Shown here: one piece after another, positions 1 through 64,000 of the stretch
Layout of the letters: each line of letters opens with the position of its first letter
How positions within the stretch are numbered: position 1 is the stretch's first letter
Source: Cavenderia fasciculata
Lineage: Eukaryota > Evosea > Eumycetozoa > Acytosteliales > Cavenderiaceae
Direction of reading: 5' to 3'
Assembly (NCBI RefSeq): GCF_000203815.1
Contig: NW_004457729.1
Location: 248,674-312,673 of the forward strand
Length of the DNA: 64,000 nt
Position numbers and translations under genes: made by a program
Notes under the pieces: model-generated
The model's database searches: none
Told to the model about the DNA's origin: nothing
What the model saw: the letters and a program-made list of their open reading frames with translations, nothing else

Positions 1-320
1 CTTGTGTTGTTTGTAAAAACAAAAGAATAAGAATAGAAATAATGGGATTAATAGTAATAAAGTAATAAGCTGTGATAGAAGAAGAAGAGAAAACAAACAA
101 AAGCTAAATTTAAACATAGAAGAGGATTTCCCTTGTTTTTTTAATTTTTTTAATTTTTTTTTTGTTGCAACCAACGTTTCTCGCCCACCTCCATCCACTG
201 GTCAATCAGCAGCTACCTGCAACAGGTATTGTAGAACGGTGTGTGTGTGTTAGGTTCTACGACTTACAAAAAAATACTATTATTACTACTCTACTACTAA
301 TACTACTACTTCGTTGCCAA

Positions 321-358
<38 letters not shown>

Positions 359-890
359 CCTGATTATTATTGATTACTGCAATATTTATTCTCTATCTTT
401 GGTTGATTATTTTATTTATTAAAAAGATAATAATAATAATATTATAAAAGTAAAAGTAAAGTGTGTACAATGTGGTTATATTATATTATTATCAGTTGTG
501 AGCCCAGGTATCAAGAATGATTTATACACCACTTTTTAAGACTATAATACAAATTAATAATAATTAATTAATTTTCATCAACTTTTATTTTTATTTTTGG
601 GTGCACCAATCTGCGCACTTAAAGAAAGTGTCGATTGATTACTACTATTGCAATATTCCATTAATTTTTTAATTTGAACTAAAACTAAAGAAGACTGAAG
701 ATTGTTGTCATCATCACCAGTCGTCACTTTAGAAAGAGGGAAATAATAATAATAATATTCTTACTCTTCTAAAAGAAGAACCTAGGTGAACTTCAAAAGA
801 TTAGATTGATCAACCAATCAATCAATGATTACCTACTAGTTTTTAATAATAATAATAATACATTAATACATTAAACAACACGACGCGACA
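1..890. other. Upstream region with TATC microsatellite
   Basis: No gene is supported here. It is AT-rich sequence upstream of the DHHC gene, with a perfect TATC tandem repeat at about 321-356. A short open frame at 162-422 runs through the repeat, lacks an ATG start and looks like chance. The start of the window may also hold the end of an unseen neighbour. Confidence 0.6.
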
Positions 891-2224
891 ATGACAACAA
901 TGATAAAAAGAGTATTAGGAGGTAGTCATAATAATAGTAATAATAATAATAGTTTAGAGATGAACAACAATAATAATAATAATAATACAATAGATAGTAG
1001 TAGTACTAGTACATTTGATGAAGCTGTACCATTATCACCGTCGTCACAGTCATCATTATCATCAACGCAACAACAAGAAAAAGGATCAAAATCAAAACCA
1101 AGTCCACTTGGAGATAAAGAAGCATTGGTTGCACAAATAGCATACACAGCAATACATATTGTAATCTACTTTGTATTGATGTTTAGAGAAGGCACTGATT
1201 TGAATGTAGCCATTTTCAAACATTTCGATGCATTTTATCTCATTTGGTCACATGCAATATTCATCATTACATTTTACACTTATTTTAAATGCGCCTATAC
1301 AGTTCCTGGTTTCATTGGTGATAATACTATAAAAGGTGAAATTTCAATTGATTCAATTAATGGAATTAGAGGAAACATTAATAATCATAATATAAATCAT
1401 AATAATAATAATAACTCAACTACAACTATAACAACTACGACAAATAATATTGAAGAAATGGATGAAATTGATAAATTATTGGATAAACAAGAAAATCAAG
1501 ATAAAAGAGATCAATTATATTATTGTAAAATTTGTGATCATATGATTGTATGTCAGTGAACTATAATATTCATATGATTAAATAGTACTAACTATTTTTT
1601 AAAATTAGCCTATTAGAGCAAAACATTGTAGTAAATGTAATAGATGTGTAATTAAATTTGATCATCATTGTTTTTTTGTCGGTCGGTGTGTTGGTGTATT
1701 AAATCATAAAAGTTTTTATATATTTCTATTTGTACAAGCTATATTATTATTATTGGGATTACAAATTGTAAGAAGAGGAAGAACAATTATATATCCATTT
1801 TTAAAACATATTGATATTTACTTGTTTATTTTATTTTTTATTATAGGCAATAACAGGATTTAAAAATGAAGCAACTTGGACAGATTGGATTAAATCAAAT
1901 ATATTTATATTCATACCTACAATGTTGATATTCTCGACAATGTTTATGCCAATTGGTTTATTTGTATTTCATACGTATTTAATTTTCACAGACCAGTCTT
2001 CGTGGGAGGTAACAAAGCGATCAAGAATTAGTTATCTAAAGTCAATCAGTGGTGTAAGATATCCTTTTAGTCAAGGTATTAAAAAGAATATCGTTGCTCA
2101 TTGGAATCAAAATTTTGGAGTCTATCGATGGTCACTACCATCTGACGAAAGATTAAAAGAATTGAAAAAGCGAAAAGAAAACTCTTTTAATTTATGGAAT
2201 AATAAATATTACTCTTGTTGCTAA
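891..2224 (+). CDS. DHHC zinc-finger S-palmitoyltransferase
   Basis: Predicted multi-pass membrane enzyme that attaches palmitate to protein cysteines. Three exons: 891-1547, 1609-1767, 1847-2224 (397 aa); the first intron has a TACTAAC branch site at 1586-1592. An Asn/Ser-rich N-terminus (about residues 1-75) precedes two hydrophobic segments. The cysteine-rich domain spans the first splice junction ([10 protein letters not shown], then [13 protein letters not shown]) and ends in [13 protein letters not shown], so the catalytic DHHC cysteine is present. The usual continuation is CPWVxNCVG; here the Pro, Trp and Asn are Phe, Phe and Arg. More hydrophobic segments follow and the C-terminus is KYYSCC. 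The family is clear; the substrates are unknown. Confidence 0.9.
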
Positions 2225-2359
2225 AAGGACAAGACTAATACCTGTAAGTACAATAACAACAACAAGAATAGTATAGTATTTATCTATTATATTATAGTAT
2301 CGTACAATTTGGAATTTATTATTATTATTATTATAATTTGACAATGATTATTTAATACA

Positions 2360-3484
2360 CTATAAATCAGCACCATCACTTACTCCAACACTTTTAGTTG
2401 TATTATCATCATCATCACCTTCATTATCTCCTCTTTGATCATTTTCAACCGTTTGTTGAATGATGACCATAGTTGAAGAATTGGTTGCAACTCCACTATC
2501 ACCAATATTGGTATTACTACTCTTTTTGGTGATACGTGACATTGAAAAATCACTCTCTCCAGTGTTGGGTGTAATGTGAACCTTTTTAATGAGGTCAGAG
2601 ATACCAGCCATCTCTCTCATCTTTGCAAGTATAGGGTTTCTACCAAACAATACCAGTATCGAATAACTATTCATCATTTCGATAAAGAAAAACGAGAGAT
2701 TGAACCAATCCTGTGGTGTTTTATGTTTGGCCTTGTAGATGTAGAGAATGTTGAGAGTGGCCAAGACTGGTACCATAAAGTTGACCAACACCAACATCAT
2801 GACCATCTTCATTCTAATGAAAATATCCAATTGTTTGTTGGATTTTCGGAGTTCACGGATCAATGTCATACCATAAAATGTAAATACAAATATGATTAAA
2901 ATTTTTGATATGGCATCAAAGAAACGTGTAATCTGTTCATAATCGTATAGATCGGGAATGATATAATAGTTTAACATTATAATGACTAGAAAACCTGTCA
3001 ATACAATGGCCACACCATAGACACATCGGTCTACCAATCCTCTCTTTCTGTAATCAATCTTTTGGTCTTTTGAAAAAAATGTTACACATAATTTAATCCA
3101 TCCTCTACATATCCATAACCATGCCAACTATATATAGTAAAACAAAATATATTAATAAATGTATAAAACCATAATACTTTTTTTTTTGAATCTACTTACG
3201 GTATAAAAATGAACACCTGCAATAAACAACATGTATGTTGTTGGGGTTGCATAAGGTTCATCGAAATCATAGGCATAGCATATGATACCAAATGGAATTC
3301 GAAGTGCAAATGCACAACAATTTAAAAATAATACTACAAATGGAATGGATTTTATGGAATACCTGGCTCTCTTAAAGATTTTGGCACTCTCTCCATACTC
3401 TATATAGGTTTGATATGAAAATAAAAGTAGATTAAAGATGAATATCATCGATTCTACAAAAAACATTGTTGCTCCTCTCTTCAT
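2360..3484 (-). CDS. Seven-helix membrane protein, unknown function
   Basis: Two exons, 3484-3200 and 3127-2360, joined in frame across a GTAAGT-AG intron, giving about 350 aa. Roughly seven hydrophobic segments are spread over residues 5-265. The C-terminal 90 residues are hydrophilic, with Asn, Asp and Thr-rich stretches, and probably cytoplasmic. The arrangement recalls THH1/TOM1/TOM3-type or other receptor-like seven-helix proteins, but no diagnostic motif was recognised. Its 3' end converges on the DHHC gene about 135 bp away. Confidence 0.75.
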
Positions 3485-5244
3485 TTTTTTTTTCTTCTCT
3501 CTCTCTTTCGTTAGTTTTCTCTCTCTGTTTTGTTTAAAAAATTATTAATATTATTATTCTTGTTGTTATGTTTTATATAAATATTATATATAAATGTGTA
3601 AAATTATTAATTTAGTATTGGTTGTTGATCTGTCTCGTGATGGTAGTACATTGAATGAAGTTTGTTAGTTTATTATTATTATAAATATGATTATTTGTAC
3701 AAGAAAAAAAGAAATAAAAATAATTATTGGTAGTGTGGATAATAATAATAATAATAATGACGATGATGAGATCGTAAGAAATGAATAAGGAATGAGGTTC
3801 TTTTCAATTCATTCATTGTGCTTTTGCCCCATTGTTTCTTAATTTTATCCTCTCTGTGACGATGAGGTGTGGATCGACGACAACCCAGCTCTACCCATCC
3901 TTCTTTCAAACCATGCAACTCGATACTTTTTTAGGACAAAGAGGAATTGAGGTTTTAATAATAACCAACTGCAACGGCAACGTCGAATCGATTTCTGCAT
4001 CCAAACAGTTTCTGCGGCTCATCTTCAGCACAGCCCCCACTGACAATCATAACAAAATCCTGTGGATATTTTTGTGGATATTAATAAAAACTATTTTTTG
4101 GCAGAGGATTAGATTATTTATTTTTGATCAAAGCTATCCAAGACTTGTGGGGCTAAATCGATAGTTAGCCCCATTGCATCTTTAAAAACAATAACTATCT
4201 TTTGTAAATAGCTGAATTGGGCAAAAAGAGGGAATCTGATTTTAGAAATTCAAGGCTTTCAGATTTAGATATTCTTTAATCATTGAAATTATTGTTATTA
4301 ATTGATAATATAATAGTCAATAATTTTGGTGAGGGTTTGTGATGCGATACAACTTTCATTATTTGTAACTATCCATCATTCATTAACCTTAAAGTTTAAT
4401 TATAGCTAAAACCTAACCATCTCCAAAAAAACGAACCGTTAGAGTATTTGTGTAGTGACCCTAACCCTAAATTAACAACCAACGCTTCAAATAACCTGCA
4501 ACTACTTTTTTTTATGAACGAAGGTATTCTCAACATTTTGTAACTTCATTATTTTAGAATCCTACTTGTTGTTGTTGTTGGTCTCTCTCCTTTTGATTTA
4601 GATCATACTATGGCGAGGGTATCTTATCTTATCTGTTGGTGGTCTCTGATAATACACGTAATATTGTTGTACACGTTTTATGTCTTTGATTGTTTGTTTA
4701 TGATTCATGATCTTCCATCATCGAGAATCAGACCTTTTTATTTTTTTTTTGAGCAAGGTCGGAGCCCAAAAAATATCTTGGGAAGAGTTCTTGGTGTCGA
4801 AGCATCTCATCATGTTACTTTCCTAATCAAAGGGAAACTTCTCTCATTCTTTGTAAACAGAGACATACCAACAGTTTCGTCTGACAGTCTTGTCTTTTCT
4901 CTTTGGTTTACAAGTTGTTCTGTTAATAATATCGATTCTTCTATCATATCTCTTGGACTGGTCACCATCACTATAGAGGATCGTTTAAGCTCTCTATAGA
5001 GATAAGATAATACATACAGACAAGAAGAGGCTTAAGCTTAGAACAACAGAAGCAGAAGCAGCAAAAGAGAGAGAGATAGATACTACTACATAATAATAAT
5101 GAAGAATTTAAACTAACTAGTAGATAGATATAAACAAAGTTATATATACATAATCAATTCATATTTTACAACCATACTTATTCCATATACATACATTCAT
5201 CCTACATATACATACATTCATCCTACATATACATATAATCTATA
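3485..5244. other. Intergenic region, no firm gene
   Basis: About 1.76 kb between divergent membrane-protein genes. Short open frames at 3913-4164 (+) and 4610-4999 (+) lack family support. A minus-strand stretch at about 5000-4862 reads like an exon: an acceptor-like CTATAG, an open frame containing MIEESILLTEQLVNQREK, then a GTATGT donor. No partner exons were found. Two CCCTAA units occur near 4460-4475. The rest is AT-rich and unassigned. Confidence 0.5.
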
Positions 5245-6608
5245 ATGTCAAGTAATAATTATAACAATAATATTAAAAATAACAGTCAACAACAATATAA
5301 TAATAACAATAATAGTAATAGTAGTTACAATGAAAGTACTAAATTACTTGTAAATAATAATAATAAGAAAAAGATAAAGAAACAACAACAACAATTTAAT
5401 CGATTTTGGCGACACATTTCAATTATATTTCAAATATGTGGGTTGTTGGCTCTAACATTTACGGTGCTGCTTGGGTTACGCGCTGACGGTGTCATTCATT
5501 TTAACTGGTGGATTGTATTCCTACCACTGTATGCAATTATAGTGATTGCGTTGGTGTCTAGTGCTTCACGTCCATTGGCCAATGCTGTCCCGTGGATTGT
5601 ACGTGCTGTATGGTGTATATGGGTGCTTGGAGCACTCTCATGTGCCGGTATGATCACACTGCGACTCGAAGGAGTCGTGACCATCTCTACTACCCAAGTG
5701 GTCGCACCATTTTTCATCGTCACTGCTGTCACTCTATTGGCAGGCCTCTTTTCCATCCTCAGAGGTGTCTGTTGTATGCCTCCTACCCATGCTAATCGTC
5801 AACAACATATTCTAGGTGGTGCTATCATGATCCTCATAGGTATCACTGTCGTTCCATCCGTTGTTATGGGTACTCTACGTATATCAAATATTACCAATTT
5901 ACATTGGACTATTACGTAAGTAAAATTGTAAATGGACACACATAAATCCATAAATCCATAAATCCAATTTTTTAGGACTTACATGTTAACATTTAATTTC
6001 CATCCGATTTTAATTTCCTTTTCCTTTTCTATTCTAGATTTATACCATTATGGATTGGAGATGCATTTGCAGGATGTGTCGCCTTTTTCTTGATGTTGTT
6101 TAGTGCTGGTAGTGATTCATCGCCATTTACAATGTTTCAAATACTTTCATTTGAATTTATCATATTGTGTAGTGCAGCATTTAAAGTGTTGTTTGCACTC
6201 GATTTTGACCGCGGTCTAGAATTAATGATCATCGAGTTGTTGATTCCAGTACTGGTCGGCGAGGTATTTTTGACATTATGTGGCGTGAATCTTCTTTTAA
6301 AACCTCCTAAACCTCAACAAGATGATTCTCATGATGTTGTTGTTTTAGAAGATGATGATGATGATGATGATGATGATGACGACGACGACGACGAAGATGA
6401 TGACGATGATGAAGATGATGAAGAAGAAAAATTAGATCAAGAAAGTCCAAAACAACCACCACAAAAGAGATCAAGACAATCACCTTCCTCTTCCAACACC
6501 AAGAACAACAAAAACAACAATCTTAAAATCAATTCAATAACAGTTAAAAAAGATGTACATCAAATTCCAGATGAAGCAAATGCAGTTTATGTATTTGCAT
6601 CGGATTAA
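5245..6608 (+). CDS. tmem185: TMEM185-like multi-pass membrane protein
   Basis: Two exons, 5245-5915 and 6038-6608, giving 413 aa. The N-terminal 50 residues are Asn/Gln/Lys-rich. Eight or so hydrophobic segments follow. The segment LLGLRADGVIHFNWWIVFLP resembles the TMEM185 (transmembrane Fragile-X-F) core, where LRLDGII is followed by a W-rich VFxP stretch, and FIPLWIGD echoes the family's repeated PLW motif. After residue about 320 comes a highly acidic tail with a long Asp run, then a Lys/Asn-rich end. The molecular role of this family is not established. Confidence is good for the gene and moderate for the family. Confidence 0.78.
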
Positions 6609-6891
6609 TAGATGATCATCTATTTAAATTAATTCCACTACTACCGCCACCTACTACTACTATTTTATAATAATAATAATAATATATTTGTTTGGGATCC
6701 ATCTCCTTAAAGGAGAATCATTTACTTTTACCCTCAGATAGAAGGTAATAGTAATAATTAAAAATAATTAATAATATTAATAAAATCCATATGGGCCCCC
6801 TGCATCCTCCCCTCGCTCTGCGCTAGATCATATAGTATCTATCAGAGATTTATTCTTTACACAAAATATTGTAGTCCAAAAATTAATTTAC

Positions 6892-7481
6892 TTGGCAAGA
6901 TACAACGCCCATTTTACAATTGGGTATGAATCATTTAGATTTTGGCAAGGTGTTTCATTCAACAGTAACAATAATAGTTTTACAAGAAATAATGGTCCAT
7001 TCAAAGGAACACTATCTCCATTGTATTATTCTAAAAATACTTCAAATATAAAACAATCAAATAATATTCTATATAATATTTATATTAGAACTGTGGTTTA
7101 TTCAATTGATACACCGATCATTGATAGTGTTACCAATATTCAATTTGGACAGCCATCAATGGTTACAATCAACGGTAATCATTTCGGAAAAGATCAATCA
7201 TATGTTTTAATAACAACAATGTAAATCACCAAAGTTAATTGGAAACAGTTTTAAACAAATTAGTTGTTTATTGGATGTTGTGGAACCTTTTTCCACGGAT
7301 CAGTATAATTATACAGTTAATAATGTTTGCTGAAAAGGTTACAACAAAAGTGGTATCTCTTGCAAAAGAGTGTCCTAATAATTGTAGTAATCATGGAATA
7401 TGTAATCGAATGCATGGTACTTGTAATTGTGACATTGGTTTTGACCTCTTATTGGATTGTTCATTCATCATCACCGACTAG
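6892..7481 (+). pseudogene. Fragment of IPT/TIG cell-surface gene
   Basis: A damaged copy of the C-terminal half of the minus-strand gene at 11246-13293. From about 6922 the sequence is nearly identical to the reverse complement of 11950 downwards, sharing GYESFRFWQGVSF, the IPT segment FGQPSMVTINGNHFGKDQSY and the cysteine-rich EGF-like end CPNNCSNHGICN. There is no start codon or signal peptide, the internal copy is shortened before TPIIDSV, and the reading frame changes near 7224-7239 with a stop between the halves. It is probably not translated as a functional protein. Confidence 0.75.
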
Positions 7482-7603
7482 AGGGTGAATTAAATTAAAT
7501 TTACTTTTAATATTAATTTAATTATTATTAATATTAATTATTTACACAAAACTAAGCTATATACATTTATTTGTTACACATTACATAATCTGTTTCCTTC
7601 AGA

Positions 7604-8116
7604 TTAATCTCCAAGAGAATGAAGAATACCTCTTCTCTTTGATATTTTTCTTTTGTTTCTTGGGTTTTGTGCACCAACCATTGTACAAGGTAACAAATTG
7701 ATGGCAGCCTCCCAAGTGTTTACGATATTGTCATTGTTTAGTCGATCTCTTAGTGTATCAATGTCATTTACGTTTTTTGGTGCTTTGATAGATTCTACAA
7801 TAGCCAATAACATAAAGAGATGTGTTTGTGATGGAAGATTATTGAAACTGTGTTGATAGTTGAAGAACATTCTTGGCGTACAATCCAATAATTTGTAATT
7901 ATCAATGATCGATTCGTAACTGAGTGTCATGTCTTGATGAAAGACGACCAAGTCTTCAGTTACAAAGCCATCTTTAAAGAATAGTACAAATGGTTCATCG
8001 TCATTTAACAAATCAATCACATCATCAATCAAAACATCTTGTGATGACCATGCTGGATAATTAACATAATAGAAATTATCCTCTACATCACATGGTTCAA
8101 GTAAATCATTATCCAT
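7604..8116 (-). CDS. Hypothetical protein, 170 aa
   Basis: Single-exon open frame starting MDNDLLEPCDVEDN. I do not recognise it. It is soluble-looking, with an acidic N-terminal half (VLIDDVIDLLNDDEPFVLFF) and a basic segment near the C-terminus (RNKRKISKRRG). There is no signal peptide or membrane helix. It lies between the inverted IPT/TIG copies, next to the ankyrin-like gene, so it may be part of the same accessory block. A further upstream exon cannot be excluded. Confidence 0.6.
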   Translation of the reverse strand: MDNDLLEPCDVEDNFYYVNYPAWSSQDVLIDDVIDLLNDDEPFVLFFKDGFVTEDLVVFHQDMTLSYESIIDNYKLLDCTPRMFFNYQHSFNNLPSQTHLFMLLAIVESIKAPKNVNDIDTLRDRLNNDNIVNTWEAAINLLPCTMVGAQNPRNKRKISKRRGILHSLGD

Positions 8117-8528
8117 TCCATTATTATATCTATATTCTTCTCTATTTTCATATATTTGAATATAATCTTAAAGAAAGAGAAAGAAATACAAAAATGTTAT
8201 TAACAAGGTTTGTTGTAGAAACATGTTTGCAACTCGGATTGGTATACTATACTACTACTTCAACTATTAATACCTACCCTCTAATAGTTTATCATGAAAA
8301 TCTGAATCAGGTTGTACATAACTAATGACTGAATCCATTAAACTTATATTAATATAATATAATATTATGTGTTCTTACAATATTCTTGACAAAAAGGAAC
8401 AATAATGCTTTTGGTTTGGAGACAAAGCTTCTTCAATTTAGACATCACACTTTTTCTTTTTTTTTTTTTTTTCATACACACAAGATATATATTTATAATT
8501 AATAATAATTAGAAATATATATATAATA

Positions 8529-9500
8529 ATGACAAATCTAATAAATCAAAATGAATTAATAATAATAAGAGTATTAAAGAATAGTTATTTGATGGGGAAT
8601 ATATTTAGACAACTTCATCTAAATAGTAGGATGATGATGCAATGTAGTTTAAAGGATAATGACCCATTGTCAAATAGAGTAAAGATCAAGAGATATCATC
8701 AAATAGATGACCCATCATGGATGATTGCATACAACTATCAACTATTACTACGTTACAAGTTGGTGAGAAGAGAACCGTTGACAATGGATGCGTCGGCTGT
8801 CAAAGGAGTGTGTAGTGTGGCTGATCAGGTAGTATGGGATATCTTGCTACGTGACTATGCTCCATTATTCGAGAGATCATATTCTCTAGTTAACCCAATG
8901 GCTTCATTTGCTAAACTCGCATTGGATGCTATCAAATGTAACAACTTTATAGCTTTATCAACCTTGGCTAAACACTTTACAACTAAATGTATCAGTGGAG
9001 GAGGAGAAGGAGGAGAAAATAACAAATTGTTAGAGGATGGATTTAAAATATCAACTGGTGACATGTATTGGTTTATATCATCGTTTGAAATGTTGGATAC
9101 GTTGATTAACAAGTACAACATTGATCCAATTGTATTTAGACCGACTAGAACGAATGCACTAGACATCATTCTTAAAGGTGGTGATGGTCAATTGCTAAAA
9201 TACTATCTTTCAAACTATCGAACGTTTAAAGAAGAGGAAGATCAATACAAAGTTTCCTCGTATCATGCAATACAACTGCCAGACAAACCATACCTAAGTG
9301 ATACATGGTCGGTTGCACTCTTTAATAATTTTGATGCCAATACTTTGGACTTTGCATTGGAACACTTGGTCTATAACGAATCACAGATTCGTTTAAAAGC
9401 TATTCATCCCCTAACAACAACAGGTCACCCAAAACCAATTACACAATCAACTATTGATAAATTAATAGTTTTAGATAAATTTAATATTTTTAAAATTACA

Positions 9501-9548
<48 letters not shown>

Positions 9549-9748
9549 CGTATAAAATTAAATCAACAAATTATAAATAATATTAAATTAAAACTTGATA
9601 ATAATATAACAATCATTAATAATAATAATAGTGAATTTAAAAATCAACATTCATATTTATATATTATATTTATACAATGTTTAAATTATTGTGGTTATAA
9701 TCATAATATAGAGATTGGTGATTTATTTAAAAATCTACCTACAAACAA

Positions 9749-9784
<36 letters not shown>

Positions 9785-11219
9785 ATTCCGAATCGATCAA
9801 GAATACTTTTTAGAATATATTCATAATACTAGAAAGGATGTATCAAGAGTAATCAATTATTATGTTGAATATGGAACATTGGAACAAATAGATTGGTTAT
9901 TTGAATACCATGAAAAGAAAACCTTGCCAATCAAAACAAATGGAATGTTATTGGATCAAGCCAAATCATTTCAAACAATGGTTCATTTACGTGAAAAATA
10001 CAATCAAGATTGTACAGTACTGGCAATAACCAATGCAATTAAAAATGTAGATGTGGAATCATTAAAATATATATTGGGAATAATGAACTATGAAAGTATC
10101 AAAGACACCAAATCACTCATCAAACTTGCCTATCTTTCAGGTAGTGTCGATATTCTCGCTGCGCTTATCGATGACAAAGTGGAACGTTTTAAAAAGAGTA
10201 ATTTCCCAATTACAGAACAGTTGTGGATGAATAGGGACATGCTAGAGTATTTATTTAAACTCGATCCTAATCTTTTAGCCGAACGTCTTGGAAACTACAT
10301 TGAAGGTATCGAGTGGTTTACAGAGTTTACCAATTTGGCAATCATTGCAAACATTGAATATGTGTTTGATAATGTATTGGAAAAGATACATTTTGCAGAA
10401 ATTCCAATAGCAACACTGCACTTGATGTGTCAATGCATGCTCCATTACGGAAGGACCGATAAACTAGACTATGTATTACAAAACTTTGGTCATTTAATCC
10501 TACCCAAACAACCAGAGGTATTGGCAGCAAACATTGACAACAAACTATCACTCTTGTTGGATAATTGGTTTGAAATATCATTGTCTTGTTATAGAATACA
10601 GAGTATCGATTTTGTCATACAACTAGCCAAAAAACATAACCTTTATGGTGATAGATTATGTGCAAAAAGAAATTTTAGAATGATTACTACCTTTTTCTCT
10701 CAATCAATTGGGTCCATTGGATGTATGGACCTTTACAACAAGGTCATTGGGTATTTGGGTCAAGAATGGTGTCGTAATAATCCACTTTTTAATGTTTATT
10801 GTGTTGTTGGTGCAATCAATTTCAACAGCTTCGAAATTCTTCACCATCTCTTACTTTGTACCGATCCTCAAACATTTCAACATCAGGTTATTAAACAAAA
10901 GGGTCGTTCTTTGATTCATAGACCAATGTCAAATGTTGTCATTGATTATTTATCTCATTTTTATCCTTGTTGTTTTAACAAGAACAACAATGTAAAGGAA
11001 CAAAGTGGACCATCTTTTAATTGGGCTAAATTTATTGGTAGTGAATCAGAAAATGATTTATATTCAATCCAAGAAAATCACCTTCAACATCGATACATGA
11101 TAGAAAGCATCTTACAAATTGGATCAGAAGAAAAGGTATATCCAATGGCACCAAATAGAAAAGTAATCGAAACAGCTAGACAATTTTATCAATCTTCGCC
11201 TCAATACAGTTATTATTAA
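8529..11219 (+). CDS. Ankyrin-like repeat protein of the dictyostelid type
   Basis: One long exon of 896 aa starting MTNLINQNELIIIRVLKNSY. The N-terminus has the helix-rich pattern I associate with the expanded dictyostelid ankyrin-like families, often F-box-like (VLKNSYLMGNIFRQLHL). The body consists of degenerate helical repeats of about 30 residues (for example LVVLDKF-, YILGIMNYESIKD-, LIKLAYLSGSVDILAALID-like units) with weak ankyrin consensus. Two poly-Asn runs encoded by AAT repeats (about 9500-9548 and 9751-9782) interrupt it. No catalytic domain is seen. The family assignment rests on repeat pattern only; the role is unknown. Confidence 0.75.
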
Positions 11220-11245
11220 ACCAACAGTTGTTGATTTTTATTTAT

Positions 11246-13293
11246 TTAATAAAAAAAAAGATAATCATTAATGATGGTCAATAGAACTGCCACCAATATC
11301 ATTAGTAGCACAAATGATAGGCATACTACAATGTTGATGATTTGCCAATGTGTTAATGCCTCTTCCTCTTCATCTAGCACTGAATTTGAATCATCACCAA
11401 GAATGAGTGCGAATCTTCCATCTTTCATTACATATTCCATAGTAATTACCTGGACATTGTTTTAGATATCTAGACACAACCTTTTCAGCTACTCTGATTG
11501 TTATATTACTTGATTCAAGAAGATTTGAAACAACATCCAATAAACATGTAATTTGTTTAAAACTGTTTCCAATAAACCTTGGTGATTTACATTGTTTTCC
11601 ATAGATTGATATTAAAACATATGATTGATCTTTTCCAAAATGATTACCTTTGATTGTAACCATTGATGGCTGTCCAAATTGAATATTGGTAACACTATCA
11701 ATGATTGGTGTATCACTTGTATAAAATGTAATCAATGGTGTGTAATATTTAATATTTGAAATATCTAATGACACCACCATTCTATTATAAATATTATACA
11801 GAATATTATTTGATTGTTTCATATTTGAAGTATTTTGAGAATAATACAATGAAGATAGTGTTCCTTTAAATGGACCGTTATTTCTTGTAAAACACTATTA
11901 TTGTTATTGCTGAATGAAACACCTTGCCAAAATCTAAATGATTCATACCCTTTTAAATTCAATGATTGATTAAAACATTGATACATTTCTTTTGATTCGA
12001 ATGCACCAATATAAGGAGCATTGGCTGTTGTTTCCATTTTTACATTGTCAATCATTAATTGCTTGACTAATTCATATTCTCCACCAAATAGAATAGTTGA
12101 ATAGAATCTATCGTCACAGACTATTGAAAATGAGTTGGCGTTAGAATTAAATATTTATATTGTATTTAATATTAATACATACAAATATGAGGTTTATAAG
12201 TTTGAGTATAAACATCATCAACTGAAATTGAAATGGGTAGTTTGGTATCTCCAACAATAGCTGATTGGAGTTGACAAATAATCTGTGTTGATGATACAAA
12301 TGTAATATTACATTGAATTGTTGACATATTAACAGATACTATATTGTTATTGGTATCGTCACCAAAGTTATCACCAATCAATGTAATCCATTTGTTGTGA
12401 ATGATTGATACACAGCTTTGATAAATGGTGGATATGGTTTCCATAAATAGTGTGTCGAGTTGACTCCACTAGCATCTTGGACAGTTACATTATGAAATCC
12501 AGATAGAGGAACTATACAAGTGACTGATGTTCCTTGCTTGAGTGTTATATGACATGATTTTGAGAGTTGTTTGGATTGATTAGAAAATGTAATATTGATT
12601 GTTTGTATGTAGAATTGTGTTAGATTGTTGATTGTTATTGATCCTCCATTTGTACCAATTGATGGAATATATACTTCTGAAATTGGTTGTATTTCACACA
12701 TTACTAGAGCATCATATCTAACACCAGCATTCTGAAGATTATTTCCTCTCATGTAAATATATTTCTCTCCAACAGGAGTTAAAGATGGATCACCTGCATT
12801 GAATGGACAATATCCTGTAATAAAATAAAACAAAATGATTCATACAATTAATTTTAAAAGAGTAGATCTATCAAATATACATCATCATCATCATACCAAA
12901 ACATTGACCAGTATACATATTAAATAATGGTTGATTTGTTTGTGGTCCAGTTGAATAGGAATAATGACCATTCCCTCTAATATCGCTACCAGATACCCAT
13001 GTAGGTGGATCCCAACTGAGTTTAATAAAATCCAATTCTTGTTTTGAATCGACAGTGGCAAGATATGATTTAAAAGTACCATCTCCTAAACCGTTTCGAT
13101 AAACCAAACAATTATTCACTGCATCTGTGATTATAGGAGTTAAAGGAAAAAATGTGTATGAATGACCCTTCACAGGATTCCCTCCTTTTGAAGTGTTCCA
13201 AACTTTTGTAAAGCTTCCATATTGGCAATGAACGGGAGTAATATAAAACAATAAAAGCATCAAAACAGCTACTAATACTATTAAATTTGACAT
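11246..13293 (-). pseudogene. C-type lectin plus IPT/TIG membrane protein gene, frame-damaged
   Basis: Cell-surface protein gene with a signal peptide (MSNLIVLVAVLMLLLFYIT), a C-type-lectin-like domain (LATVDSKQELDFI, WVSGSDI), IPT/TIG domains (ITLIGDNFG, ITIRV-type strands, VTIKGNHFGKDQ), an EGF-like remnant (CPGNYYGICN) and a C-terminal helix (IINIVVCLSFVLLMILVAVL). Exons are about 13293-12897, 12814-12183 and 12120-11246. The reading frame changes within exon 2 near 12380-12445, again near 11880-11900 (two extra bases relative to the copy at 6.9 kb), and again near 11400-11440. It is either a recent pseudogene or a gene carrying several base errors. Expected role if intact: adhesion or recognition at the surface. 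Confidence 0.7.
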
Positions 13294-13734
13294 TGTTGTG
13301 AAATAATAATTAATATTTATGTATTATCTCTCTTTTCTTTTATGACTGTCAAACTTTACACTTTATCATTCACTTCTTCTTTTAATGTTGTCAATTTGGC
13401 AACTGTTTGTTGAGATCATAATCTCGCCATTTCTGTTTGTAGGTGTTTAATGATATATATAATTGATTGATTGATGTCATTGTAGCCTCTCTCTTTTGGG
13501 TTTCAATGAAGGGTTTGATGTGATGTCTCTATATTGGTGAGGAGATCAGTAGAATGAGGATAGGTGTATTATTATTATTTATACTCTACTTGTTGTTTGT
13601 TTTGTTTAATGATAACTATTATCTCAGCAATCTGCCTATCTATCTGTGTAACTATTAGATTTGTGTTCTTTTTATTTTTTTTGAACAAGCATTTTTTAAC
13701 TTTGTTTATTATTCACAAAGTAATATTTAGGTTG
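13294..13734. other. Intergenic region
   Basis: About 440 bp between the lectin/IPT gene start and the 3' end of the I29-domain gene. It is T-rich and AT-rich, with one short low-complexity open frame (13564-13791, +) that has no family features. No promoter element or RNA gene could be identified with confidence. Confidence 0.5.
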
Positions 13735-14510
13735 TTAGTTATTTGGAGTGGTAAAAGCTCTAGCAGTAATAGAGTGATGATGGTTCTGTGACAAGTTGAA
13801 TACATTGATACCCGATGGAGTGGTAGGTTGTTCTGTCAATTCAACCTCCTTCTTGGGTGTCTCCTCCTTTTTGTTCTTTTTATACTTTTTGTAGGCAACA
13901 ACTGAGCCACCAGCAACACCTGCTACAGCAGCACCTCCAACAGCTATGGCAATAATAGTTGAAGTGGCAAGAGCTGCAGCTACTGCTGGTACAGCACCTG
14001 GCATACCTCCAGTAAATCCAGCTGTAAACTCTGAATATGATAATCCTGAAAATTCATTCAATGATACTAATAATAAACATAATGAATGTTAGTTAAATTG
14101 GGTATTTAATGTTTGATATGATATATTATATGGACGGACATACATTGTTGAACATTTTGTTTTGGATATGTGACAGTTGTAGTATCAGATAGACCTAATT
14201 CTGCAAGAGTACTAGCTGATAATTCAGATGGTGTTGATGCAGATGGGGAACCTTCAGATACCAAAGCATCTGGAAGTTTGATTTGAGAGTTGAAGTCACC
14301 GATTCTTTTAACATTGGCTTTCCAAGTTTCAAACTTTGATTGAAATTCATCTGATGTATATTGAATGTTATATGCTGTCATCCAACTCTTAAATGATACT
14401 ATTAAAACTTGATCACTTGGGAAATCGTCTCCATAAACCGACGCATTACAAATTAATGCTAAACTTAAAATTAAACTGATAATAGTGATTAAAGATGAAG
14501 ATCTGTTCAT
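13735..14510 (-). CDS. I29 propeptide-like domain membrane protein, no protease domain
   Basis: Two exons, 14510-14144 and 14066-13735, joined as NVQQ-LSLNEFSGL, giving 232 aa. A signal peptide (MNRSSSLITIISLILSLAL) is followed by a cathepsin-propeptide-like (I29) domain at about residues 30-140: FKSWMTAYNIQYTSDEFQ, FETWKANVKRI and the closing NEFSGLSYSEF, which matches the family's N-x-F-x-D-L-x-x-x-E-F ending. A Ser/Thr/Pro-rich insert lies inside it. Instead of a peptidase domain there is an Ala/Gly-rich transmembrane segment (about 160-185) and a basic tail starting YKKYKKNKKEE. It probably acts as a membrane-held cysteine-protease inhibitor or trans-acting propeptide. It is divergent from the papain-type gene at 15278. 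Confidence 0.75.
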
Positions 14511-15277
14511 TTCTTGTTTTGATCTTAAATTGAATAAATAGTATAAATAGAGTAAATAAATAGAGTAAATAAATAGAATATATATACAAATAAATAATAA
14601 ATAAATAAATAAATAGTTAAACTTGAATGAAAGAAGACCCAAGTTAGGTTAATAAACCAAGATAATGATACAGTTTGCAACGACGATCGACACACAGCTC
14701 GACTGGTTGTTGGGTGTTGATTCACTTCATTGAAGAATCTTGTCAGATGTGTTCTAGTTGTTCTTTCTTTGTTGGTTGTTGGGCTTGATGATATCACTTG
14801 ATAAGCCAAACCTGCAAATATTCGATAATTCAACGATTCTGACCGAAAAATCATGTGATCTCGCTAAAAATCGTGTGATTCCGACCCTTGAAATCTGAAT
14901 CTCTTGGCTATGGGGTTAATTAATTAATTAAACAGAACAGCCCTAGACGATGGTGACATCGTATGAAATTATAATAAAAACCGTCGATTTCGTTGATCCT
15001 AGGATATTTCTATAAACATATCTAGCAAGTGGCTTTTGGGATTCTAAACAGTGGATCGCTATTGTTCGATTCGATTACCACCCCACTTTATTCGAACCAA
15101 CAACAATAGATTAGTCAAGGGCCCATAGTTAGCTATCCTTGTTAATGATCTGTTCAAGTTAGTTGTCTTTTTCATTCATTCATTATTTGAATAACTTATT
15201 TATTTATTTATTTATTCAGCACCTCCCTAACTTTTTATTTATTTATTTATTTATTTTTGTACTTTATTTATAAAATC
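14511..15277. promoter_or_regulatory. Divergent intergenic promoter region
   Basis: About 770 bp separating the I29-domain gene (-) from the CAP-papain gene (+). The start-proximal parts of both sides carry A/T tracts (repeated TTTATTTA near 15197-15256 and ATAAATAA near 14545-14615), typical of dictyostelid promoters. The centre (about 14860-15130) is less AT-rich. No specific binding site is claimed. Confidence 0.4.
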
Positions 15278-16564
15278 ATGAAACTATTATTTATTGGGTT
15301 ATCTGTGTTATTTATATCAAGTTTTGTAAATTGTGAAGGCCCTTTGACATCACAAGAAATTCAGACTTTGATTACATATCATAATAATTGGAGACTATCA
15401 CCAGACCCTGCATCAGCAGGTCCATTAACAGCACTGACATACAATTATGACATTGCAGCCACTCTTCAAGCACATGTCAATAAATGTGATTTTACCTTTT
15501 CACCAGCCACTCGTTACGGAGCTGTCAATGAATGGATCTATTGGTGGACACCACAGTATTTCAACATGGAATCCCAAATGAATTTACTTTGGGGGCAACG
15601 TCTCAATTATGATTGGAATACAGGTGCTTGTCTCCCAGACAAATCATGTTTGCCATGGGTATTCACAGTTTGGAATGCAACCACTAATTTTGGATGTGCC
15701 AAAGTTGATTGTGGTGAAAGATTGATTATGGCATGTGACTATAATCCACCTGGTGGTTACTCTGGTGTCAAACCATACCAATTAGCACCAGTCACTCCTA
15801 CACCTGCCCCAACACCCTCACCAACTCCAGTCCCCCCAACAAGCAATAATATCGATTGGAGACCTTTTTTAACTCCAATTAGACATCAAGGTCAATGTGG
15901 TTCATGTTGGACTTTTGGTTCAGGTAAATATATCACACACACATACACATACACATATATCCCAGTAATTTATAATATTAACATTGACATTAACATTTGT
16001 ATTTGTTTTATAGTGGCAGCAATTGAATCAAGATATTTAATTAAAAATGGATTAGCAGAAATCAATACATTGGATTTATCTGAACAAAATGGAGTTAATT
16101 GTTTAAGATTTGGATGTAATGGAGGTTGGAGTCAATTGTTCTTTGAGACGTTTATGGAAAAGGGATTGGCCTATGAAAAGGATATGCCGTATCTTGCAGC
16201 TGATCAACCAACCTGTTCGTATGATATTGGAACTCCAAGATTCAGATTTTCAAGTTATGGAACTGTACCACGTTTCAACAAACAAGCTATGATTGATGAA
16301 CTTCGAAACGGACCAATTACAGTGTCTCTTTGGGTAGATGATGCATTCCAATCTTATTCTGGTGGTATTTTTAATTGTCAAACTGTCTATACTACCACCA
16401 ACCACATCGTCACTTTAATTGGATACAATGCAGATCAAGATTACTGGATCTTGAGAAATAGTTGGGGTAAATACTGGGGTACCGGTGGAGGCAATATGCT
16501 CCTAACAGCTGCCAATGATAATTGTTATATGTTGGGTTATTCAAGTTACTATCCAATCATTTAA
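15278..16564 (+). CDS. Secreted CAP (SCP/PR-1) domain fused to papain-like cysteine protease
   Basis: Two exons, 15278-15923 and 16014-16564, giving 398 aa. The ATG at 15278 is chosen because it starts a signal peptide (MKLLFIGLSVLFISSFVNC). Residues about 25-175 form a CAP domain: HNNWR, the region around NKCDFTFS, and the closing RLIMACDYNPPGGYSG. A Pro/Thr linker (about 178-195) leads to a C1A papain domain with GQCGSCWTF (catalytic Cys about 210), CNGGW, the histidine in TTNHIVTLIGY (about 346) and the asparagine in WILRNSWGKYWG (about 364). There is no I29 propeptide between signal and protease; the CAP domain takes its place. Likely secreted or lysosomal and catalytically competent. The intron falls just after the active-site Cys. 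Confidence 0.9.
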   Translation: MKLLFIGLSVLFISSFVNCEGPLTSQEIQTLITYHNNWRLSPDPASAGPLTALTYNYDIAATLQAHVNKCDFTFSPATRYGAVNEWIYWWTPQYFNMESQMNLLWGQRLNYDWNTGACLPDKSCLPWVFTVWNATTNFGCAKVDCGERLIMACDYNPPGGYSGVKPYQLAPVTPTPAPTPSPTPVPPTSNNIDWRPFLTPIRHQGQCGSCWTFGSGKYITHTYTYTYIPVIYNINIDINICICFIVAAIESRYLIKNGLAEINTLDLSEQNGVNCLRFGCNGGWSQLFFETFMEKGLAYEKDMPYLAADQPTCSYDIGTPRFRFSSYGTVPRFNKQAMIDELRNGPITVSLWVDDAFQSYSGGIFNCQTVYTTTNHIVTLIGYNADQDYWILRNSWGKYWGTGGGNMLLTAANDNCYMLGYSSYYPII

Positions 16565-16617
16565 AAAAAAAATCCAAAAATCCAAAAAAAAACAAATAAA
16601 CCAAACCAAATCATAAT

Positions 16618-18161
16618 TTATTCTTCATCATCTTCTTCTTCTTCCTCTTCTTCCTCTTCTTCATCTTGAGTATCTTCTTGATCATCTTCATTTTCAGTGT
16701 CACTACTACCACTACTATTACCATCTTCATTATAAAATTCATCAACACCTTGTTCAAATTCTTTTTCTTCTTCTGAAATTGATGAATTACCATCGGAATC
16801 GTCATCTTCACCATCTTCATCTTCCAACTCTTCTTCCTCCTCATCTTGAGTTTTCTGTTTCTTTATCTCTTTGAATTCTGGAAATACAAGGTCATTATCC
16901 AAACCAATGTACAAAGCAACAAAACAAAATGATCTTGTCCATTTTGATTGTTTAATATCTTCTTGTGCAATGTCAACTTGATTGAATGCATCTAATGGTA
17001 GTATTTGGCCAAACGTAAATTCTGGATGGCCCATATCAGAATCATCAATTAAACTCTTTAAATAACTAAATACGCAATAGGTATCTTTTAATTCTTCCAT
17101 ACCACCAATATTATCCAGTCTACTTCCAGATTGAGTAATGGTAACTTGACCAAACCCAATCTTTGTATTGGTCAACATTGAAACTGCATCTTTTAAAGCA
17201 AGTGCTATCTTTTGATTATTAGCATCTAGTTGATCCAAAGTTGTTGGTTCGTAATTGGTAGTTGTTGCAGGCATACAATCACATGGATACGATAGAATGT
17301 ATATGATTCGACCTTTGAGTTTTGGTTTTCTCAAAGTCACTTTAATAGATGCTGCAATATCACCTATTATACCGCTATGATCACGTATCCATGTACCAGA
17401 GTGATCAGAAGATCGTCTCTTTCCAGTTCTCTTTAATTTATAGACCAATAGTAATGCCAATCCATCAGGTGATTTAATTTGAACCGTACTATTTGCATAG
17501 AAAGCAACAAAACTTGGACCAAAATCAAATCCAGATGATAATGGAATAGTTGACGTATCTTCAGGACCTATGTTTAATAATAATTTGACATTTACATTTA
17601 TCAACTGGTAATGATACTATTAAATACCCAAATACTTTGTTGATTTGAGGTAAATTTAATTTCAAAGTTGTCAAAGTCGTCGGAGTTTTATCACAAACAA
17701 CCAACTTTAATAATTCAGATACAATCTTTTCATCACCTAATCCAAGACCTTTACTTGATTTAACCAATACGTTATCCAACCATTGATTCCAATCTTCTTG
17801 ATCAATTTCTATTTTATTTGATTCTATTTCCCAAAAAAATCCATTCTTTTCGTCTCCCTTTAAAGAGAATTAAAATTAAAATAAATAATCGGAATAAAAG
17901 AAAATAAATAAATTAAAACATTAATGTTTGACATACAGATTTTGAAGAGATAGCAGTAAACCTTAAAACTTGGTGACTAGAGACTGGATGTGAAAGAGGA
18001 ACACTCATTTCACGTACCGATATAGATGGTGTAATTGGATCTTTACTCATACCAAAATAATAGTAGTGACCAGTCTTATCAATCGTACTAATAATAGTAC
18101 CTAAATCTGTTAGATCACTATTCCTTAAATTTCCATTAGATGCTTCTAATTTCATCATCAT
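16618..18161 (-). CDS. Hypothetical protein with highly acidic C-terminal tail
   Basis: Exon 1 is 18161-17937, and exon 2 starts at 17857 (SSKS joined to GDEKNGFFWEI). The reading frame changes between 17604 and 17561: one frame ends soon after KVFGYLIVSLPVDK, the other resumes at NIGPEDTSTI and continues to 16618. No plausible intron fits, since the candidates are under 40 nt or give the wrong phase. This is therefore a frameshift or a sequence error. The mature length would be about 490 aa. The C-terminal 80 residues are dominated by Glu and Asp. I do not recognise the family; there is no membrane helix. The acidic tail suggests a nuclear or chaperone-like protein, but that is only a guess. 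Confidence 0.65.
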
Positions 18162-18503
18162 TATATTATAAATAGATAGATAGATAATTATTTTCTCTTT
18201 TTAGATGACTGAAATGAAAATAAATAAATAAATAAATAAATCACCTGTTATCATGATTTTTTAATTGTTGTTGTTGTTGTTGTGATGTTCACACAACACA
18301 GCAGCAAGCACACTGAAGATCGATTGATTGATTGATTGATTTTACCACTACCACCCACCATTGTAAATCAAAATGGTGGTTTTGGTTTAACACACATCCA
18401 CACTCATATTGGTGGATTTGATTTGGATTTGGATTTGTTTTGTGTAGTATATAATATGATTTGATTTATGTTGGGGGGGTTGTGTTTGGTTGGTTAGGGT
18501 TTA
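18162..18503. other. Intergenic region
   Basis: About 340 bp upstream of the acidic-tailed gene and downstream of the elongase gene. It has a TTG/GTT-rich stretch and a TTGATTGATTGATTGA repeat near 18320. No gene or RNA is seen. Confidence 0.5.
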
Positions 18504-19647
18504 TTATTGTAATTTCTTTGTTGTGGTTGTTGAAGATGATGACTTTGATGATGGTCTTGGACCTCTTCTACCCTTTTGAATATAAGTGTGTAGATAGAAA
18601 GAGCCAAAGAGGAAAAGCATCGACATCATATAGATGATCATAGCGTAGAACATCCATCTTGGGAATGGACAGTCATAGTAGATGGCATAGAGAGATGATC
18701 CCAAATTAATTACAAATTGCAGTAATTGTAATTGTGTCAAATATCGTTTCCACCAAACATCAATCTTTAAAGCTGCCAATGTATAATATCCATACATTAA
18801 TGTATGAATCAATGAATTCATAGTTGCTGATAAATATGCATCTAAAATATATAAACAAACAATACAAATAAAAAGATTGGATGTGAGTATAAATGACAAT
18901 TTATATGTGTATGTTGATATCTCTATACAAACCTCCACCAGCAGTCCAATTGATACCAATAAACCATAACATAATAATAGATGAATGATGATAGACATGT
19001 AAAAAGGATACTTGATCAAACTTTTTACGCAAGATCATAAATACTGTATCCATCAATTCGATGTATTTAGAAAAATAGAATAACCAAAGTACTTTTGCCA
19101 TCTAAATAAATAATTAAAAAGAAATAAATAAATAGGCTAATTATTATATATTTAAATATGTTTTCCTATATTTCCATTTACATACTCCAATACCTCTTTC
19201 GGTATAATCTACAGGATTACACATTAAAGAGTAATCATTTATATAAGCTTGACGAGCAGCTTCAATAGTGATATAAGCACTGATCAAACAAAGAATCAAG
19301 TTGTGAAAGATAAGAGGGTATTTCAAATCGAATGGCTTTTGATTGGCCATCACTTTTTTGCCAATCACTACAAATGCATAATAGGCAAATACAACATAAA
19401 ACATTTCATGTGGTCTTTCCATCATTGGCCAATACATTACCCTTTGATCTAGAAGAAGAGGAGACAATAGATAGACAATAGATCGATAGAATAGAATAGA
19501 GTAGAATGTAATGTTAGACCACATTGATTGCTTTCATTCATTTCATTGTTATCATTGCTATAGTATACTAGTGTGCATACCTCTTTTTTCAAAGTAAAAG
19601 TCGATAGATTCCGAGATGGAATCTACATAACTCTTGATTGATGTCAT
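18504..19647 (-). CDS. ELO-family fatty acid elongase
   Basis: Four exons: 19647-19581, 19448-19186, 19101-18933 and 18841-18504 (278 aa), all phases consistent. It catalyses the condensing step of very-long-chain fatty acid elongation in the ER membrane. Evidence: [10 protein letters not shown] followed by the diagnostic histidine box FLHVYHHSS, then [15 protein letters not shown] with a second conserved His, and about seven hydrophobic segments. The C-terminus is Ser/Thr/Lys-rich. The first exon is short (22 codons, [14 protein letters not shown]). Chain-length specificity cannot be told from the sequence. Confidence 0.92.
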
Positions 19648-20640
19648 TCTTCTATATATATGTGCGATGATTTATCTATCTATCTATCTTAAAAGAAATA
19701 GTTATATATATATATATTTAAAGTTATTTGTTAAAACAAATAATTGAAAGCGAAAAACAAGATAGATTAAAAAAAACAAACAAAAAAAAAGAATTAATAA
19801 TCTTTTTAGATAGTTGTGTAAAGAGAGGAGAGGGATATTATTAGACTAATTTATAAAATAAATGATGCGATATCAGACAAAGAAAGGAGAAAGATTCTTT
19901 CTGATCGACATCACTTCACCTGTCGACTTTTTTTGGTTATGATTCCCAGGGGCAAGATTCGTTCGTTTTTTTGTAAAAGGGGTCGTTTAGCAACGACCAG
20001 GAAGGAATGGAAAATGATAGACTAGATAGAGTGCAGTCACTGACTCTCTGGTGTACAATCACTAAATAAGGAGTAGGTTAGGTTTGTAATCAAATATAAT
20101 ATAATTCTAAACAAATTTTGATTTTAGAATGTAATAATAATAATTTGATTCTTGTATACCATGTTATATTTGTAAATTAGTAATAATCTCAACTATAAAT
20201 TTTAAGAAATAAGCAATAATAATAGTTAATAATATCCACAACTAGTAATATTCATACAAGTTACAAATAAAAATAATATGTTGGGCCATACTTTAATGAT
20301 TTCAATGAGTCCTTTTTTCTGAAGCACTCTCTATTGAATAGCCTGGATTTTTGGTTACATTGAACTAAACATACTATTGTTGCAATTAATTAATTGGGAT
20401 TGATTGATCGATTAGTTTGTGTTGATAATGTTGGGATTAATCGATCATGCAAATACCTACCTTTACAAAATCTAAATTACCATTCTCGACCGCGGACACT
20501 CTAAATATCTAAAACTATCTTCAAGATATCTTTTATCGGTTAGATTCTCTACAAGAAACTATATAGTTTATAATAACAACAAAAAATCGTGATGAATAGT
20601 TGTGTTAACATGATGGTTTTGATTTGATTTGATTTGATCT
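19648..20640. other. Intergenic region
   Basis: About 1 kb upstream of the elongase. It contains A-rich tracts, a short TATC repeat near 19675-19690 and TATATA runs near 19704-19717. The central part (19900-20060) is less AT-rich, but no coding region or RNA gene could be supported. Confidence 0.5.
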
Positions 20641-21000
20641 ATTTACCTTGAAAATATCCAAATGTCCAGATGCTCAATAAAGAGTATAGTCTGTGAAATG
20701 TGATTTGTATTCTTGTTTGTCAAACAGGGATTTGATAACATCAAGGCTCCCTTTTGATGCTGCATCGTTAACGCCATTTGCTGTGTATTCTCCGCCACGT
20801 CTACTTGATGGTGTTTTAAATGGTTCCAATAGTTTCATAACCGAGAGATATCCAAATCGAGCATCAGTATCTTTGGCACCCGCAAGATTGATTTTGGGAT
20901 ACCTGGTGACAACATTTCCAGATGCAAAACCATACTGGAAAAAAGGACCTCCACAATTCTCTACTCCTGGTAGATTTGGTTTTGAAACGTGCCTGTACAA
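20641..21000 (-). pseudogene. Decayed ankyrin-repeat fragment
   Basis: The minus strand encodes VNDAASKGSLDVIKSLFDKQ, a typical dictyostelid ankyrin unit, preceded by FGYLSVMKLLEPFK. After a stop at about 20674 the sequence resumes as ASGHLDIF, the start of a further repeat. There is no start codon, promoter or continuing frame. It looks like a relic of one of the large ankyrin families and is unrelated in strand to its neighbours. Confidence 0.55.
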
Positions 21001-21259
21001 AGACTCGGACTCAGGAATAAGAAATATTTTTCAAAATCATGATATTATTACAAAAAAAAAAAAAGAATTAATTAATTATTTAATTAATAATAAAATTAAT
21101 AAGAACTATCTTTCTTTGTTTGTGTGTGTATTTTTGGGGGAATAAATTGATTTAATTTGATTTTTGGTTTATAGGGTTAGGGTTGTTGTTGTTGTTGAAA
21201 GTTGTTGAAGGTTGTTTGTTTTGTTTTGGGGTTGTTGGGATTGTTGTTTAATTAATTAA
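21001..21259. other. Short intergenic spacer
   Basis: A/T tracts and a GTT-rich stretch (about 21180-21250, including GGGTTAGGGTTGTTG) downstream of the 21260-23137 gene. No gene is seen. Confidence 0.4.
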
Positions 21260-23137
21260 TTAATGTACTGGTAAATAACCACTATTTCTCTTGTAACGAA
21301 GGAAACCATAGATACCACCACCGAGGACGACAAGGATGGAAAGGATGATGAGGAATACCTTCCAGCCGGCCATGTGACCGGTTGGACCACCAGATGGGAC
21401 GGGTGGTTCGGTAAAGACGAGTTGGAGGAAATAGTTACCACCTGGACTGAGTTCAAACTCGTATTCAAACGAGGAGACAAAACTAGTGACTACAGACGAG
21501 CTGATAAAGATACCGTCGATCGAGGTTTCAGACTCGATGATAAAATAGTTTTTGTTGTAGACGAGTGAAAATGGGTCTTGCATGATAGCAACGATGGTAC
21601 CGCCCAGAGTAACATTACCCGATACAAAGACGATGGGGTCATCTTCGGCAATGAGATCATTGTTGAGGTAGATGGTTGCACCTTCGCCAATAGTCAATGA
21701 ACCAGAGATGTTTAGGTTTTGATTGGTGGCAGTTGAAAAGTTGAGATAGCCACCTTGGAAGTTGACGTTGCCAACGATGGTTGTGTCGACTGGGAACCAT
21801 GTACCATCGGCAATACGGACAACTCCATCGATGGTGGTGTTTTCAGTGTAGAGTACACCACCGTAGAGTGTGATACCGATGACTGCTGGATAGTCGGGAT
21901 CGTTCTCGGTGGTGATGGTGGCTTGGTTGATGGTGAACTCACCGTAGACACGGAACCCACCTGGACCGGCAAACTCAACGTCGTCATTGAGCAAGAGCGA
22001 ACCGCCCTGCTCAACGTCAAAGATGGTGTTGATGAGCAGACTGCCAAACGTGTTGAGGGTGACGTCGCCAACCGACGAGATACGTACGTTGGGTTGAGCG
22101 TTGGGCACTTGACTTTGGACTTGGGTCAAGTTGCCAATGTTGGCGGCATTGAGGATGAGCTCGCCAATGACACCGGCGACTTGGAGGTTGGCAAACGCGG
22201 TCGTTTGGCCAAACGAAGTGGTACCGAGACAATTGTCGAAAAGGACGGTTCCGGCAATATAACTAGTGGCGCCAGTCACGTCGTTGGCGACATTGACTAT
22301 TTGGACGGTACCTTGCTCGTTGACTTGGAGTTGGTTGAATGTGACCGTCTGGGGCTGTCCGTTGATCAAGAGCAGTGCCAACGTAGACACAGACACGAAT
22401 GACTGAGCGCTACCATAGAACGATCCTTGGATGTTGGCGGTGGCTTCGGGGACGATGACCATCTCGCCGACCAAAGTCACATCGCCAAACTGACTGGTCA
22501 TGTAGAGGTAGACATTGGTGAGACCAGTGTGACCGGTGCTATTGACCGTGACACCAGCGTGGAAGGTACATTCCGACAGACAAGTCAACTCTGATGCGTC
22601 TTGGAAAAGGGGTGGTGGCAGTGCTTGGAACGTAGCATTTCCGTTAAACAGGGCCGATGAGTTGTCAGATGCCACAAATTGGGTGGCGTAGAACAAGGCG
22701 ATGTTGGACACTGACAACATCGATCCTGTCAACAGAGTAAGAGTGCCGTTTGTCGTGTTGATGCTATCGACCGTCACTGGGTTGTTGGCAATACTAATGT
22801 CAGAGTCTTCGGCGGTGAAAGCTCCGTCAAAAGTTGCACCGGCCTCAATGCTCAACACTGTAAATTGAACATTCAAATTATGTATTTCAAATACGGTGCT
22901 TGCGACAATATAGATGATGTTGGTGCTGTTTCCATCGATGACTACGTCAATCTCGGCACTAGAGCTAGTTGGGATACCGTTGGGAATCCAAATAGTTGGA
23001 TCATTCCATTGACATGGTGCTGCTTGTGTGCACACCGATGATGTATTAAAAAATATTTGTCCATTATTTACGTTTACAAATATTGATAACAAGTATACTA
23101 TAAATAATAATGATGTAGTAGTATATGATTTCATCAT
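21260..23137 (-). CDS. Large secreted/type I membrane protein, unknown
   Basis: Single exon of 625 aa. It starts MMKSYTTTSLLFIVYLLSIF, a clear signal peptide. The long ectodomain is rich in Val, Thr, Asn, Gly and short beta-strand-like units (for example SGSLTIGEGATIYLNNDLI), compatible with a beta-helix or beta-sandwich stack, with many N-x-S/T sites. A transmembrane helix (WKVFLIILSILVVLGGGIYG) lies near the C-terminus, followed by a short basic tail ending GYLPVH. Codons are markedly richer in G/C than in neighbouring genes, especially at 21900-22600, which suggests high expression or a different history. No family was recognised. Confidence 0.8.
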   Translation of the reverse strand: MMKSYTTTSLLFIVYLLSIFVNVNNGQIFFNTSSVCTQAAPCQWNDPTIWIPNGIPTSSSAEIDVVIDGNSTNIIYIVASTVFEIHNLNVQFTVLSIEAGATFDGAFTAEDSDISIANNPVTVDSINTTNGTLTLLTGSMLSVSNIALFYATQFVASDNSSALFNGNATFQALPPPLFQDASELTCLSECTFHAGVTVNSTGHTGLTNVYLYMTSQFGDVTLVGEMVIVPEATANIQGSFYGSAQSFVSVSTLALLLINGQPQTVTFNQLQVNEQGTVQIVNVANDVTGATSYIAGTVLFDNCLGTTSFGQTTAFANLQVAGVIGELILNAANIGNLTQVQSQVPNAQPNVRISSVGDVTLNTFGSLLINTIFDVEQGGSLLLNDDVEFAGPGGFRVYGEFTINQATITTENDPDYPAVIGITLYGGVLYTENTTIDGVVRIADGTWFPVDTTIVGNVNFQGGYLNFSTATNQNLNISGSLTIGEGATIYLNNDLIAEDDPIVFVSGNVTLGGTIVAIMQDPFSLVYNKNYFIIESETSIDGIFISSSVVTSFVSSFEYEFELSPGGNYFLQLVFTEPPVPSGGPTGHMAGWKVFLIILSILVVLGGGIYGFLRYKRNSGYLPVH

Positions 23138-23747
23138 TTCTTTTCTCTCTCTTTACTTATCTCTATTCTTATAGATATATAGATAGATATAGATAGATAG
23201 ATAAAGATATATTAAACTATAAGTTTTTTATAAGAGTGCGATTTTTGTGTATGAAACAGTGTGTTGATTTTTTTTAAGCAGTGCAATGTTGGGAAATAGT
23301 GTGAGTGAAACCATGCAATGATACTGCGTGAGGATTTTTTATTCACTGTTCGAATTTTTTTTTTTTAGTTTTTGATCGCCGAAAGAGATATTTTATGTGA
23401 GGGAATTTTATCGTATGGAGGCTTCCTAATTCGTAAACCTTTTCCGATGAATCTTTACCCTGGGGACTCAGGTACCACCACGAAAAGACTCGAGTCTAAA
23501 GACTCGGGTTGGGTTTTAAGATAATTATTATTATTTTTTTTAATCATCTTTTTAAAAAAAGGAAAAAGAAAGGAAAGAGATAGATAGATTAGAGCAGATA
23601 CACAGAGAGTACATGTATCTATGTCTCTCTATCTTTCACTTTGTCTCTGTTTGTATGTGTTGATTTAAAAAAAATAAAAAAAATATAATAGTAGTGGTTT
23701 ATAGGATGATTATTATTTGGTTTGTTTGGTTGTTTTGTTTGTTGAGA
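23138..23747. other. Intergenic region with small palindrome
   Basis: About 610 bp. It contains TAGATAGATA repeats near 23176-23204 and a perfect 12-nt palindrome AGACTCGAGTCT at 23486-23497, with related GACTC units on both sides (23466, 23501). Function unknown; no gene is seen. Confidence 0.5.
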
Positions 23748-25046
23748 TTACCTAGAACTAACAGTTCTAATATCAAAATTGGCACCTCTTAAATTTACAC
23801 CTATTAAATTTGCTTTGTGAAGATTGGCACCACGTAGATTGGTGTCTTCGAGATTGGCACCGGCCAAATCAGCACCTCTGAAATTACAATTCTCTAAATT
23901 GGCTCCCTTGAAATTGGCCACTCTAAGATTGGCTCCACTAAAATTGGCTTCTTCCAAAGTAGAGTTTTTAAAGTTGACACTTTCCAGTGTTGCTCTTTGT
24001 CCTCCACGATCCTCTAAATTGGCTCCCTAAATAAATAAATAAAAAGTAAGTAAAAAGTAATAATATTGATTTTAATTTTGATATATTATTAAACTTACTT
24101 TTAAAATACAACCTTCAAGATTTGCACCAGATAAATTAGTACCACGTAAACTAGCACCTGATAAGTTGGCATAGGAAAGATCAGCTTCTTGGAGGAGAGC
24201 ATTATCGAGATTACATTTGGAGAGATTGGCGTCTCTAAAATTAGTCATTTTAAAGTTAATGTTTCGTAGGTCGAGTTTGGAGAGATCGACACCCGACAGG
24301 TTGAGACCTTGACAACGTAGTGACGAGTTGGAGGAAGAGGTGAGGAGGATGGAGATGACATCTTTTCGTGTGAGGCCGTCGGTCTTGTGGTTGACAAGTG
24401 CCGACAATCGCTCGACCATCGACGTTATGTTAAAGAAGCGTGCCTCGTGGTACACACCTTCAATTGACGTACCAACATCAATCACCAAATTACCGCAACG
24501 CAAGAAATGAAGGATGGGTGAAAAGTACTCGGGCGATCGATCGATGAGATAGTTGCCAGAGACGTCACGTGCCGAATCCCAATTCTCACCAAACATCTTG
24601 GCCAGCATAGACTCTCGGTCTTTAAGTAGTGTTGATCGCGTTGTAGAGAATATCTTGCCGCCAACATTGAGTGTGATCCAGTCGTCGTAGGGAAAGACGA
24701 TAGATTGTTGGATGGATGGAGTGGTGGTCGTAGACGACGAGTTGATCAGTGATGTCGGTGTCGTCGTACCACCGCCTCCACCGGGTATGGGTGGCATCAA
24801 TATAAAGTTTTCTCCACACGATGCGTACAGTATCTCTTTGGGGATGATCAAGTCAATCTCGTCCAACTCGCCACCATCCTCATTGAATATCCTCGAGATG
24901 GGCAGTGAAAGCTTCTTACTAACCATCTTGACAAACTCTCCCCACTTTTTAGGTATGCTCACTGCTTTGCCTCCAACTCGTTTGCCATTTTGAAATACTG
25001 TCACTCGCTTCTTACTATCGGACATTCCACTTAGCATACTACTCAT
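23748..25046 (-). CDS. kctd9: KCTD9 ortholog: KHA, BTB and pentapeptide-repeat protein
   Basis: Two exons, 25046-24099 and 24026-23748, giving 408 aa. Domain order matches animal KCTD9: an N-terminal ubiquitin-like KHA domain (KRVTVFQNGKRVGGKAVSI), a Gly/Thr/Ser linker, a T1/BTB domain (DDWITLNVGGKIFSTTRSTL, LIDRSPEYFSPILHFLR), then pentapeptide repeats of the A(N/D)LxxA type (ADLSYANLSGASLRGTNLSG) up to GANFDIRTVSSR. KCTD proteins commonly act as Cullin-3 substrate adaptors; that role is inferred from the family. It is divergent from the acyltransferase gene across a 1.36 kb spacer. Confidence 0.93.
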
Positions 25047-26258
25047 ATACTACTTTACAATGTTTCGAATTATTATTCTATATTACAACTATATAACAAA
25101 CAAATATTATTTGTATGTATATATATCTGAGAAGTACTTTATACAAATTTTAATACTACTTTTAAAAAAAAAAAGGGTAGGTAGTATATACAATAAAAGA
25201 AGGAAGGAAGAAGATGAGAATGTAGTTATATATATATACTATCGATTATATTAATATATAAATATTGCAATGGTGTTGGTGTGTATATACAAATGCTTTA
25301 AAAAAAAAAGTAAATTAAGTTGTAGTGTCGTATTATATTATTGTACAACAATCGGTCAGACTCAGTAGTAGAGTGATTTGAGTGTTCGTTTTAATAAATA
25401 AATAAAATATGATGAGTGAATGTATAATATGTGTGTGTTATATAACAGCAACAGAAAGAGAGAGAGAGAGAGGTGAGTGGGTGGATGTTGGTTGGGTGTC
25501 GACCGAGAAACTGATTGATTATTTATGTTGATTGATTTAGTGTTGTTGTTGTTGAAGTTGACAGCATTTAAATCTATCTATTTATCTATTTGACAAAAAT
25601 ATAAAACTATGATTATAATGATTACTTATACTTCTCATCCTCTTGGTTGATGGTGATGGATTTATTAATAAACTACAAAGCACCTCGATTTAGGTGCATC
25701 AGACAACACAACAAACAAATTAATTCAGTTTGAAAAAATCGGAGAATAATTTTTTTCGAACTGGTTATTGCTAAATAGGTCTACTTAATATTGTTATGAG
25801 ACTGCTTTTAAAATATGCAGTATACAGATAATAAGGATAGAGATATATATATGTATATACTACACATCAAAAGGACTTTGTTGTGATTACTTTTTAAAGA
25901 TATGAAGAGAGAGAGAGAGAGAGAGAAAGTATGTCGTAGTAATAATTAGAATAATGAAGGGGGATGTGGGAGGGAGGTCCCAATAAAAATCGACAACGGT
26001 TGGGATTTAACTTTAAATTAGAATAAAATTTGTTTGGATCTTTTTTTATCTTTATTTGGTTTGGAGGTTTCCAACACCTATTATTGTATTGTTTCAAGGT
26101 TGAGCAAGCAACATGTTCGTTCATTCATTTAATTAATTAGTATATGTGTTTGTTATTTATCTATCTATCTATCTAGCACACCTTAAAGAATTTAAGATTA
26201 TTAAAATCGTCATCAACACCCACCTCCTCCTCCTCCTTACTAGTAAATCATAGTACAG

Positions 26259-26333
<75 letters not shown>

Positions 26334-26403
26334 AAAGAGGAGTTCTTGCAACCATTATATTTTCATTTCTATATTAGTTGAAATATTTATATATCATTAA
26401 ATA
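25047..26403. promoter_or_regulatory. Divergent promoter region with (AAAG)n microsatellite
   Basis: 1.36 kb between KCTD9 (-) and the acyltransferase (+). It is mostly A/T-rich, with GAGA tracts near 25456-25472 and 25907-25926 and a nearly perfect (GAAA)n repeat at about 26260-26335, ending some 70 bp before the acyltransferase ATG. No reading frame with family features was found. Confidence 0.5.
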
Positions 26404-27740
26404 ATGGATACAACAGTTATAAAAAGAAAAGCGACAGATAATAAAGAACAACAACCGACAGCACTGTCGTCAGATACCACCGCACGTAAACAACCATCAT
26501 ATACAAAAAGAGTAGATCCTATTCTATACAAGATAATTAGAACTATTGCTGCTACAATATGGGTTATTTCAATTACAAGTAAGTATACAACATAATCATC
26601 GTCTCTTAAGACCTGATTTTAATTCAATGTAAGACAACAACAAAGAGAGATACAAAGAAGAGAAAGAGAGAAAAGAAAATTCAATGACAGTTTCGGGGAT
26701 CAATCCCTCGTTATCCCAAATTGGTGACTTGATCCCTATGCATACCTTTTACAACTACACCTTGGTTTGATTGACTAACAATAATTGTTTATCTTTTTTA
26801 TTTATTTATTATTTAGTAATGGTATGGTTTATTGCACCATTCTCTGCTATATTTGTTAATCCAATATTGAAAAGGATGGGAGTTAGACAATTTTATTATC
26901 CACTTGAATTGTGTAGTCGTTTCTGGGCACGTGGTTTATGTTGGATATGGGGTATAGAAGTGGTAGTGGAAGGAAGTGATCTATTGAGAAAATGTGATGG
27001 TACACCAACTGTCATTATGTATAGCCATTGCTCAAACATTGATCCGGTGATCATGATGGGTTACACTTCCATCCCACCACGATTCATATTCAAACAAGAG
27101 CTACTCTACTTTGTACCATTGGTCTTTTACCTCGGGTATTTGGTCGGACACATTCCAATCAATAGAAAACAACATCACTCTGCGGTCGAGGCTATCAACC
27201 ATTCCGCTGAAGCTTGCAGAAAGAGTAAAGGTGGTGTGGCAATCAGTCCAGAGGGAACACGTTCAGTCGACGGACAAATACAAGATTTTAAAAAGGGAGG
27301 ATTCCATCTTGCCAAACGTGCCAATGCAAAGATTGTTCCTGCTTGTTATTGGGGTGCCTATGAAATGTGGCCAACCAATAATCTTTTACCAAATTCTGGT
27401 GTTGTTCAGTATGTATAAAATCAAAATCAAAATCAAAATACATCTATTTTTTATTAATTATTTGTTTGTTTTTTTGTTTTATAGTTTAAGATTTTTACCA
27501 GCAATTGAAACTAGTAATGATGATATAGACGAGTTGATAGTAAAGACTAGGAGAATCATGAAACATACATTGGTGGAGGAATATCCTAAAAAGTTTAATC
27601 CATTCCCTCGATCTCCCAATATACTCAATCCTCTCATCTACCTTGGTTTGGTTGCCATCATAGTATACACTGTTTCACAATCTACCCTATACCATCAACT
27701 CATTCAAACCATCTCCCATCAAATTCATAGAGTCATTTAA
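26404..27740 (+). CDS. PlsC/AGPAT-type 1-acyl-glycerophosphate acyltransferase
   Basis: Three exons: 26404-26578, 26817-27408 and 27485-27740 (340 aa). It transfers an acyl chain to lysophospholipid, probably at the ER. The catalytic HX4D motif is SHCSNIDP, the second motif is PPRFIFKQELLY, and the third is SPEGTRS followed by FKKGGF. A hydrophobic segment precedes the domain (IIRTIAATIWVISI and VMVWFIAPFSAIFV) and another lies at the C-terminus (ILNPLIYLGLVAIIVYTV). The first exon is polar and variable. The acceptor (LPA or another lysolipid) cannot be decided. Confidence 0.9.
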
Positions 27741-27970
27741 AAACCAAATAAAGGTATTATTACAATATACAAATGAAATATATGTATAAACTTACAAACA
27801 ACAAACAACAACAATCAAACAATCAAACAATCAAACAAATAATTTATCTTTTAAAATTTATAGTTTAAATATTTCCATGGAGCAATTTCCAAGTTTTAGA
27901 GAATTTATTTTTATTTTTCTTTCTATTCATTTATTTATTTATGGTATATATAATTATATTTTATATATTT

Positions 27971-29282
27971 TTAATCAGAGTCTGGGAAGAATTCACAGTT
28001 TACAGAAGTATCGATTTGACAAAAACCAGTGCTTCTCTTTTTCTTTTGCTTTTCGTTACGGAAACCTTTACCAACAGTCTTGGACATGGATTGGTCAACA
28101 CGGAGACCATACGGATCGGTCCAAGCTCTTTCTGGTGACTTGAACATATCTCCCAAAACTACATTTTCAGCTTTCACTCTTCTAAATGGTTGATTTGGTG
28201 TTTTAACTGCTGATCCATTATTATTATTATTATATTTGTTATTATTATTATTATATCCATTTCCGTTAGTATTATTATTATTATTATTATTATATCCATT
28301 TCCATTTTGTTGTTTGGGTGCCCCACATATTTTTCTTGTTAGTATCTTGTTGTTTCTCTTCTACTTTTTTATCGATTTGCATCTTGTCTTGTTTCTTTAC
28401 TACTTCAACTTCTTTTTCTTTTCTTCTACCTTTTTCTCTTCAACCTTTTCCTTTTCGTCTTCACTCTCTGATGACGATGAATCGGATTTTGATTTTGATT
28501 CTGATTCTGATTCAGAGGATGATGAATCGGAATCAGATTCGGATGACGATGAGGAGGAGTCAGATTCAGATTCAGATTCAGATGATGATGAATCGGATTC
28601 TGATTCAGATGACGATGATGAGTCGTCTGATGAGGATGATGATGATGAAGATGATTCATCTGATGAAGAGTCAGAGTCAGATTCTGATTCCTTCTTTTCC
28701 TCTACTTGAACGTCAACTTCAACCTTTTTCTCTTCCTCTGATGACTCTTCGCTGTCCTTGCCAACAACTTGGGTGGCATCTTCTTTCTTTTCTTCTTCAG
28801 AGTCTGATGAATCAGAGTCAGATTCAGAGGATGATGATGATGACGACGATTCAGAGTCAGAGTCATCTGATGAAGACTCAGAATCAGAGTCGTCAGATGA
28901 TGATGATTCAGATTCAGATTCAGATTCAGAATCAGATTCCTTCTTCTTCTCATCTTCAGATTCTTCTTCACTGCTATCAACCTTTTGACTCTTTACCTTT
29001 CTGTCATTGTCTGATGATGATTGGTCTTCCTCATCTTCTTGCTTTCTCTTGTTGTTATTGTTATTTCTATAAATTAAAGGTATGATATAAGTATCTATCT
29101 TCTTGTATCTATATCTATCTTTGATAGTATACATACTCTTTTGATTTATTAAACAATTGTTCCAAAGTGATAGACTTGTCAGTGGTCTTGTTTGATTTGA
29201 GCTCTTCAGTGAGTGACTTGAATGCCTTTTGGAAGCCGTTAGCTTCAAGGAACTCCTTGATAATATTTAAATCAGTCTCCAT
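27971..29282 (-). CDS. nolc1: Nopp140/NOLC1 (SRP40-like) nucleolar phosphoprotein
   Basis: Nucleolar chaperone of box H/ACA and C/D snoRNPs. Exon 1 (29282-29137) encodes a LisH-like N-terminus (IIKEFLEANGFQKAFKSLTE); exon 2 starts at 29066. The middle is the alternating Ser/Asp/Glu and Lys-rich region that casein kinase 2 phosphorylates in the family. The C-terminus is the SRP40_C domain: QPFRRVKAENV, GKGFRNEKQKKKR, and QIDTSVNCEFFPDSD. The frame changes twice in low-complexity sequence, near 28402-28425 and near 28300-28330. The domain on each side is well conserved, so base errors in the assembly are more likely than decay. Confidence 0.85.
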
Positions 29283-29572
29283 GATACTAGTATTTCTATC
29301 TATTACTAAATATTATAATATTACAGAGTAGCTAACAAACTTAGTGTATGAGCCTATTCATACCTCAAGTCAAAGCACTCGAACCAACCAAGGTTGGAGA
29401 AACCGAACGAATCGATTTTCGAAAAATAAAAAATAAAAAATAAAAATAAAATTAATTAAATAATATACTCACCTGATCAGATGTATTTGACTCAAGAGAG
29501 GTCAGTTTTACAACTTCAAGTAGAATATATTTTACTTCACAAAATAATAATAATAATAATAATAATAACAAA

Positions 29573-29897
29573 ATGAGTGGTATGATTCATAAATATCGAT
29601 TTCTTATTCGAAATCTACCAAAGTATCCATCAAGAAGTAAAGATAAGTTATTGGTTGTTGTCAAAGAGGGTATGTACACATAAGAGTGAGATAGATAGAT
29701 AGATATACATATATATTAGTCATATTAATCAATCATGATTGAATGATGTATTGTATGTAGAGTTTAGAATCAATAGAAATATAGAAGAAGGAAAGAAATT
29801 AGAAATGATGAAAGCAGAGGTCGATGCTGGTATTAAAGAATTATCAAGATACATCTATTTGGATAAAAAGGATAGTAATTGGACATTTAATCTATAA
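29573..29897 (+). CDS. Small LYR-motif-like mitochondrial protein
   Basis: Two exons, 29573-29669 and 29761-29897, giving 77 aa. It starts MSGMIHKYRFLIRNLPKYPS. The KYRFLIR with following basic and Pro residues resembles the LYR/complex-1-LYR fold, and the rest (VVKEEFRINRNIEEGKKLEM, then a long helix) fits its three-helix plan. LYR proteins assist mitochondrial Fe-S and respiratory-complex assembly by binding acyl-ACP; which member this is cannot be told. It shares a 290-bp divergent promoter with NOLC1. Confidence 0.7.
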
Positions 29898-32800
29898 TAA
29901 GATATAAATGATGAACGTGATGACAACGATGATGTAAATAACAATAGTAACGAATAAATGAATTAATGAAATGAAATGAATATGAATGAATGTAGCCTTC
30001 ATTGGATTTGGATTGGTTGCTATGTACACAAGCGTATAATAGTAATGGATGGAACCAAAAATGAATGAATGAATGGTAAGTGTACTATACTATACAACAT
30101 AATATTATCACAGCTGTCCACTTTACTCATATCCACATCACTAATCAACAAACAAACAAACCAATCGATCTAACTAATCAAGTCAATCAATCAAGTCAAT
30201 TCAATCAATCAATCAATCAATCACAACAATATAATCTATAAATATAAAACTTTGTGGAATAGATTCGAATCAACCAGCAACTGCTACTCCTCTTTATATA
30301 TATATATAAATATAAATGTAAGAGATAATTCCCACCCACTCTTCTTTCTTCTCCATGTGTTGGGTTTCTACTTTAAATCCTTCAAAGTGTGTATAATTAA
30401 ATTAAATTTATGTAGTAGCTTCCAAATTTCAATGAATTCAATTACAATGTACTACTACCTACTACCTACTCCTCCTCATCTCATCCTCCCTCCCTCCCTC
30501 CCTTCCTCCCTCCCTCCCTCCCTACCTACTCGTGCTCCCTTTTGCCACTCTCTTTTCAACCTAATCGGAATTAATTTATAATGGCAGATTGTCACACAAA
30601 CAATGTGTGGGACTGAAAGTCAAGAGGACAACGGCAGACAGACCAACAGACACTCACTCACAAACAAACAAGGAGAGGAGAGAATTAATATTGGTTCCAA
30701 TTATAATGTTTTTTTAATATGATCAAGACCAAGAGACACACCGTTAGATTTAAACAACCAGATCGTGGAACTAATATGATATTTGGGTAATATTAGCTCT
30801 TACCAACTTTAATATTAATATTACCATCATCATCATCATCATTATCTACACACATGATCCACCTCATCATCGTCATCATCATCTATCCATCACCATCATC
30901 ATCATCAGCAACATCGGTATGATGATTTACAACAAGAGTAGAAAGATCACAAGAGTAAATCGAATCGATTAATATCAACACTTGCGCGCAGTCAGTCAAT
31001 CATATTGGTAATCATTTAGCGGTGGTACCTTTTACTCTTATTTGGTGGTGGGTGGGGGTGGGGTGAGACAATGTTTTCAGCCAGACGAATTCAATTGTGG
31101 ATTGTGTGTGGGTGGGTGGGTGTGTGTGGTTATTAGATATTTTGGTGGTCGATCACAATCCTCCTCCTCTTACTCTAATATAGTAATAATTAAATGAGTT
31201 TATAGTAGTAATAGTAATCGTTTAGAAGTGTTGTTGTTGTTGTTGGTGTGCTTACTCTCTATCTATCTCTCTCTCTCTCTCTCTCTTACATTCCATGTGG
31301 TGGGGAGGAAGGAGTGATAAATTGACATGACATTGCAAAAAATGCATACATCATCATCATTATAATCGTGGGAGACATGGTGGTGGTGGTGGTGTTGGAA
31401 AGGATGGAAAGAGGAAAGATGAAAAGAAGTAGGGACGACGAACAGACAGACAGACATGTGGATACATGTCAGAGAGACCAATTGGCACACCCTAACCCAT
31501 GCATATGGCAGACATTTAACAAGTGGAAAGAAAAAAAAAAAAAAAAAAAAGTAAAGTGTGGAATCAGATAAGATTGAAAAAAAGTGAATCATTTCACTCA
31601 ATTCAATTCAATTCAACCTCAATTTTGTATAATGATTGGTTTTTAAAATTATAATATTGGTATCAACAACAACAACAACATTCCACAACTGTGTATTCAA
31701 CAACAATCATTAATTATCATCATTTCTTATTTTAGTTATATATTGGTAATTAATATTTACGTATTTTTTTTTAAATTAAAGTATCATCAAGTATCATCAA
31801 GTATCATCATCAAGTACCATCACCACCAACAACTACAACTATCTTTTTCAAATAGTAGATTCAAAAAATAGAAAACATATCCAACATCATCAACCACCTC
31901 CTCCTCTCCTATGATTAATCATTCTATCAACTTTGAGTTCAAAGCCATATCATCATCATCATCATCATCATCCAACCTTTATTATTATTATTATTATTTC
32001 CAATTTTGCCATTTTTAAAAATCAAAGAATAATTAAAAATAGATAGATAGATAGAGTTGGAAAATTCCAACAAAGACATAGACATAGATAAAAAGAGATA
32101 CACCAATACTAGAAAAATCGAAACTCTCAACTATCAACTCTCTCAACTCTTTGGGATTTCACAAAGAATAGCCGAATTCTAAAAACTGTCATTGTAAGTC
32201 ATCATCAATTACTCTCCCACACAACACACTCGTTTTAGTCACTCCACTGGGATATTTTTAAAAAACAACAACAATCGAAGAGAGATTTTAATTCATACTA
32301 TTCACAGTGCACCTTGTCAAATCTTATTGACCAACCAGCGACCAATTCCAAACAATCTAAACAAAACAACAACAACAACCACAACAATATTTGCGGCAAT
32401 ATTTGTGTTTCCTATTTTTTTTTCTTTTAATTTTCGAAAGATGTTTGTCCATAAGGTACCAACAACAATAATAAAAATAATAATAATCATAATAATACTA
32501 CTACCACCACTCTAATTTTTCACAAATATTGAAAGCAACCGATTATTGGACCAACAATACTAGTTCTACCTCGCTACTACTACTACTACTACTATTTGTG
32601 TTGGATAATTTATAAGAATTTCATTTCATTGCTATTTCTATATTGCCAATATATATTGTCTTTTCCATTTCTGTCGATCACTTTGTTATTGGACAAAAAA
32701 ATAGTTTTGACCAAATAATGGTTTTTTTTTTTCCTTCCAACAACAACAACAACAAATTACCTGTCTCAACTCAACTTGTTTTCATTGTCACAAAGCCAAG

Positions 32801-33147
32801 CTGTCAACAGCAACAACAACAACAACAACAACAACAATAACAGCCACGCTAGAAAACAACAAGCCAAGACTTTTTTTTGCTTGCTTTGGTTTTTTTTTTT
32901 TTTTTTTTTGGTTTGAAAAAGGAACCAATCAGTCTTGAATTTTGTACACCAACTACAAGTAACACTATTGTAGTAGCAGACATTAGCAACAACAACAAAA
33001 TAACAATAGTATATCAATAATTGTATATCGGTTGTTGGATATATCTAACCCTCACAAATAATAATAATAATTTAAAAAAAAAAAGGTAGGGACCGGTATT
33101 ATATAATATATTAATAATATTGTTGTGGTTGGAATCAACATGTGTTT

Positions 33148-33187
<40 letters not shown>

Positions 33188-34240
33188 GCCTCGACTCAAT
33201 TTCAAATAATTTAAATTATAATTATATTCTATCTATCTCTTGGTTACCATTATAATTTTGTTTCCAATCTCTTGGATTATTAAAAAATATCTACGAGATT
33301 GTCATTTTAATATTTTAAATTTATTTATCAAGTTGACATCAACACCAAACAGCCAGTTATACGCGTCGTTCAACTTGGCAATAATTCCCAACCACTTTTG
33401 TGTTTGTGTGTGTGACTTCTTATTTAGAAGTCATCTTAATCTAAAACTCTGGTTCATAGCAGAGCAGAGCAGAGTATAGTATAGGATATCATAGAATAGG
33501 GAGGTATATTATATTATTATATATTATATTATATTATATTATATTATATTATATTATATTATATTATATTATATTATAACCACAAACCGTGACACAAAAC
33601 CATCCATCACTCGACATGAGTGACAACCAACCATCTCGATCTCTAGAGAGTTGCATGTTGCATGGTAGAGTCACCTTTATTATTATTATTGTTGTTATAT
33701 TTATACAACTATTTTTTTTTGACGACCCGATCCAACGGGTCTTAAACTTGCACCAGTATACTCACAACACTAATAGTCAATAGCATCATAGCATCTTTCG
33801 TCCGTAAAACTGTTGTGTGTGTGTTTTGTTGTCATAATCATCAAACCCAAGTGAATTTAAGAACTCAACCTCAACTCTGCAATCCTATCCTTCGTTTTCA
33901 TTTCTATCTCTCCAACCGTTAACTTTTTTTTAAAACACCACAACTAAACTACTTTACGTTCAACGATAGATTGGTAATAGACTAGTTCACACATCCCCAT
34001 TATCCTCGTTCCATCCGTAACCAAACATCCCCATTTCCACTACTATATAAATTGGTACTAATTTAGTATTTCTTTTCTCTTATTCTCTCAAACAACTTCA
34101 TCTTATCTTAGTTTAGTTATATATTAGTAAATTTAAATTCTTTCCACCAACTAGTTTAGGGGGGGGAGTTTTAATAATAATAATAATATTGTTGGAAATA
34201 TATATATATATAATCAAAAGTATTGTCGTCGCCATCCATC
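29898..34240. other. Gene-free 4.3 kb region upstream of the zinc-cluster gene
   Basis: No credible gene on either strand. It holds pyrimidine tracts (CCCTCCCTCC near 30487-30525), CATCAT repeats near 30826-30910, GTGTGGGTGGGTGGG near 31107, an A-run near 31529-31550, a (CAA)n stretch near 32807-32838, an (ATT)n run at about 33149-33187, and an ATATT pentanucleotide repeat at about 33506-33578. It probably includes long regulatory and 5' untranslated sequence of the Zn2Cys6 gene. No tRNA was found. Confidence 0.5.
33506..33578. repeat. ATATT pentanucleotide microsatellite
   Basis: About 73 bp of nearly perfect ATATT tandem units, read directly from the sequence. It lies some 660 bp upstream of the Zn2Cys6 gene start. 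Confidence 0.9.
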
Positions 34241-36466
34241 ATGTCTACCATTATTAAACGAGTAAGAAGAGCCTGTCTTAATTGCAGGAACTCTAAAGTG
34301 GCATGCGATCCAAGTCGTCCGTGTACAAGATGTGTTAAATTGGATATGGGACATAGCTGTTATGACCTACCTCGAAAGAAAAGAGAGAAAAAAGTGAAAC
34401 CAATCAATGCCACAACCACAACTACCACTACTACGTTGTCATCATCACCATCGCCAGTATCATCATCATCGTCGTCTTTGACTGGAATCAATGTTGTTAC
34501 TACTTCTAATAACAACAACAATAATAATAATATACCCATCCAAACTCATTCCAATTCGTCGCCAGGAAATCATGGTCATCATAATCACCATCATCATGGT
34601 CATAATCATCATGGCCATAATCATCATAGTCATAATCATCATCATAATCATAATCATAATCATGGTCATGGTCATTCTCATGGAGATTCATCACCTAGTC
34701 CATCTTCTTTAAATAATAGTAGTAGTAGTACCAATACAAACAGTAGTATTAATCAAAATCAAAATCAAAATCAAAATAGTAATAGTTTTATTTCATTTAA
34801 ATCTTATAGTGGATCGCCTATAGATAATTCAACAACTACAACAACTAATAGTCATAGTCCAATATTACATTATCTTCAAACTTCATATTTAAGAAATAAT
34901 AATAATAATAGTCCAAATAATAATAATCTCGAAACCAATAATAATAATTATATAATTCAAACTTCAAGTAAATTACCTCATAATTCGATCAATAATAATA
35001 ATAATATTAATAATAATAATAATAATAGTGTATATCAATCATATTCTCAAAGTACAAATATCATAGATCAACAACAAAGTAGTTGTAAAAAAAATAATAA
35101 TGGAGGTAGCATATTTCCAGGATCTACTGCCACCACCACCACTACCTCTTCTTCTTCTTCTTCCTCCAACAATGTACAAAATTGTAATTATAATCAATCA
35201 TCTTTATATCCACTAGGCAATAACAACTCTTTTTCACCATCTAATAATAATGATATAATTGATCCCAGCTCTAATACTACCAATACCTCCACTCTTAATA
35301 ATAATAATAATAATAATAATCCATTATCATCTTCATATGGTAATCTTGGATCAGTATATAATTGTTCTATACCTTCATCGCCAACTACCACCAATCTTTC
35401 AACATCTCCAACCACTCCAAACTCGTCAATCTCCACTTCATCGTCGTCTTCACCAACTCCGTCACCTGTTAATAATAACCCTAACCACGGTCATCCGGCT
35501 AGTCACCACTCTCCCAATAGTAATCCACTCAAACGCAGTTTCCCAATATTCTCTCCAACTCTGTTGAATATCAAACGAAAGAATGTGTCACAAAGCCAGC
35601 CAAATCTACCTACCCCACCCATCACGCCTCTACAACAACAACAAAACAAGATGTATACGACTATTTTGAACCAACAACAACAACCTCTACTTCCTCAACC
35701 AACCCAACAAGCACACCATCACCAACCTCAACCGCAACCACATCCATCCCCAATTGTAACCAGTGCCACTTCTTCTTCTGCATCCTCTGTAGTATCGGTT
35801 GATGACTATAAATCATTAAATTGGAATAATTATCAAACTGGAGGAGGAGGTGTATTAAATGGTGCAAATAGTTTTGGAAATCATTATTCTCATATTGGAG
35901 GAGTAACAGGTGTGACCAATACAATGGGTTTACCAACAACATCAATGTATGGTTTAAAGAAAATGGAAGATTATCAAGTAGTTCCTGCTCCTGATGGAGG
36001 AGTTGGAAATCTTCGCAATATCCAGTATAATTTGGAGCAACATCAACATCATCAATTGCAACTACAACAACAAGAACCTAACACCACCAACCAACAATTA
36101 ATGTCTATACAGAATCTACCTCTACCTCAACCATTACCTCAACCTCAACCTACTACCACTTCTACTACTACGACTACATCTTATAATCCTTATAACCATT
36201 TCTATCAAAGTGGTCCGCATTCCCATCAACATCATGCTACTAATAATAATACAGCTACTACTCTAACACCAATCCAAACTAGTATACAACAACATCAACA
36301 ACAACAACATCATCACCGATCACAACAACAACAACAACAACATCACCAATCACAACACCAAACAAATATAATTGATGATGGTACATCTTCATCGTCATCC
36401 TCATCAATCCATCACTTACAGTATTATGAAAATAATTCCTCACCTTTGATTCAATACTATTATTAA
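34241..36466 (+). CDS. Zn2Cys6 (Gal4-type) zinc-cluster transcription factor
   Basis: Single exon of 741 aa from the ATG at 34241 (a longer frame begins at a non-ATG codon). A zinc cluster lies at the N-terminus: Cys at about 12, 15, 22, 28, 31 and 40 (C-x2-C-x6-C-x5-C-x2-C-x8-C), flanked by basic residues KRVRRA before and RKKREKKVK after. The rest is low-complexity Asn, Ser, Gln and His (His-rich about 115-150), with SPSSS, TPP and QQ stretches and no other known domain. It is probably a nuclear DNA-binding regulator with long disordered activation regions. A zinc cluster is normally thought of as fungal, so its presence here is notable. Confidence 0.88.
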   Translation: MSTIIKRVRRACLNCRNSKVACDPSRPCTRCVKLDMGHSCYDLPRKKREKKVKPINATTTTTTTTLSSSPSPVSSSSSSLTGINVVTTSNNNNNNNNIPIQTHSNSSPGNHGHHNHHHHGHNHHGHNHHSHNHHHNHNHNHGHGHSHGDSSPSPSSLNNSSSSTNTNSSINQNQNQNQNSNSFISFKSYSGSPIDNSTTTTTNSHSPILHYLQTSYLRNNNNNSPNNNNLETNNNNYIIQTSSKLPHNSINNNNNINNNNNNSVYQSYSQSTNIIDQQQSSCKKNNNGGSIFPGSTATTTTTSSSSSSSNNVQNCNYNQSSLYPLGNNNSFSPSNNNDIIDPSSNTTNTSTLNNNNNNNNPLSSSYGNLGSVYNCSIPSSPTTTNLSTSPTTPNSSISTSSSSSPTPSPVNNNPNHGHPASHHSPNSNPLKRSFPIFSPTLLNIKRKNVSQSQPNLPTPPITPLQQQQNKMYTTILNQQQQPLLPQPTQQAHHHQPQPQPHPSPIVTSATSSSASSVVSVDDYKSLNWNNYQTGGGGVLNGANSFGNHYSHIGGVTGVTNTMGLPTTSMYGLKKMEDYQVVPAPDGGVGNLRNIQYNLEQHQHHQLQLQQQEPNTTNQQLMSIQNLPLPQPLPQPQPTTTSTTTTTSYNPYNHFYQSGPHSHQHHATNNNTATTLTPIQTSIQQHQQQQHHHRSQQQQQQHHQSQHQTNIIDDGTSSSSSSSIHHLQYYENNSSPLIQYYY

Positions 36467-36598
36467 ATTAAAATGATTTGGTTATTATTTACAACCAAAG
36501 AAAAAAACAAGAAAGAAAACAAACAAACTATATATATATATAATTATTATAATTTTACATTGTATATTGTATTTTATATTATTACTTATTACCTTGTT

Positions 36599-37718
36599 TT
36601 AATTGATTGAACTTAAATCAATTAAAATTTGATTTATAAATGGTCTATTGGATATAGAATGTGAAAGCATTTTATGAATGAGTTGAATAAATGGCTGAGA
36701 GTATTTGTGATTGGGTGGTATTTCGATTTGACCACTTACAACCTTTAATGCGACACTTGAAGATTCGTCAGCTTCAAATGGTGATTTGTTAAATGCCATT
36801 GCGTAGAGTATACAACCCAACGCCCAAACATCTGTTCTTTCGTCTATAGTACAATTGGTTGCTACATCAAATAGCTCGGGTGCTCGGTACATTGGCGTAG
36901 AATGTTGCTCTGCATCCTCTTGTACCTCTAATGCACGCTTTCTCGTCTCTACATTGATGCGTGCCTCTGAAACTGATCCAAAATCCAATAGTATCGGTTT
37001 GTTATTTTCGCCTTCCAAAAGAATATTGCCAGGTTTCAAGTCACGATGTGCTAGTGGTGTTGGTTGGAGACTGTGCAACACCAACACTGCTTGACATAGT
37101 TGTTGGAAAATGTTGATAATCTCTGCCTGTGTAAACACTGATATCATACAACTCTTTCCATTGACGGTTCTCTGTTTATCCAATACATCTTGTAAAGTTC
37201 CCTCTTTACAGAATGGCAACAATATCAATACCTCTTTGGCATAGTCCAACTGTACAGAATTGATCGTATCACTATCAATCACTTTAATTATATTTGGATG
37301 ATTTAATTGTCTTAATAAATTTACTTCTTTGTTTGCTACCTACATAACAAAACAAAAAATAAAATAATTAATTACATAATGATATTAAATATAATAATAT
37401 ATTTAATTATCTATTTATAAATACAAACATTTAAGGATTCTGGAGTTTGACACAACATTGATTTTAAAGCATACTTTTTACCGCTACTGTCTTGTTGTTG
37501 AGGTTGTTGAATATTAATTAATTCAAATAATAATTATTAGATGAGTGAAGAGGTACCACCGGTGGTACACATATATATATATGTGTCTTTCAACCATACA
37601 TACCTTTTACCAAATAGACAAAAGAAAATCCACCTTCGCCCAATAACCTTGAGCATGTATATCTTTTACCATTTATATTATATGATCGTTCAGAAGGATG
37701 ACAAAATATAGCACCCAT
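36599..37718 (-). CDS. stk16: STK16/MPSK-type Ser/Thr protein kinase
   Basis: Three exons: 37718-37604, 37490-37429 and 37339-36599, giving 305 aa, the same length as human STK16. N-terminal MGAIFC fits N-myristoylation of Gly2 and palmitoylation of Cys6. Kinase motifs: LLGEGGFSFVYLV (glycine loop), YALKSM (Lys), AHRDLKPGN, the metal-binding segment LLDFGSVSEA and YRAPELF, followed by CTIDERTDVWALGCILYA, an STK16 signature. STK16 acts at the Golgi/trans-Golgi network. The second acceptor is AACAAG-type rather than a T-rich one, but the frame is right. Confidence 0.9.
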
Positions 37719-40700
37719 GATATTGATTAATTAATTGATGTTATGTTGTTGATTCGCCAATGAAATAAAGAGAGAGAGAGTCCCTTCTCTTGTTGAAAAG
37801 TGCAAGTCGGTAGGTAGGTTAGGTCCACTACTGGTGTTTTAAGGAATACACACAAGAGAGAGTGATGTTTCTTTATCCAAACAAAAGATACGTTGCTGCT
37901 ATTTGAACAGTCTTAACGTATAATATAGATAGATAGATACCTCTACTATTTGAAAAGAGTGAGTGAGTGAGTAAGAGAGATGGATGAGATTGAAAACTAC
38001 AATAGCTATTGCCGATATTACCAAATCAAACTTCTTGTTCTTGTTTTTATGATACTAATGTATGTTGTGCTATATTAACAAGATATGTGTATGATATGAT
38101 ATGCGTGTTTTGTGGTTGGTGATTATTCGATAGTGATATGATACAACCCACAAGATACATGTAATATTGTCTTTTTATGTTTGAAATTGTTCAAACAAAT
38201 GAATGAAAAGTCGTGGGAATACTAGCCTGGTCACTCATTCATTAGCAGCTTTGTTCAAAACGACAAGTTTGTTATTAAAAAAGAGATAATACCGATAAAC
38301 ACACGCATACACCTATGCACCCTTCCTCTTTACGCACCACCACCCCCTCTCTCTCCTCTCCTCTCTACACAGTCTTGGAGGTTTGTGTAGTGTAGCAGTG
38401 TGTAGCAGTAGTGGGTAGACGATTAAAACTACATTTGAGAATGATTATTCATGGGGGAGGTGTGCACCTACCACTACATTCATTAGTCAGACTAGCTAGC
38501 TAGTTGGTAGCTTCTCTTTCTTCCTCTCTCTCTCAGCCTAGAGTACTCTATGCGATGAGATGATGAGGAGGAAGAGTAGAACAAACAACCAAACCATTCA
38601 CATTCATTATCTCTCATCCAATCTTAATATCTGTATGCATTTATTTATATCTTTCTATCCTCCTCCTCCTCCTAATTGACCAAACCAACATCCTTACTTA
38701 CTTACTCTTACCCTCACAATCAAGTAGTAGTACAAGTACAAACAAACAATATTATACTGTATGTATTTATTTATTATTGCCGTCAACCAACACAACATTC
38801 ATACATCTTGGTTGTGATTTAAAGTGCAACAACAAACACGTAGCGTAGGTATCTATCTGCATAAAAGCTAACTGATTGATTGTGTGTTGGGTGGTTGGAG
38901 TTGGTTTAGGGTTAGGGTTATTCTTATTGTTCAACACACTCTTGTGTGTGAAAGTGAGAGTGAGTAGCAGTTGCTGGAAATTCAATCGAACGATCATGAG
39001 AGACTCATCAATCATAACATTGTACCTACCTTGAATCAATCAACCCAAACAACAAACAAACAAACAAACATTTGCAATTGCAACCAGAGTGATGATGGTG
39101 ATTGACGATCAATTTAATTTAATTTTAAAACTGATTAACTAGTTAATCATCAGTTCAGTTTGGTGGCTGGCTAGCGGCGGACACCACTACACTAGCACCT
39201 CTCCTCACCTCTCCTCACCTCTCTTCACCTCTCCTCTCCTCACTCTGAGTTAGTATAATCCATTCCAAGACCAAATTATTTTATAATTTCAAGCAACAAC
39301 AGCACCGACTGCAATCAATATGAATATAACACCACCAACAACAACAACAACAATCAAAGCTTAAAAAAAAAAAGTAGTTGCTGTTAAAACAAAAAGTCGT
39401 CTCGATCTACAACAACAACCAACAAGTAAATACAGATATATAGGAATAGATAGCTAGATAGCTAGATAGCTAGCTAGTTTTTATCTACAACAATACAACA
39501 CACACACATGATATCATTTTACAAATCAAAATTTGCAATTATTATTTTGGTTGGTTTTGATAATAATGTACAAATCTATTTTTCCCCATCTCCTTCCTTC
39601 TCCTCCAATGTTGTTGGACAGTACCACACCAAATCAATTATCAAACCAACCAACCACTCAATTATCCAATCTGTTAATCGTCAACTACTATTATTATCAT
39701 TATTATTATGGATGGAATTTGATCAACTTTGACTCCTGTGACACACATATAAATTAATTAATTATTATGGATAGAGGTGATCCGAATCGGATGTACTGTA
39801 CTGTCGTTCTATTATAATACGCTGGCGCACATTGACTGAGAGTAGAATAATTATCAACAACATATTGATAGATTAATTTTAATAACAAAATAATGATAAA
39901 TCAATCTTTTGGATATCATCACTCCGCAAACCCCCAACGGCGACTGACTGACTGACACATACACACCCACATACTTTAATAATACTATCTCTTTTTGTCA
40001 ATTGTTAACCCCCATCCACTACTACTACTCTTTGTTATTCAACCATCACACAAAAGAGATCTAAAATAATAATAATTATTTTTATCACTATTATTATTAT
40101 TATTATTATTAGAACACCAATTAATTAGTTAATTGTGTAGTCACCAAATATTTGATTTAATATGTTATGTTTGTATCATGATACTCCAATTGAATTCAAA
40201 ACAATCTATAATCCAATCAATCGATTGTATCAATTCAGTGTGTTTGTGCGTTGGGACAGTACATTTCCACAAAGGGACACACATATGATATGGAGTAAAC
40301 TAGTTTTATGCTTGTTAATTACTATAAGCAGTATAATAACCAAGTGAAAGGGACAAGGGAAGGGGTGTACGGTCGACCGGAAGGAACCGACCGATCACTT
40401 GTCAGACAGAATCACACAAACACACTTATTCTCTCCTACACTCTAGTCAGTGTACACTATTTTTTTTAAACAAACAAATTCATATTATCATCAATAATCA
40501 ATCTTGTTTATTATTGGGACCTGTGCCATCAATCCATCCTCTTTGTTTATTATTATTATCATTATTATTATTATTATTATTATTTCCTCTACTCTCACTC
40601 TCCTGCAGTGGTTGGTTGTTGGAGGTATTCATAGTTCCAGGCAGTAAGAATAATAAAACCATCCCTCCTCATCCTCATCCTCTTTTCCCAAAGAAATCAA

Positions 40701-41455
40701 AACACACATCATCATCATTATCATCATCATCATCATACACATCATCATCATAATTTACCATTTATTTTTTTTATTGTTGCATCGATAATCACTGAACAAT
40801 ATACAAGTTTATGTTAAAAAGTAATAAGAATCTACAAAACAGATATTAATTCAAACTGATCACCCCCTTCCACCTCTCAGTTAAACAATCAATCAATCAA
40901 TCAATCAATCAACCCAGACAAACAAACAATTACAGTAGTAGTAATTGGACCACAACAATAATAATTTGTATTATTTGTATAATATCAAAAATCATTTTAT
41001 TTTTTTTTTATTTTCACATCCAGTTTGTTTGTTTGTTTGTAATATAATATATAACCACTACTACAATTTAGTCAACAGTACTACTACTACTCAATCCAAG
41101 TTTTGTTTAGCGATAGCATTCACCTGGTCTGTCCTTTTTGTGTTTCAGACATTTGTATATACAATATTCCTTCCTATCTTTGTTCCCCAACAGCAACAAC
41201 AAATAAGATAAGAGTTTGTATTTTTTTTTGAGGTTTTGTCATTCTACCATTTTTTTTTTTTTTTACATTATTGTTGAACCCTTTACTTACAAAAAATCCA
41301 TTGATCTATTTTAGAAAAGAGAGTATTATTTTATAGAACTCTGTCAAATGATTTTTAACAATAGACAACACTATCATCAGTTCATTCATTGGTTGTAAAA
41401 GAAATTAATTTCTATTTTCAATATTCAAATTTAATTCCTGTTACAAACAAAAACA
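37719..41455. other. Gene-free 3.7 kb divergent region between STK16 and presenilin
   Basis: Between the STK16 start (-) and the presenilin start (+). It contains AT-rich sequence, many short A/C-rich and T-rich tracts, AACAACAAC runs near 39332-39350, ATT repeats near 40087-40110, and CTCCTC/CCTCACCTCT repeats near 39200-39240. Several short frames (for example 40514-40753) lack family support. The length suggests extensive regulatory sequence and 5' untranslated exons for presenilin or STK16, but no site is proven. Confidence 0.5.
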
Positions 41456-42933
41456 ATGATCAATCATCAAGAAAACGATTCGCCTCCTGATACTTTATCA
41501 GGGTCTCATCAAGTATCAAATATATTGGATACTACTACTACAACAACAACAACAACAGCAAACAATGAAACCAACAACAATAACAATATACTTGACGAAA
41601 ATAATTGTAAAACTAATAATAATAATAATAATATAAATGAGACCGACTCTGACAATACCAATATTACCAATTCCAATACAAATACAAATAATAATAATGA
41701 TAATACTATACCACATCATGAAATAACGATAAATAATGAAACCGCCGAAGATAACAACAATACAAATAATAATAATAATAACAATAATAATAATCAAGAT
41801 GATTATTCAGATTCATCAGATTCATCAGAGGATTCACTACATTACGAAAGAGAATGTAATAGTTTTATATATATATCACCAAGTAGAGCAAAATTGGAGA
41901 ATGGTTCTTCACCAAATCAACCAGTTTTTATTACGACCCCAAATTCATCAACTCCATCTCTGTCTTCGTCATTTTCATTTATGAGTGGCGCCGGTGGAAT
42001 GAAAAGTACAAATCGTAACAATGACCACTCTGAAAACAGCAAAAATTATGATGTAGATTTTGGTGTCCTAGAGTATGGACATGAAGGAGAACTACCATCG
42101 ATCAAAGAATATTCAAAAGCTATGGTCTCAATAGCACTACCAGTATCTATATCCATGGCCATTGTTATATCGGCTGTTAGATTATCAGAAGAAGCTAGAA
42201 ATTTCAAGAGTGTCTCTCCGCTGATCCAATACGACGTTAGAGAAGATCCAGCAACTCAAACTCTAGTTTGGGGAACCATCATCAATTCTCTTATCCTAGT
42301 TGGAATCATCTTTCTTAGTTCAGTTATCATGTTTGCATTGTATTATTTTAAATTTATGAAGGCATTATACGGTTGGTTAATGGCAACATCTATTTTATTA
42401 TTAGGTGTTTTTGGAGGCTTTTTATTCATGTAAGAAGAAAAGAAAAGAGAGAAATATATATAGAATATTTAAGTTATTTATTTATTTATTTATTAACCTT
42501 TTTTTTTATTCTTTTTTTTTAGTTTATTAATGACCTACGCAAATGTTGGTTTAGATTATTTTACATTTTCATTTATTGTTTGGAATTTTAGTGCAGGTGG
42601 AATGGTTTGTTTATTTTGGTTTTGTCCTCAATATTTGACTCGTGCCTATCTAGTATCTATTAGTTCTTTGATGGCCATTTTTATTTCAAGAATGCCAGAA
42701 TGGTCAACTTGGTCCATTCTTACCATTGTCTCCTTGTATGATATTTTTACAGTTTTATCCCCAGGCGGACCATTAAAAAAACTGATAGACTTGGCAAAAG
42801 AAAGAGGTGATGAAATACCTGCATTGGTTTACAATGGAAGTGTTTCAATTGGAATGGCCTCATCCAAAAACAATACTACTCCTACTACTAAAACCACAAC
42901 CAATGATGATACTATGAGTGATACTAGTAGTAA

Positions 42934-42980
<47 letters not shown>

Positions 42981-43699
42981 ACAACAATACAACTCACAAT
43001 TCAATTAAAATGGAACAAACAAAAAGGAAACAAAAATATTAATAATATTAATAATCAAAATAATATTTCATCATCATCTCTTGAAGATATTCAAAAATCA
43101 ACTTCAAGTTCAAGTATTTCAACTGGATTATCAACAGAACCCTCAGATACACCAATGGAAGGTAAGAATCAAATCAATTCACAATCACCTAGATATCCAC
43201 ACACACAAACACACACCACCATTAGAACTCTGACGATGATAATTTAAAAATGATTTTGTTAATATCTAATATTTTATTATATTATATTACCCCCCCTTTC
43301 ATAATCATATACTCTATCTTTCTTTTCCAACTACTCTTTCCTTCATTCTACTTCTATTCTTTTCTCTATTTTTCTAATCTCAAAGTTGTTCTTCTTTCTG
43401 GAATATTTAAAGATAATTTAGTTAATTATAGTACAAAAATACAATTGGGTTTGGGAGACTTGGTCTTTTACTCTGTTTTACTTGGAAGAGCAGCCTTGTA
43501 TGATCTTGGAACCATATTTGCATGCTTTGTTGCCATCCTGACAGGTCTATTTATTACCCTTATTCTATTGATCGTTTACAAAAAGGCAATCCCTGCCCTA
43601 CCCATATCCATTTTCATTGGTATCCTCTTCTTTTTTTCCACGAGCAAATTAATTTGCCCATTCTTGGTTTTTCTTGGAGAAAATCAAGTATTTATATAA
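41456..43699 (+). CDS. psen: Presenilin, catalytic subunit of gamma-secretase
   Basis: Exons 41456-42429, 42523-43161 and 43386-43699, about 641 aa. It is the aspartyl protease that cleaves membrane helices. The first catalytic Asp lies in SLYDIFTVLSPGGPLKKLID (about residue 398); the second lies in LGLGDLVFYSVLLGRAALYD, followed by PALPISIFIGILFFF, the PAL motif. The N-terminal 200 residues are Asn/Asp/Thr-rich, and the loop between the two Asp segments is a long Ser/Asn-rich insert. The frame changes near 43020-43040 inside the loop, where one surplus A in an A-run would explain it; the intron phase also supports one surplus base. It converges on FPGS. Confidence 0.9.
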
Positions 43700-43824
43700 A
43701 TAAATAAATTTTAAAATTATTTTTATATAAATATATATAATACCAAAAAAAAATATATCTATCATCAAAAATATAATTATATTATATTATGTCTTTTTGT
43801 TTTTATTACTATTATTATTTGATA

Positions 43825-45941
43825 TTATAAATATTGATCAGATTGATTAGTAACACTTTGTAATACGCCACCAACAATATAAAGAGATCCAGTTGCCAAA
43901 ACTTTGATTTTCTTTCCATTATTGTCTCGACTATAATCCAATATGGTTTGGACTGTTGTTGGGATATCGATGCAATCATAAACTTTGTTTGGTCGAGTTG
44001 GTGATAATTCGATATACTTGGCAGCGATAGTTTGTTCGATTGATATGTTGTTGTCGTCGGTCGTTCCTTTGGAATAGATGTGTGTATTGGTCTTGTCGAG
44101 GTGTGGAACAAAGAGTTGTGAAAAGGCTGGTATCTCACCCCTCTCAATAGACTCTGTAAATGGTTCTAAAAAGACACCAGCATTACGTCCTCCTGTACAA
44201 TTATAAATGAGTATGTATTCTGTTGTTGCCATGTCACTGTCATGACACTTTTCTTTCCACCAATCCAAACAAACCAAAGCACTTTCTTTGGTGTGTGCAC
44301 CATCTAGATGGAATTGAACGAGCGGGTTGTCCTTGGAGACTAGTGTTTGGGCACGTCCTGGCCACTCGACTTTTTCAAGTCCCTTTTGAATCCCAAGTGG
44401 AAGTGGTGTGAAATAGGATGCTTGGTAATTATTTACATCCACATTATAATCCTTGTATGAAGGACTGGCTGAAAAGATGGTGTCCAACTGTTCCTTTGAT
44501 GTTAGTTTGCTGTTAACTAGCCATGCATTGCAAACTGCGATGGCAAGTGCCGAGTTTTGTTTTTGGAAATCACCTTCTAATCCGATCGGTCCGGTTAAAT
44601 GATACGACCCAAAATCAGGGACAACATTCAAAGGAGCATCTACTCGTTTTGAAGTGTCCTCGATGACTTGCATCGCTTCGGGTAATTGATCAACTGTAAA
44701 TATTGGACATCCCTTTTTGATGATTCCAGCCTTTTCACTCGCAATCTCTCCCAACGTATTACCCAATACATTCATGTGGTCGTATCCCAATGCAGTGATA
44801 GCAGTCACTGTTGGCTTTGGAAAAACATTGGTAGAATCGATTCTACCTCCAATACCAACCTCCAATATAGTACATTGAACATTTAATTGTTGGAATATTC
44901 TCAATGCCAACATTGTAATAAATCTAAAAAATACCATAAATTGCTAAAAATCAAATAAATAATTAATTAATTAATATTTCCATCTTCTTCATCTTTATCA
45001 TCATCATTTTCCTTTTTTAAATAATTACATACAAAATCTTTTGATAATAAACGATCCCAACAAAACCAAAAATTCTCTGTAAATACTTCTTTTGAAACCA
45101 TTTCACCATTGATTTTAATTCTTTCTCTTGGTGAAATGAGATGAGGAGATGTAAAGAGACCAGTTGTAAATCCTTGGTTTCTAATCATTGATTCAACCAT
45201 TGCACAAGTTGATCCTTTTCCTTTGGTACCTGCAATATGAATTACTGATGGTTTTTCCAACTAAACATAAACATAAATAAAATAATATTAATATTCTATA
45301 TTAATATCTTTTCTCTCTTTTTTTTTTTTAGTTTAAGCAATCACACATACATCAATTTCTAAAATTTTACAATATTCTCTAACCTCACTCATAATATCAA
45401 ACCCTATACCTCCTTGATTATTATTACTATCCTTATTATTCTTTTCATTTAATCTTGATGTTGCCCAAGACTCTACAGTCTTTTGATTTGACTGCATTGA
45501 AAAGAGTTTCTCGATGGCATCTTCAAATGTACGACCATGAACAGAACCCTTTTTGTTTTTCAACTCTTCTTCTTTTTGATTCTTGTCAACACTTGATTGA
45601 TGTTGTTGATTATTATCAATGTTGTTTAAAAACTCTGTATTACTACTATTGTTATTTACAGTTGTTTGTTGTTGAATGCTATTACTATCATTTGACAACA
45701 TTCTTCTTCCTACTAAATTATTGATATTATTACTATAATGATGCAAAAGTATATTATGTTTTTGTTGTTGTTGTTGATGTTGATATCTTGTTGTTGTTGT
45801 TGTTGTTGTTGTTGTTGATAAACTCCTCCTCCAAGAATCTTCTGTCTTGTTTGTATTATTAAGAATATGTTGTTTGATACAATTACTATTAATATTAATA
45901 TTGAATAAAGTTGTAGTCCTACTAATGCTTCTGTTTAACAT
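43825..45941 (-). CDS. fpgs: Folylpolyglutamate synthase
   Basis: Three exons: 45941-45351, 45260-45033 and 44943-43825, about 645 aa. It adds glutamates to folates (tetrahydrofolate + Glu + ATP). The first 80 residues are Asn/Gln/Thr-rich and may hold a mitochondrial presequence. Then come FEDAIEKLFSMQSN, the P-loop HIAGTKGKGSTC, TSPHLISPRERIKIN, VEVGIGGRIDSTN-like residues (ILEVGIGGRIDSTNV), and the folate region FHLDGAHTKES, all family hallmarks. Intron 44944-45032 has a weak donor choice. It is convergent with presenilin, about 125 bp apart. Confidence 0.93.
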
Positions 45942-46393
45942 TTGGATAAAGGATGTGTGTATATCTCTCTCTCTCTTTATCTTGTTTTAAACTCTTTTCA
46001 ACTTCTTTCAAGATCACACATAATGAGAGTGGTTTGTCTTGTCTTTTTTAATGAGTCATACCCTATCAAAACTCTTTCATTAGGGCATGTCTATCTCTCT
46101 TTCCCAAAAGACATGGAACTACAGTTTTTTTCATTTTTTTAATTTTTTTTTAGTATGGTGTGAGTGATCATTCGTTTCTTGCAGTGAATGAGACAGACAG
46201 CATAGGTACCTTAATTAAGATCATCATCATCGTCGTTGCCCCTTCCTTACACATCTTTGTATATATATTTATATTCCCTTTTCTTCATCAACCTCATCCT
46301 TTCGATTACAATATATTCAACTGTACAACAACACAATACGAATACAATACGCACAACAAACAAGTAGAATATATAGATAGATAGAGAAAGAGA
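45942..46393. other. Divergent spacer FPGS / 46394 gene
   Basis: About 450 bp of shared upstream DNA, with CTCTCTCT near 45966, T-tracts near 46132-46153, and TAGATAGATAGA just before the start at 46394. No gene is supported inside it. Confidence 0.45.
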
Positions 46394-46948
46394 ATGACAA
46401 AAAAGATACAATTCATTAAACAATTTGTTAGAAGAACACCAAGACCATTCTTTATTACAAAGAATGGAGATCTTTCAGAGTTGGGTCGTTCAGACATTTC
46501 ACAAAAGTGGAATGCTCAATCGTACGACATGCAAGACGAAGACGAAGAAAATGAGATCTTGGATGACGACGAGATCGACGAGAACGATATGGATAGAGCC
46601 GACCCAGACGAATTCGATGATATGAAGTTTGATATCGAAGACATTGAAGAGGAAGACCAAGAATTGGATCTGAATGTCAATGGTGAGGCTGGACCAGAAG
46701 GTGGTTATGACAGCAGTCACGAGAATGAAAAGTTTGACTATCCAGGACACATGAAACAATCTCGTGTTCTTTTCCTTCGTAAACGTAGAGTTGAACGTCT
46801 TCGTTGGAGACAATTCCTTACATATACAATTGATAATTATGATGAATTAAGAGAATCGTAAGTTAATGTGAAACAAACAAACAAACAAACAAACAAACTA
46901 CTCTTACAACAACAACAACAACAAAACATTTTGGATACTAACCATCTA

Positions 46949-47021
<73 letters not shown>

Positions 47022-47092
47022 GTGCAAGAGAAGATGCTGTAGATTCATTAACAAACTTTTCAATTCAAAAGAAGAACAAATGGTTATCTTAA
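46394..47092 (+). CDS. Conserved-looking small acidic/basic protein, unknown
   Basis: Two exons, 46394-46857 and 47023-47092, giving 177 aa. It starts MTKKIQFIKQFVRRTPRPFF. The centre is strongly acidic (about residues 50-105, Asp/Glu runs), followed by a basic helix (VLFLRKRRVERLRWRQFLTY) and an end of ARED-AVDSL-TNFSI-QKKNKWLS. A basic, mitochondrial-like N-terminus is possible. The family was not recognised. The intron carries a long ATT repeat just before the acceptor. Confidence 0.65.
46950..47020. repeat. (ATT)n microsatellite inside an intron
   Basis: About 70 bp of perfect ATT units filling the space between a TACTAAC branch-like site (46936-46942) and the acceptor AG (47021-47022) of the 46394 gene. 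Confidence 0.9.
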
Positions 47093-47257
47093 ATCACACT
47101 TATGGATGGACAACCTTTTAAAAATCAACAACAACAACAACAACAATCAATTTAACTAAAACATAATTTAATATTTTTTTAAAACAATCTCTCACTCTGG
47201 TTTAGTTTGGTTTGGTCAAATACTACTATTACTATTACTACTACTACTACTATTTGT

Positions 47258-48052
47258 TTATTTTCTAATTGGATTATCATAGGAATCTTCATATTCTGAT
47301 GATGGTTTCTTGACCGATGGTTCAACAACTGAGGAGAATGGTAGTGCTCTTTTCATTGCACCTTTAGCTTTGTAACAACTACAACATACATTTAGGAAAC
47401 TGATGATATGGAATCCAACCAAAAAGAATATATCCATTCCTTGTGCACCTCTTAACAAATGATAAATACCACTATTGGTTTGATACTAAAATATACAAAT
47501 ATATATATATATATAAAGACAAGGTAGATTAATATGTATGTATGGACTTGAATGAATGTAATTATTTATGGCTACTTACACATTGAGAAAATTCAGTACC
47601 ACGTCTCAGGAATTCACAAATAATAAATAATATAATTGATAATGAGGTAAAGAGGAAAAACGATGATAATCCACAATCCTCGGCAACAGTGATACATGAA
47701 CGAGGACGTTTCTGTTTCATAGTTTTATGGAAATAAAAGGAATATAATAGATTGATTGCAAATACTCCCATGTACAATACCAAAAATCCTGATAGATAAC
47801 TACATTGATTTGACCATCTCATTGGTACCAATATTAACATTGATAATAGTATTGGCACATTTGCAATTAATGAAAATATTATAATCCATGGAAATGGGCT
47901 AATATTTAACATTTAATTAATATTGTGTTGAATGTTTCTTTGTTGTCAAAAGGTGTATGTACATACCTTTTACTCTTTAACCATAATCTAAATTTATTTC
48001 TCTTTATGGATGACTTTATATATTTCATATTATTCTCACTAACAAACCCCAT
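47258..48052 (-). CDS. Four-pass membrane protein, unknown
   Basis: Three exons: 48052-47967, 47898-47580 and 47485-47258, giving 210 aa. A short basic N-terminus (MGFVSENNMKYIKSS, then KRNKFRLWLKSK) precedes about five hydrophobic segments: FPWIIIFSLIANVPILLSML, LSGFLVLYMGVFAINLLYSF, SSFFLFTSLSIILFIICEFL and IFFLVGFHIISFLNVC. The tail is polar, rich in Ser, Pro and Lys. No family was recognised with confidence. Confidence 0.7.
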
Positions 48053-48562
48053 TTTCTTAAATTCTCTCTCTTTAGTTCTTTAAAACTATACTATATATTA
48101 AATACAACAATGAATATATTATTATTATTATTATTTATATATTTATTTTATTATTGAGGAAATACTACTATAATATTATAATATCAGTTTCCACACACGC
48201 TCTACTCGGTTTTGACTGATTATGATTAATCATCATAATCATGATTAAATAAATAATCAATGACTTTTCGTCAGTGTTATTTTAATTGTGTGTTATGTGT
48301 TTGTTATCTCTTAAAAACAAACAAAACACAAATACAGTCAAACACAACAACAATAAAAAGAAAGAAAATCATATATAAATCTCTCTCTCTTCTTCCATCA
48401 TAATCATACAAATAAATCAAAAATATCGAGCTTGCTTTGTGTTATTTTGTTGATTACTCCAAGTTACTTTACTTTGATTTGACTGTGTATATATTTGTTT
48501 CTAGCGCGTTATATATAATTTTTGAGGATTAAACAAGTATTTATTTTCTAAACATTACGCAT
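48053..48562. other. Intergenic region
   Basis: About 510 bp between the four-pass membrane protein start and the eL33 stop. It contains ATT repeats near 48115-48133, TGATTATGATTAATCATCAT near 48217-48237 (partly palindromic), and TATATATAA runs. No gene is seen. Confidence 0.45.
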
Positions 48563-49084
48563 TTAGATGGCAGATGGGAACATCATAACACGGAGCTTAG
48601 CACCCATAGCCTTTGGTGGAAGGTTCTTGGAGAAACGAGCTTGGACGGCACCACTGTTACCGTGTGGCTTGCAGATCTTACCCCAGACGATCTTGACACC
48701 CTTTGGGTTCTTTTCGGTTTGCTTGACACGACGGGCAATAGCAACCTTCTTACCTAAGTAGTAACGGGTATCCTTACGGGTAACAACACCTTCGATCTTG
48801 ACGAGTGAGATGTTGTTGTATTGGGAAACCTTGGATCTAAAAATGTAATAGATTGATGTATAAGTGACTGTACTATCCTGTAATCGCGACTCTAATCTTC
48901 TATCTTCTGTATTTACCTTCTGTAACCCAAAACAACGCCTTTAGTGTATAACCTTTAATAATAGTGATAAGATAAGTGATAAGTGATAGAGTAGGGGGTA
49001 GGGAAGGAAGGATATGTTAGTTACATCGCTATATATGATATCTACTACTGATAGTGATAGATGGATAAATAGTTACTTGGTCAT
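48563..49084 (-). CDS. rpl35a: 60S ribosomal protein eL33 (RPL35A)
   Basis: Three exons: 49084-49077, 48952-48917 and 48836-48563, giving 105 aa. It starts MTKLYTKGVVLGYRRSKVSQ and continues LVKIEGVVTRKDTRYYLGKK, GVKIVWGKICKPHGNSG and KAMGAKLRVMMFP, matching eL33, a structural component of the large ribosomal subunit. The first exon contributes only eight nucleotides (ATGACCAA), and the second only 36; the 5' splicing is unusually fragmented. Codons are C/G-richer, as expected for a highly expressed gene. Confidence 0.92.
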
Positions 49085-49535
49085 TTTCCTCTCTGTTAAT
49101 GTGTTGTCTACGAAACCTAGGATACTCTCATACAAAACGCGTTCAAGGCATGCCAGCTGCTGACACTCTCGTGCAAAATCGACAAAAAATTTAAAAAAAA
49201 TCAAATTTGAATAAGGACGTGCATTTTTTTTCGCAAACTGAGGTCTACAACCGATGAACTGATGATGTCTGACGACAAAGGTATAGAAGTATGATAGTAA
49301 TGATTATTTATTTAATTATAGTTGAATGATGGAGCATAAATTAGATAAGTGTAGTAGTTAGTGTAGTACAAACATCGTTTGTATCATCATTTGTTTATCG
49401 TTTGCAGAGGTTGATGAAGAACCCTAACTATTTGTTGCGCCATCATCGTCACAAATAAAGTAACAGTACTTTATAGTGAACCGTAAAAGATATAGTTGAA
49501 GACTAAATTGTTTTCAAAGTTACTACGACTACTAT
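49085..49535. other. Intergenic region
   Basis: About 450 bp upstream of eL33 and downstream of the 49536-49913 gene. It is less AT-rich near 49100-49280, with no gene recognised. Confidence 0.45.
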
Positions 49536-49701
49536 TTACATTGGACTTGATGAATCATACATCCATTGATCATTATCAATCTCTTTGACAATCTTTTTTA
49601 GTTCTTTCATAATATCACTCTTCATTTCATTGTTGTAAGATGATACTAATCCATCGTCTATTACTGTTAATTCCTTTTCAATAAACCCTGATTCTAGATA
49701 C

Positions 49702-49786
<85 letters not shown>

Positions 49787-49913
49787 TTGATGATGACAGA
49801 TTATTATGTTAGGAGAGAGGTTAGTCGTCGATCATCACCCATGTCCTCTTCCTCTTCATTCTCTTACCATTATCATTGTTTGTAATAAATGGTGATGATG
49901 TTGATGTAATCAT
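49536..49913 (-). CDS. Possible 67-aa protein in two exons
   Basis: Exon 1 49913-49868 (MITSTSSPFITNNDN) and exon 2 49693-49536 (ESGFIEKELTVIDDGLVSSY, later MKSDIMKELKKIVKEIDNDQ and a WMYDSSSPM end) join in phase with a GTAAGA donor and a TCTAG acceptor. The intron contains an (AAT)n microsatellite. The helical, charged end could be a coiled coil. No family is recognised. It is reported because the splice sites and codon pattern agree; a chance frame is possible. Confidence 0.5.
49707..49786. repeat. (AAT)n microsatellite
   Basis: About 80 bp of perfect AAT units within the intron of the possible 67-aa gene, starting some 13 bp from its acceptor. Confidence 0.9.
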
Positions 49914-50168
49914 TGTTGAATCTAGAGAAGATACTATTAATATTGATCAATACAAGTAGTAAGTAGTAAACACTCTGTTACACAGAACAGAAGAGAGAAG
50001 AATCTGTGTGTTTGAAAATTTGAATTTTTCACCGTTGAAGGGAGGGAAAACCATGCTTTACTCTGTCAAGCTTGACGCTCAATTATTTTTTAATTTATTT
50101 GTTGTTTGTTTGTTTAAAAAAGAGTGAGAGAATAGAAAGAAAGAAAGATAGATAAGAGATAGTGGAAA

Positions 50169-51659
50169 ATGGATAAATACGAACATGTTGGTTATTTAGG
50201 AAAAGGATCATTTGGTTGTGTATCAAAGATTAAAAGAAAGGAAGATGGAAGAGTTTGTATTATTCATTCATTTTAATCAAATTATGATTATACTAACTAA
50301 TACTACTATTCTTCTTCTTCTTCTTGTTGTTTGTTACTATCTCTAGATATTAGTTTGGAAAGAAATCAATTATGGAGAGATGAAGGAAAAGGAGAAGCAA
50401 CTCTTGGTCAACGAAGTAAACATTCTTCAAAAGTTGAAACATACAAACATTGTAAGATACTATGACCGTATCATCGATGCTCATCAAACCAAAATATACA
50501 TCATCATGGAGTACTGTGTAGGTGGTGATCTTGGTCAACTCATTCAAAAGTGTAAAAGTGATCGGTATGTTAAAATATATATATATATATATATTTATAT
50601 AACTTAAAGAAAGAGAGAGAGTAATATCTAACATTTATTTATTTGTCTTGACTTTCTCTCTCTCTCTCACTCTCTCTAGTCAACCAATTGAAGAAGAAGT
50701 AATTTGGAGAACATTACTTCAAATCTTGTCTGCATTGCATGAGATTCACAACCGAAAGGATGGAGTCATTTTACATCGTGATCTCAAACCTGGTAACTTG
50801 TTCTTGGATGACCGTGGTAACATCAAGTTGGGTGATTTTGGATTGGCAAAGATCCTCACTGGTGGTGCTCAACATGCTCAAACTTTTGTCGGAACACCAC
50901 ATTACATGAGTCCAGAACAAATCTATTCAAAGCCATACAATGACAAATCCGATGTTTGGTCGGTCGGTTGTCTCATCTATGAAATGGCTACTTTCAAGTA
51001 TGTTAAAATATATATTATATACTTGACATTTTTAAGATTCTTATTCTCTCTCTCTCTCTCTTTTGTTTCTAGACCACCATTCCATGAAGCAGTTACACAT
51101 AACCAATTGTATGATAAGATTAAACAAGGTGTTTACGATCCAGTTCCAAATTACTATTCCAAAGATTTATCTGATGTTATTTCTAAAATGATGACTCTTG
51201 ATGTATGTAGACACACACACACATATTATAGTATAGTATACTACTACTACTATTTAAACTTTGTATACTTATAAATATTTATTTTATTATTATTATTATT
51301 ATTTTGTTTAGAATCATAAAAGACCATCTGTACATGATTTATTGCATACATTTGCTCCATTGGCATTGAGATACAAGGAGAAGAAAATCAACCAAATGTA
51401 CCAAAATATGAAACAAGTAGAAGACGAGTTGAGACAAAGAGAAAGAGTTGTTGTGGAACGTGAGAATAATCTCCAACTCAAGGAACAACAATTACTTCAA
51501 AAAGAACAACAATTACTTCAAAAGGAGCAACAATTAATTTTATTGTTACAACAACATCAATCATCTGGTAAAGAAAATATTGATCAAAATAGGTATGTGT
51601 TTATGTTTTAAAACCAAATAATATGATGAATATAATATACTAAAAATTAATTAATTAAT

Positions 51660-51690
<31 letters not shown>

Positions 51691-51883
51691 TTTTAGAATG
51701 AATACTATACAACAACAAGGAGGACAACCACAACAAAAACCAATATTGCCATCACAACCATCGCAATCATCATTGTTGCCAACACAACAACAATATCAAC
51801 AACAAACAACTTCAACAACAAACTATCAAACATCATTCACTCAACTTAAAAGAACTCAAACTTTACCTGGTAGTTTTAAGTAA
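50169..51883 (+). CDS. nek2: NEK2-type NIMA-related Ser/Thr protein kinase
   Basis: Six exons: 50169-50252, 50347-50564, 50680-50997, 51073-51202, 51312-51592 and 51697-51883 (405 aa). Kinase motifs: YLGKGSFGCVSKI, VWKEINYG, IYIIMEYCVGGDLGQLI, LHRDLKPGNLFLD (catalytic Asp about 135), LGDFGLAKIL, VGTPHYMSPEQ, DVWSVGCLIYEM. Residue order and spacing fit NEK2, the centrosomal kinase; Dictyostelium Nek2 is a known centrosome component. After the kinase, a coiled coil contains near-identical KEQQLLQ repeats (about 317-336), then a Gln/Pro/Thr-rich tail with LKRTQTLPG. Confidence 0.92.
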
Positions 51884-51963
51884 CTTTACCATTAATAATA
51901 ATAATAATCATCGATCAATCAACCAATCGAAATGGGACATAAATTAAACTTTGTTTATAAATC

Positions 51964-52020
<57 letters not shown>

Positions 52021-52629
52021 GTTATCATTATTATTATTAATACAAATTTAATACCATAAGAGGTATATAAATTAATAAAAATAGAATTCTACAATTACAA
52101 TATTATAATCAATCTTTCTTGTCTATCTTATTTGTGTGATGATCATCATCATCGCCCACATTACATTTACGTCGACGCATCTTGATCTTGGCCCACCCTA
52201 CCAAGGATCGACATCTGAAAAACGACGGTTGACTAAAGGAGACCTATCAATCCTTAACCGCTAAAATTGAGGTACGCTCCTCGTCGTCTTCCAACAGCTA
52301 AAATTTGTTCTAAGGGGGAAAATTTTTGAATTTGAATGAAGAATGAGAAATGTCTATGTTTTGGTTAATTTTTTTGATGGATTTTTCGAAAAAACTGTAA
52401 AAATTATAAAAATGGCGCGCAGCTTGATGAAGCTCACCACGGTATTTAAGAATGAATTTTGGGTTTTTCAAATCACTCAATTAATTTCTTTGTATCCAAC
52501 AAAAAAACAACCCCTGTGATATTCTTCACTACTACAAGCAATCAACCCAAGCAAACAACAAGCAGCATAACAGCATCTCTCAACACACTATCCTTTAAAG
52601 TTTATTCCAACAAACAACAATCATTAAAA
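51884..52629. promoter_or_regulatory. Intergenic region and H3 promoter
   Basis: About 745 bp. It starts with an (AAT)n microsatellite at about 51964-52020. From 52130 the sequence becomes less AT-rich. Just upstream of histone H3 there is a short inverted repeat AGCTTGATGAAGCT (about 52423-52436) and A/C-rich leader sequence near 52500-52629. No gene is seen. Confidence 0.5.
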
Positions 52630-53043
52630 ATGGCCCGTACTAAACAAACCGCTCGTAAATCCACTGGTGCTAAAGTCCCACGTAAGCATCTTTCAAACAA
52701 GTCCGCCTCCAAGTATCCCTCCAACAACGCTGCCGGTCTCAAAAAGACCCATCGTTTCCGTCCAGGTACCGTCGCACTCCGTGAAATCCGTCGTTACCAA
52801 AAGACCACAGAGTTGCTCATCAAGAAGTTGCCCTTCCAACGTCTTGTAAGAGAGATTGCCCAAGAGTTCAAGACTGATCTTCGTTTCCAAGCCGCTGCCA
52901 TTCAAGCCCTCCAAGAAGCCTCTGAATCCTACCTTGTCGGTCTTTTCGAAGACACCAATTTATGTGCCATCCATGCCAAGCGTGTCACTATCATGGTCAA
53001 GGATGTCCAACTCGCCAAGAGAATCCGTGGTGAACGTTCTTAA
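52630..53043 (+). CDS. H3: Histone H3
   Basis: Intronless, 137 aa including Met. The start at 52630 gives [20 protein letters not shown]; the longer upstream frame is not H3-like. The fold region is typical: [57 protein letters not shown], ending RIRGERS. The N-terminal tail keeps Lys4, Lys9, Ser10, Lys14, Lys18, Lys23 and Lys27, but the residues around Lys27 are S-K-Y rather than R-K-S, and one residue is inserted between about 29 and 36, making the protein one residue longer than canonical H3. Single gene here, with a downstream stem-loop. Confidence 0.95.
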
Positions 53044-53093
53044 ATGAACAAGTAGCATACGCCACATATGCCCAACGTTGAGTGCTTAATATC

Positions 53094-53122
53094 ACTCAAA
53101 AGGTGTTTTTCAACACCACCCA
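53094..53122 (+). promoter_or_regulatory. Histone mRNA 3' stem-loop
   Basis: Starting 59 nt after the H3 stop codon, GGTGTT (53102-53107) pairs perfectly with AACACC (53112-53117) around a TTTC loop (53108-53111). The stem has six base pairs and the loop four. The flanks ACTCAAAA and ACCCA match the flanks of the metazoan histone stem-loop (AAA before, ACCCA after), which SLBP binds. Size, position and flanks all fit the known element. Confidence 0.8.
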
Positions 53123-53312
53123 AATTTATCTAATCATTACGATTTTAATTATCTCATTACTCTTTGTCTTTCATTAATTTTTTAAAAAATACTAATTTTT
53201 TTTTTTTTTAGCTACAGTAAAAAGTACAAAGCCAAAGCAATTGCTTTGACTTCAAATTATAAAATAAACAATTTGTATAATTAATCATTTAAACATACAT
53301 CTATCTGCCTTT

Positions 53313-54230
53313 CTATTTATCTTGTCTTTGATTATTAGATTGAATTAAATTATTTATTATTTCTATAGCATGTGCACACTTTTCATCAACCATTGAACCA
53401 TTTGAGTGGATTAAAGTTAGGACTTGGTCGGTAGCATTATTGGTATCTAATTGGATTGGCTCTGATTTAGCGCCATACACCCATAGACCCAATACTATTT
53501 TACAACATGGGTATTGTACGCGTAGCTTATTGATATGATCAAGATGTTCATCAAATATGATTCTTGCACTGTTAAAACCAACCATATACAGACATACACC
53601 TTTGGTTATGGCATTGAGTGGATTGTTTGCAAGTTGTTCATGCTCCACAACATTAAAATCCAACAAATTAATGTTTGACTTGTTCAACATATACAAATGT
53701 ACTTTTGTCTTTAGATAATATTGTATTTTATCAATCGATCCTTTTTCAAAACCTTGACTAGGCCTTGATAATATAATTCTAATTGGTGAAAGATTTGTTG
53801 TTATATTATTATTAATAGGATTAGGATTATTATTATTGGTTGTTAGTGCTGATGAAGAGGATGAAGAGGATTTTTGGTATTTGTTTGGTGGAGCGGTCAT
53901 GGTAGAGTTGAAGAGATTACTCAAATAACCAAAAGTTGAAGTAGAGGGCTCTCCTCCTTTGGTATGTTGATTATTTTGTACTATAGGTGATGATGTTGGT
54001 GATGGTATAGTGCGTTCAAGTGTTTTAGTTCTTTCATTTAGTATTTTGTATTTATCACCCAAACAATACAAATTTGCTTGTTGCTCTTCTACAGTGTCTT
54101 TCAATGACTTGTTTTCTTGTTCTATAGTGCACATCCTCGTATGTATGTCGTCAATGAGTTTTCTTAATTCTTTATTCTCTTCTTCTACTCTTTCTAGCAG
54201 TGATGATGATGATGGTGATAGTGTATCCAT
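53313..54230 (-). CDS. Coiled-coil protein A, partner of IFI44-like gene (copy 1)
   Basis: Single exon of 305 aa. An N-terminal coiled coil (about residues 10-70, VEEENKELRKLIDDIHTRMC) is followed by a Ser/Asn/Pro linker. The C-terminal domain (about 155-295) has alternating strands and helices: GVCLYMVGFNSARIIFDEHL then CCKIVLGLWVYGAKSEP. Its paralog at 56943-57674 shares the order and the ARII-DEH core. The pattern faintly recalls the second half of a Ras-like domain, without G4 or P-loop residues. Divergent from the 54714 gene. Unknown function; plausibly a partner of the GTPase-like protein. Confidence 0.75.
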   Translation of the reverse strand: MDTLSPSSSSLLERVEEENKELRKLIDDIHTRMCTIEQENKSLKDTVEEQQANLYCLGDKYKILNERTKTLERTIPSPTSSPIVQNNQHTKGGEPSTSTFGYLSNLFNSTMTAPPNKYQKSSSSSSSALTTNNNNPNPINNNITTNLSPIRIILSRPSQGFEKGSIDKIQYYLKTKVHLYMLNKSNINLLDFNVVEHEQLANNPLNAITKGVCLYMVGFNSARIIFDEHLDHINKLRVQYPCCKIVLGLWVYGAKSEPIQLDTNNATDQVLTLIHSNGSMVDEKCAHAIEIINNLIQSNNQRQDK

Positions 54231-54713
54231 CTCTTTCTCTCTTTCTTTCTCTCTCTTTCTCTCTCTCTCTACTTGTCTCTTTTGTTATTATCTACTAATG
54301 AAGATTGATCAATAGGCAATGATGTACGAGGGTATGAATCATTCTTGAGATTCAAAGCTTTTGTTGGAATGGTTGGGTTGATCCAAATTTGATTATTAAA
54401 AATTTAATTCATTTTATTTTTCGCTGAACCCAAGAAGAAGTAAATAATCAAGTCATTACCAAAGGTTTGTGATGGTATCACTCGAAGGTAACAGAATGAA
54501 GAATCCCTAAAAATTTGATTCTCTCCCACATACACAAATTATATAGAGATCAACAGCACAACGATCGTTCATCATTCTTCATTCATCAAGTTCACCAAAC
54601 AAATAAGCATCTTTTTATTTGTTTGTTTCTGAATCTCAATACACATATCACATATCACACATCCTATATATACATACATATATATTTAAATTTAATCTAT
54701 AGTCATTAGAAAT
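54231..54713. promoter_or_regulatory. Divergent promoter of pair 1
   Basis: About 480 bp shared by the coiled-coil gene (-) and the IFI44-like gene (+). It includes a CTTTCTCTCT tract at 54236-54275 and TATATACATACATATA near 54665-54682. No specific factor site was assigned. Confidence 0.4.
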
Positions 54714-56862
54714 ATGTCACAACCAGTAGTTTGTCCTACACACATCACGACACAGTTCCCAAGTGTAATTGTGATATTGAATGAAAAGTCACTACTTTCA
54801 CAATCCGGTCCATACATTCAAAAGCTTGTAGAGAAATCTCCTTCATCACAAATGTTCTCTGTGTTTAGCTTTTCAGCCGAAGAGGTAAAACAGGTATTGG
54901 CCAGCGAACAAAACAAACAGTCTATTTTTAGCCTCTTGGTATGTCTCACCACCCCCCATCCTTTATCAAACATACATATATATCTGCTGTACATATATTA
55001 ATTTATTATTCTCTTCTCTTTTTCTTTTTCTCTTTCTCTATTTTAATATAGAACCAAAAGAGGATTCATTAAAAGTTGAAAAACCTGGTTACTTTCAATC
55101 TATGTATCGGTCGATTATGGGTATCTATCAATGGGGCAAGGATCCTTATTGCACTTCCTTGGCTAGAGCATTGGAGATTTGTGGTGATTCCATCCATACC
55201 AAACAATCAGACCAATGTGATCCAGTGATCATACTGTTTACCACCAATGTATCGATTCTTTTGAATGCCGCTGTCATCAACTCTATCCAAACCCTAATGG
55301 CAAAAGGAATTTCTCTCAACATTGTCAACATGCACCCCAAGGATAGTCTCATACCAAGTACAGAGGCTATTCTAGTCAAGCAATTCAACGAATTCTCATT
55401 CACCAAGTTAGAAATGGACTTGTTTCAAGACCACAACAATGCCAATAACAACAGAGAAGTATCAGTTGGTGTAACCCTTCCTATTGACACCGTCCCCCAG
55501 ACTCTTCAAGACGATGTCCGAATCGTGTTTAATCTTAGACCTCTCAAGTCGAAATTGGAACCAGGCTACACTATCCAAATAGCCAAGAACCATTTCTATG
55601 AAGGATTGGCTTACAAAATCGAAAAAGATGTCCCAATTGGCGAGGGAGAAGGATTCAAGATTCCATTGACCCTTCTCCGATCATTTGACAGAAGTGGTGG
55701 TGATAATGAAATGCCACCCCATGAAATCAAATTTAGTATTATTTCACCAGCACACATTGTTGTTTCTAGTGGCTATTTTGGTATTCCTACTGGTATGTAT
55801 TCATACATATTTATAAATTTATAAATATTTAAAATTTTATTATTAATATAATACCCAATCTCTAACTCTCATGTATAGTATTATTTGTAGGGGAATTTGG
55901 TATCACAAAAGATGGAGAGAATAAGGTTGATATAAAAGCTGCTCTCGATGGTGAACAAGGTGTTGGTAAGTCAGCGGCTACCAATCAAGTGGTAAACGTG
56001 TTTGTGACTGGACCAGTAGTTCATCCAGTTTTAACGTATGTTGTTAAATATATAAATATACATACTTTAAAAAGACATGTTATTAAAATTATTTATTATT
56101 TATTATTATATTTTTTAATTAGTTCAAACGCAACAGATTCACATACCACAAAATGCATTCAATTTTATAATATCAAAAGTTATCTTGCCCAATATTTAGA
56201 GGATAGTCCACATCGCGATCTAGACTTGTTCAAAATCATTAAAAAGTCATTGAATGTCTTGTTGGTCGACAAACAAGGTATTTCTCGATCAGCCACTAAA
56301 ATCAGTTATGCTAATCTATTGGCAGGAAAGTATATTCACGGAAGCAACGAGGAGAAGCCTGCCAATAGAGAATGTGCAGTCCATAGCATCGTGTATGTAG
56401 CCTCTATCAAATCATTTGTAAGTGGTAACTTTGAGGAAACCCTAGCAAGAATTAAGGAAATTAAGGAAGAAGGTATGTTATATAAAAGTGAATCAAATTT
56501 GTTTTCATTTATAAATTAAATTATATATTAATCATATTTATTTAATTATTTATTTATTTATTTATATTTTAGGTATTGAACCAATTATTGCTATCACCTT
56601 TTCAGATAAGCTGGAAAGATCGGAAATGGAAGGTCCAAAACAAAATATAGCCAAGCTGGGTCATGCCCCCAACATTATCTACCTCAAAAATTATGTCGAG
56701 GGTGCCACAGAGAGATCCATTGAAAAGGATTATGCCTCTTTCCGTTTGTTGTTGAGAATCAAGACTGTTACCATGAACAAATTACGTTTATTAAAGATGG
56801 ATGCCGAAACTAAACAAAATCAAGGCCCTAAACTCATAGATGGACTCACAAAAAGAGAATAA
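54714..56862 (+). CDS. IFI44-like P-loop GTPase with vWA-like N-terminus (copy 1)
   Basis: Exons about 54714-54938, 55063-55792, 55891-56035, 56123-56472 and 56573-56862, roughly 579 aa; the second acceptor is uncertain (55051 looks better as a site but gives a stop). The N-terminus has a vWA-like alternation (PSVIVILNEKSLL, then CDPVIILFTTNVSILLNAAV) without a clear MIDAS. Residues about 200-315 form a beta-rich middle. The C-terminal domain starts with a P-loop, DGEQGVGKS (about 339-346), followed by LLVDKQG (G3-like DxxG), the segment VYVASIKSFV, a degenerate G4 (ITFSDKLE), and NIIYLKNYVEGATE, which parallels IFI44's ILMVGNYASD. The inferred role is nucleotide-dependent signalling or defence, by analogy only. 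Confidence 0.8.
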
Positions 56863-56942
56863 AGTAAATAAATAAACACTTGTAATTGTAAATAAAATAA
56901 AAAAAACAAATAATAGTTATTGTCACTTTAAAAATATATTTA

Positions 56943-57674
56943 TTAATTGATTAAATGATTCTTTATGATATTAAAAGCAGATTGATTTTTATCAAGTGGA
57001 TAAACATTTGAGTTGGTTATATTTGTAGTACAAATATAAAAAAATGATAAACATCCATCAACTATACCATCAATGTTGGTTCCCACTGGAGTAGCATTTG
57101 AACCATAGATCGAAGCTCCAATGATGATTCTACAGTTAATAAACTCTTTTTTAATCTTTTCTAATTCTTGGCTATGTTCATCCATGATTATTCTTGCAGT
57201 TGAAATTGATACCAAGTAGATAACAACTCCCTTTAAATCTTTTTTTACATTGTGTTTATCACCATTATACACTTTGATATGATATTGATTTGCTTCACCA
57301 CCAAGAATATCTTTACTATATGTTTTGAGTAATCCTTTTATATTTTTAATTAAAAGGCCATTCTTTTCTTTAGTTCCTTCTTTTAAAATAATATTTAATA
57401 TTTTTTTAATTGGTACAGTTTTGTTTGAAAAGTTGGAAAATAATCCAACTATACCAGACTTGATCGATAATGGTTCTACATTGTCTTCTTTTATATGGTC
57501 ATCATTATCTTTTCCATCAGCATGCTCTTTTTCAATTTTTTCTATTTTCTTTGTTAATAGTTCTAATGCTGTTTGGTTGCTTTCATTTTGTTTTTTGATT
57601 GTTTCTTTCAAATCAGAAACTTCTTTTTTTAACTCGTTGATAATATCCAAAAAATTATGATTAATTGCATCCAT
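56943..57674 (-). CDS. Coiled-coil protein A', partner of IFI44-like gene (copy 2)
   Basis: Single exon of 243 aa. Coiled coil at about 5-50 (LKKEVSDLKETIKKQN, LLTKKIEKIEKEH). The C-terminal domain (about 85-240) shares GVVIYLVSISTARIIMDEH and CRIIIGASIYGSNATP with the 53313-54230 protein, in the same order. It lacks that gene's long Ser/Asn linker. The gene converges on the 54714 gene (80 bp apart) and is divergent from the 58159 gene. Likely a duplicated copy of the same module; function unknown. Confidence 0.75.
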   Translation of the reverse strand: MDAINHNFLDIINELKKEVSDLKETIKKQNESNQTALELLTKKIEKIEKEHADGKDNDDHIKEDNVEPLSIKSGIVGLFSNFSNKTVPIKKILNIILKEGTKEKNGLLIKNIKGLLKTYSKDILGGEANQYHIKVYNGDKHNVKKDLKGVVIYLVSISTARIIMDEHSQELEKIKKEFINCRIIIGASIYGSNATPVGTNIDGIVDGCLSFFYICTTNITNSNVYPLDKNQSAFNIIKNHLIN

Positions 57675-58158
57675 TGTACTGATACATTTAAAATGATTAT
57701 GAATTTGTTATTAATTTTGGTTGTTGGTTGTCTTGTTGTTGATGGTTTATTATTTTTAGGTTGGAATAATCACTGGAATTATCAAAAAATAATTTAATGA
57801 ATAAATATTTGAATGATTATTAACAAAGAGTCCCCTTTGAAGAATAGAATTGTTATTTTTATCATACGCCATTTGATTACCCTTTCCATCGAAAAGGGCC
57901 ATGAAATAAATAGAACCACCACTACTTGCAACAACACTGTTTTTAAACCACCAAAATGTTGACTCAAAAATTTAATAATAAAACAATTGGGGTTTATTAT
58001 TTTGAGAGTATTTGATATATCCAATAATAAATCAAGGATTATAAAAGTACAATTGATTGGTTTATATTTATTTATTAACCAATCATTCTTCTCAAATCAA
58101 AAATATTTTTTTCTTCTCTATCAAAAAATTAATTTTCCAAATTTTCATTCCAACAATC
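57675..58158. promoter_or_regulatory. Divergent promoter of pair 2
   Basis: About 480 bp between the two genes, similar in length to the spacer of pair 1. It contains A/T tracts (for example TTATTTATTAACC near 58068). Sharing of elements with the first spacer was not established by eye. Confidence 0.4.
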
Positions 58159-59977
58159 ATGGAACATTTTGAACCTATTCCACTTCAATTAATACCAACC
58201 AATTGTCAAACCATCTGTGATGATGACGATAAATCACCCAACCAAGTAATCATCCTACTTGATATTACAAATCAACAAAATTTAGCATCACAAATTGTCT
58301 TTGTACTTGATTTTATTAAATCTTCACCCAACCACGTTCATTTTGACCTCTTGGTTCATCAACACAAATCCCCTCCAAGAGAAATTTCATTAAATAGAAC
58401 CAAAAATGATATGGTATCTGATTTAAATAGTATTTATACCTTTAAATAATATTTTTGTTTTAGCAAATTTATTGATTGTTTAATTTTTAGAATTTAAAAA
58501 TGAATCAAATCATAATCAAACTATAGATATGGCCTCTTCTTTTAAATGTCTTTTTAAAAGTTTGGGAGATTCAGTGTCAGAATCATTGGACCAATGTTTA
58601 TTATCAATCAGACCCAAGTCGTCACAAAAGGGAGACCCAGTCATTGTATTGTTTTCATATGCTTTGCCACCTCGTCCAAATCAAAGACTACTCAAATCCA
58701 TTAGAAACATTCAATCACAGTCTGTACACTTACTTGCTGTGGTCCAGAATGGAATCATTAGCAATCAATTGGATAATTGTCCTATCTTTTATCCATTGAA
58801 AATGAATGACCTCTTGTCCACATTATTTAAACAACAAAACAGTGATTTCTCCATTGAGGTAATCTTGGACCAAGAGAGCAAGGCCCAAAAACTCAATGAA
58901 AACGTAGTTTTGAAAATGTCAATCAAACCAGAAAACAAACCACTTCCACCAAAATCATATCTTCAAATTGGAAGAAATGAATTTTATTATGGTGTCAACA
59001 TTTGTTTGGGTGAACAAGGAGTCCAACCAGATGAATCAAGAACTATCCCGTTTACTCTCAAACCAATTCAAAATACTTTTGCCACTCGTATGCCACCTAG
59101 TCGCATTCAGTTTAAAATTGTCCAAGACCCAACAAATGAAAAGGTCAAAGTTTTAACTCAGGGCTACTTTAGTATTCCAACCGCATTGTTTTCAGGAGAG
59201 TTTTTTGATTTCCAATTGGTTGTGGTGATTGATGGAAAAGCTGGGTCTGGTAAATCAACAGTTATCAATGGAATCTATAATACTTTTCATGATAGAGAAA
59301 TCAAATATCCATATTTTACATCAAATTGTGGTGCTGTACATGGAACTCATGCATTCAACTTTACTCCAATGTGTGATATCCTACAAAAAAACTCAAAACT
59401 CAATAGTCTCCTCATCAAAGATATCATTGACAACCTAAATGTCACTGTTGTAGATAAAAAGGGATACACCGAATCTGATACAACCCCAGTGATAAGTGGA
59501 TTATTAAATGGTCAGTTCCGTCACAATGAAACCAGACTCTATCAAGAAACCGATCCAAACTACAAGGTAAATGGATGTATTCTAGTAGCATCTATTAAAT
59601 CTTTTGTTTCTGAAACTTCTACAGATTTTACAATGATTAGAACAAAAGTTAGAGAACTTTTATCAAATAGTATGTAAATTTAAAAATATATATTTTTAAT
59701 TGTTTTTTTTTACTTACCATTTATTTTTTTTATTTATGTTTTTTTTGTAGAGATACATCCTATTTTAGCCATTACATTTCTTGATGAATTAAGTGAGAAT
59801 GAAATGACACTACCAAAAGCCAATATTGCTACGCTTGGAGTTGAAGTGGGAAATATTTTCTATATGGATAATTACCTTGGTCACACCAAGGAGAGAATGA
59901 TTGAAAAGGATTACCAAAACTTTGAATTATTACTTTGTGCCAGAAAACTTGCTGAAAATTATATTAATAATTTATAA
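58159..59977 (+). CDS. IFI44-like P-loop GTPase with vWA-like N-terminus (copy 2)
   Basis: Exons 58159-58429, 58491-59669 and 59751-59977, 558 aa. The start MEHFEPIPLQLIPTNC is chosen because the longer frame has no ATG support. A vWA-like half-domain (VIILLDITNQQ, QIVFVLDFIK) is split by the first intron. A beta-rich middle ends at GYFSIPT. The P-loop is VVVIDGKAGSGKST (339-346), with VVDKKG (G3-like), LLNGQF, VASIKSFVSETS, the degenerate G4 AITFLDEL and IFYMDNYLGHTKERM. Both copies place the P-loop at residues 339-346 and share the end YxxFxLLL. It has fewer introns than copy 1. Confidence 0.82.
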
Positions 59978-60029
59978 ATATGTATATAATAATAATAATT
60001 AATATAATTATTTTTTTTTTGTGTTTTTG

Positions 60030-62444
60030 TTAATTTGTTTTAAATAAAAATAATGGACAATGTTGATTTAATTCTGAGAGTAGGTTGGGTGGAAATATTG
60101 ATACTTTAAATCTTTTATCATGGATTCCATCTTGTTTTAATGTTGACTTTAAAAATAGAGCAAGGGTGACATTGTCAACTCGGTTATCGACATTTGGTGG
60201 TGGTGGTGTTGATAAATGATGGTTTATAAATTGATAGATTTGATCGAGTGTTGGTTGAAAGGTTTTATCGATCGATGCAATGTTAAAGGCATGTATTATT
60301 ATTTTCCAAAATGAATATCCATAGTTGACTTGATGAGAGGGAGGATATTTGGCTATTTCCTTGTAAAAATGGTTGACATATAATTTAAGGAATTGTTGAT
60401 AAAGGTGAGATGGTAATTTTAGGTTTGGGTCAAGGTCGCATAAAAACAACCAGTCGCTTATTATTATTGGTACATAGCCGATTGCCCATGTGATGGATGT
60501 ATGATCCAACATCTCTACCAGTCTCGACCTACAATTATCCAAAAGTAATTTAAAATCAACTTCATTCATAACGTCTGCAATGAGGGTTCGAATTTGAATA
60601 ATGGATGATATCCAATCTCCATGGATGGTTTCCTCGGGTTGTCTCTCCTCCTCCACCCCGTCTCCAATTGCATTCCTTTTCAAACTATTATACATTCTTG
60701 AATCTATTTTTTCAAAGTACTCTATCAATTGTTGAGATGTACTTTTGTAAATGGGACTCTTTTCTTGTTTGATACAATCTATCATCTTTTGTACTCTATC
60801 CAAATTATTTGATATATCCCAAGTGGTTTGTAATTCTAAACATTGATCCAACAATATCTTTGAGAATCTGGCAAATAGGGGTTGGGGTTGATGATCATGT
60901 TTGGAGACTTGTGCTTGAAATATTCCAAACAACGCCGATTTAATCCCTGATTCCTGGTGATGTGACCGTTCAAGTTCTTTGCACAACCGATCCGTTAATC
61001 CGTGTAGATAAGGGGACAGACTATAAGCCAGTACCGACAACTTGGTAGCCATCTTGGAGTCGACCCTTTCATAAAAGAATGGTTTAATGATGATTGGATA
61101 GTACAGAGATATATGACTTGGGTCGAGTTTCATTAATTTCCTACAAAGTACATGAAAGGTATTTGAAGTCATGTTTGCCGATTTAGATAATATCATCAAT
61201 TCTAGTAGATATCTATTAAATTGTTTCATTCCAACAATACGACCAATACCAAAAAAAAATCTAATAAAACAAGTTGATTTTTTTGTTTCATTCATTGTTG
61301 GTAATATTAATAATATTTCTTTTAATACTCTATTTGATAACTATAAAAATAAAAAAGAAAAGAAAATATTAGAATTAAAATTTGTTTTAATTTAAAAAGA
61401 GAGAGATACTATACATTTTGATATTTGTTTGGATTTAAATATTTAATAATTGATAGAGCAATTTTGTGATGACCAAACAGAGATGTTTTTAAAACTCCAT
61501 CTACCAATATTTGAATGATAGTGTTGTCAATCTCTAGTACCAATGTTCTATCTCGTTGTTGTCCAAAGCCAGCTCTATCAAGGGTTTTAAGGAAAACTAC
61601 TTCAAATTGACCCATTTGTACTGTAGCAATCCTATTGATAATATTGATTGCTCGGTGTTGTATTTCAACGTTACTACTATCACATAAATATCTACCTAGT
61701 AATGAAAAGATAGTATAATCGTATAAAGGTGGTATTACAGGACCATGTCTTTCAAAAAATCGTAACATGGTTTCAGTTGATTGATTCGAACCAAAATGTA
61801 AAGCATCACATGATTGTTTATATCTATCTACATATTTAAAAAATAAATCAAGATTGATTGATTAATTAATAAAGAAATGATAATAAAATACTATTATTAT
61901 TATTATTATTATTAATATTATTATTATACTACATACATTTTGGAACACCATTAAATGTAAATAATAAATGAATTAAATGATTGATGTTATCATCATTGCC
62001 ATTGTCATTGTCATTGTCTTTGTCCTCAACAACAAGTTTGAATAAATCAGTGAGAGAGAATCTTTCAATTGGTAGATAATAATCATCACGGTCTCGAATT
62101 ATTTCATTTCCTAACATGTAAATTGATTGTTTGTTGATCTAGTTAAATTAAAGATGAAGTATTAGTCATCATCATCATGATCACACTAGATACAATGAGG
62201 ATTGATTACATACAGTTGGTAAATGACAGTGCAAGACTAGATAATACAACCATAATATAGTCTTGTGACGATCATCATCTAAATAACCATCATATGTTTG
62301 TTGAGCTCTACTCTTTTCTTCTACTTCTATTGTCTTGTTATTATTGTTCTTATTGTTATTGTTCTTATACTCTGTTTCAATACGTTCTTTAGATAGTTGA
62401 ACAATCACTTGAATGAATGATTCAGGTGGTTCATTCTCATCCAT
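60030..62444 (-). CDS. Large helical (ARM/HEAT-like) protein, unknown
   Basis: Four exons: 62444-62214, 62138-61937, 61827-61415 and 61340-60030 (718 aa), phases all consistent. It is helix-rich throughout, with hydrophobic/charged patterns such as LLRFFERHG-like, FSLLGRYLCDSSNVEIQHRA and LALFLKSTLKQDGI, suggesting armadillo/HEAT-type repeats. The N-terminal part includes an Asn/Lys and an Asp/Asn low-complexity segment. No catalytic motif, signal or membrane segment. The family was not recognised. It converges on the second IFI44-like gene (52 bp between). Confidence 0.72.
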
Positions 62445-62550
62445 CTCTCATTCTCTCTATGTACCTCTCTCTCTCTTTTGAGCAAAAGAAAACAAAATAA
62501 AATGATATAAAAAATATACTATAAAAAAAGATATATTTTATTTATTTGTT

Positions 62551-64000
62551 TTACGAAGTACTGGCTCTTTTTAATTTTAGATCCATTTTCTTTTTAGATT
62601 TGTTCCATTTCCTTTTTCTTATGATATACATAGTTGATGCGATGGCAATGGCAGCAGCTACAATACATCCAACTACTATGCCTGCTATTTGACCAATTGT
62701 CAATCCACTGGTAGGTGTCTTGCAAGTTGAATCGCTCATATCTCCTCCTCCACCATCGACATTAATCAAGTGAACGAAATTTGGATCAAGTTGAACATAT
62801 GTATTGTAATAAGGTACATCCAACCCAATATAATTTGTTGTGTATGATGATGATGGTGAGGAGGATGAAGATGAAGATGTACTATTGTCAATGTAATCTG
62901 TTAAAATTTGATTGTTGATAGTTGCTATTCTATCATCTAGAATTCCTCTTCTAATAAATTGACCCCAAAGACTTTTGTCATCGATATTTAACTTTATCCA
63001 ATCTAAATTGTTTTGTTTGTCTCCACCATATCCATACTCTCTAGATGAACATTCAGAATCATAGGTTGCCTCAACCGAAGTCTTTAACACCACTTGTAGA
63101 GTATTCGTAACAGTGTCAAATGGATACGCTGAAATACCAATAGAAATCTTTGTACTTGTTGCAGGTATATTTATGGTTTGATTGGCAAATTCTACTTGAC
63201 TGTCAACTGCAAACCATTCAATCGTTACTTTAACTAATGTTTTTGTTTGTTGTAGAATGGTTTGATATTTTAATTCAATTGAAGAGTTGGTATTATTAAT
63301 ATTATTTGGAGTTGTAACATTTAATGTCCAAATCTTTGGTATGTACTCTTGGAATACTGTTCCGTCCATTGTTAACTCTCTAATTGCTACAACTGCAATG
63401 ACTGATCGAATGACTGTGGTTGCATTATCTTTGACTATAATATCAATGATTGGTGATGTTTGGTTGAATGTTGGTTGATCGACATTGATGACGGTCGATT
63501 CACAAAAGAATCCTGACCATCCCGAATTACACAGGCAACCGTCAAATGTACACTGTCCATTGCCAGTGCAGTTGACCGACGACGACGATGGGGACGGAGA
63601 ACATGCAGTTGGTGTGGGCACAAATACGGATAAAAGTGGTGGTGGGAGCTGGATTGGCATGACAGTGAAGGGGTGCTCCACGTTATCGGTCGCAGTTCGT
63701 CTCAAAGTGACGCGAACTGGACGATCAACAACCGCCAATCTAGGATTATACTCCATAAACACCATGATGTGATGTGCCATGGTAATCGTGTGTAGTTGAC
63801 TGGTACCATTACCATACTCGATCACTCCAACGAGTTGTTGTGCATTATCACCAAACCCTTTTCCACGAATAGTGATAATCTCGATATCAGTCTGTACAGG
63901 CACGTTTGATGGATAACTATAGAACCCTTCTACACCTGTAATCGATGGAATATCCAATGAATAACCAACTTGAATCATTGAAGTGAATCCAGAAGTCTCT
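62551..64000 (-). CDS. ComC-like EGF/IPT membrane glycoprotein (C-terminal part)
   Basis: Incomplete: the gene continues beyond the window end; the visible 482 codons are open throughout. Order: an IPT/TIG-like segment (DIEIITIRGKGFGDNAQQ), an EGF-like domain (NCTGNGQCTFDGCLCNSGWS, then FCES), a long ectodomain with DLWGQFIRRG-type features (DDKSLWGQFIRRGILDDRI), and a transmembrane helix (LTIGQIAGIVVGCIVAAAIA) before a basic tail of KRKWNKSKKKMDLK. The C-terminal ectodomain resembles the dictyostelid ComC family from memory. Expected role: cell-surface adhesion or signalling in development. Confidence 0.8.
   Translation of the reverse strand, partial: ETSGFTSMIQVGYSLDIPSITGVEGFYSYPSNVPVQTDIEIITIRGKGFGDNAQQLVGVIEYGNGTSQLHTITMAHHIMVFMEYNPRLAVVDRPVRVTLRRTATDNVEHPFTVMPIQLPPPLLSVFVPTPTACSPSPSSSSVNCTGNGQCTFDGCLCNSGWSGFFCESTVINVDQPTFNQTSPIIDIIVKDNATTVIRSVIAVVAIRELTMDGTVFQEYIPKIWTLNVTTPNNINNTNSSIELKYQTILQQTKTLVKVTIEWFAVDSQVEFANQTINIPATSTKISIGISAYPFDTVTNTLQVVLKTSVEATYDSECSSREYGYGGDKQNNLDWIKLNIDDKSLWGQFIRRGILDDRIATINNQILTDYIDNSTSSSSSSSPSSSYTTNYIGLDVPYYNTYVQLDPNFVHLINVDGGGGDMSDSTCKTPTSGLTIGQIAGIVVGCIVAAAIAIASTMYIIRKRKWNKSKKKMDLKLKRASTS

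What the first reader, a model, noticed from the sequence alone, without database searches (positions are those of the whole stretch)
53313..59977. Duplicated two-gene module: IFI44-like GTPase plus coiled-coil partner
Two divergent pairs sit side by side. In each, a plus-strand gene has a vWA-like N-terminus, a P-loop at residues 339-346, a DxxG-like G3 and a NYxxG-type segment that follow the order of vertebrate IFI44 proteins. In each, the minus-strand partner is a coiled-coil protein with its own shared C-terminal domain (ARII-DEH core). Both genes of the pair are paralogous, so the pair was duplicated as a unit, which suggests the proteins work together. IFI44 is interferon-induced in animals; an amoebal two-gene version would be a candidate innate-defence or membrane-remodelling module.
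Basis: partly seen in the sequence, partly recalled or inferred. Interest (0 to 1): 0.8.

Follow-up and report, generated by a model that had tools for sequence, protein, structure and literature searches.

The report
Thrice-copied GTPase and coiled-coil gene pair
An amoeba genome carries three head-to-head copies of a two-gene unit, one gene for a GTP-switch-like protein and one for a coiled-coil protein of unknown type; the two proteins probably work together, but a role in immunity is only a guess.

Summary
Two plus-strand P-loop genes (A 54714-56862, B 58159-59977) are paralogues (164 of 570 columns identical, pairwise E 7e-48), and so are their minus-strand partners (c1 53313-54230, c2 56943-57674; 21 of 66 identical, E 3e-14). 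The genome holds a third head-to-head pair (C/c3) about 400 kb away on the same contig, plus a distant P-loop relative (D) without a demonstrable partner. The three intact partner genes found each lie next to a P-loop gene. The P-loop proteins read as vWA-like, Ig-like beta-sandwich, GTPase. Profile-profile comparison with the genome's own Ras and MMR_HSR1 GTPases supports the GTPase domain (0 of 200 column shuffles reach either score). The IFI44 claim holds only in part: IFI44 has a putative TLDc domain, none was found here, and the N-terminus is vWA-like. Likeness of the GTPase domain to IFI44 rests on a sequence typed from recall and is a lead, not a test. The partner's C-terminal domain is unassigned, probably alpha/beta; my idea that it is a dead small GTPase failed its shuffle test. 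Most likely this is a two-protein, nucleotide-controlled complex. Defence or membrane roles are untested.

The parts
53313..54230 (-). c1: 305-aa protein; N-terminal coiled coil (about residues 12-75), low-complexity linker, C-terminal domain (about 146-305) with ARII-DEH core, probably alpha/beta
   Evidence: single ORF; paralogy to c2 and c3; coiled coil 0 of 500 shuffles; low-confidence model, mean pLDDT 49
54231..54713 (.). 483-bp region between the c1 and A start codons, candidate bidirectional promoter
   Evidence: head-to-head layout; no significant shared word with the other two intergenic regions
54714..56862 (+). Gene A (583 aa as modelled): vWA-like, beta-sandwich and GTPase parts; exons 54714-54938, 55063-55792 (or from 55052, with a frame problem), 55879-56035, 56123-56472, 56573-56862
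   Evidence: exon models; P-loop 343-350, DKQG at 420, AITFSD at 494; homology to B and C
56943..57674 (-). c2: 243-aa partner protein, paralogue of c1
   Evidence: single ORF; paralogy
57675..58158 (.). 484-bp region between the c2 and B start codons, candidate bidirectional promoter
58159..59977 (+). Gene B: 558 aa; exons 58159-58429, 58491-59669, 59751-59977; vWA-like (about 1-200), Ig-like beta-sandwich (about 207-326), GTPase (about 328-555)

Best explanation
A two-gene module of a dictyostelid-type amoeba, present as three head-to-head pairs. Gene 1 encodes a GTP-switch-like protein: a vWA-like domain with a degenerate metal site, an Ig/ear-like beta-sandwich, then a TRAFAC-type GTPase domain whose G4 lysine is lost (T-[FT]-x-D). 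Gene 2 encodes a coiled-coil protein with a family-specific C-terminal domain. Likely working (inferred): the pair is co-transcribed from a shared 0.3-0.5 kb promoter. The coiled-coil protein forms an oligomeric scaffold or adaptor, its C-terminal domain docks onto the GTPase protein, and nucleotide binding governs assembly or release while the vWA-like and sandwich domains bind a target. Shown: paralogy, head-to-head pairing in triplicate, a GTPase-type sequence profile. Partly shown: vWA (through C), beta-sandwich (model of B). Inferred: interaction, co-expression, nucleotide switch. Guessed: use in defence or membrane work.
For: Three pairs in the same head-to-head layout. 3 of 3 intact partner genes found neighbour a P-loop gene; the one solitary partner copy found is a broken fragment on C2, 77% identical to c1 DNA over 375 bp. 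Adjacency persists although the P-loop proteins share only 31.9-35.7% and the partner domains 28.3-35.9% identity. GTPase domain of A-D: hhalign score 45.3, E 2.1e-6 versus 25 own-genome Ras-superfamily pieces and 39.6, E 1.2e-5 versus 6 MMR_HSR1 domains, 0 of 200 column shuffles each; receiver-domain control 19.9, 2 of 200. vWA via C. Beta-sandwich. Phase-1 first intron at a matching place in B, C, D and a shared late intron in A, B, C.
Against: No expression or interaction data. The three intergenic regions share no significant word (longest: a 13-mer between B and C, matched in 23 of 300 simulated pairs; A-B 134 of 300, A-C 233 of 300), so co-regulation is unproven. The two families do not diverge cleanly in step: A-B/c1-c2 is the furthest pairing in both, but B-C is the closest P-loop pair while c1-c3 is the closest partner pair. 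D has no demonstrable partner: its neighbour c4 scores no better than 155 of 2000 shuffles. The G4 lysine is missing in 4 of 4 and the G3 glycine in D, so GTP specificity or hydrolysis may be lost. Gene A may be frameshifted. The GTPase half of the B model is poor (pLDDT block means 22-48).
Confidence: 0.53

Rival explanations
1. An amoebal branch of the IFI44 family: the GTPase domain is related by descent to that of IFI44/IFI44L and the module is a cell-autonomous defence system.
For: A human IFI44L G-domain fragment typed from recall, with P-loop, ranks first of 2034 targets with the A-D profile, E 0.0028. By eye against recalled IFI44L, P-loop, DxxG, T..D and the LG...NI...NY segment run in the same order (sequences of A-D).
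Against: The same fragment without its P-loop ranks fifth (E 0.45) with the A-D profile and 25th (E 11) with the profile without D; the full fragment falls to E 0.072 with that profile, though still first. A single-sequence search of the genome with it finds nothing (insensitive). No TLDc in A-D; the genome's 21 TLD matches lie elsewhere. No Pfam model or PDB chain matched the recalled fragment, so recall could not be checked.
Confidence: 0.35
2. Old tandem/segmental duplicates kept next to each other by chance or by shared chromatin, with no joint function.
For: Divergent neighbours are common in eukaryotic genomes (general knowledge); no shared promoter word; D lives without a proven partner.
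Against: Adjacency and head-to-head order persist in three pairs whose proteins have diverged to 28-36% identity, one pair about 400 kb away.
Confidence: 0.25
3. The partner's C-terminal domain is a decayed Ras/Rho-type GTPase, so the module pairs a GTPase with a pseudo-GTPase.
Confidence: 0.12

Closest known systems
IFI44 / IFI44L (vertebrate interferon-induced protein 44)
   Same: GTPase-like half with similar motif order (by eye and by a recalled sequence)
   Different: IFI44 has a putative TLDc domain (PMC5614904, passages; its N-terminal place is recalled); here vWA-like plus beta-sandwich, and a coiled-coil gene partner
cpRAS-VWA proteins (PMC2430557, passages seen)
   Same: A GTPase domain and a VWA/Sec23-24-trunk-like domain in one protein, known from Dictyostelium and other eukaryotes
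   Different: cpRAS is circularly permuted (G3-G4-G5-G1-G2) and lies before the VWA domain; here the order is G1-G3-G4 and the GTPase is C-terminal
Bacterial vWA- and GTPase-centred conflict systems, including DO-GTPase with GAP1 partner (PMC7159879, passages seen)
   Same: TRAFAC GTPase encoded beside a dedicated partner protein, in 38% of systems as two paralogous GTPases; vWA components occur in sister systems
   Different: No sequence relation found: PADLOC none for C and c1; a pattern scan of prokaryote genomes gave no relative
Septin / RsgA / IRG / GIMAP GTPases
   Same: Among the best sub-threshold profile matches of the GTPase domain
   Different: No match over any curated cut-off; the G4 lysine is missing

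Membership tests
TRAFAC-class P-loop GTPases | G1 GxxxxGK[ST] | tested here: met
   4 of 4 (A, B, C, D)
TRAFAC-class P-loop GTPases | G3 DxxG | tested here: met
   3 of 4 (A DKQG, B DKKG, C DKKG); D has DKWA
TRAFAC-class P-loop GTPases | G4 [NT]KxD | tested here: not met
   T-[FT]-x-D in 4 of 4; the lysine is missing
TRAFAC-class P-loop GTPases | profile similarity above chance to known members | tested here: met
   hhalign vs Ras E 2.1e-6 and vs MMR_HSR1 E 1.2e-5, 0 of 200 shuffles each; no Pfam family over its own cut-off for A, B, C, D
IFI44 family | TLDc domain | tested here: not met
   no Pfam TLD match in A, B (E up to 10) or C, D (E up to 5); caveat: IFI44's own TLDc is only putative (15% identity, PMC5614904), so the test's sensitivity is limited
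IFI44 family | IFI44-type GTPase domain | tested here: inconclusive
   recalled IFI44L ranks first of 2034, E 0.0028, but the sequence is unverified and without its P-loop it ranks fifth
vWA domain proteins | vWA profile match | tested here: met
   1 of 4: C residues 17-160 NCBIfam TIGR03436 E 2.9e-5, 23.7 bits against a curated cut-off of 81 (only B and C were scanned there), Pfam VWA_2 0.0067; A, B, D have no direct match and count by homology to C only
vWA domain proteins | MIDAS metal site DxSxS | tested here: not met
   C DTSTT and D DNSCT are near-MIDAS; A and B have lost it
cpRAS-VWA | circularly permuted motif order G3-G4-G5-G1-G2 | tested here: not met
   order is G1-G3-G4 in A-D
small GTPase (for the partner's C-terminal domain) | P-loop and profile similarity to Ras | tested here: not met
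   no GxxxxGK[ST] in c1-c3 (sequences, by eye); 24 of 300 shuffles score as high
known anti-phage defence systems | match to a PADLOC model | tested here: not met
   0 families at E up to 0.1 for C and c1, 2 of the 8 proteins considered

The most novel reading that the evidence does not exclude
An ancient IFI44-type GTPase works, outside animals, as one half of an obligate two-protein machine. Its partner is a coiled-coil protein whose C-terminal domain is a decayed GTPase, and the pair is a diversifying cell-autonomous defence unit in amoebae that predates interferon.
Probability: 0.08. Interest if true: 0.8.

Novelty: new variant of a known kind. Interest (0 to 1): 0.48.

Why it matters
Two unlike genes kept head-to-head through repeated duplication point to proteins that work together. 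If the GTPase half is truly IFI44-like, the biochemistry of IFI44, an interferon-induced human protein of unclear mechanism (recalled), could be studied in a tractable amoeba together with a partner that vertebrates may have lost or replaced. Even without IFI44, the vWA-like, beta-sandwich, GTPase architecture matches no Pfam family over its cut-off.

Tried and rejected
c4, the tail-to-tail neighbour of D, looked by eye like a fourth partner. Its profile score (1.3 bits) was reached by 155 of 2000 shuffles of c4, and a search with a 160-aa piece of c4 found only itself: rejected.

A decayed-GTPase reading of the partner domain: 24 of 300 shuffles score as high: not supported.

A shared promoter word in the three intergenic regions: not significant.

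C18:1760123, a weak match of D (E 0.0026): the matched open frame reads as a different kind of protein with low-complexity stretches: rejected by eye.

A weak NCBIfam match of B residues 493-553 to the anti-phage nuclease Avs4 (E 0.002, 15.3 bits against a cut-off of 1500): taken as chance; other sub-threshold matches there fall on the P-loop.

Full report
What is there. On the window's plus strand lie gene A (54714-56862) and gene B (58159-59977); on the minus strand, in front of each, lie c1 (53313-54230) and c2 (56943-57674). After splicing, A (583 aa) and B (558 aa) align over nearly their whole length, 164 of 570 columns identical, pairwise E 7e-48; c1 and c2 share a C-terminal stretch, 21 of 66 identical, E 3e-14. 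Each pair is head-to-head with 483 and 484 bp between the start codons.

Rest of the genome. The window lies in a 31.0 Mb, 21-contig genome, which I take for a dictyostelid from its general style (inference; no species name was given). Single-protein searches, whose counts are lower bounds, found a third pair on the same contig, C (minus) and c3 (plus), again head-to-head, 314 bp apart, and one distant P-loop gene D on C21. Identities: A-B 31.9, A-C 32.6, B-C 35.7, D to the others 20.8-24.9 percent; partner domains c1-c2 28.3, c1-c3 35.9, c2-c3 30.4 percent. The furthest pairing agrees in both families (A-B and c1-c2), the closest does not. A broken c1-like fragment with stops lies on C2, 77% identical to c1 DNA over 375 bp. 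So 3 of 3 intact partner genes found neighbour a P-loop gene, and 3 of 4 P-loop genes found neighbour a partner gene. D's neighbour c4 looked like a partner by eye but failed: 155 of 2000 shuffles score as high.

Gene structure. B, C and D have a phase-1 first intron at a matching place, and A, B and C share a late intron before the PI[IL]A[IV]T motif. A's first junction is irregular: canonical sites shift the frame, and an acceptor 11 nt downstream keeps it.

IFI44. IFI44 is counted among TLDc proteins, with a putative TLDc domain of 15% identity (PMC5614904, passages). A-D show no TLDc, and the genome's 21 TLD matches are elsewhere. For the GTPase domain I had no verified IFI44 sequence. A human IFI44L fragment typed from recall ranks first of 2034 targets (32 own-genome GTPases, 2000 shuffles, 2 versions of itself) with the A-D profile, E 0.0028; without D in the profile it is still first but at E 0.072; without its P-loop it falls to fifth (E 0.45) and 25th (E 11). 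The genome search with it was empty. This is a lead.

Function. Keeping two unlike genes head-to-head in three pairs, while their proteins diverged to about 30% identity, argues that they act together. The simplest mechanism is a nucleotide-controlled complex: a coiled-coil scaffold plus a GTPase with two binding domains. No expression, interaction or biochemical data were available, and a shared promoter word was not found. Defence is a guess from the company such GTPases keep (D. discoideum homologues of GBPs and other restriction factors are called likely to have immune functions in PMC5758549, passages; bacterial GTPase-plus-partner conflict systems in PMC7159879, passages), not a result.

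Known relatives in architecture. cpRAS-VWA proteins of Dictyostelium and others combine a GTPase with a VWA domain but in permuted motif order and reverse domain order (PMC2430557, passages). No relatives came from viral contigs or prokaryote genomes by pattern scan.

Noticed in passing
L036 (G000 C2:1158558-1161938), fragment 1533-1880; tRNA-Ile 2364-2436: A broken c1-like fragment (77% DNA identity over 375 bp, several stops) lies beside a stretch that by eye reads like LINE reverse transcriptase, and a tRNA-Ile gene.
   Followed up: partly
G000 C18:561-584 kb and C3:193-382 kb: A number of Ras-family matches in open frames of roughly 335-455 aa cover only the later part of the Ras profile (about position 58 or later), without the P-loop part; possibly headless Ras-like proteins, or genes with a separate first exon.
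   Followed up: no
window 54714-55062: Gene A's first intron has no frame-keeping canonical splice pair that I could find; an acceptor 11 nt downstream of the expected one keeps the frame.
   Followed up: partly
L023 about 3540-4345 (plus): Open frame c4 ends where D ends, their stop codons overlapping tail to tail; by eye it resembles the partner domain but fails the shuffle test.
   Followed up: yes
window 52630-53043: Intronless histone H3-like gene (137 aa) directly beside the module.
   Followed up: no
window 57960-57972 and L022 about 4030-4045: The 13-mer TGACTCAAAAATT occurs in the B/c2 and C/c3 intergenic regions (23 of 300 simulated pairs share a word as long); it holds a bZIP-like TGACTCA core (recalled).
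   Followed up: partly
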